The notes below the pieces were generated by a model. It searched no databases. It saw nothing but the letters and a program-made list of their open reading frames with translations, and had not been told where the DNA came from. A program made the translations under genes and the position numbers. From Flavobacteriales bacterium (GTDB taxonomy: Bacteria > Bacteroidota > Bacteroidia > Flavobacteriales_C > GCA-002722245): DNA of 60,345 nt. The number at the start of each line of letters is the position of its first letter. Positions within the stretch are counted from its first letter, which is position 1. The stretch lies in contig JAQXEE010000109.1 of the NCBI GenBank assembly GCA_029251005.1, forward strand, positions 1 through 60,345. The letters are read 5' to 3'. This document shows, piece by piece, positions 1 to 60,345 of this stretch.

Positions 1-587
1 GTATACTCATGTCCAAATGGATGATTCAAACTTTTATCATTTAAACCCTCTCCTTGAGAAATAGCAAACATTTCTCTAACGACCATGTTTCCGATTTTAT
101 GTTTATTTCTCAACTGAATACCAGCATCACGATCTAATGTAAACACCGTATTTAATAACGAACGATCAACAAACTGTAGTTGTTGAGATGATATAACACG
201 CTCTCTGTTACCAGGCAACTTAGTTTGCCCAGCCCATATTTCGACATTTTTCCAGAAGTTATATTTGATAACAGCATCATAAGTAACTCCATTTAACAAA
301 TCATGCTCAATTTTATATTTAACTTTCGGAGAAAACGCCCATCCTCCAAACTTTATTCGAGTTCGTCTTACATACGCTCTATCAGATTCTTCAACAGCAG
401 AAGAGTTATTATTTTCTCTGTGGTAATCATATCTACATTGAATACGTGTGTTCGCCTTCATTAGAAATGTAGAGTCTTTCCCTAAGATTGTAATACCTTT
501 TCCATACTTATCAGTAATCTGATTTTGAGCAGAGGCTGATAATGTTATAACTACAGTACCTAATCCCAATAATAAATTTTTCATCAT
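1..587 (-). CDS. phosphate-selective porin (OprO/OprP type), 3' end cut by window
   Basis: The reading frame opens at 587 (tandem ATG codons at 587 and 584) and stays open to the window edge, giving the first 195 residues. Residues 1-21 form a signal peptide ending SASAQ. The mature part carries features of OprO/OprP porins: a Y-x-R-R-x-R-I-K-F-like strand (YVRRTRIKFGG), alternating aromatic strands, and the segment EIWAGQTKLPGNRER, which resembles the conserved G-q-x-K-x-P-x-x-x-E/R part of the family. Such outer-membrane beta-barrels pass phosphate or polyphosphate. It diverges from a Na+/phosphate cotransporter across a 246-base spacer holding a possible Pho box, which supports a phosphate role. 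The C-terminal half of the barrel lies outside the window, so substrate choice cannot be judged. Confidence 0.8.
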   Translation of the reverse strand, partial: MMKNLLLGLGTVVITLSASAQNQITDKYGKGITILGKDSTFLMKANTRIQCRYDYHRENNNSSAVEESDRAYVRRTRIKFGGWAFSPKVKYKIEHDLLNGVTYDAVIKYNFWKNVEIWAGQTKLPGNRERVISSQQLQFVDRSLLNTVFTLDRDAGIQLRNKHKIGNMVVREMFAISQGEGLNDKSLNHPFGHEY

Positions 588-650
588 TTTATTTTTTCGT
601 AAAACAAATGTCAGATTTTATTCACAAAGAAAAAAGGACCAAGCATAAGT

Positions 651-709
651 TTAACCCTTAATTAACCTCATCTAAAATTCCTTAACGTTAAGTTAACATA
701 CGATTAACA
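651..709. promoter_or_regulatory. Pho-box-like array of TTAAC direct repeats
   Basis: Five TTAAC hexamers read in the same direction: TTAACC at 651 and 662, then TTAACG at 682 and TTAACA at 693 and 704. Within each group the period is exactly 11 bases, one helical turn, as in PhoB/PhoP operators of other phyla (6-base repeats with 5-base gaps, TTAACA in Gram-positive PhoP). The array sits between a phosphate porin and a Na+/phosphate cotransporter. A TATTTT element starts at 721, 11 bases after the last repeat, which would suit an activated promoter for the cotransporter. The repeat geometry is seen; regulation by a PhoB-type protein is inferred. Confidence 0.55.
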
Positions 710-833
710 TTGTTATTTCTTATTTTCGCTTTGAATTTCTTTGGAGGAAGGTCCAGAAAAAAGAATAATACAACTTAAAAAATTTAGTTAAATCGGCTTT
801 TTAAAACTTTAAAAGCCTTTAAAACAGAAAATT

Positions 834-2534
834 ATGACATTTGGAATTTACGATGTATTTAAAATCCTTGGGGCATTAGCCTTCTTCATTTATGGAATGA
901 AGATGATGAGTGATGGAATACAAAAAGCAGCAGGAGGTAGTTTAAAAAACATCCTTGGGACGATGACTCAAAACAGATTTATTGGTGTCGTTTCTGGTTT
1001 TTTAGTTACCGCCTTAGTACAATCATCATCGGCAACAACTGTAATGACAGTTAGTTTTGTAAATGCTGGTATTATTAATTTAACACAATCCGCAGGAGTT
1101 TTATTAGGAGCGAATGTGGGTACTACGATTACTGCTTGGTTAGTAACACTGCTTGGATTCAAGGTTAAAATTTCTGTTTTATCCCTTCCTCTTCTAGCGG
1201 TTGCTGTTCCAATGCTATTTGCTAAAAAACGAAAGGTTAAGTTTTATGGCGAATTCATCGTTGGTTTTGCACTTTTATTTTGGGGACTTGATGAATTAAA
1301 ACATGCAGTTCCTGATATTAAACATAATCCTGATGTCTTAAACTTTTTAAAGGATTACGCACATGGAGGATTCTTTACTAATTTGTTATTTATTGGAGTT
1401 GGTACGCTTTTAACCATTATTGTTCAATCTTCAAGTGCTGCAATGGCACTAACAATTACTCTATCTATGAATGGTATTATTCCTTTTGAAGTCGCTGCAG
1501 CGATGGTTCTAGGAGAGAATATTGGAACAACGATTACAGCTTGGCTTGCTTCCATTCCTGCTAATGTGCATGCAAAAAGAGCCGCTAGAATCCACTCTCT
1601 TTTTAATATAATTGGAGTTGTTTGGATGCTTATATTAATTAGCTGGGTAATTGACCTACCTGCTGTAATCCAATGGATAAATACAAACATCCTTCAAAGT
1701 GGATTGGACATTACAACACCTGATGGTCGAGGACATGGTATTTCGATCTTCCATACTTCATTCAATATCTTAAATGTTTTAATAATGGTTTGGTTCGTTC
1801 CATGGTTGGTTAATACAGCTACTAAAATGGTTAAATCCAAAGGTGATATTGATGAGGAATTCCATTTAGAACATATTGGTGGTGGTTTATTACCTTCTTC
1901 AGAACTTTCATTAATGGAAGCTAAAAAAGAAGCTCAAAAATTCACAGATGTTGCCTCAAGAATGAACGGTTTTGTTAAAACCCTTGTAAACGAAACAGAT
2001 AAAAAAGCATTTGACAAAATGCTTAAGAAGATTAGAAAATACGAGGATATTACCGATAGAATTGAAGAAGAAATGGCGATTTATCTTACTAAGATTGGTC
2101 AAGGTTCTCTTACAGAAGATACTTCTACAAAAATTAGAGCTTTACATAAAATGATTTCTAACCTTGAAAGAATTGGTGATATCTATTACGGTATGTCGAT
2201 CTCTTTGGAAAACAAAAAAGAAAGTAAGGTTTGGTTTACTCAAGGACAAAGAGATAACTTAAATACATACCTTGATTTACTTGATAAAACTTTCAATCAG
2301 TTAAAGAGTAATTTAGAATCTGAATTCGGACAAGTTAAATTGGACAAGGCAATAGAACTTGAACATGATAATAACAAATTACAAGAATCCCTTCATCAAC
2401 AACATATTATTGATCTTGAAAAAGGTGAATATGACTTTAAATCAGCTATGCATTATAGAGATTTATTCATGGCTTGTGAAAAAGTTGGAGATCACTTGAT
2501 TAACGTTTCAGAATCAATGCAAATGAAAATCTAG
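834..2534 (+). CDS. Na+/phosphate cotransporter (NptA/PNaS family) with PhoU-like tail
   Basis: This 566-residue inner-membrane protein imports phosphate with sodium. It has the inverted-repeat signature of the PNaS family: VQSSSATTVM near residue 63 and VQSSSAAMAL near residue 200, each followed by a glycine-rich G-A/E-N-x-G-T-T-I-T-A-W motif. About eight to nine membrane spans fill residues 5-330. Residues about 365-560 are a charged helical domain like PhoU, as in the bacterial subgroup of the family. The 5' leader is about 100 bases and holds a small hairpin (GGCTTTT with AAAAGCC, about 795-817). No ribosome binding site is evident. The gene faces a phosphate porin and a Pho-box-like array, so phosphate starvation control is likely. 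Family assignment is firm; the exact ion coupling is by homology. Confidence 0.9.
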   Translation: MTFGIYDVFKILGALAFFIYGMKMMSDGIQKAAGGSLKNILGTMTQNRFIGVVSGFLVTALVQSSSATTVMTVSFVNAGIINLTQSAGVLLGANVGTTITAWLVTLLGFKVKISVLSLPLLAVAVPMLFAKKRKVKFYGEFIVGFALLFWGLDELKHAVPDIKHNPDVLNFLKDYAHGGFFTNLLFIGVGTLLTIIVQSSSAAMALTITLSMNGIIPFEVAAAMVLGENIGTTITAWLASIPANVHAKRAARIHSLFNIIGVVWMLILISWVIDLPAVIQWINTNILQSGLDITTPDGRGHGISIFHTSFNILNVLIMVWFVPWLVNTATKMVKSKGDIDEEFHLEHIGGGLLPSSELSLMEAKKEAQKFTDVASRMNGFVKTLVNETDKKAFDKMLKKIRKYEDITDRIEEEMAIYLTKIGQGSLTEDTSTKIRALHKMISNLERIGDIYYGMSISLENKKESKVWFTQGQRDNLNTYLDLLDKTFNQLKSNLESEFGQVKLDKAIELEHDNNKLQESLHQQHIIDLEKGEYDFKSAMHYRDLFMACEKVGDHLINVSESMQMKI

Positions 2535-2562
2535 TTTTCTTTTAAACTAACAATCTAAATAG

Positions 2563-2592
2563 GGCTTGAGTAACTTCAAGCCTTATTTTTTT
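2563..2592 (+). terminator. intrinsic terminator of the phosphate cotransporter
   Basis: GGCTTGA (2563-2569) pairs with TCAAGCC (2576-2582) around a six-base loop and is followed by a T-rich run. The run overlaps the stop codon of the convergent lipoprotein gene, so the two genes end almost back to back. Confidence 0.7.
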
Positions 2593-3050
2593 GTCCAAGG
2601 GTTTGAAATAACGTTTGATTTATTTCCTGCTCTATCAATTACATAACAAGAATAACGATAAGCACTATCGGTTACAACATTAAATATAGGTGCTGGTTTT
2701 AAAATTAAACTAATTTCACCTTCAATATTTTTATCGTTCGCATTGGGAGTTAAACTGGGCAATTGATATTCTCTTAATAAAGTTGGAGTCATAGTAAAAC
2801 TATCACCATCTTTCTCTTCATATTGTAAAAAGCAATTAAATACTGTTGAATCATCTTTACCTAAATCTCCATCACCATCTGTAAATGAAAATATATACTT
2901 GGCTGAATCAATATTAACGCCAGTCTTTGAATACAACTCGAATGTTTCAAATTTAATTATCGGCGTATGGTTAAACGATTCATCCTTAATGCAAGACTGA
3001 AAAATTCCTGTTATCCCAAGAAATAGTAATATTTTTACGTTGTTGTCCAT
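2583..3050 (-). CDS. putative lipoprotein of unknown function
   Basis: A 155-residue protein with a lipoprotein signal: a hydrophobic stretch from residue 6 and the lipobox FQSC, with Cys20 as the acylation site. After it comes a segment with FTDGDGDLGKDDS, an acidic motif found in many small Bacteroidota lipoproteins. The rest looks like one beta-rich domain (strands ending VVTDSAYRYSCYVIDRAGN). It probably sits on the outer membrane or periplasmic face. The gene is divergent from the LuxE-like gene with only 16 bases between the two start codons, so the promoters must overlap one or both genes. No function is suggested by the context. Confidence 0.7.
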   Translation of the reverse strand: MDNNVKILLFLGITGIFQSCIKDESFNHTPIIKFETFELYSKTGVNIDSAKYIFSFTDGDGDLGKDDSTVFNCFLQYEEKDGDSFTMTPTLLREYQLPSLTPNANDKNIEGEISLILKPAPIFNVVTDSAYRYSCYVIDRAGNKSNVISNPWTKK

Positions 3051-3066
3051 AGCGATCTTAAAATAA

Positions 3067-4038
3067 ATGAATTTAAACGAATTAGAGCAAAAAATATTTA
3101 AAATTAAAACTCAAACTGAGTTTAAAAAAATAGCTCTTCAGGTGTTTAATCACCAATATCAGCAGAATAAAATTTATAATAAGTTTTGTAATCTTTTGGA
3201 AAAGAGACCTGGATCGGTAAAAGAAATTAAAGACATTCCTTTTATTCCAATCTCATTCTTTAAATCTCAAACCATTAAAACAGGTTCTTTTACCGAACAA
3301 AAAACATTTACGAGTAGCGGAACATCAGGAACTGAAACAAGTAAACACCATGTGAAAAGTCTAAAACTATACGAGAACAGCTTTTTAAAGGCTTTTGACG
3401 CTTATTACCCAGACTGGAAAAGCCGTGTTATTATAGGCTTACTTCCTTCATATTTAGAAAGAGAAGGCTCTTCACTGATATACATGGTTGATAATTTAAT
3501 TAATCACTCGGACAATAAGAACAGTAAATTTGAACTTGAACTAACATCTGAATTTATAAACTACCTAGAAACTTCTCCTGAACCCAAAATTTTATTCGGA
3601 GTCACATTCGCCTTAATCGAAATGGCCAATAAAGAAGTAAAGCCTCGAAATACAATTATAATTGAGACGGGTGGTATGAAAGGTAGAGGAAAAGAGTTAA
3701 CGAGAGATGAATTACATGAGCTAATTCAAACCAATATTCAACCAAAAGCAATACATTCTGAATATGGGATGACCGAATTGATGTCTCAAAGTTATCTTCA
3801 AAATAAAAATTTCGAATGCCCTAATTGGATGAAATTCTTAGTTCGCGAAACAACTGATCCTTTGAATGTAATGCTTTCGGGAAAAGGAGCGTTAAATGTA
3901 ATTGATTTAGCGAATCTTTATTCTTGCTCATTTATAGCAACAGATGATTTGGGTAAAGTACATACCGATGGAAGTTTTGAAGTTTTGGGTAGAATTGACC
4001 ATACTCAAATGAGAGGTTGTAATCTTTTGATTCTTTAA
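3067..4038 (+). CDS. LuxE-like acyl-protein synthetase / acyl-activating enzyme
   Basis: The 323-residue product belongs to the LuxE/PaaK-like group of adenylate-forming enzymes. The ATP-binding loop FTSSGTSGT is at residues about 81-89, preceded by the conserved P-F-I-P-I-S-F-F-K segment. Later motifs are HSEYGMTELMSQ (adenine-binding region) and ATDDLGKVHTDGSFEVLGRID, which matches the D-L/x-x-x-x-G-x-x-x-V-x-G-R-x-D hinge. LuxE itself activates fatty acids for luciferase, but there is no lux gene here; in Bacteroidota lone homologues are common and their substrate is unknown. The length is shorter than full ANL enzymes, as is usual for LuxE. The stop codon overlaps that of rodA on the other strand by four bases (TTAA). 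The family is clear, the reaction in this organism is not. Confidence 0.75.
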   Translation: MNLNELEQKIFKIKTQTEFKKIALQVFNHQYQQNKIYNKFCNLLEKRPGSVKEIKDIPFIPISFFKSQTIKTGSFTEQKTFTSSGTSGTETSKHHVKSLKLYENSFLKAFDAYYPDWKSRVIIGLLPSYLEREGSSLIYMVDNLINHSDNKNSKFELELTSEFINYLETSPEPKILFGVTFALIEMANKEVKPRNTIIIETGGMKGRGKELTRDELHELIQTNIQPKAIHSEYGMTELMSQSYLQNKNFECPNWMKFLVRETTDPLNVMLSGKGALNVIDLANLYSCSFIATDDLGKVHTDGSFEVLGRIDHTQMRGCNLLIL

Positions 4039-5525
4039 AGAATATCTAATCTTTGTGAATCAAACTTTACAAACATAAACAGCAATGCTGTAAATCCAAA
4101 TAATGAAGAGCCTCCGTAACTAAAGAAAGGCAATGGGATTCCAATAACAGGCATAATTTGAATTGTCATCCCTATATTAATTAGAAGATGGATAAATAGC
4201 ACAGAAGCCACGCAATAGCCATAAACTCTACTCATTTTAGACCGCTGCCGTTCCGCCTTTTGAATTAGTCTGAATATTAAAATCAGGAATAAAATTAATA
4301 CAGTTGTTGTTCCTATAAATCCCCATTCTTCACCAACGGTACAGAATATATAATCGGTACTCTGCTCCGGAACCCACTTTCCCTTCGTATGTGTACCTTG
4401 CAAAAATCCTTTTCCAGAAATCCCCCCTGATCCAATAGCATTTAAAGATTGATCTGTTTGAAAACTAACCGTCTTATCATGCTTTTTCCCTAGTAATATT
4501 TCAATCCTCTCTTTTTGATGAGGCTGAAGTACTCCATAGGCCTTTCCTATTATACCTACATATACTAAAGCAAGAATTAAACCTCCAATTATAACACTTC
4601 TTTCAATTCTCTTCCAAAGATCGGGAACAATAATTAAAATAACTGTATTAATGGAAATCCAACCACAAAGCATGTATGTATTAAAAGAGGTGCTCCAACC
4701 AAAGATAGACTTACAAACTAATAAAAAAATGATTGTGCCAATACTAAACAATGCCATCGATGTACTTTTGATGAATGAAGAATAAACCAGAATAGCTAAA
4801 ACTCCTAAAGCAGTAAATGCAACATGTTTATCAAACATCAGAGTAACAATCGCCAGTACAATTGCTAGAAGTCCAATTATAAAAACTCTACCAATAACGC
4901 CTTCTCTATAAAAGACAAAGAAGAAAGCACCGAAAACCAAGGCTGTTCCGGTGTCATTTTGTAACATGATTAGAATAACTGGAATAAAAACAATTACAAT
5001 TGGAACTACTTGTCTAAGTATATCAATATCAGATAAAGAGAATACTTTCTTTCCTTTCATAAATCGACTCAAACCTTTCCCTATTTCTTCAATACTTGCC
5101 TCATCAGTATTCTTCTCGTTCAAAAATGTACCCAAATAACTACTTAAAAATAGTGCAGTAGCGAATTTAGAAAACTCTGCTGGTTGTAATTTAAAAGGGC
5201 CAATTTTCAGCCAAGCGCGAGCTCCATTGACTTCTTCGGCAAAAAGAATCACTACGACCTGACTCAAACAAACCACAACGAAAATAATCGGAGAAACTGA
5301 TTTGAAAAATTTACTATCAAAAGACATTATCGTTATCCCGATCAGTAAAGAAGCACCAATCCAAAGTGCTTGTTTTCCACTTCTATTTTCTAAATTAAAA
5401 AAATCTGAATTTAACGGATTGAAATCAGCTGCATAAATATTTAAGACACCTATTAAACACAAAGCTAAATAGACACCTATTAATACCCAATCAACATTTA
5501 ATAATATGTTCCCTCTCGTTTTCAA
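4035..5525 (-). CDS. rodA: rod shape-determining glycosyltransferase RodA
   Basis: This 496-residue polytopic protein of the SEDS family polymerises lipid II for cell elongation together with PBP2. Family motifs are visible: NDTGTALVFGAF, the QSLNAIGSGGISGKG loop, STDYIFCTVGEEWGFIG, and the C-terminal PLPFFSYGGSSL. The protein is longer than the roughly 370-420 residues usual for RodA. The extra length appears to lie in a cytoplasmic loop at about 130-165 and in additional hydrophobic spans between about 215 and 320. The gene is the last of a tight cluster: it starts two bases after the PBP2 stop, so the two are surely cotranscribed and probably translationally coupled. No terminator is visible after it; its stop overlaps the convergent LuxE-like gene. 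Confidence 0.93.
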   Translation of the reverse strand: MKTRGNILLNVDWVLIGVYLALCLIGVLNIYAADFNPLNSDFFNLENRSGKQALWIGASLLIGITIMSFDSKFFKSVSPIIFVVVCLSQVVVILFAEEVNGARAWLKIGPFKLQPAEFSKFATALFLSSYLGTFLNEKNTDEASIEEIGKGLSRFMKGKKVFSLSDIDILRQVVPIVIVFIPVILIMLQNDTGTALVFGAFFFVFYREGVIGRVFIIGLLAIVLAIVTLMFDKHVAFTALGVLAILVYSSFIKSTSMALFSIGTIIFLLVCKSIFGWSTSFNTYMLCGWISINTVILIIVPDLWKRIERSVIIGGLILALVYVGIIGKAYGVLQPHQKERIEILLGKKHDKTVSFQTDQSLNAIGSGGISGKGFLQGTHTKGKWVPEQSTDYIFCTVGEEWGFIGTTTVLILFLILIFRLIQKAERQRSKMSRVYGYCVASVLFIHLLINIGMTIQIMPVIGIPLPFFSYGGSSLFGFTALLFMFVKFDSQRLDIL

Positions 5526-5527
5526 AT

Positions 5528-7348
5528 TTAATAAAACACTTTTTCAACAATTTCCTGTTCCAACTTCAACCTTTCAACCTTTCTTTTAAGATATTTTTCA
5601 ATCATTAAACTTGCAATTGGGGCAGCTGTACCGCCCCCACCTCCAGCATTTTCAACAAATACAGCAAGTGCAATTTGGGGGTTGTGACGCGGAGCAAAAG
5701 CCATAAAAACAGAATGATCATCTCCGTGAGGATTCTGTGAAGTACCAGTTTTACCACAAATAGTAACACCTTCAAGTTTTGATCTCCCTGCTGTTCCTCC
5801 TGGTCTTTCTAAAACCCACTGCATTCCATTATGAACTATTTCAAAATTACTAGAGTCAATTAATGTTTTATGATAAAAGTTAGAATCAGAAAAAAATAAT
5901 TTTTCATCTCCAATTTGACGAATCAAGTGAGGAGTATAATAATATCCTTTATTCGCTAAGATAACACCCAAATTAGCCATTTGAATTGGCGTTAAAGAAA
6001 ACTCTCCTTGTCCAATTGAGAGGGAATAAATAGTTCGGTAATTCCATCTGTTTTTCCCGTAAATCTGATCATATTCTTTTACATCCGGTACATTCCCATC
6101 TTTTTCCCCATATAAATCTACTCCCAACGGATTACCCAAACCGAATGATCGAACATATTTTTCCCAATCATCCATTCCCTTCCTTAATTGGGCCATGTTA
6201 CCATTTCGACCTTTGAAAAATATTTTTTTAACCAAATTATAATAATATGGATTACAAGAATGCTGGATAGCTTCCGGTAATGTCAGTGGATTTCGATGGT
6301 CATGACAGCCTACTAACTTCTTATTACAACCGAAAGAAGTGTATTCATTTGCAACTCCTATATTTAAAGAGATAAGGCTTTGCATTGTTTTTACGATAGA
6401 ACCAGGGGGTTGACGGGATTGAATTGATCTAGGAAATAATATTTTCTTTTTATCCTTAGCTAAACGCTGATAATTAGCCCCATACTCCCCGCCTACTAAT
6501 AAGTTCGGATCATATGTGGGAGCATTAATCATAGCCAATATCTCACCTGTCGAAGGCTCTATAGCAACAATAGCACCTATCTTACCTGTCATCAACATTT
6601 CTCCGTATTCTTGTAAATCAGCATCTAAGGTTGATTTTAAATTATTCCCAGGTCTTGGAGTTGTATCGAGAGCTCCATTTAAATATTTAGAAATATATTT
6701 GCCATGACGATTTTTGAGATAATGATGCCAACCTTTTGCTCCTCTTAATTCCTTTTCATAAAATAACTCTAATCCTGAACTTCCTCTATAATCCTGAGGG
6801 ATGTAAAACTGATCTCTATTTAAATCTCTAGGACCAACTTTAGATACATGCCCTAGTACATGTGCTGCAATAGGTCTTGGATAGCTACGAACAGTTCTTT
6901 TTTTCACAGAAACCCCTTTGTAATTAAACAATCGCTCTTTAATACCCCCAAAATCCTCTGATTTCATAAGTGATTCGAAAACTTGAGGTATACGAGAGGA
7001 ATACCCTTTATTTATCGACTTATTTTTTATTTTTTTGAGGCGTAGCTTAAATTCTGATGTATCAATCTTCAACAAAGCACAAAACTTTAAGGTATCTACT
7101 TTAAAGTCTTTCATTGTTAGCATTACATCGTATGCAATTTCATTTTGTACAAGTACTTTTCCATTACGATCATATATATTTCCACGAACTGGAAATTCAA
7201 CTACTTTATCAACAGCATCGGTTTTTGCACGATCTACAAAAAATTCCTTTTCTATTATTTGCACATAAAAAAGTCGACAAATATATACTATAAAAAAGAA
7301 CCCAAACAGCAGATATATATGATATTTACGTGACTCTAGTTTTGCCAT
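5528..7348 (-). CDS. mrdA: penicillin-binding protein 2 (elongation transpeptidase)
   Basis: A class B PBP of 606 residues. A single membrane anchor spans residues about 9-28, followed by the PBP dimer domain (EFPVRGNIYDRNGKVL). The transpeptidase domain holds all three active-site motifs: SIVK with nucleophile Ser317 and Lys320 (in PPGSIVKTM), SCN in HSCNPYYYN, and KTGT in CGKTGTSQNPHGDDH. It cross-links peptidoglycan in the periplasm as the partner of RodA, whose gene follows two bases later. The start overlaps the end of mreD by one base. Gene order mreC-mreD-mrdA-rodA supports PBP2 rather than the division enzyme PBP3. Confidence 0.94.
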   Translation of the reverse strand: MAKLESRKYHIYLLFGFFFIVYICRLFYVQIIEKEFFVDRAKTDAVDKVVEFPVRGNIYDRNGKVLVQNEIAYDVMLTMKDFKVDTLKFCALLKIDTSEFKLRLKKIKNKSINKGYSSRIPQVFESLMKSEDFGGIKERLFNYKGVSVKKRTVRSYPRPIAAHVLGHVSKVGPRDLNRDQFYIPQDYRGSSGLELFYEKELRGAKGWHHYLKNRHGKYISKYLNGALDTTPRPGNNLKSTLDADLQEYGEMLMTGKIGAIVAIEPSTGEILAMINAPTYDPNLLVGGEYGANYQRLAKDKKKILFPRSIQSRQPPGSIVKTMQSLISLNIGVANEYTSFGCNKKLVGCHDHRNPLTLPEAIQHSCNPYYYNLVKKIFFKGRNGNMAQLRKGMDDWEKYVRSFGLGNPLGVDLYGEKDGNVPDVKEYDQIYGKNRWNYRTIYSLSIGQGEFSLTPIQMANLGVILANKGYYYTPHLIRQIGDEKLFFSDSNFYHKTLIDSSNFEIVHNGMQWVLERPGGTAGRSKLEGVTICGKTGTSQNPHGDDHSVFMAFAPRHNPQIALAVFVENAGGGGGTAAPIASLMIEKYLKRKVERLKLEQEIVEKVFY

Positions 7349-7860
7349 TATTTCTCCTTATTCACGAATACAAATTGACACAAAATAATAAGTATCAAAC
7401 TGAAAACTAAACTGACAATAACTCTTAAAATCGTCTCAAAAAAATTTGTAAATGTAAACACATCTAAGAAAAAGAAAACTAAATGATGAATTAATAATAG
7501 AAACGTTGCATAGCCGAAGTAACCTTTAATCCCTATATTGTAAATAGTAGGTCTAATTGCTTCAGACCCCATGTCCATAGGACCAATAGATCCTAAAAAA
7601 AAAGGTCTGCAAAAAACCAATACTAGGCAAGCTAAAGCGTTTGCTGCTCCAGTATTTGAAAACATATCCATAAAAAGGCCTAAACAAAAACCAAGTACTA
7701 AAAATAAGAATTGATTCATATTTCTTTTTGCCCCCAATAAAAGTATGGGGTAAATAAACGGCAATAAATATTGCGAAATATTTAAATCGTTTAAAACCAG
7801 AATTTGCAAAGCAAAAACACCAATAATTAAAATAATATTTTTTCCAATTGAATTACTCAC
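7348..7860 (-). CDS. mreD: rod shape-determining membrane protein MreD
   Basis: This small protein (170 residues) has about five to six hydrophobic spans and hardly any soluble part, the usual form of MreD. Sequence conservation in the family is low, and the call depends on position: it lies between mreC and the PBP2 gene, overlaps the end of mreC by eight bases and touches the PBP2 start by one base. The segment LGFCLGLFMDMFSNTGAANAL resembles the G-x-x-x-D-x-x-s...G-x-x-A-l pattern of MreD proteins. It is an inner-membrane part of the elongasome that links MreB filaments and MreC to the wall enzymes. Confidence 0.88.
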   Translation of the reverse strand: MSNSIGKNIILIIGVFALQILVLNDLNISQYLLPFIYPILLLGAKRNMNQFLFLVLGFCLGLFMDMFSNTGAANALACLVLVFCRPFFLGSIGPMDMGSEAIRPTIYNIGIKGYFGYATFLLLIHHLVFFFLDVFTFTNFFETILRVIVSLVFSLILIILCQFVFVNKEK

Positions 7861-8689
7861 TTAATTGAAGTTCTTTTTGTCTTAACTCTTCTTCCTCTAA
7901 CTTGTATAAATTTTCCACTACGTAAACTTTACTTACGGAAGAATAATCAATTTTTAAATCAACAATAATTTTTTGGGATTGATTTTCGTTATTTTTCTCG
8001 TAAGACCTAATCTTCCCTAAATAAATTCCAGCGGGAAAAACAGAAGAATAACCTGATGTTAATACTGAGTCCCCATTATTAATCTGAGTTGTAATTGGAA
8101 TATCCCTAATTTCTGCTATTGTTATATCCCCACCCATCCATTTTAAAATACCAGCAACACCTGTAGATTTAAGCTTACAAGAAATATTAGTTTTCGGATG
8201 CAAAAATGAAATAACGGAAGAGTAATGATCTGAAACGGCACCTACAATACCTATAATTCCGAGAGGAGAGATAACACCCATTTCTTCAATTATACCATCT
8301 TCCTTTCCTAAGTCGAGGGTGAAAAAATTATTTACTTTAGTTGTAGTATTACTCACAACACTTGCAACACGGTAAACATATCTCTGTTTATAAAGGTTGT
8401 CATTAACTTGAAAATACTCTCCATTTATCTTCTTAAGTGAGACCAATGCTTGAGACCTTAATAAAGCATTCTCGGTATGTAACTCATCGTTAACAGAAAT
8501 TAAATTAAAATAAGCTTCAATATTAGAAATAACAGAATATGTACCCCCTGAAATTAAATTCGCTGAATTGATAAACTTTGTTCTTTGGTAGCGTTTCTGC
8601 TGAATTGTGATCATTAAACCAATAATAATAAGTAAGACAAAAATTAGTTGAACATGATACTTTTTTAATATGGCTATTAGATTTATCAA
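7853..8689 (-). CDS. mreC: rod shape-determining protein MreC
   Basis: This 278-residue protein has one N-terminal membrane span (about residues 13-28), a helical stretch likely to be a coiled coil (about 60-85, NDELHTENALLRSQALVSL), and a periplasmic beta domain. Family motifs include FFTLDLGKEDGIIEEMGVISPLGIIG and, near the end, DSVLTSGYSSVFPAGIYLGKI. MreC organises PBP2 and RodA along MreB. The gene overlaps mreD by eight bases. Upstream is mreB, but a terminator-like hairpin ends only 16 bases before this start, so mreC expression probably depends on read-through. Confidence 0.92.
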   Translation of the reverse strand: MINLIAILKKYHVQLIFVLLIIIGLMITIQQKRYQRTKFINSANLISGGTYSVISNIEAYFNLISVNDELHTENALLRSQALVSLKKINGEYFQVNDNLYKQRYVYRVASVVSNTTTKVNNFFTLDLGKEDGIIEEMGVISPLGIIGIVGAVSDHYSSVISFLHPKTNISCKLKSTGVAGILKWMGGDITIAEIRDIPITTQINNGDSVLTSGYSSVFPAGIYLGKIRSYEKNNENQSQKIIVDLKIDYSSVSKVYVVENLYKLEEEELRQKELQLSE

Positions 8690-8705
8690 CGTTTAAGGTT
8701 ATCTA

Positions 8706-8740
8706 CAAAAAAGCCGTAATCAAACAAATTCGACTACGGC
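8706..8740 (-). terminator. terminator or attenuator between mreB and mreC
   Basis: On the minus strand GCCGTA (8740-8735) pairs with TACGGC (8718-8713) across a 16-base loop, followed by six to seven T residues (8712-8706). It lies after the mreB stop and 16 bases before the mreC start, with no room for a promoter in between. It could act as a partial terminator that lowers mreC, mreD, mrdA and rodA output relative to mreB. Confidence 0.6.
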
Positions 8741-8761
8741 CTCTGTTGTTTTTTTATAATA

Positions 8762-9790
8762 TTATTTAATTAAGAATTGGAATCTATCAAAATTCTTTAA
8801 AGCAATTCCAGTTCCTCTTGCAACTGCCTTCAACGGATCGTCAGCAACGTGCACGGGTAATTTAGTTTTCTGAGAAATACGTTTATCTAAACCTCTTAAC
8901 ATAGAACCTCCTCCAGCTAAATAAATACCTGTTCGATAAATATCAGCCGACAATTCTGGTGGCGTCATTTCTAATGCACTTAGTATTGCGGCTTCTATTT
9001 TTGAAATAGATTTATCTAAACAATGTGCGATTTCAGTATAAGAAACTTCAATTTCCTTAGGTATTCCAGTCATTAAATCTCTTCCGTGAACCGCCATATT
9101 TGCTGGTGGATCTTCTAATTCAGGAATAGCTGCACCTACAGCAATTTTAATCCTTTCAGCAGTTCGTTCACCAACTAATATATTATGCTGACGACGCATG
9201 TACTCTTCTATATCGCTAGTGAATTCATCTCCAGCAACTCTTATAGATTTGTCACAAACAATTCCTCCAAGTGCGATAACCGCAATTTCAGATGTTCCCC
9301 CACCTATGTCAATCACCATATTTCCTTGGGGCTCTTCAACATCAATACCAATACCAATAGCTGCTGCCATAGGTTCTTGAATCATTCGAACCTCTTTAGC
9401 TCCTGCGTGCTCAGCTGAATCCTTTACAGCACGCATTTCAACTTGAGTAATTCCAGAAGGAATACAAATTACCATTCTAATATTAGAAGGTCCGAACATT
9501 TTGCGCTTACCTTCATTAATCATTTTAATGAAGCCTCGAATCATTTCTTCGGCTGCTTGAAAATCAGCAATTACACCATCTTTTAAAGGTCGAATTGTTT
9601 TTATTTCCTCATGGGTTTTACCATGCATTTGCATAGCTCTTTTTCCAATAGCTATAACCGCACCTGTAGTACGATTTTTTGCAATTATTGAGGGCTCATC
9701 AACAACTACCTTATCGTTTTCGATAATTAGTGTGTTTGCCGTACCCAAATCAATGGCAATTTCTTGGTTTAAAAAGCTAAAAAGACCCAT
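8762..9790 (-). CDS. mreB: rod shape-determining actin homologue MreB
   Basis: MreB (342 residues) forms ATP-dependent filaments under the inner membrane and guides cell-wall elongation. The actin-fold nucleotide motifs are intact: phosphate 1 loop IDLGTANTLI near residue 15, phosphate 2 loop VIDIGGGTSEIAVI near 160, and the adenosine motif GIYLAGGGSMLRGL near 290. The N-terminal MGLFSFLNQEIA matches the usual amphipathic membrane-binding start. The length is normal. It follows purH by 77 bases and comes before mreC, separated from it by a terminator-like hairpin. Confidence 0.97.
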   Translation of the reverse strand: MGLFSFLNQEIAIDLGTANTLIIENDKVVVDEPSIIAKNRTTGAVIAIGKRAMQMHGKTHEEIKTIRPLKDGVIADFQAAEEMIRGFIKMINEGKRKMFGPSNIRMVICIPSGITQVEMRAVKDSAEHAGAKEVRMIQEPMAAAIGIGIDVEEPQGNMVIDIGGGTSEIAVIALGGIVCDKSIRVAGDEFTSDIEEYMRRQHNILVGERTAERIKIAVGAAIPELEDPPANMAVHGRDLMTGIPKEIEVSYTEIAHCLDKSISKIEAAILSALEMTPPELSADIYRTGIYLAGGGSMLRGLDKRISQKTKLPVHVADDPLKAVARGTGIALKNFDRFQFLIK

Positions 9791-9867
9791 ATTTAAATAT
9801 ACAATCAGTTAAATAAGAATTCTTTACAAAAGGATTCTTATTATGAACAATTTTGTGTTCTTTCTTG

Positions 9868-11388
9868 TTAATGTTTAAAATGTCGAATTCCTGTCATTAC
9901 CATCGCAACATCATTTGCATTACAGTAATCTACAGAATCTTGATCCTTAATTGAACCACCAGGCTGAACGACAGCTGTTATCCCTGCATTCTTAGCCAAT
10001 TCAACACAATCAGGAAATGGGAAAAACGCATCAGATGCCATCACTGCTCCTTTTAAACTAAATTCAAAGGCGTCTGCTTTTTCGACAGCTTGTCTTAAAG
10101 CATCGACTCTTGAAGTTTGTCCAGTTCCACTTGAGATCAACGTATTGTCTTTTGCAAAAACAATCGTATTTGATTTCGTGTGTTTACAAATTTTTGCAGC
10201 AAAGATTAAATCTTTATTTTCATTAGCAGTTGGTAGTTTATTGGTTGCAGGTTTTAAGTCCGCTTCAGTTTCCATAACTGAATCTTTACCTTGAACTAAC
10301 ACTCCGTTTAACGCAGATCTTACTGTGGTTTGTGGTAAAACAACTTCTTTTTGAATTAAAATAATTCTATTTTTCTTAGTTGTTAACACTTCTAAAGCAT
10401 CAGCATCATATTCTGGAGCAATTAATACTTCGAAAAATAATTTTTGAATTTCTAAAGCAGTTACTCGATCAACTTTTACATTTGTGATTAAAACACCACC
10501 AAATGCAGAAATAGGATCACCTCCTAAAGCTGCTTTCCATGCTTCTAAAACGGTTGATCTTGTCGCTACACCACAAGCATTATTATGTTTTAACACAGCG
10601 AAAGTAGTATCTGAAAACTCAGACATTAAGTTAACTGCTGCATCAACATCTAATAAATTATTATAGGATAATTCTTTTCCGTGTAACTTATCAAAAATTT
10701 GATTTAAATCTCCAAAGAAAGCGCCTTTTTGGTGAGGATTCTCACCGTACCTTAAAGTTTGCGAACTTGTTTCACTAACTTTTAGAGCGGATTGGTCTTC
10801 TCCATCAAAATATTTGAAAATTTGAGAATCATAATGAGACGAAACATTAAACGCAGACAAGGCAAATTTCTTTCTATCTTCCTTTGAAGTAATGCCTCCT
10901 TTAAATGAAATAATATCCAATAATAGTTGGTATTGATTTTTTGAAGGAACAATTACAACATCTTTATAATTCTTTGCTGCAGCTCTAATTAAAGAAATTC
11001 CTCCAATATCTATTTTCTCAATAATATCAGCATGATCTGCTCCTGAAGCTACAGTATCTTCAAAGGGGTATAAATCAACAATAACTAAATCAATTTCGGG
11101 AATTGAATATTGTGACATTTGGCTAACATCACTATCTAAACCTCTTCTCCCTAAGATTCCTCCAAAAATTTTTGGATGCAATGTTTTAACTCTCCCTCCT
11201 AAAATTGAAGGATAATCAGTTAAATCTTCAACTCTTTCAACTGCAATACCAAGTCCCTCAATAAAGGATTGTGTCCCGCCTGTAGAATAAATTATAACTC
11301 CTAAATCATTCAATTTCCTTACAACTGGCTCTAAATTTCCTTTATCAAAAACAGAAATTAAAGCACTCTTAATTTTAACATCAGCCAT
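9868..11388 (-). CDS. purH: bifunctional purine enzyme PurH (AICAR transformylase / IMP cyclohydrolase)
   Basis: PurH carries out the last two steps to IMP: formyl transfer to AICAR, then ring closure. The 506 residues hold an N-terminal MGS-like cyclohydrolase domain (about 1-190; SVFDKGNLEPVVRKL, STGGTQSFIEGLG, GGRVKTLHPKIFGGIL) and the AICAR transformylase domain (LRYGENPHQKGAFFG, LKHNNACGVA, DPISAFGGV, MASDAFFPFPD). All main motifs are present. The order purH-mreB is common in Bacteroidota. The 190 bases upstream carry the frr terminator but no promoter that I can define with confidence. Confidence 0.97.
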   Translation of the reverse strand: MADVKIKSALISVFDKGNLEPVVRKLNDLGVIIYSTGGTQSFIEGLGIAVERVEDLTDYPSILGGRVKTLHPKIFGGILGRRGLDSDVSQMSQYSIPEIDLVIVDLYPFEDTVASGADHADIIEKIDIGGISLIRAAAKNYKDVVIVPSKNQYQLLLDIISFKGGITSKEDRKKFALSAFNVSSHYDSQIFKYFDGEDQSALKVSETSSQTLRYGENPHQKGAFFGDLNQIFDKLHGKELSYNNLLDVDAAVNLMSEFSDTTFAVLKHNNACGVATRSTVLEAWKAALGGDPISAFGGVLITNVKVDRVTALEIQKLFFEVLIAPEYDADALEVLTTKKNRIILIQKEVVLPQTTVRSALNGVLVQGKDSVMETEADLKPATNKLPTANENKDLIFAAKICKHTKSNTIVFAKDNTLISSGTGQTSRVDALRQAVEKADAFEFSLKGAVMASDAFFPFPDCVELAKNAGITAVVQPGGSIKDQDSVDYCNANDVAMVMTGIRHFKH

Positions 11389-11526
11389 TATAGATAGATA
11401 AATTTTGTAAAGTACAAGTTTAAGCTTAATTCACAGGCTTCTCAATAATTAAATGGGGTTTTTTATTTAATGTTGAAAAGTTGTTCAAATTGTTAACTGT
11501 CTTCTATTATTCGATATTGAAATGCA

Positions 11527-11556
11527 TAAAAAAAGCGCGTACCAAAGTATGCGCTT
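11527..11556 (-). terminator. intrinsic terminator after frr
   Basis: AAGCGCGTAC (11533-11542) pairs with GTATGCGCTT (11547-11556) around a four-base loop. On the minus strand a run of seven T residues follows the stem, in the right place to end the pyrH-frr transcript. Confidence 0.75.
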
Positions 11557-11580
11557 TCTTAACATTTTCTAAAAATTGAA

Positions 11581-12144
11581 TTATACCGTCATAATATCTT
11601 TTTCTTTTTCTAGTAAAATTGAATCAATCCGAGCAACATGAGAGTTCGTAAGGTCTTGAATCTTAGTTTCTGCATCTTTCTGAGCATCCTCAGGAAGTCC
11701 TTCTTCCTTTAATCCTTTTATTGAATCATTAGCTATTTTCCTTGCGGATCTAACGCCAACTTTAGCGTCTTCACCAACAGCTTTTGCCTGCTTACATAAA
11801 TCTTTTCTTCTTTCCTCCGTTAACATTGGAATAGAAATAATAATAACATCTCCGTTATTTTGAGGATTTAAACCCAGATTAGAATCTATTATTGCTTTAG
11901 AAATAGGATCGATCATTCCTTTTTCCCAAGGTTGAACTGTTAATGTTTTAGCATCAGGAGTACTCACGTTAGCAACCTGACTCAGAGGTGTAGTTGCACC
12001 GTAGTAATCAACTTTAACACTTGATAACATGCTTGGATTAGCTTTTCCTGCTCTAATTTTAGTTAGTTCACTTTCTAGCCTTGTCAACGACTTCTGCATT
12101 GTTTCTTTTGCAGAGTCTAATTCAAATTCTACTTCTTCAGTCAT
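11581..12144 (-). CDS. frr: ribosome recycling factor
   Basis: Frr (187 residues) splits post-termination ribosomes together with EF-G and IF-3. The standard sequence marks are present: RAGKANPSMLSSVKVDYYG near residue 32, TPLSQVANVSTPDAKTL, QPWEKGMIDPISKAI, and PMLTEERRKDLCKQAK in the second half. Length is typical (about 185). It starts seven bases after the pyrH stop, so both genes form an operon, a very common arrangement. A strong terminator follows. Confidence 0.97.
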   Translation of the reverse strand: MTEEVEFELDSAKETMQKSLTRLESELTKIRAGKANPSMLSSVKVDYYGATTPLSQVANVSTPDAKTLTVQPWEKGMIDPISKAIIDSNLGLNPQNNGDVIIISIPMLTEERRKDLCKQAKAVGEDAKVGVRSARKIANDSIKGLKEEGLPEDAQKDAETKIQDLTNSHVARIDSILLEKEKDIMTV

Positions 12145-12150
12145 AATATC

Positions 12151-12864
12151 TTAATTAAAATCAACTAAGGTTCCTACTTCTTTTTCTCCAAAAATCACGC
12201 TTCTTAAATTCCCTGGCCTATTCATATCAAAAACCACAATTGGAAGCTTATTTTCATTACACAATGTAAAAGCAGTTAAGTCCATTACATTTAACCCTTT
12301 TTCATAGACTTCTGTGAATGAAATTGTGTTATATTTTTTTGCATTTATATCCTTCTCAGGATCTGCAGTGTAAATACCATCCACTCTTGTTCCTTTTAAA
12401 ATTGCATCTGCACCAATTTCAATAGCTCTTAATGTTGCTGCTGTATCGGTAGTAAAATAAGGGTTTCCTGTTCCTGCACCAAAAATAACAACTCGTCCTT
12501 TTTCCAAATGTCTTGTTGCTCTTCTTTTGATATATGGTTCAGCAAATTGCTCCATTTTAATCGCCGTTTGTAAACGAGTATCAACTCCTTTAACCTCCAG
12601 AGCTGACTGTAAAGCCATACCGTTAATAACAGTAGCCAACATTCCCATGTAATCTCCTTGAACCCTATCGATACCCATTTCTTCAGCGTTCATACCTCTA
12701 TAGATATTTCCTCCTCCGATAACAATCGCTACCTCAGCACCTTCATCAATTACAGCTTTAATTTCAGAAGCATATTCGGACAACCTCTTAGGATCAATTC
12801 CGTAGCTATTATCACCCATTAAGGCTTCTCCACTTAACTTTAATAAAACGCGATTATATTTCAT
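12151..12864 (-). CDS. pyrH: UMP kinase
   Basis: This 237-residue bacterial UMP kinase phosphorylates UMP to UDP for nucleic acid and wall-precursor synthesis. Visible motifs are [10 protein letters not shown] at the N-terminus, [10 protein letters not shown] for phosphate binding, [15 protein letters not shown], and [17 protein letters not shown], with [13 protein letters not shown] after it; all are typical of PyrH. It precedes frr by a few bases. The region upstream (12865-12936) holds TAAACTTTG, one base longer than the Bacteroidota -7 consensus, so an independent promoter after the tsf terminator is likely. Confidence 0.97.
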
Positions 12865-12936
12865 CTGAACTTTTTGGATTGTTAATTTACAAAGTTTATT
12901 TAATTTTCACCTTATCTCATAAAAGAAATTATAAAG

Positions 12937-12967
12937 CAAAAAAAAAGCTACCATTAAGGTAGCTTTT
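12937..12967 (-). terminator. intrinsic terminator after tsf
   Basis: AAAGCTACC pairs with GGTAGCTTT (arms about 12944-12952 and 12958-12966) with a short loop; on the minus strand a long T run follows. It ends the rplM-rpsI-rpsB-tsf transcript and separates it from pyrH. Confidence 0.8.
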
Positions 12968-12983
12968 TAAATGTTTCGTATAA

Positions 12984-13808
12984 TTACGATAACGAGTATC
13001 TTTTAAAGTCAACAATAGTCAAATCTGCTGAACCTTCATTAAGGTATTGCTTAATTGATTTCTTATTGTCTTTAATAAATGCTTGATTCAATAACGTACT
13101 TTCTTTGAAGAATTTCTGTAATTTACCTTGAGCGATTTTTTCAACCATATTTTCAGGCTTACCTTCTTGGATTAGTAATTCCTTAGCGATCTCAATTTCT
13201 TTATTGATTACGTCTTGAGGAACATCTTTTGAATCCAATGCAATTGGGTTCATAGCTGCAGCTTGCATTGCGCAATCTTTAGCATAAACTTCATCGACTT
13301 TTTGATTCAAAGCTACAATTGTTGCTATTTGATTACCAGGATGGTTATAACCATAAACAGTTTCACCTTCTACTACTGCAAAGTAAGATATCTCCAATTT
13401 TTCACCAATAACTCCAGTTTGCTCTATAACCTTTTCGGCAACAGTCATACTATCAATAGAAGCAGATAGCAACTCTTCTAGAGTATTAAGCTTATTAGCG
13501 ATAGCTACATCTGTAAAAGACTCAACCAGCTTCCCGAAATCTACATTTTTTGCAACAAAATCAGTTTCACAATTCAAAACTGTTAAATATGCCTTATTGC
13601 CAGAAACTTTTGCCAAAGCAAAACCTTCAGCAGCATCCCTATCAGCTCTTTTGTTCGCTAATTTTTGACCTTTTTTTCTTAAAAAATCGATAGCTGAATC
13701 AAAATCTCCATTAGATTCGATTAAAGCTTTCTTACAGTCCATCATTCCTGCACCAGTTTGTTTTCTTAATTTGAAAACCTCTTTAGCACTAATTTCTGCG
13801 GTTGCCAT
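12984..13808 (-). CDS. tsf: translation elongation factor Ts
   Basis: EF-Ts recycles EF-Tu by releasing GDP. The 274-residue protein begins with a UBA-like domain and the signature KLRKQTGAGMMDCKKAL; further on are TDFVAKN near residue 85 and CAMQAAAMNPIAL in the core domain. Length agrees with the Bacteroidota form. It lies 31 bases after rpsB and is followed by a strong terminator, the usual end of this operon. Confidence 0.97.
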   Translation of the reverse strand: MATAEISAKEVFKLRKQTGAGMMDCKKALIESNGDFDSAIDFLRKKGQKLANKRADRDAAEGFALAKVSGNKAYLTVLNCETDFVAKNVDFGKLVESFTDVAIANKLNTLEELLSASIDSMTVAEKVIEQTGVIGEKLEISYFAVVEGETVYGYNHPGNQIATIVALNQKVDEVYAKDCAMQAAAMNPIALDSKDVPQDVINKEIEIAKELLIQEGKPENMVEKIAQGKLQKFFKESTLLNQAFIKDNKKSIKQYLNEGSADLTIVDFKRYSLS

Positions 13809-13839
13809 TTTATACTCTTTTTAATTACTTGTAAATTTA

Positions 13840-14592
13840 TTACGCTTCTGTTGTTTCTTCTTCAGCTGCTGGTTTTTCAGTCTTCTTAGACGCTTCTTTA
13901 GTTGCTTTTCTTTCTTCTAAACCTTCACTTATAGAACCACAAACTACATCTAGTATTTTTGCAACAGATGCTGAACTATCATCGTTTGCAGGGATTGCAA
14001 AATCAACTAAATTTGGATTTGAATTCGTATCAACGATAGCGAATGTAGGAATACCTAGCTTTGCAGCCTCAGAAACAGCAATATGCTCTTTATGAATATC
14101 TACTACAAATAATGCAGCAGGCAATCTATTCAAATCAGAAATAGAACCAATTGTTTTGTTTAATTTATCTCTTTGACGTGATTTAAACAAACGCTCTCTT
14201 TTAGAAATCTTATCGAAAGTTCCATCTTTCTCCATTTTTTCTAATGAATTTAGTTTTCTAACCGCTTTTCTGATAGTAGCAAAGTTAGTTAACATTCCTC
14301 CTGACCATCTTTCAGTAACATAAGGCATGTTAATTTCAGCAACTCTCTGAGAAGTTAATTCTTTTGCTTGTTTCTTTGTAGCAACGAAAAGAATCTTCTT
14401 ACCCGACTTTGCAATCTGTTTTAAAGCTTGAGATGCTTCATCCAATTTTGCAACGGTCTTATTCAAATCGATGATATGAATTCCGTTCTTTTCCATGAAA
14501 ATGTACGGAGCCATGTTAGGATTCCACTTTCTTGTTAAGTGTCCGAAGTGACACCCAGCTTCTAATAACTCTTTATAATTTGCAGTAGCCAT
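13840..14592 (-). CDS. rpsB: 30S ribosomal protein S2
   Basis: S2 has 250 residues. Family signatures are LLEAGCHFGHLTRKWNP at the start, IHIIDLNKTV, the KKQAKELTSQRV region, and FVVDIHKEHIAVSEAAKLGIPTFAIVDTNSNP. A basic-acidic tail of about 25 residues (KATKEASKKTEKPAAEEETTEA) extends past the core and is a common variable feature. Gene order rpsI-rpsB-tsf is conserved in Bacteroidota. Confidence 0.97.
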   Translation of the reverse strand: MATANYKELLEAGCHFGHLTRKWNPNMAPYIFMEKNGIHIIDLNKTVAKLDEASQALKQIAKSGKKILFVATKKQAKELTSQRVAEINMPYVTERWSGGMLTNFATIRKAVRKLNSLEKMEKDGTFDKISKRERLFKSRQRDKLNKTIGSISDLNRLPAALFVVDIHKEHIAVSEAAKLGIPTFAIVDTNSNPNLVDFAIPANDDSSASVAKILDVVCGSISEGLEERKATKEASKKTEKPAAEEETTEA

Positions 14593-14628
14593 ATTCTTAA
14601 TATATAATCTTTAATTCGTAGTGTAATA

Positions 14629-15015
14629 TTAACGTTTCGAGAACTGGAATTTCTTACGAGCTTTCTTCTGACCTGGCTTCTTACGTTCAACCATTCTCGG
14701 ATCTCTAGTCATTAAACCTTCTTTTTTCAAAGCAGGTTTAGCTTCTTCATCTAATTGTACTAGTGCTCTCGATATACCTAAACGAATAGCTTCTACTTGA
14801 CCAGTAAATCCACCGCCTGATACATTTACAGTAACGTCAAATTTACCTTCTTGATCAGTTAAAGCAAAAGGTTGGTTCAATTTGAATAACCACTGATCTA
14901 ATGGGAAATAAACTTTAGAGTCTTTTCCATTTATAGTAATCTGTCCTGTTCCTTCTTTAAGATAAACTCTTGCGACAGCAGACTTTCTTCTTCCTAATGT
15001 ATTAACTACTTCCAT
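14629..15015 (-). CDS. rpsI: 30S ribosomal protein S9
   Basis: S9 (128 residues) has the expected N-terminal [14 protein letters not shown], the central [19 protein letters not shown], and a C-terminus ending [12 protein letters not shown], whose last basic residues reach the P-site tRNA in the ribosome. It starts five bases after rplM, so it is cotranscribed. Confidence 0.97.
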
Positions 15016-15020
15016 TCTTC

Positions 15021-15476
15021 TTATTTAATTTCGTTGATGTTAATTGCTTTCGGCTTCTGAGCTTCTTGATTGTGCTCTGCCCCTGCATAAACATATAAGT
15101 TTTTAAAAATAGCGTTCCCTAATTTATTTTTAGGAAGCATTCCTTTAACCGCTTTTTCAACTAAAGCAGTTGGATGCTTAGCTAATAACTGGTCTGCAGA
15201 TAAAACTCTTTGTCCACCTGGGTAACCAGTATATCTAATATATCTCTTTTCTGTACTCTTGTTTCCTGTTAAGGTAACTTTCTCCGCATTGATAACAACA
15301 ACGTTGTCACCACAGTCAACATGAGGAGTAAATCCTGCTTTATGTTTTCCTCTAACAAGTCTAGCAATTGTTGAAGCTAAACGCCCTAAAGTTTGCCCTT
15401 CTGCATCAACAAGTAACCACTCTTTGTTTACTGTCGCAGCGTTCTCCGAAATTGTTTTGTAACTTAATGTATCCAC
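15021..15476 (-). CDS. rplM: 50S ribosomal protein L13
   Basis: L13 has 151 residues with the motifs [32 protein letters not shown], and [24 protein letters not shown]. It is first in the rplM-rpsI-rpsB-tsf operon and has a clear Bacteroidota-type promoter about 50 bases upstream. The short leader includes a small hairpin (CTGC and GCAG around a five-base loop near 15500), which may be only incidental. Confidence 0.97.
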
Positions 15477-15522
15477 TATAATACCGTTTTAATATTCCTG
15501 CTATTCGCAGAAAAATGGGCGA

Positions 15523-15554
15523 CAAAAGTACGACTTTAATTTTAACGGAACAAA
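15523..15554 (-). promoter_or_regulatory. Bacteroidota-type promoter for rplM-rpsI-rpsB-tsf
   Basis: On the minus strand a TTTG box (15554-15551) is followed after 20 bases by TACTTTTG (15530-15523), an exact match to the -33 TTTG and -7 TAnnTTTG consensus of Bacteroidota housekeeping sigma factor. Transcription would start near 15517, leaving a leader of about 40 bases before rplM. Confidence 0.75.
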
Positions 15555-15776
15555 TTATCAACACTTTATTTGTTGAAATAATTCAATTCACTTGAAATCA
15601 AGAACTTAATGAGAATTTCAACTTTGATTAACTTGACAATAAAAGCGCTCTTTCACTCAAAAAGTTACGGAAAGCTCGCAAAATATCAATGGATATTAAT
15701 CCAACTTTAGCTCCGTATTTTATTTATTCATAAATTTACCCTTTGAATAAACAATTAGTCAGAAACACTTATATAT

Positions 15777-17060
15777 ATGAACGTTTTAGTTTTAGGATCA
15801 GGAGGAAGAGAGCATGCCATAAGCTGGAAATTAACACAAAGCTCCAGCTTAAATAAGCTATTCGTAGCTCCAGGTAACGCAGGAACCTCAGAAGTTGCTC
15901 AAAACCTGAATATCGGAGTTAACGATTTTGAAGCAATTAAAAGCGCCGTTATTAAACACGATATTAATCTTGTAATTGTAGGTCCTGAAGATCCATTAGT
16001 TAATGGCATCGTCGATTTCTTTTTGGCAGATGATACAGTTAAGCACATTCCTGTAATTGGACCGCAAGCTGAAGCTGCTCAATTAGAAGGAAGTAAAGAA
16101 TATTCAAAAAGGTTTATGCAAAGGAATAATGTTCCAACTGCAGCCTATGAATCTTTTACTAAAGATTCTCTGGAAGACGGATATAAATATCTTGAGACTC
16201 AGAAACCACCTTATGTATTAAAAGCAGATGGATTAGCAGCAGGTAAAGGTGTTGTAATTCTAAATGATTTAAATGCCGCAAAAGAAGAACTTAAAGCAAT
16301 GCTTGCTGATGCAAAATTTGGAGACGCTTCAAGTAAGGTTGTTATTGAAGAATTTATGAGCGGAATTGAATTATCTGTTTTTGTCATCACTGATGGGAAA
16401 GATTATGTTATTCTTCCTGAAGCTAAAGATTACAAACAAATCGGAGAAGGTGATACCGGATTAAATACAGGAGGCATGGGTGCTATCTCACCTGTTCCAT
16501 TTGCTGACAAAGTATTTATGGATAGAGTAGAAAAAGAGGTTGTTATTCCTACAATTGATGGCTTTAAAAAAGAAAACCTTCCCTATAAGGGATTTGTATT
16601 TATCGGTTTAATGAATGAAAACGGAGTCCCAAGAGTTGTTGAATATAACGTCAGAATGGGGGATCCTGAAACTGAAGTTGTCTTACCCAGACTGAAGACT
16701 GATCTATTAGAAATTTTGCAAGCGGTTGGTGAAAACAGACTGGGGGAAATCACTGTGGAATTTGAAGATGAAACGGCGGCTACTGTTATTATGGTTTCTG
16801 GAGGATATCCAGAAGCCTATGAAAAAGGCAAAGAAATTTATGGCTTAGATAAAACAGAAGGTTCTCTTATTTTTCATGCGGGTACCAAAGAACAAAACGG
16901 CAAAGTTCTTTCTAATGGAGGAAGAGTAATAGCGGTTACTTCTCGAGGTAAAGATTTAAATGATGCTTTAAGGCAGTGTTATAAAAACACAGCTATTATT
17001 GATTGGCAAGACAGATATTTTAGATCAGATTTAGGTTTCGATCTTCAAGAATATCTTTAA
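15777..17060 (+). CDS. purD: phosphoribosylamine-glycine ligase (GAR synthetase)
   Basis: PurD joins glycine to phosphoribosylamine in the second step of purine synthesis. The 427-residue ATP-grasp enzyme shows the N-terminal VLVLGSGGREHAISWKL, VGPEDPLVNGIVDFF, YVLKADGLAAGKGVVIL, GDTGLNTGGMGAISP, and the metal-binding VVEYNVRMGDPETEVVLPRL. All key regions are intact and the length is standard. It stands alone and diverges from rplM over a 300-base spacer. TACCCTTTG about 40 bases before the start is one base off the Bacteroidota -7 consensus. A strong terminator follows. Confidence 0.97.
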   Translation: MNVLVLGSGGREHAISWKLTQSSSLNKLFVAPGNAGTSEVAQNLNIGVNDFEAIKSAVIKHDINLVIVGPEDPLVNGIVDFFLADDTVKHIPVIGPQAEAAQLEGSKEYSKRFMQRNNVPTAAYESFTKDSLEDGYKYLETQKPPYVLKADGLAAGKGVVILNDLNAAKEELKAMLADAKFGDASSKVVIEEFMSGIELSVFVITDGKDYVILPEAKDYKQIGEGDTGLNTGGMGAISPVPFADKVFMDRVEKEVVIPTIDGFKKENLPYKGFVFIGLMNENGVPRVVEYNVRMGDPETEVVLPRLKTDLLEILQAVGENRLGEITVEFEDETAATVIMVSGGYPEAYEKGKEIYGLDKTEGSLIFHAGTKEQNGKVLSNGGRVIAVTSRGKDLNDALRQCYKNTAIIDWQDRYFRSDLGFDLQEYL

Positions 17061-17076
17061 AATAAAATTCACTATC

Positions 17077-17109
17077 GAGGCTTCTAATAAAACAGAAGCC
17101 TCTTTTTTT
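17077..17109 (+). terminator. intrinsic terminator after purD
   Basis: GAGGCTTCT (17077-17085) pairs with AGAAGCCTC (17094-17102) and is followed by seven T residues. It lies directly beside the stop of the convergent sensor kinase gene. Confidence 0.85.
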
Positions 17110-18247
17110 AAAGCTCAATTCTAAAAACTGTTCCTTTGCTTAATTCTGAATTCTTAACAAAAACACGACCTTCATGGTGATCTTCAATAATTCGTTTAAC
17201 TAAGGATAAACCCAAACCCCAGCCCCTTTTCTTTGACGTGAAGCCCGGTTTAAATATTTTTTTAAATTCTTGTTTAGGAATTCCTTTTCCGGTATCTGAA
17301 ATATCAATGATTATTTGCTCATTTAGTCTAAACAAAGTCATTTCAATTTTCCCTGCTCCGCTCATAGCATCAACGGCGTTTTTGGTGATATTTTCAATAA
17401 CCCATTCAAATAAGGGGATACAAACCTTTGAATTAATGGTTTCATCTCCCTTAATAATTATTTCAACTTTAGAAGACAACCTTGTTCTTAGGTAAGAAAC
17501 AACGTGATTTATTGTATCCAATAAATTTACCTCATCATAAGAAGGATCTGAACCAATTTTACTAAACCTATCCGTAATCGTCTCTAGCCTTGTTACATCC
17601 TTTCGAATTTCCTCAACAATTGAATCGTCAACATCTATACTTTTTAAATATTCAATCCACCCCATCAAAGAAGATAGCGGTGTACCTAATTGATGAGCAG
17701 TTTCTTTTGACATACCAACCCAGACTTGATTCTGTTCTGCATTTCGTGATGATGAAAATGCAAAATAACTAACTATAACAAACAAGCCTATAATGGATAG
17801 CTGCATATAAGGATAATAGGCGAGTAAACTTATCAAAATAGAATTTTCAAAATAAATATATTGCTTACTTCCTAAACCAATAGGTATCTCAACAGGCTGA
17901 TTTTCAGCCTTCATTTCTATTAGTTTAGACTCTAAATAACCTGGCTGATCAGCTATCTTTATTGAATCCAAATTTCTAGAATTAAGTATTGAGCCATGCT
18001 CGTCTACCCAAATAACAGGTACTGTATTGTTGTCTTTGATAATTTTGAAATAGAAGGTTAGATCTCCAGTCCCGTCATCCTCTACAGATCTTTTTGTCGC
18101 CTCCGCAACTAGTTTAACTTTTTTATTTTCTTCTTCAGCTAACTTATCTACAATACTATTGGTGTAAAAAAGAGAGGATAAGGCAATTCCCAAAGCTCCT
18201 AGCAATAACGATATTTTCCAAAGTTGCTTTTTAACGTATATATTCAC
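17108..18247 (-). CDS. membrane sensor histidine kinase without HAMP domain
   Basis: A 379-residue kinase. Membrane spans lie at about 10-28 and 146-164 and enclose a periplasmic sensor of some 115 residues. No HAMP linker follows; the phosphoacceptor box comes at once (MSKETAHQLGTPLSS, His185), then the ATPase domain with ENITKNAVDAM (N box), DISDTGKGIP (G1) and RGWGLGLSLVKRI (G2). The start is GTG at 18247, one base after the stop of the AsmA-like gene, so translational coupling is likely. No response regulator gene is adjacent, so the partner is unknown. The H-box form HQLGTPLSS is common in Bacteroidota kinases. Confidence 0.85.
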   Translation of the reverse strand: MNIYVKKQLWKISLLLGALGIALSSLFYTNSIVDKLAEEENKKVKLVAEATKRSVEDDGTGDLTFYFKIIKDNNTVPVIWVDEHGSILNSRNLDSIKIADQPGYLESKLIEMKAENQPVEIPIGLGSKQYIYFENSILISLLAYYPYMQLSIIGLFVIVSYFAFSSSRNAEQNQVWVGMSKETAHQLGTPLSSLMGWIEYLKSIDVDDSIVEEIRKDVTRLETITDRFSKIGSDPSYDEVNLLDTINHVVSYLRTRLSSKVEIIIKGDETINSKVCIPLFEWVIENITKNAVDAMSGAGKIEMTLFRLNEQIIIDISDTGKGIPKQEFKKIFKPGFTSKKRGWGLGLSLVKRIIEDHHEGRVFVKNSELSKGTVFRIEL

Positions 18248-18248
18248 T

Positions 18249-20810
18249 CTAATCTATTTTATCTTCTTCGTCTAATTCCTCTTCTTCATCCCAAGTAATT
18301 GTTGTAATAACTTTAGTAGGCCCATTATTTAAATCCTCTAAATCTTTCTTTTCTTTATCCTTTTTAACTTTAAACACATTAATAAGATCGTCTTTTAAAA
18401 CTTGCTTAATTTCTTTTCCTTCTTTCTTCCATGCATCTGAAATACTTTTTCTTTTTGTCTTTACATCATAACTAAATTTCGGTTCCTCTACAGTTCCTTT
18501 CATCCGAAGTGGAACTGTAGCCGTTTTATCATTATTTTCAGTAACACCAAATTCCTCCTCTATTTGATTCTTTCTATTCGCTTTGAATATTTCATTATGC
18601 TTGACTTTTATTAAGTAATCAATATCTTGATTAAAAGAATGTGACCCTTGAACATCTAAATTAATCTCATTCGACCGAATTGCCATTTCAGGAATATAGA
18701 TAGTTCCATTATTTATATCAATATTATTTTCAATCGTAGAAAACTTTAAATGCTTTAAATCAAAATTGAGTTTAAATTCTTTGTTCAGGAAATCGGCTAA
18801 CTCAATCATTGGTTCAAAATCGACTAATTCTCCATTTACGATTCTTAATTTCGATTCTGTATATATTTTATCTTGAATAATATTTAAAGCTTTGTCAGCT
18901 TCTGCAACTAAATATGCTGAAATCGATATTTTACCTTTAACATGCTTGGCAAGCAATGCATCTTGTCCAAAATTCTCAAATTGGACAAAAGCCTTTTTTG
19001 CATCTATATCAACCAAATCGGACTTACATTTAAAAATCACATTCTTACTGTTCTTTGCCGTTATACTTCCATCTATATTTGCTTTACCAGAACAAGTATT
19101 CATGCCGAAGTTAGAAAAAGATAAAACATTGTTACTTAAATTAACGTGGCCTTTAAGGTCTTTCGAATTAAATTTTCTAAAACTAAAGGAACCTAACTCT
19201 AAGTAAGAAGACAAATTAATGTTTGATGGTAATTCAAACTCATAGTTTTCAGTTGACTCAATAGAATCTAATCTTTCCGTAATGAAGTCTTCCAAAACCA
19301 ACTGGTCAATTTTTAAAGTTGATTTAATATATAAATCCTTTTCTAAGAATACAGTATTTAAAAATTGTTCAATCGTTCCACTCATCTCAAAATGACTATC
19401 TCCTATCCTACCGTTAAATTCTTTAACCTTTACATTATTATTTGCCAATATAATCTCCGACTGTTCAACTATTATAGGGAAATCAAATTGATTTGGCTGC
19501 ACTAAAGCCTCTACTACATAAACAGAACCTATTAATTTTAAGGAATTCAGATTGCGTTGATTTGGCTTTGTAAAAACATCTATTAATCTGCCCTCTAGTT
19601 CAACATCAACCTTTGATTTGCCTTTTAAGGCCTTGAAAGAATCTTTGAGTGAAATATCATGCAAATCTTCAAGGTTTAATTCAGAAAATAAATGAATTTT
19701 AAAATATGGATTTTCCAAGTTTTTTAAAACCCCATCTCCAGTTAATTGAATAAGGTCATTGTATACTAAACTATAGCTACTAACTGAGATCAAAGCTGTT
19801 TGTATATTTGAAATATTTGATTGGCTAATCTTTCCTTTAATATCAACTTTCGTAAGTCCATTAGAGCTTATTTTGTAACTTCCATTATTTATTACAAAGT
19901 CTCCTGTCAACTCAGAATCACCTTTTTTACTACTAATCAAACGCAAGTTTGATGAAATATTTCCAGATGCAGAATTAAACTCCGTTGGCCTCATTTTTTC
20001 AGGCAAAACCTTTAATAATTTCTTAATACTTAAGGAGTGATTGCTAATCAAAATATCCCAATTTGTTTTCTTTGAATTAACTACTCCTGCAATAGTTGAC
20101 TTGGCGTTAAGTAAGTCCCCCTCAAAATCAAAATCAACTTTCCCATCTATAATCGACAAACCAAATTGTCCGGACAATTCAATTTCATCTCCAATCTTAA
20201 AGTCTCCATCTTGGATAATCGGGACACTTCCATCAAAAATAAAGCGTCCTATTATGGAATCCTGCAATGAAGATGGCTGTAGATTACCTTGATTAAGATT
20301 AATTTGATACTTCGACGCTAATTTAAGATCCTGATACTGAATGTTGACATTGTTAAAAACGATATTCTCTATTTTAAAATTCACACTCCCAGCCGAAGAT
20401 GAATCAGACGACTCTTTTAGAATGTTATAATTTGGGTCGCCTTTTTCATTAAAAATCACATTTACCACTCCATTATCAAGTATGATTTCCTGTATATTAA
20501 ATTCTCCACTTAATAAAGGGAGTATATCAAAAACTAAGTGAAGCTTTTTTAATTTTATAAAAGGCTGATCTTCTTCTTTAAAACTATACGTTTCAACATT
20601 TACTAAATCAACGGAAATATTAGGGAAACTTGAAAATAATTTGTATTCTATTTCTGATACATTCACAGGTCGAGAAAGTTTATTCCCAATCTCTTCGGTA
20701 ACATATCTCATCAATTTATCCTCATACTGAGTTCCAATAATTATCACACCACTTACCAATAAAGTGATCACAATTAAAAAACTAAGTAAGATACGTTTGA
20801 GCAATTTCAT
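18249..20810 (-). CDS. AsmA-like inner-membrane anchored protein
   Basis: This 853-residue protein has one N-terminal membrane span (residues about 7-27) and a long beta-rich body typical of the AsmA/TamB bridge-like group. The start region with LSRPVNVSEIEYKLFSSFPNISVDL matches the N-terminal AsmA domain, and GDPNYNILKES is the usual following segment. The C-terminal AsmA_2-like part (about 560-770) has the G-x-x-D-I-x-x-G-x-I-x-I-P-like pattern (NNIDINNGTIYIPEMAIRS). The end is a charged tail rich in Lys, Glu and Asp. Such proteins span the periplasm and are linked with lipid transport or outer-membrane upkeep. The gene overlaps its operon with the sensor kinase behind it, one base apart. 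Confidence 0.8.
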   Translation of the reverse strand: MKLLKRILLSFLIVITLLVSGVIIIGTQYEDKLMRYVTEEIGNKLSRPVNVSEIEYKLFSSFPNISVDLVNVETYSFKEEDQPFIKLKKLHLVFDILPLLSGEFNIQEIILDNGVVNVIFNEKGDPNYNILKESSDSSSAGSVNFKIENIVFNNVNIQYQDLKLASKYQINLNQGNLQPSSLQDSIIGRFIFDGSVPIIQDGDFKIGDEIELSGQFGLSIIDGKVDFDFEGDLLNAKSTIAGVVNSKKTNWDILISNHSLSIKKLLKVLPEKMRPTEFNSASGNISSNLRLISSKKGDSELTGDFVINNGSYKISSNGLTKVDIKGKISQSNISNIQTALISVSSYSLVYNDLIQLTGDGVLKNLENPYFKIHLFSELNLEDLHDISLKDSFKALKGKSKVDVELEGRLIDVFTKPNQRNLNSLKLIGSVYVVEALVQPNQFDFPIIVEQSEIILANNNVKVKEFNGRIGDSHFEMSGTIEQFLNTVFLEKDLYIKSTLKIDQLVLEDFITERLDSIESTENYEFELPSNINLSSYLELGSFSFRKFNSKDLKGHVNLSNNVLSFSNFGMNTCSGKANIDGSITAKNSKNVIFKCKSDLVDIDAKKAFVQFENFGQDALLAKHVKGKISISAYLVAEADKALNIIQDKIYTESKLRIVNGELVDFEPMIELADFLNKEFKLNFDLKHLKFSTIENNIDINNGTIYIPEMAIRSNEINLDVQGSHSFNQDIDYLIKVKHNEIFKANRKNQIEEEFGVTENNDKTATVPLRMKGTVEEPKFSYDVKTKRKSISDAWKKEGKEIKQVLKDDLINVFKVKKDKEKKDLEDLNNGPTKVITTITWDEEEELDEEDKID

Positions 20811-21087
20811 GAATTAAAGCCAAATTATAATTTATCTAGTTGTCTTTTAGTGAAACAACTACTTGTTTTTCAATATTCAATGTTCATACCTAAAAATCCT
20901 TTTAAATAATTCAAGCTAAACAAAAACGACAATAATTTTAAATTATTTTAACCAGCTGAAAAACAGTTAAGTAAAACAATAAAAAATAAGTTGCAAATCC
21001 TTATTTAGATGACCGCATATTTTTTTCGAATAATTATCCAACAAAAAATATGTTTTAACCGTAACTTAAAAAAAAATAAGTGGCCAA

Positions 21088-22536
21088 ATGTTAAAACAAT
21101 CTTTACAGCAAAAGCTCTTTCAAAAGCTATCACCGCAACAAATTCAATTGATGAAGTTGTTACAAGTACCAACTGTTGCACTAGAGCAAAGAATCAAGGA
21201 AGAATTAGAAAGCAATCCTGCCCTAGAAGAAGGTTCAGAAATAGACACAAGGGAGCAAGAAGAATATCCAGAAGATTATAATGAAGAGAATAAACGAGAT
21301 GATTTTGATTTATCTCAATATATTTCTGACGATGAAGTTCCTTCATACAAAACTTCAGTAAGAAATTCTGGAGCTGATGTTGAAGACAAATCAATGCCTT
21401 TATCTATGGGCAAATCATTTCATGAGGTTTTAATTGCACAATTAGGTTTATTAAAATTAAGTGAAGATGATCGCACTGTAGCAGAGCATTTGATCGGTAA
21501 TCTAGATGATGCTGGTTATTTAAGACGTGAATTGGAGGCAATAGTGGACGACTTAGCTTTCTATCAAAACATCTCTACAACGGAAGAAAGACTAGAAGGT
21601 TTACTTAAGCAAGTTCAAGGAATGGAGCCTGCAGGAGTTGGTGCAAGAAACTTACAGGAATGTTTAATGCTTCAAATTAAAAGAAAAAAAAGATCTGATC
21701 TAAACGTTTATTTGGCAGGTAAAATTCTGGAAAAAACTTTTGATGAATTTACAAAGAAACATTATCAAAAAATCATCAAAAAATTCGAGGTCACGGAGGA
21801 CGAGTTAAAATTAGCTTTAGAGGAAATTTTAAAGCTTAACCCAAAACCGGGCGGGTCAATGAATGAAACCCAAAGAATTGCTCAAACGGTCGTTCCTGAT
21901 TTTCACCTAAACATTGAAGACGGTGAATTACAACTTTCTTTAAATAGCAGAAATGCTCCTGAATTAAAAGTAAGTAGAGAGTATAAAGAACTACTTAAAG
22001 GATATCAGGCAAACCAAGGGAAGGCATCTAAATCACAAAAAGATACAGTAATGTTTGTTAGACAGAAATTAGATTCTGCCAAGTGGTTTATAGATGCAAT
22101 TGTACAACGCCAAAACACTTTACTTAACACCATGCAAACGATTTTAAATCTTCAAAATGATTATTTTTTAACTGGCGACGAGACAAAAATAAGACCTATG
22201 ATTCTGAAAGATATAGCGGATAAAATAGAAATGGACATATCAACTGTTTCAAGAGTAGCGAATAGTAAATACATCCAAACTCCTTACGGAACTTTCCTCT
22301 TAAAAACTTTTTTTTCGGAAAGTATGCAAAACGATAAAGGAGAAGAAGTCAGTACGAGGGAAATTAAGAAGATACTCCAAGACACTGTTGAAACTGAAGA
22401 AAAGAAAAAACCATACACAGATGAAAAACTTGCCGCTATTTTAAAAGAAAAAGGATATCCAATTGCCAGGAGAACAGTTGCTAAATATAGAGAGCAACTA
22501 AGCATTCCGGTTGGAAGACTAAGAAAAGAAATATAA
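21088..22536 (+). CDS. rpoN: RNA polymerase sigma-54 factor
   Basis: Sigma-54 (482 residues) directs RNA polymerase to -24/-12 promoters that need AAA+ activators. Region I is glutamine/leucine-rich (LSPQQIQLMKLLQVPTVALE), followed by an acidic region II (about 50-100), the core-binding part with KQVQGMEPAGVGARNLQECL, the helix-turn-helix segment DISTVSRVANSKYIQTPYG, and the RpoN box ARRTVAKYRE near residue 465. All parts appear intact. No sigma-54 activator gene is visible in the window. The 277-base spacer before it has no clear promoter of the TAnnTTTG type. Confidence 0.96.
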   Translation: MLKQSLQQKLFQKLSPQQIQLMKLLQVPTVALEQRIKEELESNPALEEGSEIDTREQEEYPEDYNEENKRDDFDLSQYISDDEVPSYKTSVRNSGADVEDKSMPLSMGKSFHEVLIAQLGLLKLSEDDRTVAEHLIGNLDDAGYLRRELEAIVDDLAFYQNISTTEERLEGLLKQVQGMEPAGVGARNLQECLMLQIKRKKRSDLNVYLAGKILEKTFDEFTKKHYQKIIKKFEVTEDELKLALEEILKLNPKPGGSMNETQRIAQTVVPDFHLNIEDGELQLSLNSRNAPELKVSREYKELLKGYQANQGKASKSQKDTVMFVRQKLDSAKWFIDAIVQRQNTLLNTMQTILNLQNDYFLTGDETKIRPMILKDIADKIEMDISTVSRVANSKYIQTPYGTFLLKTFFSESMQNDKGEEVSTREIKKILQDTVETEEKKKPYTDEKLAAILKEKGYPIARRTVAKYREQLSIPVGRLRKEI

Positions 22537-22616
22537 CATTAAACTCATTGAATTGAATGAATTTTCTTTTAAATCAAAGTGTTTTCATAATTTCACCAAA
22601 TCCCTAAAATTAAGTC

Positions 22617-23261
22617 TTGGAGTCTTTCAGTAATAAACTTGCGATTTTCACCTCATATGTTTTTCACCCTTTATTCATGCCAATAAACGGGTTGCTAATC
22701 GCTTACTTTTGGGGAAGAATACCAGGGTTCAATACTTTTTCAACTGCACCAGATAAAAACAATGCCTTCTTAACATTAATTTCAGTTTTTATCGCAACTG
22801 GAATTATGCCCGTTATTATTTCAATAATTCTCAAAAAGATAAAACTTATTTCTAGCTTACACATGCCAAAAAAAGAGGAACGTATGCTTCCCTTTTTACT
22901 AACCGGTACATTATATTACGGGGTGATTTATTTACTCTCTTCCAAATGGAAAATTCCACTCGACCCATTGATTTACAAGTTTATGTTTGGTGCCACCTTG
23001 GCTATTATAATTGGTATGTTAATCACTCTTAATTGGAAAATTAGTGTTCACATGATTGGAATTGGAGGTGTCGTAGGCATCGTTACTGTTATATCCAAAA
23101 CAGGACCTGATGTACTCTTGTACTTGTTAAATGTTTTAATCATAATTGCAGGTTTGATTGGGTTTGGAAGATTGCAATTAAAAGCTCATTCCTTCAATCA
23201 GGTAATTGCAGGATTTTTACTTGGGTTTAGCTGTGAAATTCTTATTCTTTTAATTCGCTAA
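22617..23261 (+). CDS. PAP2-like polytopic membrane protein
   Basis: This protein of about 214 residues has six hydrophobic spans. The stretch KAHSFNQVIAGFLLGF near the end resembles motif 3 of PAP2 phosphatases (S-x-x-H-x-x-x-Q-v-x-x-G), but the upstream K-x6-R-P and S-G-H motifs are not clear, so enzyme activity is uncertain. The likely start is TTG at 22617, since an in-frame stop lies six bases before it; the first ATG (22678) would remove part of the first span (FHPLFMPI). Its 3' end overlaps the convergent outer-membrane protein gene by 12 bases. Confidence 0.65.
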   Translation: MESFSNKLAIFTSYVFHPLFMPINGLLIAYFWGRIPGFNTFSTAPDKNNAFLTLISVFIATGIMPVIISIILKKIKLISSLHMPKKEERMLPFLLTGTLYYGVIYLLSSKWKIPLDPLIYKFMFGATLAIIIGMLITLNWKISVHMIGIGGVVGIVTVISKTGPDVLLYLLNVLIIIAGLIGFGRLQLKAHSFNQVIAGFLLGFSCEILILLIR

Positions 23262-23909
23262 AAAAGATATTCCAAAAGATATTTGGTTAATCCCAGGCTG
23301 TTTAGAAGCTCGAATTAATGAGTTAAACCCGTAATAAGTATAAAAGTTGATTAGACCATATCCTACTCTTAAAGAAACTCCGTATTTTAAATCTTCCAAA
23401 ATATTAATATTTTTTCGTTCGAAGGTTGTTCCGGTATTTTCATCAAGGGTATATTTTGAATTTACTAAATATCCAATTTTTGTACCTAAATATACCCTAA
23501 ACGGTATTTTTGTTTGAGTTCTAAACCTTAACTCCAATGGAACCTCTAAATAATGAGAAGTTAGTTGATTTATAGCATATACTCCATGTAATGCTTTTAA
23601 ACCAAGAGATCTTATTGAACTCCCTTTAAAAGATCTTTTAAAATCGACGTTAGAATTGATGTTGGCAAAATCATACCCCAAGCCATAAAAACACGAATAC
23701 CTAGACTTACTTAAAACAATATCCTTTCCCCAACTTGTTGAAAAACCTAAAGAAAAAGAAGAATTAATAACGCCAGGAGTGTTTACCCAGCTAGGCGTGT
23801 ACAAATCAAAAATTAATCGATCAGACTTGAAATACTCACCAGCGTGTGTAGCGAATACAGTAAAAAAAAGGACAAGTCCAATAGTATGTTTTTGACAAAA
23901 GAATTTCAT
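23250..23909 (-). CDS. secreted or outer-membrane beta-barrel-like protein of unknown function
   Basis: The probable product is 219 residues from the ATG at 23909, which opens a signal peptide (MKFFCQKHTIGLVLFFTVFA, cut near THAGE). A longer frame to 23972 is possible but would run into the ferritin terminator and bury the signal. The mature part has many alternating strands with aromatic residues (SRYSCFYGLGYDF, HYLEVPLELRFRT, FRVYLGTKIGYLV, SLRVGYGLINFYTYYGF) and ends in ISFGISFLAN, a terminal strand like those of outer-membrane barrels. This is similar in style to PorT or outer-membrane beta-barrel families of Bacteroidota. The function is not known. Confidence 0.65.
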   Translation of the reverse strand: MKFFCQKHTIGLVLFFTVFATHAGEYFKSDRLIFDLYTPSWVNTPGVINSSFSLGFSTSWGKDIVLSKSRYSCFYGLGYDFANINSNVDFKRSFKGSSIRSLGLKALHGVYAINQLTSHYLEVPLELRFRTQTKIPFRVYLGTKIGYLVNSKYTLDENTGTTFERKNINILEDLKYGVSLRVGYGLINFYTYYGFNSLIRASKQPGINQISFGISFLAN

Positions 23910-23957
23910 TGTGCACAAAATGAAAGATAACCAATTATTCACAATCAATAGTGAAAC

Positions 23958-23988
23958 AAAAAAAGCCTGCACAAAGCAGACTTTTTTT
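23958..23988 (-). terminator. terminator after ferritin gene
   Basis: AAAAAAAGCCTGC (23958-23970) pairs, with one mismatch, to GCAGACTTTTTTT (23976-23988). On the minus strand it ends with a T run 20 bases after the ferritin stop. Confidence 0.75.
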
Positions 23989-24007
23989 GTTAATATGCTT
24001 TAAAGTG

Positions 24008-24529
24008 TTATTTTCCAGCGTCTGGAACTGAAACGCTTCCTCCAATTAAATTTTCTAAGTCTCTATCAAAAAGGTATAAACCTCCTTTTTCTGAACCAGT
24101 CAATTTGATTCTGTCTAAAATACCTCTAGCTGTCGCTTCCTCTTCAATTTGCTCACTTACGTACCACTGCATAAAATTATGAGTAGTGTAATCTTGCTCT
24201 TGAAGACAGACATGAACAACGTTGTTAACTTTAGCAGTAATATTTAACTCGTGAGATAATAAACTCTCAAAAACATTAGTTAGAGATTGAAATTCAGTAG
24301 GGGGCTCTGAAATTGAAGGGATTTTCGCAACCCCGCCTCTTTCATTAACATATTTAATTAATCTAAGCATATGTTCCCTCTCTTCATCTGCTTGACGATA
24401 TAAAAAAGACGACGTACCTACATAGCCTTGATTTTCAGCCCAAGAAGCCATTGATAGGTAGAACTGAGAGGATTCTCCCTCCGCTAATATTTGTTTGTTT
24501 AATGAGTCTTCAACTTTAGATGATACCAT
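24008..24529 (-). CDS. ftnA: ferritin (FtnA type)
   Basis: A 173-residue non-haem ferritin. Ferroxidase-site residues can be seen in the first helix (LAEGESSQFYLSMASWAE), the second helix (FLYRQADEEREHMLRLIKYV, with E-E-x-x-H) and the later helices (LQEQDYTTHNFMQWYVSEQIEEEA). It would store iron in 24-subunit shells in the cytoplasm. It is transcribed alone, with its own terminator; no Fur-like site was recognised in the 75-base spacer upstream. Confidence 0.93.
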   Translation of the reverse strand: MVSSKVEDSLNKQILAEGESSQFYLSMASWAENQGYVGTSSFLYRQADEEREHMLRLIKYVNERGGVAKIPSISEPPTEFQSLTNVFESLLSHELNITAKVNNVVHVCLQEQDYTTHNFMQWYVSEQIEEEATARGILDRIKLTGSEKGGLYLFDRDLENLIGGSVSVPDAGK

Positions 24530-24604
24530 GATATAAAACTTTTTCTACATAAGTTAATAACTAAAATCGTTAGTAGCAATAGGTTTGAATTATTTAGAAA
24601 CTTT

Positions 24605-25279
24605 CTAAGATAATTTCCCCTCTAAAACAATCACAATTTCTCCTTTAGGTGGGGTCTTTTCAAAATACTTTTGAACTTCTGTCACAGTTCCCCTATGAAA
24701 TGTTTCAAACATTTTAGTTAATTCTCTAACTACGCAAATTTGTCTTTCTTCACCAAGAAATTCTGCGATCTGCTGAAGTGTTTTTATTAGTCGATGTGGA
24801 GATTCGTAAAAAACAATAGTACATGGCAACTCTGCTAAAAACTTTAAACGAGTTTGACGTCCCTTTTTGTGCGGCAAAAAACCTTCAAAAAAAAACTTAT
24901 CACAAGGCAAGCCACTACCTACTAAGGCAGGCACAAATGCTGTAGCACCTGGCAATGTTTCAATCTCAACGCCAGCTTTTAAGCATTCCCTCACAAGTAG
25001 AAATCCAGGATCCGATATTCCAGGAGTACCGGCATCGGAGACTAAGCCTACATTTTCTCCTGCTTGAATTTTTTCGATAATAGAATTCGTCGACTTATGC
25101 TCATTATGAGAATGATGCGCCCACATTTTCTTTTCAATGCTCAAATGCTTTAAAAGCTTCCCTGTTTGACGAGTATCCTCAACCAATAAAACATCAACCG
25201 ACTTTATGGTCTCAATTGCTCTTAATGTTATGTCTCCCAAGTTTCCAATCGGAGTGGGGATTAATACCAATTTACTCAT
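24605..25279 (-). CDS. rsmI: 16S rRNA 2'-O-ribose C1402 methyltransferase RsmI
   Basis: RsmI uses S-adenosylmethionine to methylate C1402 in the decoding centre. The motifs LVLIPTPIGNLGDITLRAIE, LVEDTRQTGKLL, VGLVSDAGTPGISDPG, LPGATAFVPALVGSGL and FFEGFLPHKKGRQ are all present. I choose the ATG at 25279 because MSKLVLIPTPIGNLG matches the family start; a second in-frame ATG lies at 25285. TAAATTTG sits just upstream at 25290-25283, fitting the -7 consensus, but so near to the start that the transcript would be almost leaderless, and no -33 box is present. The gene diverges from a DUF5686 protein. Confidence 0.95.
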   Translation of the reverse strand: MSKLVLIPTPIGNLGDITLRAIETIKSVDVLLVEDTRQTGKLLKHLSIEKKMWAHHSHNEHKSTNSIIEKIQAGENVGLVSDAGTPGISDPGFLLVRECLKAGVEIETLPGATAFVPALVGSGLPCDKFFFEGFLPHKKGRQTRLKFLAELPCTIVFYESPHRLIKTLQQIAEFLGEERQICVVRELTKMFETFHRGTVTEVQKYFEKTPPKGEIVIVLEGKLS

Positions 25280-25355
25280 GGTCAAATTTACCTTTTATTT
25301 TGAACAGATGTACAATAAGTTTTTATGATGCTTAATGAATGGTTATTTTTACTGT

Positions 25356-27803
25356 ATGAAAAGATTCATATCTTTTTTTATTTTACTTATTTCTACACAA
25401 TGCATTGCGCAGCAAGTTTCAGGTTTCATAGTAGATGAGGAGAATTCACCTATTCCATTTGTTTCTATTCATATCCAAAACTCATCAAACGGAACGATAG
25501 CAAATAGTAAAGGTTATTTTTCGATTGAAGCTCAAAACACAAACGATACTTTAGTCTTTTCTTACATTGGCTACAAGTTGGCAAAACTTGCTATCGAAGA
25601 GTTTTTAAATCAAAAAACAATCACTCTAAAAAAAGGCATAGAGTTAGATGAAGTGGTTATTAAATCCGATAATAACTTTGCAAAAACGATTATTAAAAAC
25701 ATCCAAAGGAATCGAAAAAAAAACGACCTACATCAACTTAATTTCACAACCAAACTCTACGTTAAATCTTCACTTGAAAAAAGTACAGGAATAAATAATG
25801 AATATAAAAGCACTTTGAATTTTTTAGAAAAATACAGTGAAGTACAACATTACAATAATACATGGAAAGAAACTAAGATTGGAATTAACGATTTAGTAAA
25901 AAGAAAAACTATCTCAAATTTGTTTAACAATCCGTGGAATCAAAGGAAAATGAAAATTCAAAAAAACGTAATGACGAATCCAAATTTGTTCTATTATGAT
26001 ATTTCAGATGGAGATTTTAATTTTTACAAATCATTGATTTACATTCCTAAACTAGGACAAACTCCCTTTGTCTCCCCTATTGGAGCTATAGCATTTACCA
26101 CATATAACTATGAATACAAAGGTAGTTTTTACGAAAATGATGAAATCATACATATTATTTCTGTTCGACCAAAAAGGCTTTATGGAGCTGTTTTTATAGG
26201 TACTCTTTATATTCAAGAAAGTAATTGGGCGCTAAAGTCATTAAAACTCACGTTAAATAAATTTTCACTTCGTAAATATGAACAATTTAGTTTATCTCAA
26301 AACTATAACCAAATTGATTCAATCATGACGTTATCAAGGCAAGAGTTTTTTTACTACTATAAATCTGGAATATTTAATTTTCACGGAAGCGTCTACAGCC
26401 TATTTAACAAATATGACTTCAATTCTGAAAAAACCCTTTTAAAACGCAATTTAATACAGTTAATTGCTGATTCTTCAAGATATAAAGGTTCCACTTTTTG
26501 GGATCCTGTCCGGCCTATCAAATTAACCAAAGAAGAATTTAAATTTAAAACCAAAGCCGATAGTATTACTCAATTGCAACGATCAAATAAATACCTTGAA
26601 GCTAAGGATTCAATCAAAAATAAGACGTCTTTAGATAACCTCCTTTTCACAGGTATAGACCATTATAACTCAATGAAAATGACAAAATGGGTAATTGATC
26701 CTTTAATTAAACAATCTAAAATTTTTGGAATTGGAGGCTATAGACATGCTTTAGGGGGTAAATATATTAAACGTTTCAAAAACAATAAGGAGGTCTCCTT
26801 CCATAGTACCACTAATTATGGATTTAGAAACAATGATTTAATTGGTGATGGAGGAATTTCTTTTATATACGCACCTCTTCATTTTGGTTCTATAAGTTTA
26901 AGTACAGGTAGTAAGTATCAGATGTTAACCTTTATGCAAAATTTCGCAACAATTTTTAGCAGAAGTAATTATATAAAAAATAATTTTATTGAACTTTCCA
27001 TATTTAGAGAAATTAAAAATGGATTATTCGTAGATATTAAAAGTAAATATGCGCAAAGAAAATCGATTGATCATCTAGAACTAGCGAGTTGGAGTGACGA
27101 TTTGTTTGGTTCTGAAAATAGTCCTCAGATTTTTAATAACTACAGTGAATTAAATCTAAAACTATCTATAAGCTATACTCCATTTCAAAAGTATAACCTT
27201 GAAGAAAACAAAAAGACTATAATTGGAAGTAAATGGCCAAATTTCAACTTTAAATGGGAACAAGGAATTCCAAATGTTTTACAAACAAAAATTAAATTTC
27301 AATTACTTAAACTTGGCCTCGATCAAAGCTTTAACATCGGTACATTAGGAACTTCAAAATATAATGCTTGGTTTGGTAAATACTTAGACACATCAGAATT
27401 AGAAACCCCAAACTTTACTTTTTTTAGAGGAACAGACAACTACCTATTTTCACACCCATTATACACTTTCCAATTACTTGGAGAAACACATAAATCTATC
27501 GGAGAGTTTATTCAACTCAATTTCATACACCATTTCCATGGCGCTTTGATAAAGAAAATTCCCTTTTTGAAGAAACGTAAAATTGAAAGTGTTTTTGGCG
27601 GGGGATTACTTTATATTAATGATAACAGCTTTGCCCATTCAGAAACATTTGTTGGACTTGAAATCCCTTTCAAAATAGGAGATACCAAATTTAAACTTGG
27701 ATCATATTATGCTGTTGCATATTCAAATTACTCAACCTTATCCAATATGTTTAAGTTTGGAATAAATTTATTTAACCCTTTCTCCAACCGTTGGGCATTT
27801 TAA
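25356..27803 (+). CDS. DUF5686 family outer-membrane protein with carboxypeptidase-like regulatory domain
   Basis: The product is about 815 residues from the ATG at 25356, which begins a clean signal peptide (MKRFISFFILLISTQCIAQQ); an ATG seven codons earlier is less likely. A carboxypeptidase D regulatory-like domain covers about residues 20-100 (VSGFIVDEENSPIPFVSIHI, then the FSYIGYK motif), as in TonB-dependent receptors and related proteins. The rest matches the DUF5686 pattern, with a long C-terminal part of beta strands ending GINLFNPFSNRWAF, consistent with an outer-membrane barrel. No TonB box or plug domain is seen, so it is probably not a SusC-type receptor. The role is unknown. Confidence 0.8.
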   Translation: MKRFISFFILLISTQCIAQQVSGFIVDEENSPIPFVSIHIQNSSNGTIANSKGYFSIEAQNTNDTLVFSYIGYKLAKLAIEEFLNQKTITLKKGIELDEVVIKSDNNFAKTIIKNIQRNRKKNDLHQLNFTTKLYVKSSLEKSTGINNEYKSTLNFLEKYSEVQHYNNTWKETKIGINDLVKRKTISNLFNNPWNQRKMKIQKNVMTNPNLFYYDISDGDFNFYKSLIYIPKLGQTPFVSPIGAIAFTTYNYEYKGSFYENDEIIHIISVRPKRLYGAVFIGTLYIQESNWALKSLKLTLNKFSLRKYEQFSLSQNYNQIDSIMTLSRQEFFYYYKSGIFNFHGSVYSLFNKYDFNSEKTLLKRNLIQLIADSSRYKGSTFWDPVRPIKLTKEEFKFKTKADSITQLQRSNKYLEAKDSIKNKTSLDNLLFTGIDHYNSMKMTKWVIDPLIKQSKIFGIGGYRHALGGKYIKRFKNNKEVSFHSTTNYGFRNNDLIGDGGISFIYAPLHFGSISLSTGSKYQMLTFMQNFATIFSRSNYIKNNFIELSIFREIKNGLFVDIKSKYAQRKSIDHLELASWSDDLFGSENSPQIFNNYSELNLKLSISYTPFQKYNLEENKKTIIGSKWPNFNFKWEQGIPNVLQTKIKFQLLKLGLDQSFNIGTLGTSKYNAWFGKYLDTSELETPNFTFFRGTDNYLFSHPLYTFQLLGETHKSIGEFIQLNFIHHFHGALIKKIPFLKKRKIESVFGGGLLYINDNSFAHSETFVGLEIPFKIGDTKFKLGSYYAVAYSNYSTLSNMFKFGINLFNPFSNRWAF

Positions 27804-27817
27804 TTACTTAAATTTAC

Positions 27818-28156
27818 ATGATGGATAACAGTTTTGAAGATAAATGGAAAGAGCTTGAAAAGAGAATCGCTCAAGACTTTGGGGGGGATTTAGATGTTCA
27901 AGGAATTTTATTCTTGATTGGAGTGCAGGAACTTGGTAAAGGAAAACAAGACTTCACTAAAGATCAAAAATTGGATGTGATGCACGTTGCTATTTGTAGA
28001 GTATTAAGTCCATTTGGTTTTTATAAACTCTCGCATTCTGACCAGGATGGATGGCCGCATTTTGAAACACTTAAACCCCTTCCTAGCTTAAGGGCTGGAG
28101 AACAATTAAAGTTAATGAAGCAAGGTATTTTAGAATATTTTGGGGAAGTTTATTAA
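27818..28156 (+). CDS. small conserved cytoplasmic protein, function unknown
   Basis: A protein of 112 residues with no signal peptide or membrane span. It contains the pieces DLQGILFLIGVQELGKG-like (seen as VQGILFLIGVQELGKG), LDVMHVAICRVLSPFGFY, DGWPHFETLKPLP and GILEYFGEVY. I recognise it as a short protein found across Bacteroidota, but no function is known to me. The gene starts 14 bases after the DUF5686 gene, so both may be cotranscribed, and its TAA stop overlaps the stop of the convergent lipoprotein gene (TTAA, 28153-28156). Confidence 0.7.
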   Translation: MMDNSFEDKWKELEKRIAQDFGGDLDVQGILFLIGVQELGKGKQDFTKDQKLDVMHVAICRVLSPFGFYKLSHSDQDGWPHFETLKPLPSLRAGEQLKLMKQGILEYFGEVY

Positions 28157-28521
28157 TTAATCTTAACAACTGCTGTTGTAGTTTCCTCTCTAACTACACT
28201 TAAAGTACCAATCCCTGATTTGCCACCCGCTGTTACGCTAACTTTCACAACAACAGGTAATTTAAAACAAATTTTATCAGTAACTCCTGCATCAGAAGTG
28301 GTGTATATTTGCTCGGAAGTTAAATCTTCTTCACTACAAAGGTAAAAACCAGCATCAGAAGCGCTTGCTGATTCAACAAAAATCTTTACCGTAGCCCCTT
28401 TAACAGGAGCGCTAGTTGCTAAGTCTATTACAGAAATAATTCCTTCAGTTTTCTTTTCACCACAACTTACACTTGTTAGGACAAGAAGTAAGCCTAAAAA
28501 TAAAACTTTTAATATTTTCAT
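28153..28521 (-). CDS. small putative lipoprotein
   Basis: A 122-residue protein with a signal peptide and lipobox SVSC (Cys20). The mature part looks like one immunoglobulin-like or carboxypeptidase-regulatory-like beta domain (ISVIDLATSAPVKGATVKIFV, then VKVSVTAGGKSGIGTLSVV). The two cysteines at about 59 and 73 may pair. The function is unknown. A good Bacteroidota promoter lies 41-70 bases upstream. Confidence 0.7.
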   Translation of the reverse strand: MKILKVLFLGLLLVLTSVSCGEKKTEGIISVIDLATSAPVKGATVKIFVESASASDAGFYLCSEEDLTSEQIYTTSDAGVTDKICFKLPVVVKVSVTAGGKSGIGTLSVVREETTTAVVKIN

Positions 28522-28561
28522 AATAATTAACGTTTAGAAATAGTTTAAAACTTTCTCCTAA

Positions 28562-28591
28562 CAAATATATATAAAAAATTGTTTGGTCAAA
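28562..28591 (-). promoter_or_regulatory. Bacteroidota-type promoter for the small lipoprotein gene
   Basis: On the minus strand TTTG (28591-28588) and TATATTTG (28569-28562) are 18 bases apart, an exact fit to the TTTG / TAnnTTTG consensus. Transcription would begin near 28556, about 35 bases before the start codon at 28521. Confidence 0.7.
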
Positions 28592-28628
28592 AATTCACTA
28601 TACCTCAGTAAATAGTTAATTTCGCAAC

Positions 28629-29480
28629 ATGATCCGTTTAAAATTTTTCTTCATTCTTATTTTTTCGATAATTATTTTCGCGTGTAATTCTACTAAAGAA
28701 ACTAATAGTAACAACACAGAACCTACAAATAGCAACCTTTATGTTATTCAAACTAAATTTGGAGACATGCTAATTAGACTTTTTGATGAGACACCGCTTC
28801 ATAGAGATAATTTCAAAAAACTAGTTGCTGATTCGTTTTATAATGGGACCTTATTTCATAGGATAATTCCAAATTTTATGATTCAGGGTGGTGATCCCGA
28901 TTCCAAAAACGCTCAGCCAGGTCAAAGGTTAGGAATTGGAAACCTTAATTATACTATCCCTAACGAAGTTTCTCCAAAATTCATACACAAGAAAGGTGCC
29001 TTAGCTGCTGCTCAGCAAGATCCAAGAGTAAATCCTTTGCGCGCTTCGTCTGCATCACAATTTTATATTGTTGATGGTTCCTCAACCAATAAAAAAACGT
29101 TAGAATCTTTCGAAAATAGAAAAAACATCTCCAAAAAAAGAACCCTTACTACTGAAGTCATGAATGATTCATCAAATATTGACCTCCGGAATAAATACTT
29201 AAACGCAAGAAGTTCTAAAAATGATGATAGCACTAATTTCTATGGGACAAAAATTCAAACGTTAATTGATGAAGCTTACGCAAAAAAAGCTTTTCACTAT
29301 AGTCCAGAGCAAATAGCATTATATGATTCCTTAGGGGGCACCCCAAATTTAGATGGGGACTACACCATATTTGGAGAAGTTATAGAAGGAATTAATATTA
29401 TTGACTCAATTGCAATATTAAAAAAGGATAAAAACAACCGTCCTAAAGAAGATCTTAAAATGACAATTAAAAAGTTGTAA
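28629..29480 (+). CDS. cyclophilin-type peptidyl-prolyl isomerase, lipoprotein
   Basis: The 283-residue product has a lipobox IFAC (Cys19) and then a cyclophilin domain. Recognisable parts are TKFGDMLIRLFDETPLHRDNF, YNGTLFHRIIPNFMIQGGDP, GALAAAQQDP, SASQFYIVDG and, at the end, YTIFGEVIEGINIIDSIA. Between QFYIVDG and the final part is an insertion of about 85 residues, including a basic segment and helix YSPEQIALYDSLGG; similar insertions occur in other Bacteroidota cyclophilins. The Arg of FHRI and the Gln of MIQGGD, needed for catalysis, are present. It would assist folding of exported proteins in the periplasm. The gene precedes pheS by 27 bases. Confidence 0.88.
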   Translation: MIRLKFFFILIFSIIIFACNSTKETNSNNTEPTNSNLYVIQTKFGDMLIRLFDETPLHRDNFKKLVADSFYNGTLFHRIIPNFMIQGGDPDSKNAQPGQRLGIGNLNYTIPNEVSPKFIHKKGALAAAQQDPRVNPLRASSASQFYIVDGSSTNKKTLESFENRKNISKKRTLTTEVMNDSSNIDLRNKYLNARSSKNDDSTNFYGTKIQTLIDEAYAKKAFHYSPEQIALYDSLGGTPNLDGDYTIFGEVIEGINIIDSIAILKKDKNNRPKEDLKMTIKKL

Positions 29481-29507
29481 TTTTACAACTCAATTCAAGT
29501 ATTATTG

Positions 29508-30527
29508 ATGGAAGATAGAATCAAAGAGTTAAGTCAACAAATTGAAGAATTCAAAATAGAGGGAAAGGAAACTTTAGAGAAATTTAGAATTCAATTTTTA
29601 GGTTCAAAGAATGTGCTTAAAGATTTATTTGCTGAGATAAGAAATGTTGCAGCTGACAAAAGAAAAGAAGTTGGTCAATCCATTAATTCTTTAAAAACTC
29701 AAGCTCAAGATAAATTTAATCGCCTATCTAATTCAAGTGATGAAGCGGAAGAGCAAAAATCAGAAATTGATTTAACACTACCTGGTGATGAGTTTAAACT
29801 AGGAAGTAGACATCCACTGAGCTTAGTTAACGAAGAAATTATTGAGATTTTCAGTAAAATCGGATTTAATGTTTCAGAAGGTCCTGAAGTTGAAGATGAC
29901 TGGCATAATTTCACTGGCTTAAACTTACCTGATGAGCACCCTGCAAGAGATATGCAGGATACATTTTTTATAGAAAAAGATCCAGATTGGTTGCTAAGGA
30001 CCCATACTTCTTCTGTTCAGATGAGGGTTATGGAAGCTAAAGAATTACCAATTCGGACTATTACTCCAGGAAGGGTTTATAGAAATGAAGCAATTAGTGC
30101 TAGAGCACATTGTTTCTTTCACCAAGTTGAAGGTATTTATATCGATAAAAAAGTTTCCTTTGCTGATTTAAAACAAACAATCGAATACTTCGCGAAGGAA
30201 ATGTTTGGAGAACGTGCTAAAATCAGATTGCGTCCTTCCTACTTCCCTTTTACAGAACCAAGTGCTGAAGTTGATGTTTCATGTTCCTTGTGCAATACAA
30301 AAGGATGTAACGTTTGTAAATACACAGGCTGGTTAGAAATTCTTGGATGTGGAATGATTGATCCTAATGTTCTTAAAAATGCAGGAATTGATCCTAATGA
30401 ATATTCAGGATTCGCATTCGGAATGGGAATCGAAAGAATGGCAATGTTAAAATACGAAGTAAAAGATTTAAGAATGTGGTCTGAAAATGATGTAAGATTC
30501 TTAGATCAGTTTAAGGCTACGTGGTAA
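29508..30527 (+). CDS. pheS: phenylalanyl-tRNA synthetase alpha subunit
   Basis: PheS (339 residues from the ATG at 29508) forms the catalytic part of the alpha2beta2 enzyme that charges tRNA-Phe. An N-terminal coiled-coil covers residues about 1-85. The class II core shows GSRHPLSLVNEEI (motif 1), GRVYRNEAISARAH (motif 2), and AFGMGIERMAMLKY (motif 3). CSLCNTKGCNVCKYTGW adds four cysteines that could bind zinc, seen in many PheS. The pheT gene is not adjacent, which is common in this phylum. A large bidirectional terminator follows. Confidence 0.97.
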   Translation: MEDRIKELSQQIEEFKIEGKETLEKFRIQFLGSKNVLKDLFAEIRNVAADKRKEVGQSINSLKTQAQDKFNRLSNSSDEAEEQKSEIDLTLPGDEFKLGSRHPLSLVNEEIIEIFSKIGFNVSEGPEVEDDWHNFTGLNLPDEHPARDMQDTFFIEKDPDWLLRTHTSSVQMRVMEAKELPIRTITPGRVYRNEAISARAHCFFHQVEGIYIDKKVSFADLKQTIEYFAKEMFGERAKIRLRPSYFPFTEPSAEVDVSCSLCNTKGCNVCKYTGWLEILGCGMIDPNVLKNAGIDPNEYSGFAFGMGIERMAMLKYEVKDLRMWSENDVRFLDQFKATW

Positions 30528-30540
30528 AACTTTACTCGAA

Positions 30541-30586
30541 CAAGAAATAAAAAAGGCCAATTTTTTTTGGTCTTTTTTATTTCTTG
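30541..30586. terminator. bidirectional terminator between pheS and M28 peptidase gene
   Basis: Two 20-base arms (30541-30560 and 30567-30586) are complementary apart from one mismatch, with a six-base loop. They begin CAAGAAATAA and end TTATTTCTTG. The stop codon of the minus-strand peptidase (30577-30579) lies inside the right arm. T runs on both strands allow it to end both convergent transcripts. Confidence 0.8.
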
Positions 30587-32127
30587 TCAACTACAATTCG
30601 ATTTTCATTATTCGCCAACTCCCAAACTGTATAATAAACTAGTTTTGAAATTTGCGCAATCTTTTTAAAGTCTATTTTATCTACTGTATCAGAGGCTTGA
30701 TGATAATCTTCATGAACACCATTAAAATAAAAGATAACAGGAATCCCGTGTTTTGCAAAATTGTAATGATCTGATCTTTGATAGTAATGATTTGGGTCAT
30801 CTATTGAATTATAGGTGTAATCTAGTTGCAATTGAGTATGTTTTTTATTTTGATTCTCATTAATATTATGTAGCTCGGTACTTAAAAAATCACTTCCAAT
30901 AATATAAACATAGTTTGGATTAGGAACACTGTCTTCATGGTGCGCTTGATCTACTCTCCCAATCATATCAATATTCAAATCAGCAACAGTATTCTTTAAA
31001 TTAAAAATTGGATTCTCTGAATAATACCTACTCCCAAGTAAACCTTTCTCCTCTGCCGAAACTGGCATAAACAAAATACTTCGTCGTGGACCATTTCCAT
31101 CTTCTTTCGCTTTTGAAAAAGCTTTTGCCATCATTAGTAAAGCTGTAGTGCCACTACCGTCATCGTCTGCCCCATTAAACACCTCACCATCATGAACTCC
31201 AATATGATCGTAATGAGCAGTGACTACGACTACTTCTTCTTTTTTATCAGTACCCTCAACAAAACCCAAAACATTTTCTGAAGTAATTTTATGATTTATT
31301 AAATCGGAATGAAATCCAATTTTCAATAATAAATCACAGCTAAGAGGTTTTCCTTTTTTTGATATCTTCTTTTTAGTAACGAACAAACCATTTTTACAAC
31401 CTCCTTTGGTTAACAGCCTGTCAGCTGTTTTAGGACTTATAAAAACAACAGGTAATTTCATACCAAAACTATCCGTAGCCAATGCCATTTTTGATGATTT
31501 AAAAGAATGTGCATAAGATGATTTCAAAAAACTTAAGCGCTCATTAACAACAATAATAGCCTTAGCTCCATGTGTTTTTATCTTTTCAATTTTTTTTTGC
31601 CTATTCTCCCATGAACTATGAGAATTTTTTTTATTCACGATGTATTTTCCTTTTTTACTTTTAGGCTCTCCATCGATAAACATGACTACCTTATCTTTTA
31701 AATCTAGCTCTTTATATTCATTGTAGCTATCTGCTCCGATTGCGTAGCCTATAAAAACTACTTCGGCGTTACTAAAATTTGAATCATCAAAATCAGAATT
31801 ATGTAAAAAATCTTGAAAGTAAGATAATGTGTCCCCGTTTATAGAAATTTTGATCTTGCCAGGTTCAACAACCCTCAAATTAAACTTTTGAAAATAACCT
31901 CCATTTACTGGTGGGAAACCATATTCAATAAAATTTTGCATTAAATAAGCCCCTGCTAACTTCTGGCCTTTTTGCCCTGCTTCTCTCCCTTCCAATTCAT
32001 CGCTGGCTAAATATTCTAAATGTTCTCGAGCAGTTTGAGCATTTATATTATTTACATACTTAATTGCTATTTGAGCTGGAGAACTTAAATAGCAAACAAA
32101 TAAAAAAACCTTTAACAAATCTCGCAT
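30577..32127 (-). CDS. exported M28 family zinc peptidase with PA-like insertion
   Basis: This 516-residue protein has an N-terminal signal sequence and a helical start (YLASDELEGREAGQKG is the usual lead-in for this class). The M28 catalytic core holds the zinc and catalytic residues in VVTAHYDHIG, FNGADDDGSGTTALL, VSAEEKGLLGS, NIDMIGR and, near the end, GVHEDYHQASDT. Between residues about 115 and 275 lies a segment that resembles a protease-associated domain (VVFIGYAIG and KDKVVMFIDGEP). It is probably a periplasmic or surface aminopeptidase. A second M28 peptidase occurs at 39200 but is of a different subgroup. Confidence 0.9.
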   Translation of the reverse strand: MRDLLKVFLFVCYLSSPAQIAIKYVNNINAQTAREHLEYLASDELEGREAGQKGQKLAGAYLMQNFIEYGFPPVNGGYFQKFNLRVVEPGKIKISINGDTLSYFQDFLHNSDFDDSNFSNAEVVFIGYAIGADSYNEYKELDLKDKVVMFIDGEPKSKKGKYIVNKKNSHSSWENRQKKIEKIKTHGAKAIIVVNERLSFLKSSYAHSFKSSKMALATDSFGMKLPVVFISPKTADRLLTKGGCKNGLFVTKKKISKKGKPLSCDLLLKIGFHSDLINHKITSENVLGFVEGTDKKEEVVVVTAHYDHIGVHDGEVFNGADDDGSGTTALLMMAKAFSKAKEDGNGPRRSILFMPVSAEEKGLLGSRYYSENPIFNLKNTVADLNIDMIGRVDQAHHEDSVPNPNYVYIIGSDFLSTELHNINENQNKKHTQLQLDYTYNSIDDPNHYYQRSDHYNFAKHGIPVIFYFNGVHEDYHQASDTVDKIDFKKIAQISKLVYYTVWELANNENRIVVDKK

Positions 32128-32220
32128 TGGTGAATTTCTAAAAAATTAATTGTCTTATTAATTACACTACTAATTTAGAATATCTAAAGGTTGCAGAAAA
32201 ATTTAGTAATTTAAATCTTA

Positions 32221-33486
32221 ATGAAAAATCGCACATTACAGATAATTATTATAAATGGAGTCTTCTCCATCTTATTGTTATTTGTTGTTCAATTTTTTTG
32301 GGCGAAAAACTTAATAGCACTTGAGAACAAACAATTTAATCATAAAGTAAAAATCGGGTTACTAAATGCGGGGTATAAACTCAAGTTAATCCATCATTCC
32401 ACAATTGATAAAGTACACCTTGTCAAACAACTAAGTGATGAGTCCTATGTTGTTGAAGTCCAAGATATCGTAAACCCTTCTCATATTGATTCCTTATTAC
32501 AAATAGAATTTAACGTACTAGAGCTCAACTCTCCTTACAAGATTGCTATTTATGATTGCTTTACAGACAGTGTAATTTATTCAAATTCTGGTTCAAGTAG
32601 TGAGAATTACGTAGCAGCAAACGAATACGGTGTTGACTGGGATATCACTAGTTACAACTTCGGAGTTATTTTCTCAAAAAAGAACACATTAGAAAACTAT
32701 TTAAGCATCGGAGTTGCATCCGGTATAGTAATAATGGGTATTGTTGGCTTCTTTATTTACGTTGTTTTAATGTTTTTGCGTCAAAAGAAAATCGGAGAAA
32801 TGAAAACCGATTTCATTAACAACATGACACACGAACTTAAAACACCTATTTCTACGATTTCTCTTTCGAGTAATGTTATAAATCAACCGGATATTATAAA
32901 TCAACCAAAAAGATTAAAACAATATACTCAAATTATCGTTCAAGAAAATGAGCGTTTAAAAAACCAAGTTGAAAGAGTATTGCAATTAGCCTTTTTTGAA
33001 GAACGAAATTTTGCACTAAACTATCAATCGATAGAAATCGTCCAATTAATTAAAAATGCTTTCCAACCTTTTGATTTAATTCTTAACGAAAAAAAAGGTT
33101 CTTTATCCGTTCATGGTAATCCACTGCAAATTAAACTTGACGCTCATCACTTTATAAACGTAATCTCAAACCTTATTGACAACGCGATTAAATATTCAGG
33201 AGATAAACCTCCCAGGATAGAATTTAAAGTAACTTCTTCAAAATCTAACTTATCAGTCTTGATCATAGATAACGGAATTGGAATGGATAAAGATGAAGTG
33301 AAAAATATATTTAAGAAGTTTTACCGCGCACCTACCGGAAATATCCATAACGTAAAAGGTTTTGGTATCGGACTTAGTTACGTTGAGCAAATTATAAAAA
33401 TGCACAAAGGAACTATCGTTGTTAAAAGTGAAAAGAATATAGGTTCAACTTTTAAAATCACAATTCCCTTAAATCAAGAAATATGA
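32221..33486 (+). CDS. two-component sensor histidine kinase
   Basis: A 421-residue kinase with spans at about 7-27 and 162-186 and a periplasmic sensor domain of about 135 residues. The phosphoacceptor is His204 in MTHELKTPISTISL. The ATPase domain shows NLIDNAIKYS (N box), IIDNGIGMDKDEV (G1), FKKFYR (F box) and VKGFGIGLSYVEQI (G2). The gene ends in an ATGA overlap with the response regulator that follows, so the two proteins are a matched pair. The signal is unknown. Confidence 0.92.
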   Translation: MKNRTLQIIIINGVFSILLLFVVQFFWAKNLIALENKQFNHKVKIGLLNAGYKLKLIHHSTIDKVHLVKQLSDESYVVEVQDIVNPSHIDSLLQIEFNVLELNSPYKIAIYDCFTDSVIYSNSGSSSENYVAANEYGVDWDITSYNFGVIFSKKNTLENYLSIGVASGIVIMGIVGFFIYVVLMFLRQKKIGEMKTDFINNMTHELKTPISTISLSSNVINQPDIINQPKRLKQYTQIIVQENERLKNQVERVLQLAFFEERNFALNYQSIEIVQLIKNAFQPFDLILNEKKGSLSVHGNPLQIKLDAHHFINVISNLIDNAIKYSGDKPPRIEFKVTSSKSNLSVLIIDNGIGMDKDEVKNIFKKFYRAPTGNIHNVKGFGIGLSYVEQIIKMHKGTIVVKSEKNIGSTFKITIPLNQEI

Positions 33487-34184
33487 ATGTAAAAGCACAT
33501 ATACTTTTAGTTGAAGATGATGAAAATCTTGGTTTTGTAACAAAAGATAATCTTGAAATTATTGGTTTTAACGTTACTTGGGCAAAAGATGGAGAAGCTG
33601 GATTTGAAGCTTTTTGCAAAGGTAATTTTGATCTTTGCGTACTAGATGTAATGCTGCCTAAAAAAGATGGATTCCAATTAGGTAAAGAAATAAAAGCAGT
33701 AAACGAATCTACCCCAATCATTTTCTTAACAGCTAAGTCACTTGACCCTGACAAAGTACAAGGTTTTAAAATCGGTGCTGATGATTATATTACAAAACCT
33801 TTCAATATGGAGCTCTTAACACTTAGAATAAAAGCTTTATTAAAAAGATATTTTTCAGGTGAAACAAACAATAATGATGAAAAAGGTGTTTTTGAAATTG
33901 GCAAATATTCTTTCCATTTTAAAAATCAAGAATTAATTATTGGCAACGAAAATAAGCATCTCACAAAAAAAGAAGCTGAAATTTTACGATTACTATGTCT
34001 AAATAAAAATCAGTTACTCACAAGGGAGCTTACTTTAAAAATAATTTGGGGAGAAAATGATTATTTTAAGGGAAGAAGCATGGATGTTTTCATTACCAAA
34101 TTGAGAAAATATTTAAAAGCAGACGAACGAATTGAAATAATAAACGTTCACGGTACAGGGTTTAAACTACAAGTGACTCATTAA
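33483..34184 (+). CDS. OmpR/PhoB-type response regulator
   Basis: The protein of 233 residues has a receiver domain with acidic pocket EDDE (about 11-14), phosphoacceptor Asp55 in CVLDVMLPKKDG, the Thr of FLTAKS, and the Lys of DYITKPF. The C-terminal winged helix (about 130-230) has LTKKEAEILRLLCLN and GRSMDVFITKLRKYL, typical of DNA-binding OmpR-type effectors. It is translationally coupled with the sensor kinase. It is not adjacent to the phosphate genes, so nothing here ties it to the Pho-box-like repeats. Confidence 0.93.
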   Translation: MNVKAHILLVEDDENLGFVTKDNLEIIGFNVTWAKDGEAGFEAFCKGNFDLCVLDVMLPKKDGFQLGKEIKAVNESTPIIFLTAKSLDPDKVQGFKIGADDYITKPFNMELLTLRIKALLKRYFSGETNNNDEKGVFEIGKYSFHFKNQELIIGNENKHLTKKEAEILRLLCLNKNQLLTRELTLKIIWGENDYFKGRSMDVFITKLRKYLKADERIEIINVHGTGFKLQVTH

Positions 34185-34236
34185 TAAAAAGCTTGGTTTA
34201 GCTTTATTCGCATCGCTAAACCAAGCTTTTTATTAA
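34181..34236. terminator. bidirectional terminator between response regulator and polA
   Basis: Two perfectly complementary arms of 22 bases (34181-34202 and 34215-34236) surround a 12-base loop. The core is AAAGCTTGGTTTAGC with its complement. The stop codons of both convergent genes (34182-34184 and 34233-34235) lie at the base of the stem. Confidence 0.85.
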
Positions 34237-37076
34237 TGAGCCTCTAACCATGTTTTCCCAAAAGAGCCTTCTACATCTAATCGAACGGTAGTTTTCACTG
34301 CGTTTTCCATTTTCTCTTTTGCCAACTTAGCGATTATTTCTTTTTCAGAAGGAACAACATCAAAAACCAATTCATCGTGTACTTGAAGAATCATTTTAGA
34401 CTGTAGCCCCTGATCTTCCATTTCTTTATGGATATTAATCATTGCGACTTTAATAATATCAGCTGCTGAACCTTGAATAGGTGCATTTATAGCATTTCTT
34501 TCAGCATATCCACGTACAACTGCGTTTTTTGAATTAATATCTTTTAAAAAGCGTTTACGCTTTAAAATTGTTTGCACGTATCCCTTTTCTTTAGCTCCGT
34601 CAACACTATCCTCCATAAACTGCTTAATTCCTGGGTAATTGGTAAAATAACCATCTATTAGTTCCTTTGCTTCTTTACGTTTGATATTTAACCGTTGACT
34701 TAAACCAAAAGCAGATATTCCATAGATAATTCCAAAATTAACCATTTTGGCTTTTCCTCTCATTTCTCGGTCTACCTCTTCCATTGGCACATCAAATACT
34801 TTTGCCGCTGTAGCCGAATGAATATCATGTCCTTCTTGAAACGCCTCAACCATATTTTGATCTTGACTCATCTCAGCCATCAAACGTAATTCAACTTGCG
34901 AGTAATCAGCTGCATACAACTCATTTCCCTTGCTTGGAACAAATGCGGCACGAACCTTTCTACCTTTTTCTGTTTTAACAGGGATATTTTGTAGGTTAGG
35001 ATTTACAGAAGAAAGTCTACCTGTAGCTGCAACAGCCTGACTATAGGTAGTATGAATCTTTCCTGTTGCCTTATTAACTAATTCAGGTAATGCATCAACA
35101 TAAGTAGATTTTAATTTCTTAAGTTGACGGTATTCTAAAACATCGTCAATTATTGGATGTTTTCCTGCCAATTTCTGAAGCGTTTCTTCTGATGTTGAAT
35201 ATTGACCAGTTTTTGTTTTTTTCGCCTTTTCGTCAATCTTCATATTTTCAAAAAGAACGATTCCTAATTGCTTCGGTGAAGAAACATTAAATTCTTCACC
35301 AGCCTTTTCAATAACCGATTTCTCTAGTTTGTCAATTTCTGCCTCTAACTCTATAGAGAACTCTTTTAAAGTTTCTGCATTCAAAGCTACTCCGTTGTTT
35401 TCCATTTTTGATAAAACGTGAATCAATGGCATTTCAATATTTTCAAACAATTCACGTACTTCTTTTTGATCAAGTAACAGACTAAACTTTTCCATTAGTT
35501 GCCATGTGATATCAGCGTCTTCAACAGCATACTTTACCAACTCAGCCTTTTCAACCTCTCGCATCGTTTTTTGATTCTTCCCTTTTTTTCCAATTAAGGT
35601 TTCAATTGAAACAGGACGATAATTTAAATACGTTTCCGCAAGGAAATCCATGTTGTGTTTTAAATCTGGTTGAAGTAGATAATGTGCCATCATAGTATCG
35701 AATAACTTACCTTTTACAGAAACTCCATACTTTACTAAAACATTGATATCATACTTTAAATTCTGTCCAATTTTAGTTGTACTTTCATTGTTGAATAAAG
35801 GTTTAAAAAGATCAAGTACACGTTGCTCATCTCCTTCATTTATAAAGACATAATAACCTTCTCCAGATTTCCATGAAAATGCTAAGCCAACAACTTCAGC
35901 AATCATGGTATCTAAACCTGTTGTTTCTGTATCAAAACAAAAACTATCGAGTTTATCTAGCTTTTCAATTAAAGTATTTATTTCTTCATCAGATTCCACC
36001 AAAATATAATTTGGTTTCACATCATCAATTGTTTTTATTTCTCCTTTAATTAAATTTTCATCTAAATCAACACCAACATTAGGGGTCGCAAATAAATCTA
36101 ATTGTCCATTAGAATGCAAAGGTTTTGAAGTAACAGATGCTTGAGAATTGTCAGGTTTACGTTGAATCGGAACTGGAGAAGTTTGAGCAGTATTTGAGAT
36201 ATCAACTCCTAAGACTCTCCTTGCAAGAGTCCTAAATTCCATTTCTGAAAAAATACTCAATAGAGCATCCTCATTCCAGTTATCAATTAACATCAAATCG
36301 AAGTCAATCTCAATGGGAACATTTAAATCAATTGTAGCCAAAAGCTTAGATAGTTTCCCTTGTTCTGCAAAATTGATTACATTCTCTTTTTGTTTTCCTT
36401 TTAGATCGTCAGTATTCTCCAGCAATCCTTCTAAAGAACCGTAGGCTTTAATTAACTTTTTTGAAGTTTTCTCCCCAATACCAGGGATTCCTGGAATATT
36501 ATCTGCTGAATCACCCCACATACCCAAAATATCGATTACTTGTTCAGGACGTTCAACTTCGAATTTAGTTTGAACTTCAGGAACACCCCAAACTTCAGCA
36601 GGATTGCCACTTCTTCCTGGACGGTACATGAATATATTCTCGGAAACTAATTGAGCAAAATCCTTATCTGGAGTCATCATATACGTTTCAAAATCTTCCT
36701 TTTCGGCAAATTTTGCTATCGTACCAATAATATCATCAGCCTCATAACCAACTTTTTCAATAATTGGAATATTGAAGGATTCAATTAACCTTTTAACATA
36801 AGGAATAGAAATTCTTATGTCTTCTGGAGTTTCATTTCTATGCGCTTTATAATCAGGATACATATCATGTCTAAACGTTTTTCCCGGTGCGTCAAAAACA
36901 ACAGCAATGTGCGAAGGCTTATGCTTATTCAAAACTTCCAATATAGTATTGGCTACTCCTAAAGTAACAGAGGTATTGATTCCTTGAGAATTATATCTTT
37001 GGTTGTTTCCGAATCCAAAATACGATCGGAAAATAATTGCAAATGCATCTATTAGAAAAAGCTTATCCTTAGCCAT
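34233..37076 (-). CDS. polA: DNA polymerase I
   Basis: PolA has 947 residues and three domains. The 5' nuclease (about 1-290) includes IDAFAIIFRSYFGF, GYEADDIIGTIA, GDSADNIPGIPGIGEKTS. The 3'-5' proofreading domain (about 355-550) keeps active-site residues FDTETTGLDTM, NLKYDINVLVKYG and YAVEDADITWQL. The polymerase domain has motif A (ADYSQVELRLMAEMS), the O helix (MVNFGIIYGISAFGLS) and motif C (LQVHDELVFDV). All functions seem intact. It fills gaps in repair and removes Okazaki primers. It is monocistronic as far as can be seen. Confidence 0.98.
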   Translation of the reverse strand: MAKDKLFLIDAFAIIFRSYFGFGNNQRYNSQGINTSVTLGVANTILEVLNKHKPSHIAVVFDAPGKTFRHDMYPDYKAHRNETPEDIRISIPYVKRLIESFNIPIIEKVGYEADDIIGTIAKFAEKEDFETYMMTPDKDFAQLVSENIFMYRPGRSGNPAEVWGVPEVQTKFEVERPEQVIDILGMWGDSADNIPGIPGIGEKTSKKLIKAYGSLEGLLENTDDLKGKQKENVINFAEQGKLSKLLATIDLNVPIEIDFDLMLIDNWNEDALLSIFSEMEFRTLARRVLGVDISNTAQTSPVPIQRKPDNSQASVTSKPLHSNGQLDLFATPNVGVDLDENLIKGEIKTIDDVKPNYILVESDEEINTLIEKLDKLDSFCFDTETTGLDTMIAEVVGLAFSWKSGEGYYVFINEGDEQRVLDLFKPLFNNESTTKIGQNLKYDINVLVKYGVSVKGKLFDTMMAHYLLQPDLKHNMDFLAETYLNYRPVSIETLIGKKGKNQKTMREVEKAELVKYAVEDADITWQLMEKFSLLLDQKEVRELFENIEMPLIHVLSKMENNGVALNAETLKEFSIELEAEIDKLEKSVIEKAGEEFNVSSPKQLGIVLFENMKIDEKAKKTKTGQYSTSEETLQKLAGKHPIIDDVLEYRQLKKLKSTYVDALPELVNKATGKIHTTYSQAVAATGRLSSVNPNLQNIPVKTEKGRKVRAAFVPSKGNELYAADYSQVELRLMAEMSQDQNMVEAFQEGHDIHSATAAKVFDVPMEEVDREMRGKAKMVNFGIIYGISAFGLSQRLNIKRKEAKELIDGYFTNYPGIKQFMEDSVDGAKEKGYVQTILKRKRFLKDINSKNAVVRGYAERNAINAPIQGSAADIIKVAMINIHKEMEDQGLQSKMILQVHDELVFDVVPSEKEIIAKLAKEKMENAVKTTVRLDVEGSFGKTWLEAH

Positions 37077-37259
37077 TTTTTGTTGTTTTTTTCGTGGTTT
37101 AAAACTCTAAAATGAGTCTCATGCAAATTACTTAATACTTCCAATATTTAATAATTCTTCTTTCAACAAATGGCTAACAATTTGAATTAAAGTATTAAGG
37201 CTTTTTAGTTTTGTCGAATACAAATATTAATCTATATAGCATAGAGTCAATTATAACAA
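37077..37259. other. AT-rich spacer upstream of polA
   Basis: This stretch must hold the polA promoter, but I see no exact TTTG / TAnnTTTG pair. The closest is AATATTTG on the minus strand near 37220-37228, one base off. No reading frame is visible. It runs without a clear border into the hydrolase pseudogene. Confidence 0.4.
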
Positions 37260-37643
37260 ACCCACCTAACATTCTTGCGTTGCTTGCTTTATTATTAAAA
37301 TGGAATAAGTGAATGCACTCCAACAAGGATTATCTTAGATGCTCCGTTTGTCTCTACTAAAGTCATGGTAAATGGTGCGACGAAACTCTCGATGGAGATT
37401 AGTTATTTTAACTTTACCAGCTTTGAAGTTGCCGATTTAAATAAAGGATTGAACCATAGATTTTTGTGAATGCATGGAACAGATGATAATTCCCTAACTA
37501 TTAAAACACAGCGGAAATTGTTTGCAAAAACTATGCAGATATTGAAGCGCTCACAACAGCACTGCGCATTGATGGAGCACTGCATAGTTGACTTACCCCT
37601 GTTATTATTGTTTCACAAAATACTCAGAATCCTTAAAAAATAA
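37260..37643 (+). pseudogene. decayed alpha/beta-hydrolase gene (C-terminal half)
   Basis: One frame from about 37311 reads RIILDAPFVSTKVMV, then SYFNFTSFEVADLNKG, then FL-stop-MHGTDDNSLTIK. This matches the C-terminal half of a Bacteroidota alpha/beta-hydrolase, where the expected piece is FLWMHG: TGG has become TGA at 37467-37469. About 45 bases later the frame shifts within an A run (near 37525) and continues as NYADIEALTTALRIDGALHS. A second shift at about 37590 restores HSDLP, which would hold the catalytic histidine; the acid Asp is in MHGTDD. The N-terminal part with the nucleophile motif is missing, apart from a possible LALLALLLKW near 37275. Three separate lesions show that it is not functional. 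Confidence 0.7.
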
Positions 37644-38092
37644 CCTTCAAGTTTTGAGCAAAATAATTTAAAAGGACTCTTTCCAGAATTATAAGGAAAA
37701 ACACTTTAGAAAGAAGATGCGCCAGAGCAATATATAACAGAGATATATTCTCTAATAACGCACAAAAAACTGATAGCATGGATATAGTCTTGCTATTGTA
37801 GATCTTGCCGAAAAAGTATCAAAAATAAAGTAAAACGTCAACAAAAGAAATAAAATAAATACGATTTCATTTGAGCTCGTATATTTTACATTGTTCCAAA
37901 CCGTTAATAACAACGGTAAAAAATATCGTTCACACGTTAAACAAGGGTAAAACCTAGTTTACATGAGCGAGAAAAAGAAACCTACTATCTTTTACAATCA
38001 CACATAAAAAATATGTTTAGAAATTTAATAACAGTTATAAAAATTCTCCAGGATGAAAATGTGTTTATTGTTAAGTTTATTACAATCCAAAC
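37644..38092. other. gene-free stretch, probably decayed sequence
   Basis: No frame longer than about 40 codons and no recognised domain. A piece near 37715 reads DAPEQYITEIYSLITHKK in the plus direction, which might be a relic of a hydrolase C-terminus or of another gene, but this is weak. No tRNA, terminator or promoter consensus was recognised. Confidence 0.4.
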
Positions 38093-38968
38093 CTACCTTC
38101 TGTAACTGCCATCAGGTAAGACAGATGGTAGTTTATAAGTAGGATCAGTTAATATATTAAATACCGTTAAATCCATCGACTTTACTAAAGATGGTGTATT
38201 TGCTTTCCACTCGTGACCAATCTCATCATACCTACCTTGAAAATCTTGCGCACCCAATAGAGAAGTTAACGACCAATAAAAATACTCCGTAACTTGACAA
38301 GTATACTCACACGTTTTATCATCATAAGTATACCATGTATTGGAGGGATAACTTGATGGCACATCTTCAAACTGTCCTCCTCTAGCCTTATCCATAGCAT
38401 TAGCAATATCAGAACCTTTTTCTTCGCCAAAAACTGAAGGATACACCTGTGAAAATCCACTATGCGTAATTAAATGTAAAACCTCCTCCAAAGTTGCGTC
38501 AAAAGGCGAATTAAAACTCCAATTTGGATGAATTTCGCTTCCGTACAAATCCTGAAAAATAAATGATCCTTCTAACTCATTTTGACCACGTAAAAACTTT
38601 CTTTTCTTACTTGAATTTTCCTTACCAAAAAGAACCATCGAGGATTGGTTCGCTAACATCCTATCTAAAACTAATTGATTATCAACAACACTGTCCTCGT
38701 CGTTATCAAGGTATTGAGCCATTACATTAGCAGTATGTAATAGGTCTATCTCCGAAACATTTTCTGTAGCGTAAATGTACACACCAAAAACATCCACCTT
38801 TTTGCAAAAAACATTAAAAGGTCTTTTAGGGGAATCATCATTATTAACAATAGTAAAATTATCTTCCTCAATTTTTACAAAATCACATTTAAAAGGGGTT
38901 TTTGGAGCTTTTCGACATGCTGCTAAAACAAAGGTAAAAGCAACTAAAAAAACGAATATTTTTTTCAT
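38093..38968 (-). CDS. putative lipoprotein with possible metal-binding EExxHxxxH motif
   Basis: A 291-residue protein with lipobox LAAC (Cys18). The mature protein begins FKCDFVKIEEDNF and includes VFGVYIYATENVSEIDLLHTANVMAQYLDNDEDSVVDN, whose acidic end looks like a calcium-binding loop (in short: DNDEDSVVD). Around residue 170 is EEVLHLITHSGFSQ, with spaced Glu and His residues that could bind a metal, although it is not the standard HExxH. Four to six cysteines (for example CEYTCQ) may form disulphides. It is flanked by decayed DNA on one side and a 231-base spacer on the other. I do not know the family; a peptidase-like or a structural lipoprotein are both possible. Confidence 0.6.
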   Translation of the reverse strand: MKKIFVFLVAFTFVLAACRKAPKTPFKCDFVKIEEDNFTIVNNDDSPKRPFNVFCKKVDVFGVYIYATENVSEIDLLHTANVMAQYLDNDEDSVVDNQLVLDRMLANQSSMVLFGKENSSKKRKFLRGQNELEGSFIFQDLYGSEIHPNWSFNSPFDATLEEVLHLITHSGFSQVYPSVFGEEKGSDIANAMDKARGGQFEDVPSSYPSNTWYTYDDKTCEYTCQVTEYFYWSLTSLLGAQDFQGRYDEIGHEWKANTPSLVKSMDLTVFNILTDPTYKLPSVLPDGSYRR

Positions 38969-39199
38969 AATCTATTGAGTTAAAAAATAAGGTAAGACAA
39001 TTCCTTCTTTAAAATTTAAACAGCTTAACTCTTTGCCTATTTTTATTTGCACTACATAGAGGATAATTATTTGATTTACCGGCTTATTAATTCGTTCCAA
39101 TAAAAATAATAATACACATAAATCCTTATTACCTTGTTTTAATCAATCATAGAGTCAACTTTAATTGAGTCCTAATTTAACGGGGCAAGTATAAAATAT

Positions 39200-40162
39200 T
39201 TACTTTTCTCGATAAACAGTTTGAATTATCACTTCTGAAACTGCTTTTAGAGTGTTTTTTGAAATATTCTGAATATTATCATTGTGCGTATGCCAGGAAT
39301 GCGCAAAACCTCCTGTTTGGGGGTCACGATGAATGATATCAATACAAGGAATTCCAGCCTGATTTACATAATAATGATCGTCTGTAATCATTCCATCTTG
39401 AATAGATCTAAAAAAACGCCCGTGACCACTCTGTTTTGCAACAGTCCATACCTTGTCTAAAATTGTACGAGCGTATTCAAATGAATAACCTTCATATAAG
39501 AATACAGCATTTGCATCACCAACCATATCTAAATTTATTCCATAAATAGGCTTTAAAGAGTCTAACAGTGTTTCTTTTGCCCAAATTTGGGACCCGTAAC
39601 AAAAAGACTCTGTTGTTTTACCATAGTCCTCTATGTCAAAAAGAACAATATCAACTCCTACATTTGGCATCTGCTCTTTAAGGAGACGAGCGACCTCTAG
39701 TATTACAGCAACACCACTTCCTCCGTCGTTAGCTCCATCAATGGCTTCTTCTTGATTTTGATTATCTTGATCGGCCCATGGCCTAGTATCCCAATGCGCT
39801 GTTAGTAGAACTCTTTTTGCTGATCTCAAGTCTGACCTTGCTATAATATTACGATAATTTAAATTTACTCCATCGTGTGCCAATTGAGTTCCAGTTTGCT
39901 CTTTAACTAAAAATCCATAATTATTTAATTTTGCAACCAACCAATCTGCACATTTTGCATGGGCTATACTATTTGGAGTTCTAGGTCCAAAATCGACTTG
40001 CTTTTTCACAAAAGAAAAAACTGAATCCACATTAACCTTAGGTGTCTTAACTAAAATATATTTAGCTGTGACAATATTCTCTATTTTTTCTTTTGGAGTC
40101 TCAGAACATGCAAAAACAAGAGATGTAATTAAAAATAAAAATACTTTTTTTATTTCGTCCAT
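39200..40162 (-). CDS. lipoprotein M28-type peptidase / glutaminyl-peptide cyclotransferase-like
   Basis: This 320-residue protein has lipobox VFAC (Cys19) and an M28 fold. Zinc and catalytic motifs are LTAHWDTRPWADQD, DGANDGGSGVAVILEVAR, VLFDIEDYG, NLDMVGD and, near the end, HSWHTHNDN. The WDTRPWAD and FDxEDYG forms are typical of the subgroup that includes glutaminyl cyclases, which convert N-terminal glutamine to pyroglutamate, rather than general aminopeptidases. It would act in the periplasm or on the surface. The start codon lies 13 bases inside the end of cysS, so the two are cotranscribed. Confidence 0.85.
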   Translation of the reverse strand: MDEIKKVFLFLITSLVFACSETPKEKIENIVTAKYILVKTPKVNVDSVFSFVKKQVDFGPRTPNSIAHAKCADWLVAKLNNYGFLVKEQTGTQLAHDGVNLNYRNIIARSDLRSAKRVLLTAHWDTRPWADQDNQNQEEAIDGANDGGSGVAVILEVARLLKEQMPNVGVDIVLFDIEDYGKTTESFCYGSQIWAKETLLDSLKPIYGINLDMVGDANAVFLYEGYSFEYARTILDKVWTVAKQSGHGRFFRSIQDGMITDDHYYVNQAGIPCIDIIHRDPQTGGFAHSWHTHNDNIQNISKNTLKAVSEVIIQTVYREK

Positions 40163-41616
40163 TCAGTACCGCTTTTAGAATCTTTGATTGTCACCCCTAA
40201 CTTATTCAGTTCATTGCGTATTAAATCGCTAGTTCCCCAGTCATTATTTGTTTTAGCATTACTCCTCAGTTGGACTGCTAATTTTATTAAATCTTCTTCT
40301 CTACCATCCGAGAGAGAATTGTCCACGTCAATCTTAACACCTAAGATTTTAATAACAAAATCGTTGAATAGTTTCTTTAAACTTTCGATATCATCACCTG
40401 TTAGCGTTTCATTACCGTCCGAAACTGAATTTATTAACTTAACAACATCAAATAAATGTGAGACTAAGACCGGACAATTAAAATCATCGTTCATTGCATC
40501 AGAACATTTTTTCCAAATGGCATTTACATCAAACGATGATTTTTCTGCACCATTTAATAAATTCAAGGTCTCCATTGCATTAACCAATCTCAAATAACCT
40601 TTGCTAGCTGCTTTCAAAGCGCCATCACTCAAATCCATTGTAGAACGATAATGACATTGCATCATCGAAAATCTAACTACAGCAGGTGAATAGGCCTGAC
40701 TTAGTAGTTCCGTTGAACCGTCAAACATTTGCTCAGGTAAAAAATATAAACCTGTACTTTTACTCATTTTTTCACCATTCAGTGTTAACATGTTAGAATG
40801 AAGCCAATATTTTACAGAATCTGTTTTACCTGAATGTGCAGTATTTTGAGCAATTTCACATTCATGATGAGGGAACTTTAAGTCCATACCTCCACCATGG
40901 ATATCAAACTTATCACCTAAATATTTTGTACTCATAACAGAACATTCAAGATGCCAACCAGGGAAACCTTTACCCCAAGGAGAATTCCATTGCATAATAT
41001 GATTTGGACCAGCTTTCTTCCAGATAACAAAGTCTAGTGGGTTTCTCTTTTCGTCCTGACCAGTTAAAACCCTAGAGTTACTTTTTAACTCATCAATTTT
41101 TCTACCTGAAACAGAACCGTAATTATGGATTTTTGAATAACCTTCAACATCGAAATAAACAGAACCGTTAGATTCATATGCAAAGCCATTCTTTATAATA
41201 GTTTCTACGTATTCAATTTGTTCAATTAAATGACCTGTAGCTGTAGGCTCTATACTAGGTTTTAACGTGTTGAATTTATCTAAAATATTATGGAATCCAT
41301 TCGTATACTTTTGAACAACTTCCATTGGTTCCAAATTTTCCAATTTTGCTTTCTTAGATATTTTATCCTCACCTTCATCAGCATCATTTTCTAAATGTCC
41401 AACATCAGTGATATTGCGAACATATCTAACATTGTATTTCAAATAATTTAAATACCTATAAATGACATCAAAAGAAATAAATGTTCTGCAGTTTCCAATA
41501 TGAACATCACTATAAACCGTAGGCCCGCATACGTACATTCCAACATTGTTGTTATTTATTGGAATAAATAACTCCTTTTCTTTAGTAAGTGTATTGTAAA
41601 CTTTTAATTTGCTCAT
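40150..41616 (-). CDS. cysS: cysteinyl-tRNA synthetase
   Basis: CysS (488 residues from the ATG at 41616) charges tRNA-Cys. The class I motifs are HIGN at residues 39-42 (in the place of HIGH) and KMSKS in [11 protein letters not shown]. Zinc ligands appear as the Cys of MYVCGPTVY, the Cys of HLECSVMS, and HHECEIAQ. An upstream extension of 23 residues (MFSIKITFEVTYLLIF...) stays in frame but is AT-rich and not family-like, so I start at [10 protein letters not shown]. The next gene in the operon is a periplasmic peptidase. Confidence 0.96.
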
Positions 41617-41636
41617 TTCTCTCAAAAATATATTTA

Positions 41637-41664
41637 CAAAAATAAGTAAATAAGTAACTTCAAA
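41637..41664 (-). promoter_or_regulatory. possible promoter for cysS
   Basis: On the minus strand TTTG (41664-41661) is followed after 16 bases by TATTTTTG (41644-41637). Both boxes match the Bacteroidota consensus but the spacing is slightly short. The predicted leader is about 15 bases. Confidence 0.35.
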
Positions 41665-41765
41665 TGTAATCTTAATTGAAAACAATCAGAAGATTAGAAA
41701 AACCAATATAATAGAGTAGTTTTACAAACTGTAAACAATTAGTTTTAATTCTCAAAATTATATTT

Positions 41766-42173
41766 ATGTATCCAGCAGAAATCGTATTACCAATGAAAAA
41801 GGAACTTGTAGACGCAGGATTCCAAGACTTAACAACAATAGAAGATGTAGATTCTGCAATAAGTAGTGAAGGCGGAGTATTGGTCATTATTAATTCAGTA
41901 TGTGGTTGTGCAGCTGGAAATGCGCGTCCAGCAGCAAGATTGGCATCAGAACATCCAAAAGCACCTAAGTTAACAACAGTGTTTGCAGGCTTTGATAAAG
42001 ATGCAGTGAATCAGGCTAGAAAATATATGCTTCCTTACCCTCCTTCATCCCCATGTATGGCATTATTTAAGGATGGAAAATTAGTGCATATGATCGAACG
42101 TCATAACATTGAAGGAAACCAAGCAACCTTGATTGCTGATAGTTTAAAAAGTGCTTTTGACGAATACTTGTAA
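41766..42173 (+). CDS. BrxA/BrxB family bacilliredoxin
   Basis: A 135-residue thioredoxin-fold protein of the YphP/YqiW family. The active-site motif is Cys-Gly-Cys (residues 46-48, in INSVCGCAAGNARPA), with YPPSSPCMALFKDGKLVHMIER as the later conserved segment. In Firmicutes it removes bacillithiol from oxidised proteins; many Bacteroidota make bacillithiol, so the same role is plausible. It stands alone and is followed by a very long hairpin. Confidence 0.92.
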   Translation: MYPAEIVLPMKKELVDAGFQDLTTIEDVDSAISSEGGVLVIINSVCGCAAGNARPAARLASEHPKAPKLTTVFAGFDKDAVNQARKYMLPYPPSSPCMALFKDGKLVHMIERHNIEGNQATLIADSLKSAFDEYL

Positions 42174-42221
42174 TTAAAAATACTTACCAGTAAACAACAA
42201 ACAAAAGAGGTCTTATATTTA

Positions 42222-42278
42222 TCAAAAAGCGTACAAAAAAAGGAATCAATTGATTCCTTTTTTTTGTACGCTTTTTGA
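42222..42278 (+). terminator. very long terminator-like hairpin after the bacilliredoxin gene
   Basis: Two 28-base arms that are complementary apart from one bulged T and no loop: TCAAAAAGCGTACAAAA runs in from 42222, AGGAATCAA meets its complement at the centre near 42250, and GTACGCTTTTTGA ends at 42278. It lies 49 bases after the stop. The T runs are inside and at the end of the stem. It is much longer than a common intrinsic terminator and seems to be two nested palindromes. Confidence 0.65.
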
Positions 42279-43370
42279 CCCTACTAAACCAAATTGCCAA
42301 ATTAGAAACTTATTAAAAGAATCTAATTTGCAAAGGCATGAAGCTTAGAAAACGAGACTCCAAGTGATAGTTAGGTATAAAAAGGCGAATTTAATTACAA
42401 ATAAGATCAAGAATACAATAGTAATCATAGTGAAATAAGATTTTGACTGAATTGGTAACACATGCCACATTAGCCTATTATGCCAAGACTATTGACACTT
42501 CCTAAAGAATTAAAAAACTTAATAAGAAAATCTCAGTGGTGGAAAACTAAATTGATAATTAATAAATGCTCTTTGAAGCAATTATTGATCATGTTGGTCA
42601 ATAAACAGAAAGTCTTTTCGATAAAATTTGGGGTCAATACTAAAAAGTAAACGAATACAGATAGAAGTAAGTATTTACAAATCCGGAGCTCCTTATATTG
42701 AACTAAATAAGGAGTTATCACAAGTAAAACCTATTGTGTAAGAAGTGCGGTTTAATAATATTAGAATGGGGACTAGAAAACAACATTTTCTTTAAGAACC
42801 AGTATTTGTGTTAGCATAGCTATAATAAGTTACATTATTTAAATATTGAAAAAAAGTGTATTTGCTTATAAAAGTTAAGAGAAATAATATCAAACAACCC
42901 ATTTAAAACCCTAGTTACGCTTAGTTCCGAACCTTTACAATGGAATTATTGTTAAGTTCCCTTGAAGTTTTCTTGTGTATTATATTTCATCTTTTAAAAT
43001 CAAATGAACGAACTCATTACATTTTCTTAGTGTCTGACAAATAGATAATAAAGCAATCAGATAGCATAAGTAGAAATAATTTAGTGAAAGAATTAAACAT
43101 AATTCAGCAAGAAATTTATGATTTTATTCTGCAATATTTCAGAAAGTACTTATAGAAACCAATAAGAACACTATAATATCAAACGAATATGATTGTTATA
43201 AAAACCGTTTTACGAGAAAAGATTTACGGAATACTTAAACAAGAGGTTTTAATCCAAAATGAGAAAAAAAAGGGAATTTTATCAGGTGATAAAAAAGAAG
43301 TCAATAGCTATAGCAATAAAATAAAGCACAATACTAATGTTTATTGTATAAATAGCCTAACATTATAAAT
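42279..43370. other. long gene-free region, probably eroded genes
   Basis: About 1.1 kb without an intact gene. The longest credible frame is 42480-42650 (+), 56 codons, beginning MPRLLTLPKELKNL, with no known family. A second piece (42652-42770, +) reads RIQIEVSIYKSGAPYIELNK and carries on after a stop with EVRFNNIRMG, which has coding character and may be a relic. A third (43190-43330) begins MIVIKTVLREKIYGILK. Their scattered frames suggest decay of one or more genes, but I cannot name them. Confidence 0.4.
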
Positions 43371-43399
43371 GAAAAAACCGAAGTAGTATCTACTTCGGT
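43371..43399 (-). terminator. intrinsic terminator after coxA
   Basis: ACCGAAGTAG (43377-43386) pairs perfectly with CTACTTCGGT (43390-43399) around a three-base loop, followed on the minus strand by six T residues. It ends the act-cox operon. Confidence 0.85.
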
Positions 43400-43453
43400 C
43401 TTGTATTATTTTTATAAAATTATTAATCCTATTGTAGGATGTTTAATATTATT

Positions 43454-45211
43454 TTAGTGACCATCATGCTCACCTTCTTTTAAAGGTACATTTTGAGGAA
43501 CATAATCTTCTTCATATCCAGGCTTACTGTAATCGTAAGGCCATCTATATACTGTTGGTAGAGGTCCAACCCAGTTACCGTGTATTCTTCCGACTGGCGC
43601 AGTCCATTCGAGAGAATTAGATTTCCAAGGATTTTGTCCACTTTTTCTACCTTTAAAAATACAATAGAAAAAATTGAAGATAAACAGTAATTGACCTATA
43701 GCCGAAGCAATTGCAAAAGCAGTAATGATAGGATTAATGAACTGAACATCTTGAAACATTTCAAACTCAACATTTGAATAGTAACGTCTAGGAACACCAG
43801 CTAACCCAATAAAATGCATTGGCATAAAAACACCATATACACCTACGAAAGTAACCCAAAAGTGTAAATACCCTAATTTAGGGATCATTAATCTACCGTA
43901 CAGCCTCGGGAACCAGTGATAAACGCCTGCAAACATACCAAAAATTGCACCAGCTCCCATTACAATATGAAAGTGAGCAACAACAAAGTAAGTATCATGA
44001 ACATTAATGTCTAGAGCTGAATCACCAAGAACAATACCAGTTAAACCACCGGAGATAAACAATGAAACCATACCCAAAGCGAACAACATTGCAGGTGTTA
44101 ATCTTAGATTACCTTTCCATAAGGTAGCTAAATAGTTAAAAACTTTGACAGCAGATGGTATAGCAATTAATAGAGTAGTAAATGTAAATACTGTTCCTAA
44201 AAATGGACTCATACCGGTCATAAACATGTGATGACCCCAAACAATAAAAGAAAGAAATGCAATAGCAAGAATAGATAATATCATTGCTCTATATCCAAAA
44301 ATCGGCTTTCTTGAGTTTGTAGCAACAACCTCAGAAACTAATCCTAGTGCAGGAAGCAAAATAATATAAACTTCAGGATGACCTAAAAACCAGAATAAGT
44401 GTTCATATAAGATTGGAGAACCGCCTGTAGCAGCCAAAGGCTCTCCACCTATAAAAATTGAATCTAAGTAAAAAGAAGTCCCCAACATTCTATCAAACAT
44501 CAATAATAAAGCTGCAGATAATAAAACTGGAAATGACAGTACACCCAATATAGCAGTTACAAAGAAACACCAGATAGTTAGTGGTAATCTAACCATAGTC
44601 ATTCCTTTTGTTCTCAAATTGATAACAGTAGCGATATAATTTAATGACCCAATCAATGAAGAAGCAATGAATACAGTCATTGAAACTAGCCATAGCGTCA
44701 TTCCTAAACCAGAACCAGGCATCGCTTTTTCAAGAGCAGATAAAGGCGGATAAACAGTCCAACCACCTGATGCAGGACCTGTTTCAATAAAACAAGACCA
44801 AATCATAATTACTGAAGAAACAAAAAACAACCAATATGACAACATATTTAAAAAACCTGAAGCCATATCCCGAGCACCAATTTGGTAAGGGATTAATAAG
44901 TTAGAGAATGTTCCCGATAAACCACCTGTTAAAACAAAAAATACTATAATCGTACCATGGATAGTAACAAGTGCTAAATACATATTAGGATCTAAAACAC
45001 CTTCTGGCGCCCATTTATCTCCTAAAAAGAAATTTAAAAAAGCAAAACCTTCACCAGGCCAAGCTAATTGAATTCTAAACAAAATCGACATTCCCATTCC
45101 AATTACAGCCATGATAATCGCAGTTATAAGGAATTGCTTCCCAATAATTTTGTGATCCATACTGAAAATGTACTTGCTTATAAATGTCTCGTGATGATGT
45201 GCTCCACCCAT
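43454..45211 (-). CDS. coxA: cytochrome c oxidase subunit I
   Basis: This 585-residue haem-copper oxidase subunit has about 12 spans. Metal ligands and pump motifs are seen: VTIHGTIIVFFVLTGG (haem a His), FWFLGHPEVYIILLPALG (Cu-B His and the cross-linked Tyr), IVWGHHMFMTG (two Cu-B His), and HDTYFVVAHFHIVMGAG (haem a3 and a His). HPEVY with a Tyr marks the A-type oxidases. It reduces oxygen to water at the inner membrane and pumps protons. The gene is the last of the act-cox operon, 53 bases after coxB. Subunits III and IV are not in the window. Confidence 0.97.
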   Translation of the reverse strand: MGGAHHHETFISKYIFSMDHKIIGKQFLITAIIMAVIGMGMSILFRIQLAWPGEGFAFLNFFLGDKWAPEGVLDPNMYLALVTIHGTIIVFFVLTGGLSGTFSNLLIPYQIGARDMASGFLNMLSYWLFFVSSVIMIWSCFIETGPASGGWTVYPPLSALEKAMPGSGLGMTLWLVSMTVFIASSLIGSLNYIATVINLRTKGMTMVRLPLTIWCFFVTAILGVLSFPVLLSAALLLMFDRMLGTSFYLDSIFIGGEPLAATGGSPILYEHLFWFLGHPEVYIILLPALGLVSEVVATNSRKPIFGYRAMILSILAIAFLSFIVWGHHMFMTGMSPFLGTVFTFTTLLIAIPSAVKVFNYLATLWKGNLRLTPAMLFALGMVSLFISGGLTGIVLGDSALDINVHDTYFVVAHFHIVMGAGAIFGMFAGVYHWFPRLYGRLMIPKLGYLHFWVTFVGVYGVFMPMHFIGLAGVPRRYYSNVEFEMFQDVQFINPIITAFAIASAIGQLLFIFNFFYCIFKGRKSGQNPWKSNSLEWTAPVGRIHGNWVGPLPTVYRWPYDYSKPGYEEDYVPQNVPLKEGEHDGH

Positions 45212-45264
45212 GACTATATCAATTGTAAAATATTATCTAATTTATTTAATTACTCGTAATCTAT

Positions 45265-46500
45265 TTACTCAAAAGTTTTTTGTGATGCAATCCACTTGTC
45301 ATATTCTTTTTCTTCAACAACCTCAATGTAAACTTTCATGTTGTAATGTGATGCCCCGCAAATCTTATTACACAAAAGAATGAATCCTGTAGAACCCGGT
45401 GTTTCAACTTGAGATATAATATTTTTATCCTCATCTCTGACAGTTTTAAGGTAAACTTTCCCTTCTTTTATTGCCTTTTCATTAAATTCAGCATTAGTTT
45501 CTTTTGGAGTAAAAGTAAATTCCGTTTTCATTCCAGGAACAGAATTTATTTGCGCTCTAAAATGAGGGAAATAAGCAGAGTGAATAACATCCTTAGATCT
45601 AAATTGAAACTTAATGGTCTTGCCTTTTGGGATTTTGACAACATTATTATTAATTACAATATCATCTTTACCAGCATCATATTTAGCAGGAAACTTTGCA
45701 TAATGATCTAACATTCTATTTAAACGAACAATATTGGCTCTGTAGTTTTTTAAACTCGATTCTACATCATCTAGTTTATCATCCTTATTCCAACCTTCTT
45801 CAATTAACTTTTCGAGCCTAACCGAATCAGCAACAAAACCCTTAATAGAAAGTTGACATTCACCAATTCTTTTTATCATTGCGTCCTTAGTAGCAACACC
45901 AACAGCATTGGAACCATACAATGCAAATGAAGCCTCACCTAAGGTTTGATCAACACCAGCATATCTGGCCGTCCACTTAAATTGTTCAGAAACAAACTCA
46001 ATGTTTAAATCAGGCTCATTTTTTGGATTCATTATATTATCCCAAGTACTCATTCCATATGTAACTAATAGGATTAGAACAGTTGCAGGGACAATAGTCC
46101 AAGCCATTTCTAACCTGTTATCATGAGGAAACCAAAAACCCTTAACACCTGGTTTAAAATAATATTTGAATCCAAACCAAAATAATAACCCTTGAGTGAT
46201 AAAGAATACCGATAATATTAAAATCATAGTAACCTCCATCAAAGTATCTATCTCAGCACCGTGAACAGAAGCAGCAGATGGAAGTAAAAACTTATCCCAA
46301 CCAACAATTTGTGCTATTAGTAGGGCAAAAAAGACGAACCCAAAAATAAGCAATCCTAACGCGTTAGTTTTTATTTCTGAATTTGAAATGGGTTCTTCAT
46401 CAACGCCTTTTAGACCATCAATTAACTCTTTAGCTTTAAGGACTTTCGACAAAGCAACACCTACAAGTAAAACCGCAAAAAGTATAAGTAATAATTCCAT
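45265..46500 (-). CDS. coxB: cytochrome c oxidase subunit II with extra helical insertion
   Basis: The 411-residue protein has three hydrophobic segments: about 2-18, 45-66 and 90-112, with another span at 132-152. The periplasmic cupredoxin domain binds Cu-A through His307 (DVIHSAYFPHF), Cys377, Cys381, His385 and Met388 (CNKICGASHYNM). Between Trp-rich KWTARYAGVD (about 175) and the DDIVINNNVVKI strand (about 280) there is a charged helical insertion of about 65-70 residues (roughly 206-272, including RLEKLIEEGWNKDDKLDD), which is absent from most relatives I know. No haem motif follows the Cu-A domain, so electrons must come from a separate cytochrome c, probably ActE or the ActA domain. 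Confidence 0.95.
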   Translation of the reverse strand: MELLLILFAVLLVGVALSKVLKAKELIDGLKGVDEEPISNSEIKTNALGLLIFGFVFFALLIAQIVGWDKFLLPSAASVHGAEIDTLMEVTMILILSVFFITQGLLFWFGFKYYFKPGVKGFWFPHDNRLEMAWTIVPATVLILLVTYGMSTWDNIMNPKNEPDLNIEFVSEQFKWTARYAGVDQTLGEASFALYGSNAVGVATKDAMIKRIGECQLSIKGFVADSVRLEKLIEEGWNKDDKLDDVESSLKNYRANIVRLNRMLDHYAKFPAKYDAGKDDIVINNNVVKIPKGKTIKFQFRSKDVIHSAYFPHFRAQINSVPGMKTEFTFTPKETNAEFNEKAIKEGKVYLKTVRDEDKNIISQVETPGSTGFILLCNKICGASHYNMKVYIEVVEEKEYDKWIASQKTFE

Positions 46501-46544
46501 TTTTAAATCTTTATGATATTCTTTACTGTATTAACTACCTGATT

Positions 46545-47762
46545 CTAATGATGAATATTTTTCCCTTCTTCCAAATAAGGATGATTTTTAACAACTAAAG
46601 GTCTTCCAGCTAAAGCCTTCAAAACAATAAAAGTAAATATTCCTAAGAAAAGAAAGAAAGATCCTATTTCTAAAATTCCAATACTTGCTTCAGTCTTCAT
46701 AGCACCCGGACTAATCATCATAAAAACATCAATCCAATGGAAAATTATGATTAGACACCCAACAATAACTAAAGCTATTCTATTTCTTTTAGCGTCTGCA
46801 TCCATCAAAGCTAACATTGGAACAGCAAAATTTAGAAAAAACATCCCCCAATACAACCAAGGATAATCATTTATTCTAGCTACATAATATGTAGTTTCTT
46901 CTGGAATATCAGCGTACCAAATTAACATAAACTGAGAGAAGAATAAATAAGTCCATAAAAAAGATAAGGCGAACATCCACTTACCCATATCGTGCAAGTG
47001 ACCATTTTTTGCAATAGTTAACAAACCTTTGCTTTTTAAGAAAATGATTAATAAGGTCGCATAAACCATTCCTACCAACCACATTCCTGAGAATACATAC
47101 CAACCAAATAAAGTAGAGAACCAGTGAGCATCAACTGACATAATTATTTGCCAAGTAATAACCGATGAACCATAACCGAAAATGACAAGAAAAAATGCAG
47201 ATTTGGCAAAATTCTTAAAGTGTAGTCTTGTACCACCTTCTTCATCTTCCTTTAAGGATTGTTTTCTGTAATAATTAACGAAGAACCAAAATGCACCCAT
47301 AAAGAAAATCAAAACTGGCCAATAAAAAGCGGGACTAAAGAAAAATGCTTTATGGTCTAGCAGATGGTCTCCAGAACCTACCTCATAATGTTGCCAATGG
47401 TAGATGTGATGACCACCAACTTGACCCACCGCGATAATTAAAACAACTAATGCCGCCATTAATGGCAGAGCAGACATTATTGCTTCATAAACTCTTTTGA
47501 ATACGACAGACCAAGAAACTTCTGCAGCATACTGTAAGGCAACGAAGAATAACATTGCTAAAGAAATAAAGAAAAAGAAAATGCTGTTAGTCAGTAAACT
47601 AACCCATATTCTTTGAATACTTCCATAATTGTGACCATCCTCAGCAACAAGAGTAGCATACTCATTATTGTCGAAAAGAATACCTAATAAGAATAAGAGT
47701 AAACCTACGACTCCAACTCCTAATGTTATCTTTTTTGTTTTATCCGAAAAAACGTAATCCAT
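46545..47762 (-). CDS. actF: alternative complex III subunit ActF (quinol-cytochrome c oxidoreductase membrane subunit)
   Basis: A 405-residue protein with about ten membrane spans. It belongs to the NrfD-like quinone-binding group, with segments such as HIYHWQHYEVGSGD and KAFFFSPAFYW followed by FSQFMLIWYADIPEETTYY that are typical of ActF in Bacteroidota. Together with ActC it forms the membrane part of complex III and probably takes part in proton movement. It lies between actE and coxB with short spacers. Confidence 0.93.
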   Translation of the reverse strand: MDYVFSDKTKKITLGVGVVGLLLFLLGILFDNNEYATLVAEDGHNYGSIQRIWVSLLTNSIFFFFISLAMLFFVALQYAAEVSWSVVFKRVYEAIMSALPLMAALVVLIIAVGQVGGHHIYHWQHYEVGSGDHLLDHKAFFFSPAFYWPVLIFFMGAFWFFVNYYRKQSLKEDEEGGTRLHFKNFAKSAFFLVIFGYGSSVITWQIIMSVDAHWFSTLFGWYVFSGMWLVGMVYATLLIIFLKSKGLLTIAKNGHLHDMGKWMFALSFLWTYLFFSQFMLIWYADIPEETTYYVARINDYPWLYWGMFFLNFAVPMLALMDADAKRNRIALVIVGCLIIIFHWIDVFMMISPGAMKTEASIGILEIGSFFLFLGIFTFIVLKALAGRPLVVKNHPYLEEGKNIHH

Positions 47763-47790
47763 TTCTTATGGTATTTTTATCAATTAAATA

Positions 47791-48549
47791 TTAAATATTA
47801 TCTGTGACAGTCGAATCAGACACAACAGAGCTAACTGGAACCTTTCCATTTCGAAGCTCTTCAAGCTTGTTACCTTGTAATGTTTGAACATACTGAACGA
47901 TTTTCCATCTCTTCTCTTCAGTAATCTGAGAAGAGTGACTACCCATCATCCCTTTACCGTAGAAAATGGTATAATAAATTTCCCCTACACTCAAATCTTT
48001 TGTTGTACCAACATTATAAGCAGGTGGCTTTAAAAACAAATCTTTTTTAACTAGAGCTCCACCTCCATCTCCCTTTTCGCCATGGCAATGATCACAAAAT
48101 ATCTCATAATAAACTTTTCCTTCGAACAAAGAGGTTTCAGAATAAGGAATTGGCATTTTAACAGACTTTGCGAGATCTCTATTCCCTTTGGCTATCGTAA
48201 AAGGTTTTTTACCTTGAGCTACAGATCCATCAACAGGTTTTCTTGTAACTATTCCTGTTTTAAAAATATCATATAATTCATTAACCTCACTAATTAATGC
48301 AGGTTTTGCAGAATCAGCTGTTTCTTCAAAACCTAGTTTTTTTAGATTCCTCTCGAAAAAATCAATTGAATCAATATCAAACTTTTTCAAATAAGCTTCA
48401 TATCCAATTGATCTATACATGTCCGGCATAAATTCAACACCTGGACTGTTTGGATCTTCAGTACACGAGACTAAACCAAGTAATGCGAAGGCACTAACAG
48501 CCAGTTTAGAATAAGCGTAATGGGCAATTTTTTGATAAGAAATTTTCAT
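47791..48549 (-). CDS. actE: alternative complex III monohaem cytochrome ActE
   Basis: The 252-residue product is a lipoprotein (lipobox LVSC, Cys29) with one class I cytochrome c domain. Its haem site is Cys152-Asp-His-Cys155-His156, in YYEIFCDHCHGEKGDG, and the likely axial methionine is in YGKGMMGSHSSQI. The N-terminal 120 residues resemble the MPDMYRSIGYEAY part found in other ActE. It should carry electrons from ActA towards the oxidase CoxB. Confidence 0.93.
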   Translation of the reverse strand: MKISYQKIAHYAYSKLAVSAFALLGLVSCTEDPNSPGVEFMPDMYRSIGYEAYLKKFDIDSIDFFERNLKKLGFEETADSAKPALISEVNELYDIFKTGIVTRKPVDGSVAQGKKPFTIAKGNRDLAKSVKMPIPYSETSLFEGKVYYEIFCDHCHGEKGDGGGALVKKDLFLKPPAYNVGTTKDLSVGEIYYTIFYGKGMMGSHSSQITEEKRWKIVQYVQTLQGNKLEELRNGKVPVSSVVSDSTVTDNI

Positions 48550-48560
48550 CTTTTTACTCT

Positions 48561-49082
48561 TTATGCCTTATTAATTTCAATAGCACCTGTAGACATCAAC
48601 GCTTCAATTAAAGCATCCTCATTCATTCCTGCATCAGCAGTTTCAATTTCCATAACAAACTTATCATCAGTTGTTCTTGGGTCAGGATTTTTAGCAGTCA
48701 AACCAGGTAGTGTTTTATTTCTCAAGAAATAAGTAATTGCCATTCCATGAGCTGTGCAAAGCACAGTTATCTCAAATGTAATTGGAATGAATGCAGGAAT
48801 ATTTTGATAAAAGTAATAGTTAGGTTTACCACCAATATTCATTGGCCAATCTTGGATCATGAAATAATACATCCCAACTAAGGCTAATAACATTCCTGAA
48901 AGACCATAAATAAAAGCACAAACCGCTAATCTAGTTTTTCTAATTCCGATAACAGGATCAATCCCATGAATTGGAAATGGAGAAAACACATCTTTAATTT
49001 TCACTCCTTTCTCAACTAAACTTTCCGCTCCGTGTAGTAGAGTAGCGTCGTCGTCGTACATTGCATAAATCTTATTGCTCAT
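48561..49082 (-). CDS. actD: alternative complex III subunit ActD (DUF3341)
   Basis: A 173-residue protein with two membrane spans (about 58-80 and 98-118) and soluble ends. MYDDDATLLHGAESLVEKG and DVFSPFPIHGIDPVIGIRKTRL are the usual DUF3341 motifs. The C-terminus ends in a small domain with EALMSTGAIEINKA. It lies 11 bases before actE and 21 bases after actC in a tight operon. Confidence 0.93.
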   Translation of the reverse strand: MSNKIYAMYDDDATLLHGAESLVEKGVKIKDVFSPFPIHGIDPVIGIRKTRLAVCAFIYGLSGMLLALVGMYYFMIQDWPMNIGGKPNYYFYQNIPAFIPITFEITVLCTAHGMAITYFLRNKTLPGLTAKNPDPRTTDDKFVMEIETADAGMNEDALIEALMSTGAIEINKA

Positions 49083-49103
49083 AACTGAAGCTCTAAATAT
49101 TAT

Positions 49104-50603
49104 TTACTCTTGTTCTTTATTTTCTTCACTTTCTGCATCGTCAGAACTTTCCTCCGAAGAATCATCTGATGCAGGTGCATTTCCAGCTTCTGATGGTGTA
49201 AATTCATTCTCTACATTGAAAACTGTTGATTTGGCTTTTTTTACTCCAAATTCTCCAGTTGCCCTTAAAATTGTTTTCACTTCATTTAAGGCAAGTACTG
49301 GGAAAACTCTTGAGTAAAGTAAAAACAGAACAAAAAACAGACCGATAGTTCCTAGGAAAACTCCCATATCTACATAAGTAGGATGAAATTGTGTCCATGA
49401 AGAGGTTATGTAATCTCTATGAATAGAAGTAACAATAATAACAAACCTTTCGAACCACATACCTATGTTAACTATGATAGATAAAATAAAAGTTATAACT
49501 AGATTTCTTCTTATTTTCTTAAACCACATTAGCTGAGGCGAAATAACGTTACAAGTCATCATCGCAGCGTATGCCCACCAATATGGTCCAGTTGCTCTGT
49601 TCATAAAAGCGTAACCTTCATACTCAACACCAGAATACCAAGCAACAAACAACTCAGTCAAATATGCTACACCTACCATCGATCCCGTAAGCATAATAAT
49701 GATGTTCATATATTCGATATGTTTCAAAGTAATATAATCCTCCAACTTTAAAACCTTTCTCATTATTAACATTAGTGTCAACACCATTGCAAACCCTGAG
49801 AAAACAGCACCTGCAACAAAGTAAGGTGGAAAAATCGTTGTATGCCAACCAGGAATAACTGATGTTGCAAAATCCATGGATACAATAGAGTGAACGGAGA
49901 ATACTAAAGGCGTAGCCAAACCAGCTAATACAAGAGAAACTTCTTCAAATCTATTCCAATGCTTTGCGTTCCCAGACCATCCGAATGCCAAAATTGAGTA
50001 AATCTTTTTAGGTAAAGGCTTGATCATTCTATCTCTGACAGACGCAAAATCAGGAACTAAACCTATGTACCAGAATACTAATGATACAGAAAAATATGTT
50101 GATATTGCGAAAACATCCCAAAGCAGTGGTGAGTTGAAATTTGGCCACAAGGAACCGAATTGATTCGGTAATGGTAATACCCAATACGCTTGCCAAATTC
50201 TACCCATGTGAATACCAGGAAACAATGCTGCCATCATAACGGCAAAGATTGTCATTGCCTCTGCAGAACGGTTAATTGCCATTCTCCACCTTTGACGAAA
50301 TAGTAAAAGTACGGCAGATATAAGGGTTCCAGCGTGACCGATACCTACCCACCAAACAAAGTTAGTAATATCCCAAGCCCAACCTACAGTCTTGTTTAAT
50401 CCCCAAACTCCAATCCCTACACCTATTGTGTAAAGAATATTACCTATCCCCCAAAGAGCAAGTAAACCGGCTAATCCAAATACGAAATACCATAATGAAT
50501 TTGCTTTACCTTCAATAGGTGCGCAAACATCTTCAGTGATGTCGTTGTACGACTTCTCTCCAAGGATTAAGGGTTCTCTAATTTCAGCTTCTACGACGTG
50601 CAT
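49104..50603 (-). CDS. actC: alternative complex III subunit ActC (NrfD-like quinol-binding)
   Basis: This 499-residue protein has about ten spans and binds menaquinol next to the iron-sulfur subunit ActB. The NrfD/PsrC-like pattern is clear: WWVGIGHAGTLISAVLLL, FPGIHMGRIWQAYW and HSIVSMDFATSVIPGWHTTIFPP in the core, WERFVIIVTSIHRDY near the end. Beyond about residue 465 is an acidic, serine-rich tail of 30 residues (NAPASDDSSEESSDDAESEE) on the cytoplasmic side, not part of the fold. It is read together with actB and actD. Confidence 0.95.
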   Translation of the reverse strand: MHVVEAEIREPLILGEKSYNDITEDVCAPIEGKANSLWYFVFGLAGLLALWGIGNILYTIGVGIGVWGLNKTVGWAWDITNFVWWVGIGHAGTLISAVLLLFRQRWRMAINRSAEAMTIFAVMMAALFPGIHMGRIWQAYWVLPLPNQFGSLWPNFNSPLLWDVFAISTYFSVSLVFWYIGLVPDFASVRDRMIKPLPKKIYSILAFGWSGNAKHWNRFEEVSLVLAGLATPLVFSVHSIVSMDFATSVIPGWHTTIFPPYFVAGAVFSGFAMVLTLMLIMRKVLKLEDYITLKHIEYMNIIIMLTGSMVGVAYLTELFVAWYSGVEYEGYAFMNRATGPYWWAYAAMMTCNVISPQLMWFKKIRRNLVITFILSIIVNIGMWFERFVIIVTSIHRDYITSSWTQFHPTYVDMGVFLGTIGLFFVLFLLYSRVFPVLALNEVKTILRATGEFGVKKAKSTVFNVENEFTPSEAGNAPASDDSSEESSDDAESEENKEQE

Positions 50604-50630
50604 CGATATAACTTTTTAGTTAAATTCTTA

Positions 50631-53600
50631 TTAAACGTTTCTTACTTTTGTTTGATAGTAGATATTAGGCTGTGTACCAATCTCTTCCATCAATAAGTAA
50701 GCTCTATCATCATTCTTTTTATCACTTACAGCGTGTTCTCTATTGTTAAGATCTCCAAACTTAATACCATCGGTAGGGCAAGAAGAAGAACAAGCCGTTT
50801 CGATAGCCCCATCTTGAACAGGAATACCATCAATCTTCGCTTCTAACTTTCCTGCCTGGATTCTTTGAACACACATACTACATTTTTCCATAACCCCTCT
50901 AGATCTTACAACAACATCTGGATTAAGAACCATTCTTCCTAAGTCATCTTGCTGATGATTTACCTTAGCGAAATCAGGAAATGCAGGGATATTTAAATCG
51001 TCATACTGAAACCAGTTGAAACGACGTACTTTATAAGGACAGTTATTAGCACAATATCTAGTACCAACACATCTATTATATGTCATTTGGTTTAGACCTT
51101 CGTCAGAATGCGTTGTAGCAGCTACTGGACAAACAGTCTCACAAGGAGCGTGATTACAATGTTGACACATTAAAGGTTGATAAACAACACTTAAATCATC
51201 TCCTGAATCAGCAACTTCTGCATCAGCATATTCAGTCAAAGTGTTAAGATCGGACAAATCGTCTACTAGAACATCTTTATCATCAGTAGTAACATGAGAT
51301 GAATAATATCTGTCTACTCTTAACCAATGCATTTCTCGGCTTCTCCTTACTTCATCTTTTCCAACAACGGCAACGTTGTTTTCTAAATGACAAGCAGTAA
51401 CACATGCCCCACAACCAATACAAAGATTAAGATCAATTGAGAGTCCCCACCTATGACCTAAGTCGATAGCATGCTCTTCCCATAAATCCAGTTGCCTAGT
51501 TGTTTTCTCATCACCATAAGAATCTGCAATTAACACAGTTTCATTATATCCACCTTTTTCTTTTGCGGCACCCTGTTGCTCTAAAAATGTAGAAAGAGCA
51601 GTTTCGTTTACTAACTTTCTTCCCATCATTGTATGATGGGTTTGAGTAGTAGCCATAGGATAACGTGCACCTTCTAAAACTGCAACAGTAACACCTGAAG
51701 AAATAGTATTAGAAACCCATAAGTCTTGCGATTGTAATGGAAAAACATTTTTTCCGATTGTATTTTTCTCTGAATTTCCTGCATCGAACAAATCACCTAA
51801 CCATTCTTGTCTTGTAAAAACTTCAGTACCCTTTTTACCATAACCAACAGCAATACCGATTGTACCAAGTGCTTGTCCAGGTTGGGCAACTACTGGAAGA
51901 GTAACAGTTGATTCACCAACAGTTACAGTTAAAACCTTTGCAGGCGATTCTTGTCCAATATATAAGAAATCTCTTCTTGTCGCTTTTGTGTCTTCTAAAT
52001 CAAATAATTCTAAAACATCAACCGGATTCATGGCGATGTAATTATCATAAGTCATTTTTGAAATAGGATCAGGCAATTCATGTAACCAAGGGTTAAATGA
52101 TTGGTCACCATTACCTAAACCAGTCTTAACATATAATTCAAGTTCAAATTTTCCAGAGGGGGTAACAGAGGCCTGGCTTACTGCATTAGTGATAACTGCA
52201 CTAGAAATACCAGATGAAATAATTGAAACTGGTTCAGAACTAGAATCTTCTATTTCTGATGTTGTGTCACTTACTGACGCAGGTGCAGAATCAAAAGTAT
52301 TACTTAAGAAATAACCGTCGTGAACAGCGTTAATCCAACTAGCTTCAGTACCTAAGAAAGATTTTGCAGTTGATTTGACGAATACTTCAAAAGTGTTTTC
52401 GTTTCCCGACCAATTTAATAAAGACTCTTGCCACTGACGTGTTCTAAATAATGGATTGATAACAGGTTGAACAAATGCATATTCACCTTTAGTTGGATTT
52501 AATACATCCCAAGATTCTAGATAATGAGAAGAAGGAGCAAAATAATCCGCTTTGTCTCCAGTCTCATCTAAACGATCACCAGTGTAAACAACTGTTCCAA
52601 CTTTAGATAATGCTTCGTCAAAACTTAATGATGATGGGGCAACGTAAGAAGGATTTAATCCTACAATTATAAGAGCGCTAACTTCACCAGCACTCATTTC
52701 TTTGGCTAGTTTAGAAAATGCGACATCACTACCTTTTCTTGTATAAACCTCTTTATCAAGATCAATAGTTGCACCGTAATTATTTAATTTATCATTTATA
52801 GCATTCACTAAGATTTGAATGCCACCATTATTAGATCCTGCGATTACCAAAGACTCACCCTTTGTAGCTAGTAAAGATTCAGCAGCTTTATCTAATTTTA
52901 ATTTTAATTTATCGGAAACCTTACCTGTAGTGTCTCCTCCAACTTTACCATAAATATATTTTACAGCTTCAGCTATTTCAGAAGGTTTTAATGCACCACG
53001 AATATCAGCAGCAGAACCAGAAAGTGATAATGTTGTTTCAAATTGGAAGTGCTTACTCATCCAATCTCCGTCTGGTTTCCTATTCGAGGAATAGTCTTTA
53101 GTGTATGTTAATGCATTTAACCAAGTATTTAAGAAATCTGCACTGAAACTTACGATTGTTTTTGCTTTATCGAAATTGTAGGTAGGTAATACTCTTCTTC
53201 CAAAAGTTTTTTGATTTGCATCTAATATTCCAGAAGCAGAAATCGCATCATATGTTACATGTTCGAAACTTCCACCTTGAGCTCCAATAAAAGCGCCAAA
53301 ATGATCAACAGTACCCTTAGAGGCAGGTGAGATAATAGTGTTAGAAAGTAAAACTACTTTACCTCCGTTGGATGCAGCACTTCTTAAGTTTTGTGCAACC
53401 TCTTTATCAACAATTCCCCAATTTAGATTTTTGGCCCAAGATTCACCAATTTTCTTAGCAGGTCCTTTGGCTCTTTTTGAGTCATACAAACTTAATACAG
53501 ATGAATTGACTCTTGCATTAACAGCACCTTTACTAGTTGGAGCGTTGTAATTACCTTCAATAAGAATTGGTCTACCTTCTCTAGTTTTTATTCTTATGGA

Positions 53601-53915
53601 AGCTAAGTCTAAACCGTCAAAAAAAGTTGACGAATAGTAATTGGCAACTCCAGGAGTTAGATCTTCTGGTTTATTTAAAAAAGGAATAGATTTAGTAACA
53701 GGAGCCTCACATGCAGCTAAAGTTGCTGCAGTCACTGAGAATCCTAAAACTTTTAAGAAATCACGTCTGTTAGTAGGAGAAGAGTCTTCACTTGCGTTTC
53801 CAACGAATTCATCCACAGGAACGTATTCCGAAAATTCTTTTTTACTTGACTCAACAAATTCGGGAGCTTGTTCTAACTCCTCAATGCCTTTCCAGTATTT
53901 TTTAGTATCAGCCAT
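50631..53915 (-). CDS. actB: alternative complex III subunit ActB (molybdopterin-oxidoreductase-like plus FeS domains)
   Basis: ActB has 1094 residues. At about 50-69 a twin-arginine-type signal (NRRDFLKVLGFSVTAA) ends in LAAC, a possible lipid-anchored Cys69. The large middle part resembles a molybdopterin oxidoreductase, which in ActB proteins lacks the cofactor. The C-terminal part (about 835-1050) has cysteine groups for four iron-sulfur clusters: CIGCGACVTACH, CQHCNHAPCETVCP, CVGTRYCANNCPYKVRRF and CSMCVQRIQ with a later CSSSCP. This is the electron wire between the quinol site of ActC and the haems of ActA. There is a low-complexity Ser-rich stretch (about 555-590). Confidence 0.95.
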   Translation of the reverse strand: MADTKKYWKGIEELEQAPEFVESSKKEFSEYVPVDEFVGNASEDSSPTNRRDFLKVLGFSVTAATLAACEAPVTKSIPFLNKPEDLTPGVANYYSSTFFDGLDLASIRIKTREGRPILIEGNYNAPTSKGAVNARVNSSVLSLYDSKRAKGPAKKIGESWAKNLNWGIVDKEVAQNLRSAASNGGKVVLLSNTIISPASKGTVDHFGAFIGAQGGSFEHVTYDAISASGILDANQKTFGRRVLPTYNFDKAKTIVSFSADFLNTWLNALTYTKDYSSNRKPDGDWMSKHFQFETTLSLSGSAADIRGALKPSEIAEAVKYIYGKVGGDTTGKVSDKLKLKLDKAAESLLATKGESLVIAGSNNGGIQILVNAINDKLNNYGATIDLDKEVYTRKGSDVAFSKLAKEMSAGEVSALIIVGLNPSYVAPSSLSFDEALSKVGTVVYTGDRLDETGDKADYFAPSSHYLESWDVLNPTKGEYAFVQPVINPLFRTRQWQESLLNWSGNENTFEVFVKSTAKSFLGTEASWINAVHDGYFLSNTFDSAPASVSDTTSEIEDSSSEPVSIISSGISSAVITNAVSQASVTPSGKFELELYVKTGLGNGDQSFNPWLHELPDPISKMTYDNYIAMNPVDVLELFDLEDTKATRRDFLYIGQESPAKVLTVTVGESTVTLPVVAQPGQALGTIGIAVGYGKKGTEVFTRQEWLGDLFDAGNSEKNTIGKNVFPLQSQDLWVSNTISSGVTVAVLEGARYPMATTQTHHTMMGRKLVNETALSTFLEQQGAAKEKGGYNETVLIADSYGDEKTTRQLDLWEEHAIDLGHRWGLSIDLNLCIGCGACVTACHLENNVAVVGKDEVRRSREMHWLRVDRYYSSHVTTDDKDVLVDDLSDLNTLTEYADAEVADSGDDLSVVYQPLMCQHCNHAPCETVCPVAATTHSDEGLNQMTYNRCVGTRYCANNCPYKVRRFNWFQYDDLNIPAFPDFAKVNHQQDDLGRMVLNPDVVVRSRGVMEKCSMCVQRIQAGKLEAKIDGIPVQDGAIETACSSSCPTDGIKFGDLNNREHAVSDKKNDDRAYLLMEEIGTQPNIYYQTKVRNV

Positions 53916-53957
53916 AGCTTTAATATCTGCTATATTTTTGTTAATTAACTTACTTTA

Positions 53958-55349
53958 TTAATAGTGACATTTTGCACATTCTAAGCCACCGATCTTTTCA
54001 ACTGTAAAGTTGAACTCCTCATCACGTTTGTAAGCCTCTTTAAACTCATCGTGCATTTTTTCATAGTAACCATTGGGTTTTCCTGAAAATTTCAATTCTT
54101 GATTGATTCCTGTCTCTCTATGGCAATTTATACACCATCCCATTGTTAAAGGTGCATATTGTTCAGCTGTTTGCATTTCCTCAACTGGACCGTGACACTC
54201 TTTACATTCAAGACCACCTACTACAACGTGCTGCGAATGATTGAAATAAACAAAATCTTGTAAATTATGAACTTTCACCCATTCAATAGGGTCTCCTTTC
54301 GCAACTTGTTGGTCGTGATAAACAATTTCTCCCGCCTCATTTTTTACTTTGTTACCATCGGTATCAACATCAAAATAACCACTACCATGCTCAAACTTAA
54401 CAGCGTCGTAAATCTTTTGTATTTGAGCAGCTGATTCAGGACAATCTTCTTTTTCATTTACATACTTATGACAGTTCATACAAACGTTGGCAGAAGGTAT
54501 TAAGGCATGTTTAGATTCTAATGTTCCTGAGTGACAATATTTACAATCAATTTCGTTTTGACCTGCATGAATATCATGCCGAAATTCAATTGGTTGAGAC
54601 GGATGGTAATTCTCTACATTTTCAGTATTTTCAAAACCATTACCTCCAAATACACCTATATTCATTAGATCGTTCCAACCACCAGGGATAATCCCGAAGA
54701 CTAAGAAAGCAATTACTATAAGTCCAAATTTTATTTTATTTTTTACTGCAAATTCTCCTATCGCTTCCCAAAATGAAAGAGCTTCTTTAGCTTCATTACC
54801 GTCTCTAAGAGCTGCCGCATTTTTGAGTGATCTATTAATACCCGAAAAAATAACAATGATTAACAATGCTAAACCAATGACACCAAAGATTAACAGCATG
54901 TTTGTTCCTCTTTCTGGTTTTTTTGCTGGTATACAAGGCATTAATGCGTTATCGCTAACCCCTACTGGCTTCGGCGCCCATGTTGTAATGTACTCAACTA
55001 CGTCATCTAGCTGTTGATTTGACATCCATTCAAATGCTGACATTGAAGCACCATTCCACTTTTTATAAATTGCGTTTGAATAAGCCTCTCCAGTTGCTCT
55101 TAATTTGTTGTTATTACGAATCCATTTTTTAATCCAATCAACACTTGGAGCTCGTTCTCCAATACCCATCAAAGCTGGACCGGTTGCATCCTTTTTCATG
55201 TTGTGACATGAAGTACAGTTAGCGTCAAACAATTTAGCCCCCGCTTCAGCGTTACCTTGTGCAACAACAGACTGTGTGAAAATCATAAACAATACTGGAA
55301 GTAAAATCGATGATATTTTTCGCATTGTGTTTTTAAATAGTTTCATCAA
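53958..55349 (-). CDS. actA: alternative complex III multihaem cytochrome ActA
   Basis: The 463-residue protein has six CxxCH haem sites: residues 45-49, 269-273, 290-294, 382-386, 406-410 and 458-462. The first lies in a small class I domain after a signal peptide (MRKISSILLPVLFMIFTQ from an inner Met9; cut near VVAQ). Two spans (about 151-170 and 207-222) separate it from a five-haem domain. ActA thus joins a monohaem domain and the classical pentahaem part. It receives electrons from ActB and passes them to ActE or directly to the oxidase. First gene of the operon; the start could be 55349 or the inner ATG at 55325. Confidence 0.93.
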   Translation of the reverse strand: MMKLFKNTMRKISSILLPVLFMIFTQSVVAQGNAEAGAKLFDANCTSCHNMKKDATGPALMGIGERAPSVDWIKKWIRNNNKLRATGEAYSNAIYKKWNGASMSAFEWMSNQQLDDVVEYITTWAPKPVGVSDNALMPCIPAKKPERGTNMLLIFGVIGLALLIIVIFSGINRSLKNAAALRDGNEAKEALSFWEAIGEFAVKNKIKFGLIVIAFLVFGIIPGGWNDLMNIGVFGGNGFENTENVENYHPSQPIEFRHDIHAGQNEIDCKYCHSGTLESKHALIPSANVCMNCHKYVNEKEDCPESAAQIQKIYDAVKFEHGSGYFDVDTDGNKVKNEAGEIVYHDQQVAKGDPIEWVKVHNLQDFVYFNHSQHVVVGGLECKECHGPVEEMQTAEQYAPLTMGWCINCHRETGINQELKFSGKPNGYYEKMHDEFKEAYKRDEEFNFTVEKIGGLECAKCHY

Positions 55350-55666
55350 GTACTTGATTTTTTTTGTCTCTCAATAAAAGCCATTTTTGGCTTGGACATA
55401 AAATTAACACAAAAGCGTCGCTTTACCTGATATTAATCCGCTTCTTATCTTGCAGTATACTAATTTAAAACGATTCTAAATAAGAACTTAAACCCTTGTA
55501 TCTACTTGCAAAACCCTGACAAACAACACCTTAAATCAATAATGAAATGTCATAATTTTGTCATTCTATCTTTAGTAAGAAATGTATGAAGGATAAAGAA
55601 AACTCTATTAAATTCTTAGAGAAACATTAAAATTTCCAGGAATCTAATGCTTTTAAAAAAGCAGAA
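55350..55666 (-). promoter_or_regulatory. 317-base spacer upstream of actA
   Basis: This region must carry the promoter of the respiratory operon, but no exact TTTG / TAnnTTTG pair was found on the minus strand. A small hairpin (AAGCCA and TGGCTT, 55378-55393) lies about 30 bases before the actA start and is followed by TTATTG, so it could act on the leader transcript. No reading frame of note is present. Confidence 0.4.
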
Positions 55667-56212
55667 TTACTTCCTTAATGGTAATATTAAAAGAGAATCA
55701 ATTTTAGAAATAAACATATCCTCACATTCTATTTTATATGGTGAATCTATTTGATCCGGAACAATAAAAACAAACGGAAAATCGTCTTTAATTTGATTTT
55801 TAATCTTTTCGGCTTCAAACCTAGTTCTAGAATTCCCAGCTCTAACTTTAATAGTGGGAGCTTGCCACATTTTATAGACAGGTATATGTGGATAAGCAAT
55901 TAAGAACTGATTGTAATGCTTATTTGCCTTTTCTTTACAGTCTTGTCCTGAACACGAGAAAAGTTGAACACGATATCCATTTACCAATTTAGGACAAGAA
56001 TTTTGATTTATCTTTTTTTGTAATGCTTGAGTAGCAAAATAAAAAGAATCCAAATATTCAACACATTTACCAGGAGGTAAAGACACAAAAACCTCTTTGA
56101 TTGAATCATTCTTTAATTGCAAAGAATCGGAGTAAAGAACTAAAGAATCATACTGGGCAACTGTAATTTTTGCCACAAAAACTATTAATCCTAAAATGTT
56201 AATTATTCTCAT
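55667..56212 (-). CDS. SPOR-like domain protein, exported
   Basis: The protein is 181 residues from the ATG at 56212, giving a signal peptide (MRIINILGLIVFVAKITVAQ). A frame extending to 56257 would start inside the infB terminator and is unlikely. Residues about 85-165 resemble a SPOR peptidoglycan-binding domain: NGYRVQLFSCSGQD, a helix with KHYNQFLIAYP, and KVRAGNSRTRFEAEKIKNQI, which matches the V-R-V-G-x-F-x-x-x-x-A pattern. The role is unknown, perhaps in the envelope. It lies 30 bases after the infB terminator, with little room for a promoter of its own. Confidence 0.7.
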   Translation of the reverse strand: MRIINILGLIVFVAKITVAQYDSLVLYSDSLQLKNDSIKEVFVSLPPGKCVEYLDSFYFATQALQKKINQNSCPKLVNGYRVQLFSCSGQDCKEKANKHYNQFLIAYPHIPVYKMWQAPTIKVRAGNSRTRFEAEKIKNQIKDDFPFVFIVPDQIDSPYKIECEDMFISKIDSLLILPLRK

Positions 56213-56241
56213 ACTTTTAAATCCTAGGCAGAAATTATACC

Positions 56242-56273
56242 AAAAAAAGCTTCGCAATTGCGAAGCTTTTTTT
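56242..56273 (-). terminator. palindromic terminator after infB
   Basis: A perfect palindrome of 32 bases: AAAAAAAGCTTCGCAA (56242-56257) is directly followed by its complement (56258-56273). It begins four bases after the infB stop and ends in a T run on the minus strand. Confidence 0.85.
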
Positions 56274-56276
56274 GGG

Positions 56277-59153
56277 TTATTTTAATGTTTGCTTTACTTC
56301 TTCTTGTTCGTAAGCCTCCAATACATCTCCAACTTTGATATCATTGTTCTTAACTAAGCTTAATCCACATTCATAACCAAACTTAACTTCTTTCACATCA
56401 TCCTTAAATCGTTTAAGAGCTGCTAATTCACCATCCCATTTAACAATCCCATCTCTAATTAATCTTATGTTACTAGATCTAGAAACAGTACCATCAAGTA
56501 CATAACAACCAGCTACTGTTCCAACATTTGAAATCGTAAACGCTTCACGTACTTCAATATTCGCAACAATTTTCTCAACAATTTTAGGCTTAAGCATACC
56601 TTCCATCGCCTCTTTAAGTTCTTCGATTGCTTTGTAGATGATTGAGTAAAGTCTTACATCAATCTTCTCCTCATCAGCTAATCTTCTTGCACTTGCAGAA
56701 GGACGAACTTGGAAACCAACTATAATAGCATCAGAAGCGGTTGCTAGTAATACATCAGAGTCAGATATCTGTCCTACAGATTTATGAATAATATTAATTT
56801 GAATCTGTTCAGTAGAAAGTTTCAGTAATGCATCAGATAATGCTTCAATAGAACCATCAACATCTCCTTTTACAATAACGTTTAATTCTTGGAAATCGCC
56901 AATTGCGATACGTCTTCCCATTTCCTCAAGTGTAATATGCTTTGTAGCTCTAATACCTTGCTCTCTTTGTAATTGCATTCTCTTCGAAGCAATTTCTTTC
57001 GCTTCCTTCTCTTCAGTCATCGAGTTAAAAATATCCCCAGCCTGTGGAGCTCCATTTAAACCTAATAATTGAACAGGTGTAGAAGGACCTGCCGCATTAA
57101 TTCTTTTACCGTGCTCATTAGTCATTGCTTTAACTCTACCATAATAGCAACCTGCAACTAAAATAGAACCTACTTTTAATGTTCCAGTTTGAACTAATAA
57201 TGTAGAAACATAACCACGACCTTTATCTAATTCAGATTCAATAATAGTTCCTTTTGCTAATCTATCAGGATTGGCCTTCAGTTCCATTAATTCTGCTTCC
57301 AATAGTACTTTTTCAAGTAATTCGTCAATACCAATACCTTTCTTGGCCGATATCTCTTGACATTGGAACTTACCTCCCCATTCCTCAACAAGAATATTCA
57401 TTTGAGATAATTCATCTCTAATCTTATCAGGGTTGGCACCATCTTTATCAATTTTATTAATTGCAAAGATCATTGGTACCTCAGCAGCTTGCGCATGATT
57501 AATTGCTTCACGAGTTTGTGGCATAATAGAATCATCGGCCGCAATAATAATAATAGCAATATCAGTCACTTTAGCTCCACGAGCTCTCATCGCTGTAAAA
57601 GCCTCATGACCTGGAGTATCTAAGAACGCAACTCTTTGTCCTGATTCCACAGTAACAGAATAGGCACCAATGTGTTGCGTAATACCTCCAGCTTCACCGT
57701 CGGCAACAGTCGCCTTTCTTATATTATCAAGTAACGAAGTTTTACCGTGATCAACATGTCCCATTACAGTAACAATAGGAGCACGAAGTAATAAATCGTC
57801 TTCATTGTCTTCAATCTCTTCAACCTGAGCAGTATCTTCAGCAGAGACAAATTCTACTTCGAAACCAAACTCTTCACCAACCATTGCTATAATCTCAGCA
57901 TCTAAACGTTGGTTAATAGAAACGAAATGACCTAGACTCATACAAGACGAAATGATCTCATTTACAGTAACATCCATCAAACTAGCTAATTCACTAGCTG
58001 CTACAAATTCAGTTACTCTTAAAATACCCTTTTCGATTTGTGCTTGAGCTTGTTCTTCTTGAACTCTTCTAGCATGCTCGTCTCTTTTATTACGTCTTTG
58101 CTTAGCAGAGTTATTTCTTCTTTTACCCCCACTTAAACGAGCAAGTGTATCTTGAATTTGCTTCTTAACTTGTTCTTCAGTCAATTCAGCTTTTGGTTCT
58201 CGTCTTCCTCTTGGTCCACCAGGTCCTCCGGCGCCTCTTGGTCCACCGGCACCTCTTGGTCCACCATTATTTGGCGTGCGATTAGCACCAGATCCTCCAG
58301 TACCTTTATTTGGAAATTTAGAATCTGGAGCAACAGGCCCTTTTCTAATTCTTTTTCTCTTCTTTTTTCTATCTGTATCATTTGAAGCGACTGGCTTCTT
58401 TTTTGGACGTGCAGCAGGTAATTCTATCTTACCTAAAACTTTTGGACCGTCAATTTTGTCTCTTCTTATTTCCAAAAAGTCTTCAACAGGCTTTTTCGGA
58501 ATCTCAGGAGTTTCAGCAACTTTTTTCGCAGGCTTTTCTTCAGGTTTTTTCTTCTCAGAAACTACTTCTTTTGTAGGTGCTTTATCTACTTTTTTAGCAT
58601 TCGACTTATCTAACCTTTCAGCAGCACCTTTTTTTACAAAGGGCTTATCTTTTTTGGTTGGCTTTTTAGGAGCAATTTCCTTTAAATCGATTTTCCCTAA
58701 AACTTTCAAACCACTTTTTCCTTCGTTTTCGGTTGCAGCAACCTCAGTAATTTCAGGTTTCTTAGCCACCTTAGTTTCAGGTTTAGTTTCAGGAGTTACC
58801 TCCTTAACAGGTTCAATGATTTCCTTAGCGACAGGTTCCTCCATCACCGCAACTGGTTCTGGTTTTGGTTCCACAACTGGTTCAGCAAGTTTCTCCTCAG
58901 GTTTAGGTTTTTCTTCCTCTATGGAGACAGTTTCCTTAACAGGTTTTTTGACCTCAATCTTTGCAGATTTCTCCTTTACTTTTTTCTCCTTTTGAAAGGC
59001 ACCCGAAAGGGCATCATACATTTCCGGAGTAATTTTCGCATTTCGACTATTCTCTACATCAAACCCTTTGTCATTCAAAAAGTCCAAAATAGTGTTAAGT
59101 CCCAAGTTAAATTCTTGGGTAACTTTACTTAATCTTTTTGGTTTTCCAGCCAT
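56277..59153 (-). CDS. infB: translation initiation factor IF-2
   Basis: IF-2 (958 residues) places initiator tRNA on the ribosome. An N-terminal IF2N domain is followed by a long, disordered, charged region (about 60-350) rich in Lys, Pro and Glu, ending in a Gly-Arg stretch with repeats of GGPRGA. A second IF2N domain comes near 385. The GTPase motifs are [54 protein letters not shown] and [13 protein letters not shown]. Domains II-IV follow, with [15 protein letters not shown] and the C-terminal part. It is 72 bases after nusA and forms the standard nusA-infB operon. Confidence 0.97.
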
Positions 59154-59224
59154 AAACTAAAACCTGTAAAAGTTTATTCAAGTGCAACATGCACTAAAAT
59201 TTTAATAAATATATTCAATTCTAA

Positions 59225-60345
59225 TTAGTCCTCGAACTCTGAAGCAAGAATACTTACAACCTCTTTGATTGTTTCTTCCTCTAAATCTGTTCTTCTAACT
59301 AAATCAGCAACGGGGATTTCTAATACGCTTCTTGCAGTATCACAACCGATACCTTTAAGCGATTGAATAACCCATGCATCCAATTCATCCTTAAATTCAT
59401 CCAACTGTACATCATCGATTTCCTCTTCGGTATCACGATATACGTCAATGTCAAAACCAGTTAAATCACCGGCTAATTTTATGTTAAACCCGCCTTTTCC
59501 AATTGCAAGTGAAACTTGGTCTGGCTTTAAATAAACCTCAGCCTTCCCTCTTTCAGTATCCAATTTAATGTTAGTGATCTTAGCTGGACTTAAAGACCTA
59601 GAAATAAATAATGAATCATTTCCTGAAAAATTAATTACATCAATATTTTCATTTCCTAATTCACGAACAATACCATGAATCCTGGCACCTTTCATTCCTA
59701 CACAAGCTCCAACTGGGTCAACTCTTTCGTCATAAGACTCAACAGCAACTTTTGCTCTTTCACCAGGAACACGAACGATTTTTTTAATGGTAATTAGTCC
59801 ATCAAAAATTTCAGGAACCTCACCTTCAAATAATCTCTCCAAGAAAACTGGAGACGTTCTAGATAAAACAATCGAAGGATTGTTGTTTCTCATTTCAACT
59901 TTAAGAACAACTGCTCTTACGTTATCTCCCTTTTTGAAATAATCTGTTGGAATTTGTTCTGATTTTGGAAGAATTAACTCGTTTTCATCATCATCTAAGA
60001 TTAAAATCTCACGTTTCCAGATTTGATAAACCTCACCTGTAACAATTGTCCCAACCTTTTCTTTGTATGACTCAAATAAATCTTCTTTTTCAATATCAAG
60101 AACTTTCGAGATAAGATTTTGACGAACTGAAAGAACAGCTCTACGTCCAAAATCTAACAATCTAACCTCTTCAGAAACCTCTTCTCCAACCTCAAAATCA
60201 GGTTCGATTTTAACAGCATCTGCATAAGCTATTTCTCTATTATCGTCCTCTACTTCACCTTTTTCAACAATAGTTCTGTTTCTCCAAACCTCTAGATCTC
60301 CCTTATCAATATTGTTGAAAAAGGTGAAGTAGAGGACGAAAATAG
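59225..60345 (-). CDS. nusA: transcription termination/antitermination factor NusA, 5' end cut by window
   Basis: The frame is open to the window edge; a shorter start at 60160 (TTG) would cut the family N-terminus. Visible parts from N to C: DLEVWRNRTIVEKG and EPDFEVGEEVSEEVRLLDFG of the N-terminal domain, an S1 domain (GTIVTGEVYQIWKREILIL), KH1 and KH2 domains (VDPVGACVGMKGARIHGIV, SLAIGKGGFNIKLAG), and a short acidic C-terminal helix-hairpin domain. True homology stops near 60310. The last 36 bases do not fit NusA but form an inverted copy of 60237-60272, so they are likely an artefact. NusA binds RNA polymerase and controls pausing, termination and antitermination. Confidence 0.93.
   Translation of the reverse strand, partial: IFVLYFTFFNNIDKGDLEVWRNRTIVEKGEVEDDNREIAYADAVKIEPDFEVGEEVSEEVRLLDFGRRAVLSVRQNLISKVLDIEKEDLFESYKEKVGTIVTGEVYQIWKREILILDDDENELILPKSEQIPTDYFKKGDNVRAVVLKVEMRNNNPSIVLSRTSPVFLERLFEGEVPEIFDGLITIKKIVRVPGERAKVAVESYDERVDPVGACVGMKGARIHGIVRELGNENIDVINFSGNDSLFISRSLSPAKITNIKLDTERGKAEVYLKPDQVSLAIGKGGFNIKLAGDLTGFDIDVYRDTEEEIDDVQLDEFKDELDAWVIQSLKGIGCDTARSVLEIPVADLVRRTDLEEETIKEVVSILASEFED
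60237..60345. repeat. inverted repeat at the right end of the window
   Basis: Bases 60237-60272 and 60310-60345 are inverted copies with 35 of 36 positions equal, enclosing a loop of 37 bases. The left copy is genuine nusA coding sequence (it reads IVEKGEVEDD on the minus strand). The right copy breaks the NusA frame homology. The junction has short microhomology (AATA). Confidence 0.85.

Follow-up and report, generated by a model that had tools for sequence, protein, structure and literature searches.

The question raised by this locus is whether a cluster of five TTAAC pentamers, lying between two divergent genes at the left end of the window (the whole stretch of 60,345 nucleotides from a Flavobacteriales bacterium that was analysed), forms a regulatory site, and, if it does, which protein would read it and which of the two genes it would serve. 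The original prediction held that the pentamers have the geometry of PhoB/PhoP binding sites, that both neighbouring genes take up phosphate and that the two groups of pentamers might serve the two promoters separately. Its description of the genes was borne out by matches to Porin_O_P (PF07396) on one side and to the Na_Pi_cotrans and PhoU domains on the other (Table 1). The porin, truncated in the window, is complete in the corresponding locus of a relative (L197; 385 aa). Downstream of the cotransporter gene, a homologue of LuxE-like acyl-protein synthetase lies at 3067–4038 of the window.

Table 1. Features of the spacer and its flanking genes (positions in the window)
Feature	Position	Strand	Remark
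Porin_O_P family porin, N-terminal part	3–587	−	PF07396, 1.2e-9; cut by contig end
Candidate −7 element of porin gene, GACATTTG	605–612 (5' base 612)	−	One of three 5/6 candidates on the minus strand
TTAAC box 1, group 1	651–655	+	70 bp before TATTTTCG, phase 0
TTAAC box 2, group 1	662–666	+	59 bp before TATTTTCG (15 + 44), phase 0
TTAAC box 3, group 2	682–686	+	First unit of the genome's only exact triple
TTAAC box 4, group 2	693–697	+	Exact TTAAC
TTAAC box 5, group 2, promoter-proximal	704–708	+	17 bp before TATTTTCG
Candidate −7 element of nptA, TATTTTCG	721–728	+	5/6 to TAnnTTTG; one of four 5/6 candidates in 700–833
nptA-like Na/Pi cotransporter with PhoU domain, 566 aa	834–2534	+	PF02690, 1.2e-60; PF01895; NF037997 and TIGR00704 over cut-off

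All five pentamers are exact on the plus strand at the places originally read from the sequence, and their successive starts are 11, 20, 11 and 11 bp apart; the 11-base steps claimed inside each group were measured once in group 1 and twice in group 2, and the two groups are offset from each other by 2 bp out of phase. Within each group (651/662; 682/693/704) the boxes are tandem direct repeats of at least two units with an 11-bp period, as is characteristic of Pho boxes. In the 8-mers around the five boxes (TTTAACCC, ATTAACCT, CTTAACGT, GTTAACAT and ATTAACAT) the outer bases vary and the TTAAC core is common to all. When the window was dinucleotide-shuffled 200 times, no shuffle placed five TTAAC within 58 bp of one strand and 4 placed four there; the window holds three TTAACN6TTAAC pairs against 0.47 expected, a number reached in none of 100 shuffles. 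The exact 11-bp triple (682–708) is unique in the 2.9 Mb genome. No genome-wide excess of 11-bp pairs was found, with 26 pairs against 830 over 30 spacings (about 28 per spacing); the reversed pattern, found 38 times in the same genome, is a biased control, with CAATT about twice as common as TTAAC pairs there. Since the pairs are not in excess, it is the array rather than the pair that stands out, and pairs alone predict nothing in this genome.

The left end of the window's contig overlaps the end of another contig of the same genome (C13) by 119 bp, and one strand of C13 encodes a 227-aa response regulator and a 339-aa histidine kinase along with pstS, pstC, pstA, pstB and phoU, so that a PhoB–PhoR-type pair lies beside pst on a contig that overlaps that of the array. 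The regulator combines a PF00072 receiver with a PF00486 Trans_reg_C domain, has a HisKA/HATPase_c neighbour and is adjacent to pstSCAB–phoU, as is usual for PhoB-type regulators. Its two best-scoring families are TIGR02154 (PhoB; 197.5 bits, cut-off 296.2) and NF053854 (192.8 bits, cut-off 270), though both cut-offs are missed. The DNA-binding domain aligns with that of Escherichia coli PhoB (3t72, 1qqi; E 1e-14), with a common DRT-DVHIR-LR stretch, and the recognition-helix region VWGTDVVVGDRTIDVHIRKLR aligns with a 21-letter stretch of the E. coli protein.

The expectation that such arrays lie before phosphate genes held in part in this genome. It held for the unique triple at nptA and for one of the two other places that differ from the triple by one mismatch (C13:8952–8979), which starts 38 bp ahead of the pstS ORF; it failed for the other (C145:27167), which lies inside an unrelated 543-aa ORF on the other strand and was taken as chance. 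At the pstS promoter no TAnnTTYG is present; the octamer GACATTTG, the same as the candidate −7 element of the porin gene, stands there (L173), 15 bp from the last box as counted on the sequence. When 25 loci with own-genome pairs were compared with reference proteins by tblastn, phosphate genes were neighbours at two places alone, that of pst (L042, L043) and that in the window (L054, L055). A 30% pstB match in L048 was read as another ABC ATPase.

Comparison of the spacer among relatives gave conservation in the nearest genome and weakening in others. The 96% relative (G001) retains each of the five boxes, and on a single contig (L197) it has the order phoU–pstBACS–box–phoR–phoB–porin–five-box array–nptA. 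In the sister-genus genomes G005, G007, G008 and G009 the exact triple lies between a divergent phoB and a (porin–)pstSCAB–phoU–nptA operon, the porin gene being absent at this place from G005; G006 has the exact triple before a Porin_O_P gene and, at its pst operon, a pair 37 bp before TAnnTTYG. In the same-genus genomes G002 and G003 only a one-mismatch pair is kept, in register at 38 bp before TATTTTTG, and no pair scoring at least 9/10 precedes nptA in G004. In all three of these same-genus genomes phoB (77%) is directly divergent from nptA, and PstS was not found (completeness 91, 77 and 95 for G002, G003 and G004). The absence of PstS is seen alongside the weaker (G002, G003) or unseen (G004) nptA boxes, and perhaps pst and box strength were lost together. 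TTAAC pairs also precede nptA in two loci with 60% identity (L069 and L103), and G276 (L275) repeats the order of the window, with nptA preceded by a porin gene and then a pair in register (37), but with every element on the same strand.

Across the class, taken to be Bacteroidia, 295 genomes were scanned, and 29 of them have the exact 11-bp triple, at 36 places in all; of the two controls, the same letters at 13-bp spacing occur at 2 places in 2 genomes and the reversed 11-bp triple at 22 places in 18 genomes (summed from the table). These counts include the microsatellite-like triples L137, L160 and G035:C18. Gene context was taken for 30 of the 36 places, and phosphate genes (pst, phoB-like, Porin_O_P-like, PHO4, PhoU_div or nptA) adjoin 16 of them, which places the triple upstream of phosphate-acquisition genes beyond nptA and pstS of this genome. 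The window's own family supplies seven of the 16 (L038, L147–L152), which leaves 9 of 23 outside the family, among which L158 and L159 are counted solely via a 59% PhoB homologue. L140 and L141 were called porins from blastp (34%; 3e-51 and 1e-55). The other 14 loci (L137, L139, L143–L146, L153–L155, L157, L160, L162–L164) are non-phosphate or unclear, the flanks of L137, L153, L155, L160 and L162 having been compared by blastp with 15 reference proteins only.

Of 30 PstS-family matches, of which 18 exceed the family cut-off, nine have upstream a three-unit score of 13/15 or more at period 11, two have one at period 7, and none has one at periods 8–10 and 12–15; five of the nine period-11 sites belong to the window's own family and eight to matches over the family cut-off. 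Upstream of 53 nptA relatives the same score was reached by 8 at period 11 and by 0–2 at other periods. The period scan left out the short loci L082 and L084, the duplicates L108, L111 and L112, the weak matches L130–L136, and L099, L101, L104 and L105.

Bacteroidota promoters differ from the sigma70 −10/−35 type and have a −7 element with the consensus TAnnTTTG, and the position of the boxes relative to this element could be followed in other genomes. Eleven of 32 exact-triple rows have TAnnTTYG in the next 68 bp (21 have none), and in nine of the eleven it lies within 1 bp of 26, 37 or 48; the exceptions are the window (17) and L139 (64). The phase was set from these 32 rows before a larger test, in which 395 genomes were scanned with the pattern TTAACMTTN3TTAACN6-36TANNTTYG, with which the 32-row set shares a few sites. 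The scan gave 85 matches in 76 genomes (22 for the reversed control, summed), and in 75 of the 85 sites the −7 element follows the first base of the last TTAAC by 15, 26 or 37 bp (±1), and any one intermediate distance is represented by 0–2 sites. With every family–distance combination entered once, 46 of 56 are in register against 29% expected (p 2.5e-16). Because the pattern requires TAnnTTYG 6–36 bp downstream, these figures tell where the −7 element lies if present and not how often it is present; among eight pstS loci with a plus-strand three-unit score of at least 13, TAnnTTYG is present in five (26, 26, 26, 37 and 15) and absent from three. In these other genomes we read the distances as a helical register of the boxes with RNA polymerase.

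The window itself agrees less well. Its spacing of 17 between box 5 and TATTTTCG is outside 15, 26 or 37 ±1, and is shared by 2 of the 85 sites; the site therefore matches the register rule loosely, and the −7 element may be misassigned. The assignment of TATTTTCG is also uncertain because its last G is replaced by A in the 96% relative (L067).

Direct repeats of this kind are familiar from other phyla. The PhoP box of Bacillus subtilis consists of TTAACA repeats, with TTAAC units in 11-bp steps; the array, this box and the PhoB box of E. coli are all 11-bp direct repeats, and the two known boxes are recognized by winged-helix response regulators. The PhoB box of E. coli is described as two 11-nt units with CTGTCAT (PMC4415409) and as lying 10 bp upstream of the −10 element (PMC1906773), whereas the Bacteroidota sites have TTAAC in place of CTGTCAT, and distances of 15, 26 and 37 bp occur. 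The SphR box of the cyanobacterium Synechocystis, as described, is CTTAACCT three times, each 8 bp with a 3-bp linker (PMC1906773). It has in common with the array the TTAAC core, tandem direct repeats with an 11-bp period, at least three units and a place upstream of pst genes (PMC1906773); it differs in that the full 8-mer consensus is not reached in the array, where only the TTAAC core is common to the five units, and in that the promoter here is of the Bacteroidota −7 type.

The original prediction had called Pho boxes in Bacteroidota poorly described, which needs qualification, since in the literature searched one experimental motif was found. For PhoP of Riemerella anatipestifer, DAP-seq and EMSA gave TTTAACA as the most conserved motif bases, likened to the ArcA motif (PMC9603813). 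This is a Bacteroidota regulator with the same pentamer as the array, the comparison being by motif only; the main text of that paper contains neither 'pst' nor 'direct repeat', and its section 5 has no −7 register (PMC9603813). In Flavobacterium johnsoniae, whose phoBR cluster includes a gene for an OprP-like porin, a PHO regulon linked to PhoBR is described (PMC8115612); its main text gives no operator motif and lacks the terms 'pho box', 'motif' and 'promoter' (PMC8115612). The box as such is of a known kind; its Bacteroidota form and a register of 15 + 11n were not found described in the literature searched.

Taken with the genes around it, the array is very probably a Pho box for the PhoB-like regulator linked to pst, through which nptA would be activated. 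The operator would consist of tandem 11-bp units, each TTAAC followed by six bases, read head-to-tail by a regulator of the OmpR/PhoB family, presumably the phoB product encoded nearby with the kinase phoR beside pstSCAB–phoU. Low phosphate is the likely signal, upon which the kinase would phosphorylate the regulator; regulator molecules may then stack on successive units along one face of the helix, ending beside the −7 element, and the stacked protein may recruit RNA polymerase to the nptA promoter. The proposal of a PhoB/PhoP-type operator is supported as to period, gene context in the genome and in the class, linkage to phoBR–pst and −7 register elsewhere, and lacks support in the division of the groups between the two promoters.

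Among the alternatives, the one that survives best, unlikely as it is, would make the array the operator of another OmpR/PhoB-family regulator that uses the same TTAAC code in 11-bp steps and has phosphate genes as some of its targets. At two loci from different families (L145/L207, G107:C4:119143; L146/L208, G293:C1:3289401) the exact triple lies between a kinase/regulator pair and a divergent OMP_b-brl_3, TonB-receptor-like gene, and these regulators share only 31% identity with PhoB. Pairs with a −7 element downstream also precede genes for DUF5916, OMP_b-brl_2, thioredoxin-like and other proteins. Context was taken for 30 of the 85 pair-plus-−7 places, with flanks partly scanned by Pfam: 13 adjoin phosphate genes (L249, L251, L254, L255, L257, L259 via the second gene, L267–L270, L272, L275 and L276), four of the 13 being from the window's own family and L257 and L268–L270 repeating exact-triple sites, and 17 have none as far as seen, their next genes being DUF5916, OMP_b-brl_2, thioredoxin-like, UxuA, DPPIV_N, MarR, a sub-threshold MIP or without a Pfam match. 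With no phosphate gene seen at 17 of 30 loci, the code may reach beyond phosphate, as in the Riemerella study, where DAP-seq gave 583 peaks, with the conserved motif around 579, and non-phosphate targets (PMC9603813). Against another reader in this genome, however, stand the physical linkage of the array to phoBR–pst, the place of one of the two next best arrays at pstS, and the next best regulator, which is 40% identical to PhoB among the best 4 of 13 matches listed.

A variant compatible with the Pho-box reading would let group 1 (651/662) serve the porin gene and group 2 nptA, as had originally been suggested. The porin gene is divergent and belongs to a family with phosphate in its name, and the minus strand holds a partial repeat, TTAAT-TTAAC-TTAAG, with a score of 13/15. 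Both groups, however, are exact in the plus-strand orientation, towards nptA; group 1, exact on that strand only, is in phase 0 with the candidate nptA −7 element, whereas the 11-bp-spaced minus-strand repeats are in phase 3 (707/696/685) or phase 5 (665/654) with the porin GACATTTG. Single minus-strand units lie at 691 (exact, phase 9) and at 716 and 661 (4/5 letters, phase 1). Since both groups are exact on the plus strand and the spaced minus-strand units are out of the porin register, one group per promoter is left unsupported, and we hold this division to be slightly less probable even than a different regulator. That the boxes are a functionless chance cluster of a common AT-rich pentamer, a view to which the lack of excess of 11-bp pairs in the genome would lend itself, is highly improbable in the face of the shuffled windows, the recurrence at phosphate promoters across the class and the promoter register.

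With the array read as a Pho box, a wider proposal can be made, on which we are evenly divided: in a promoter grammar of the Bacteroidia, PhoB and several PhoB-like regulators may stack on 11-bp TTAAC units placed in strict helical register, 15 + 11n bp from the −7 element TAnnTTTG, in place of a −33 element, with the number and strength of units setting the gain of each promoter and with phosphate genes as the ancestral core of targets that now range more widely. In the literature searched, few Bacteroidota operators of two-component activators have been mapped, and phosphate supply matters to marine and plant-associated members. A sequence rule of TTAAC units in 11-bp steps at 15 + 11n to the −7 element would make Pho regulons predictable across the class without experiment, and suggests a way in which activators may dock to a polymerase whose promoters are unusual.

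Several further sites were noted during the scans. Recurrent pairs in register or close to it (16, 17, 26, 27 and 37) before DUF5916, OMP_b-brl_2 and thioredoxin-like genes (L252, L253, L261–L263, L277, L278) are candidate non-phosphate targets, and in L272 (G069:C46:18133) a pair with TAnnTTYG at 21, off the peaks, precedes a VTC-domain gene, with a possible link to polyphosphate. Within about 6.6 kb of L215 (G085:C6:172000-183000), around genes for a TonB receptor, a PKD/Por-secretion protein and a methyltransferase, there are four three-unit sites that have one mismatch or none and of which two overlap. Finally, the five-box scan of the viral collection gave seven viral contigs (L031–L037) with dense TTAAC arrays, often CTTAACC, in a mixture of 11-bp and other spacings.
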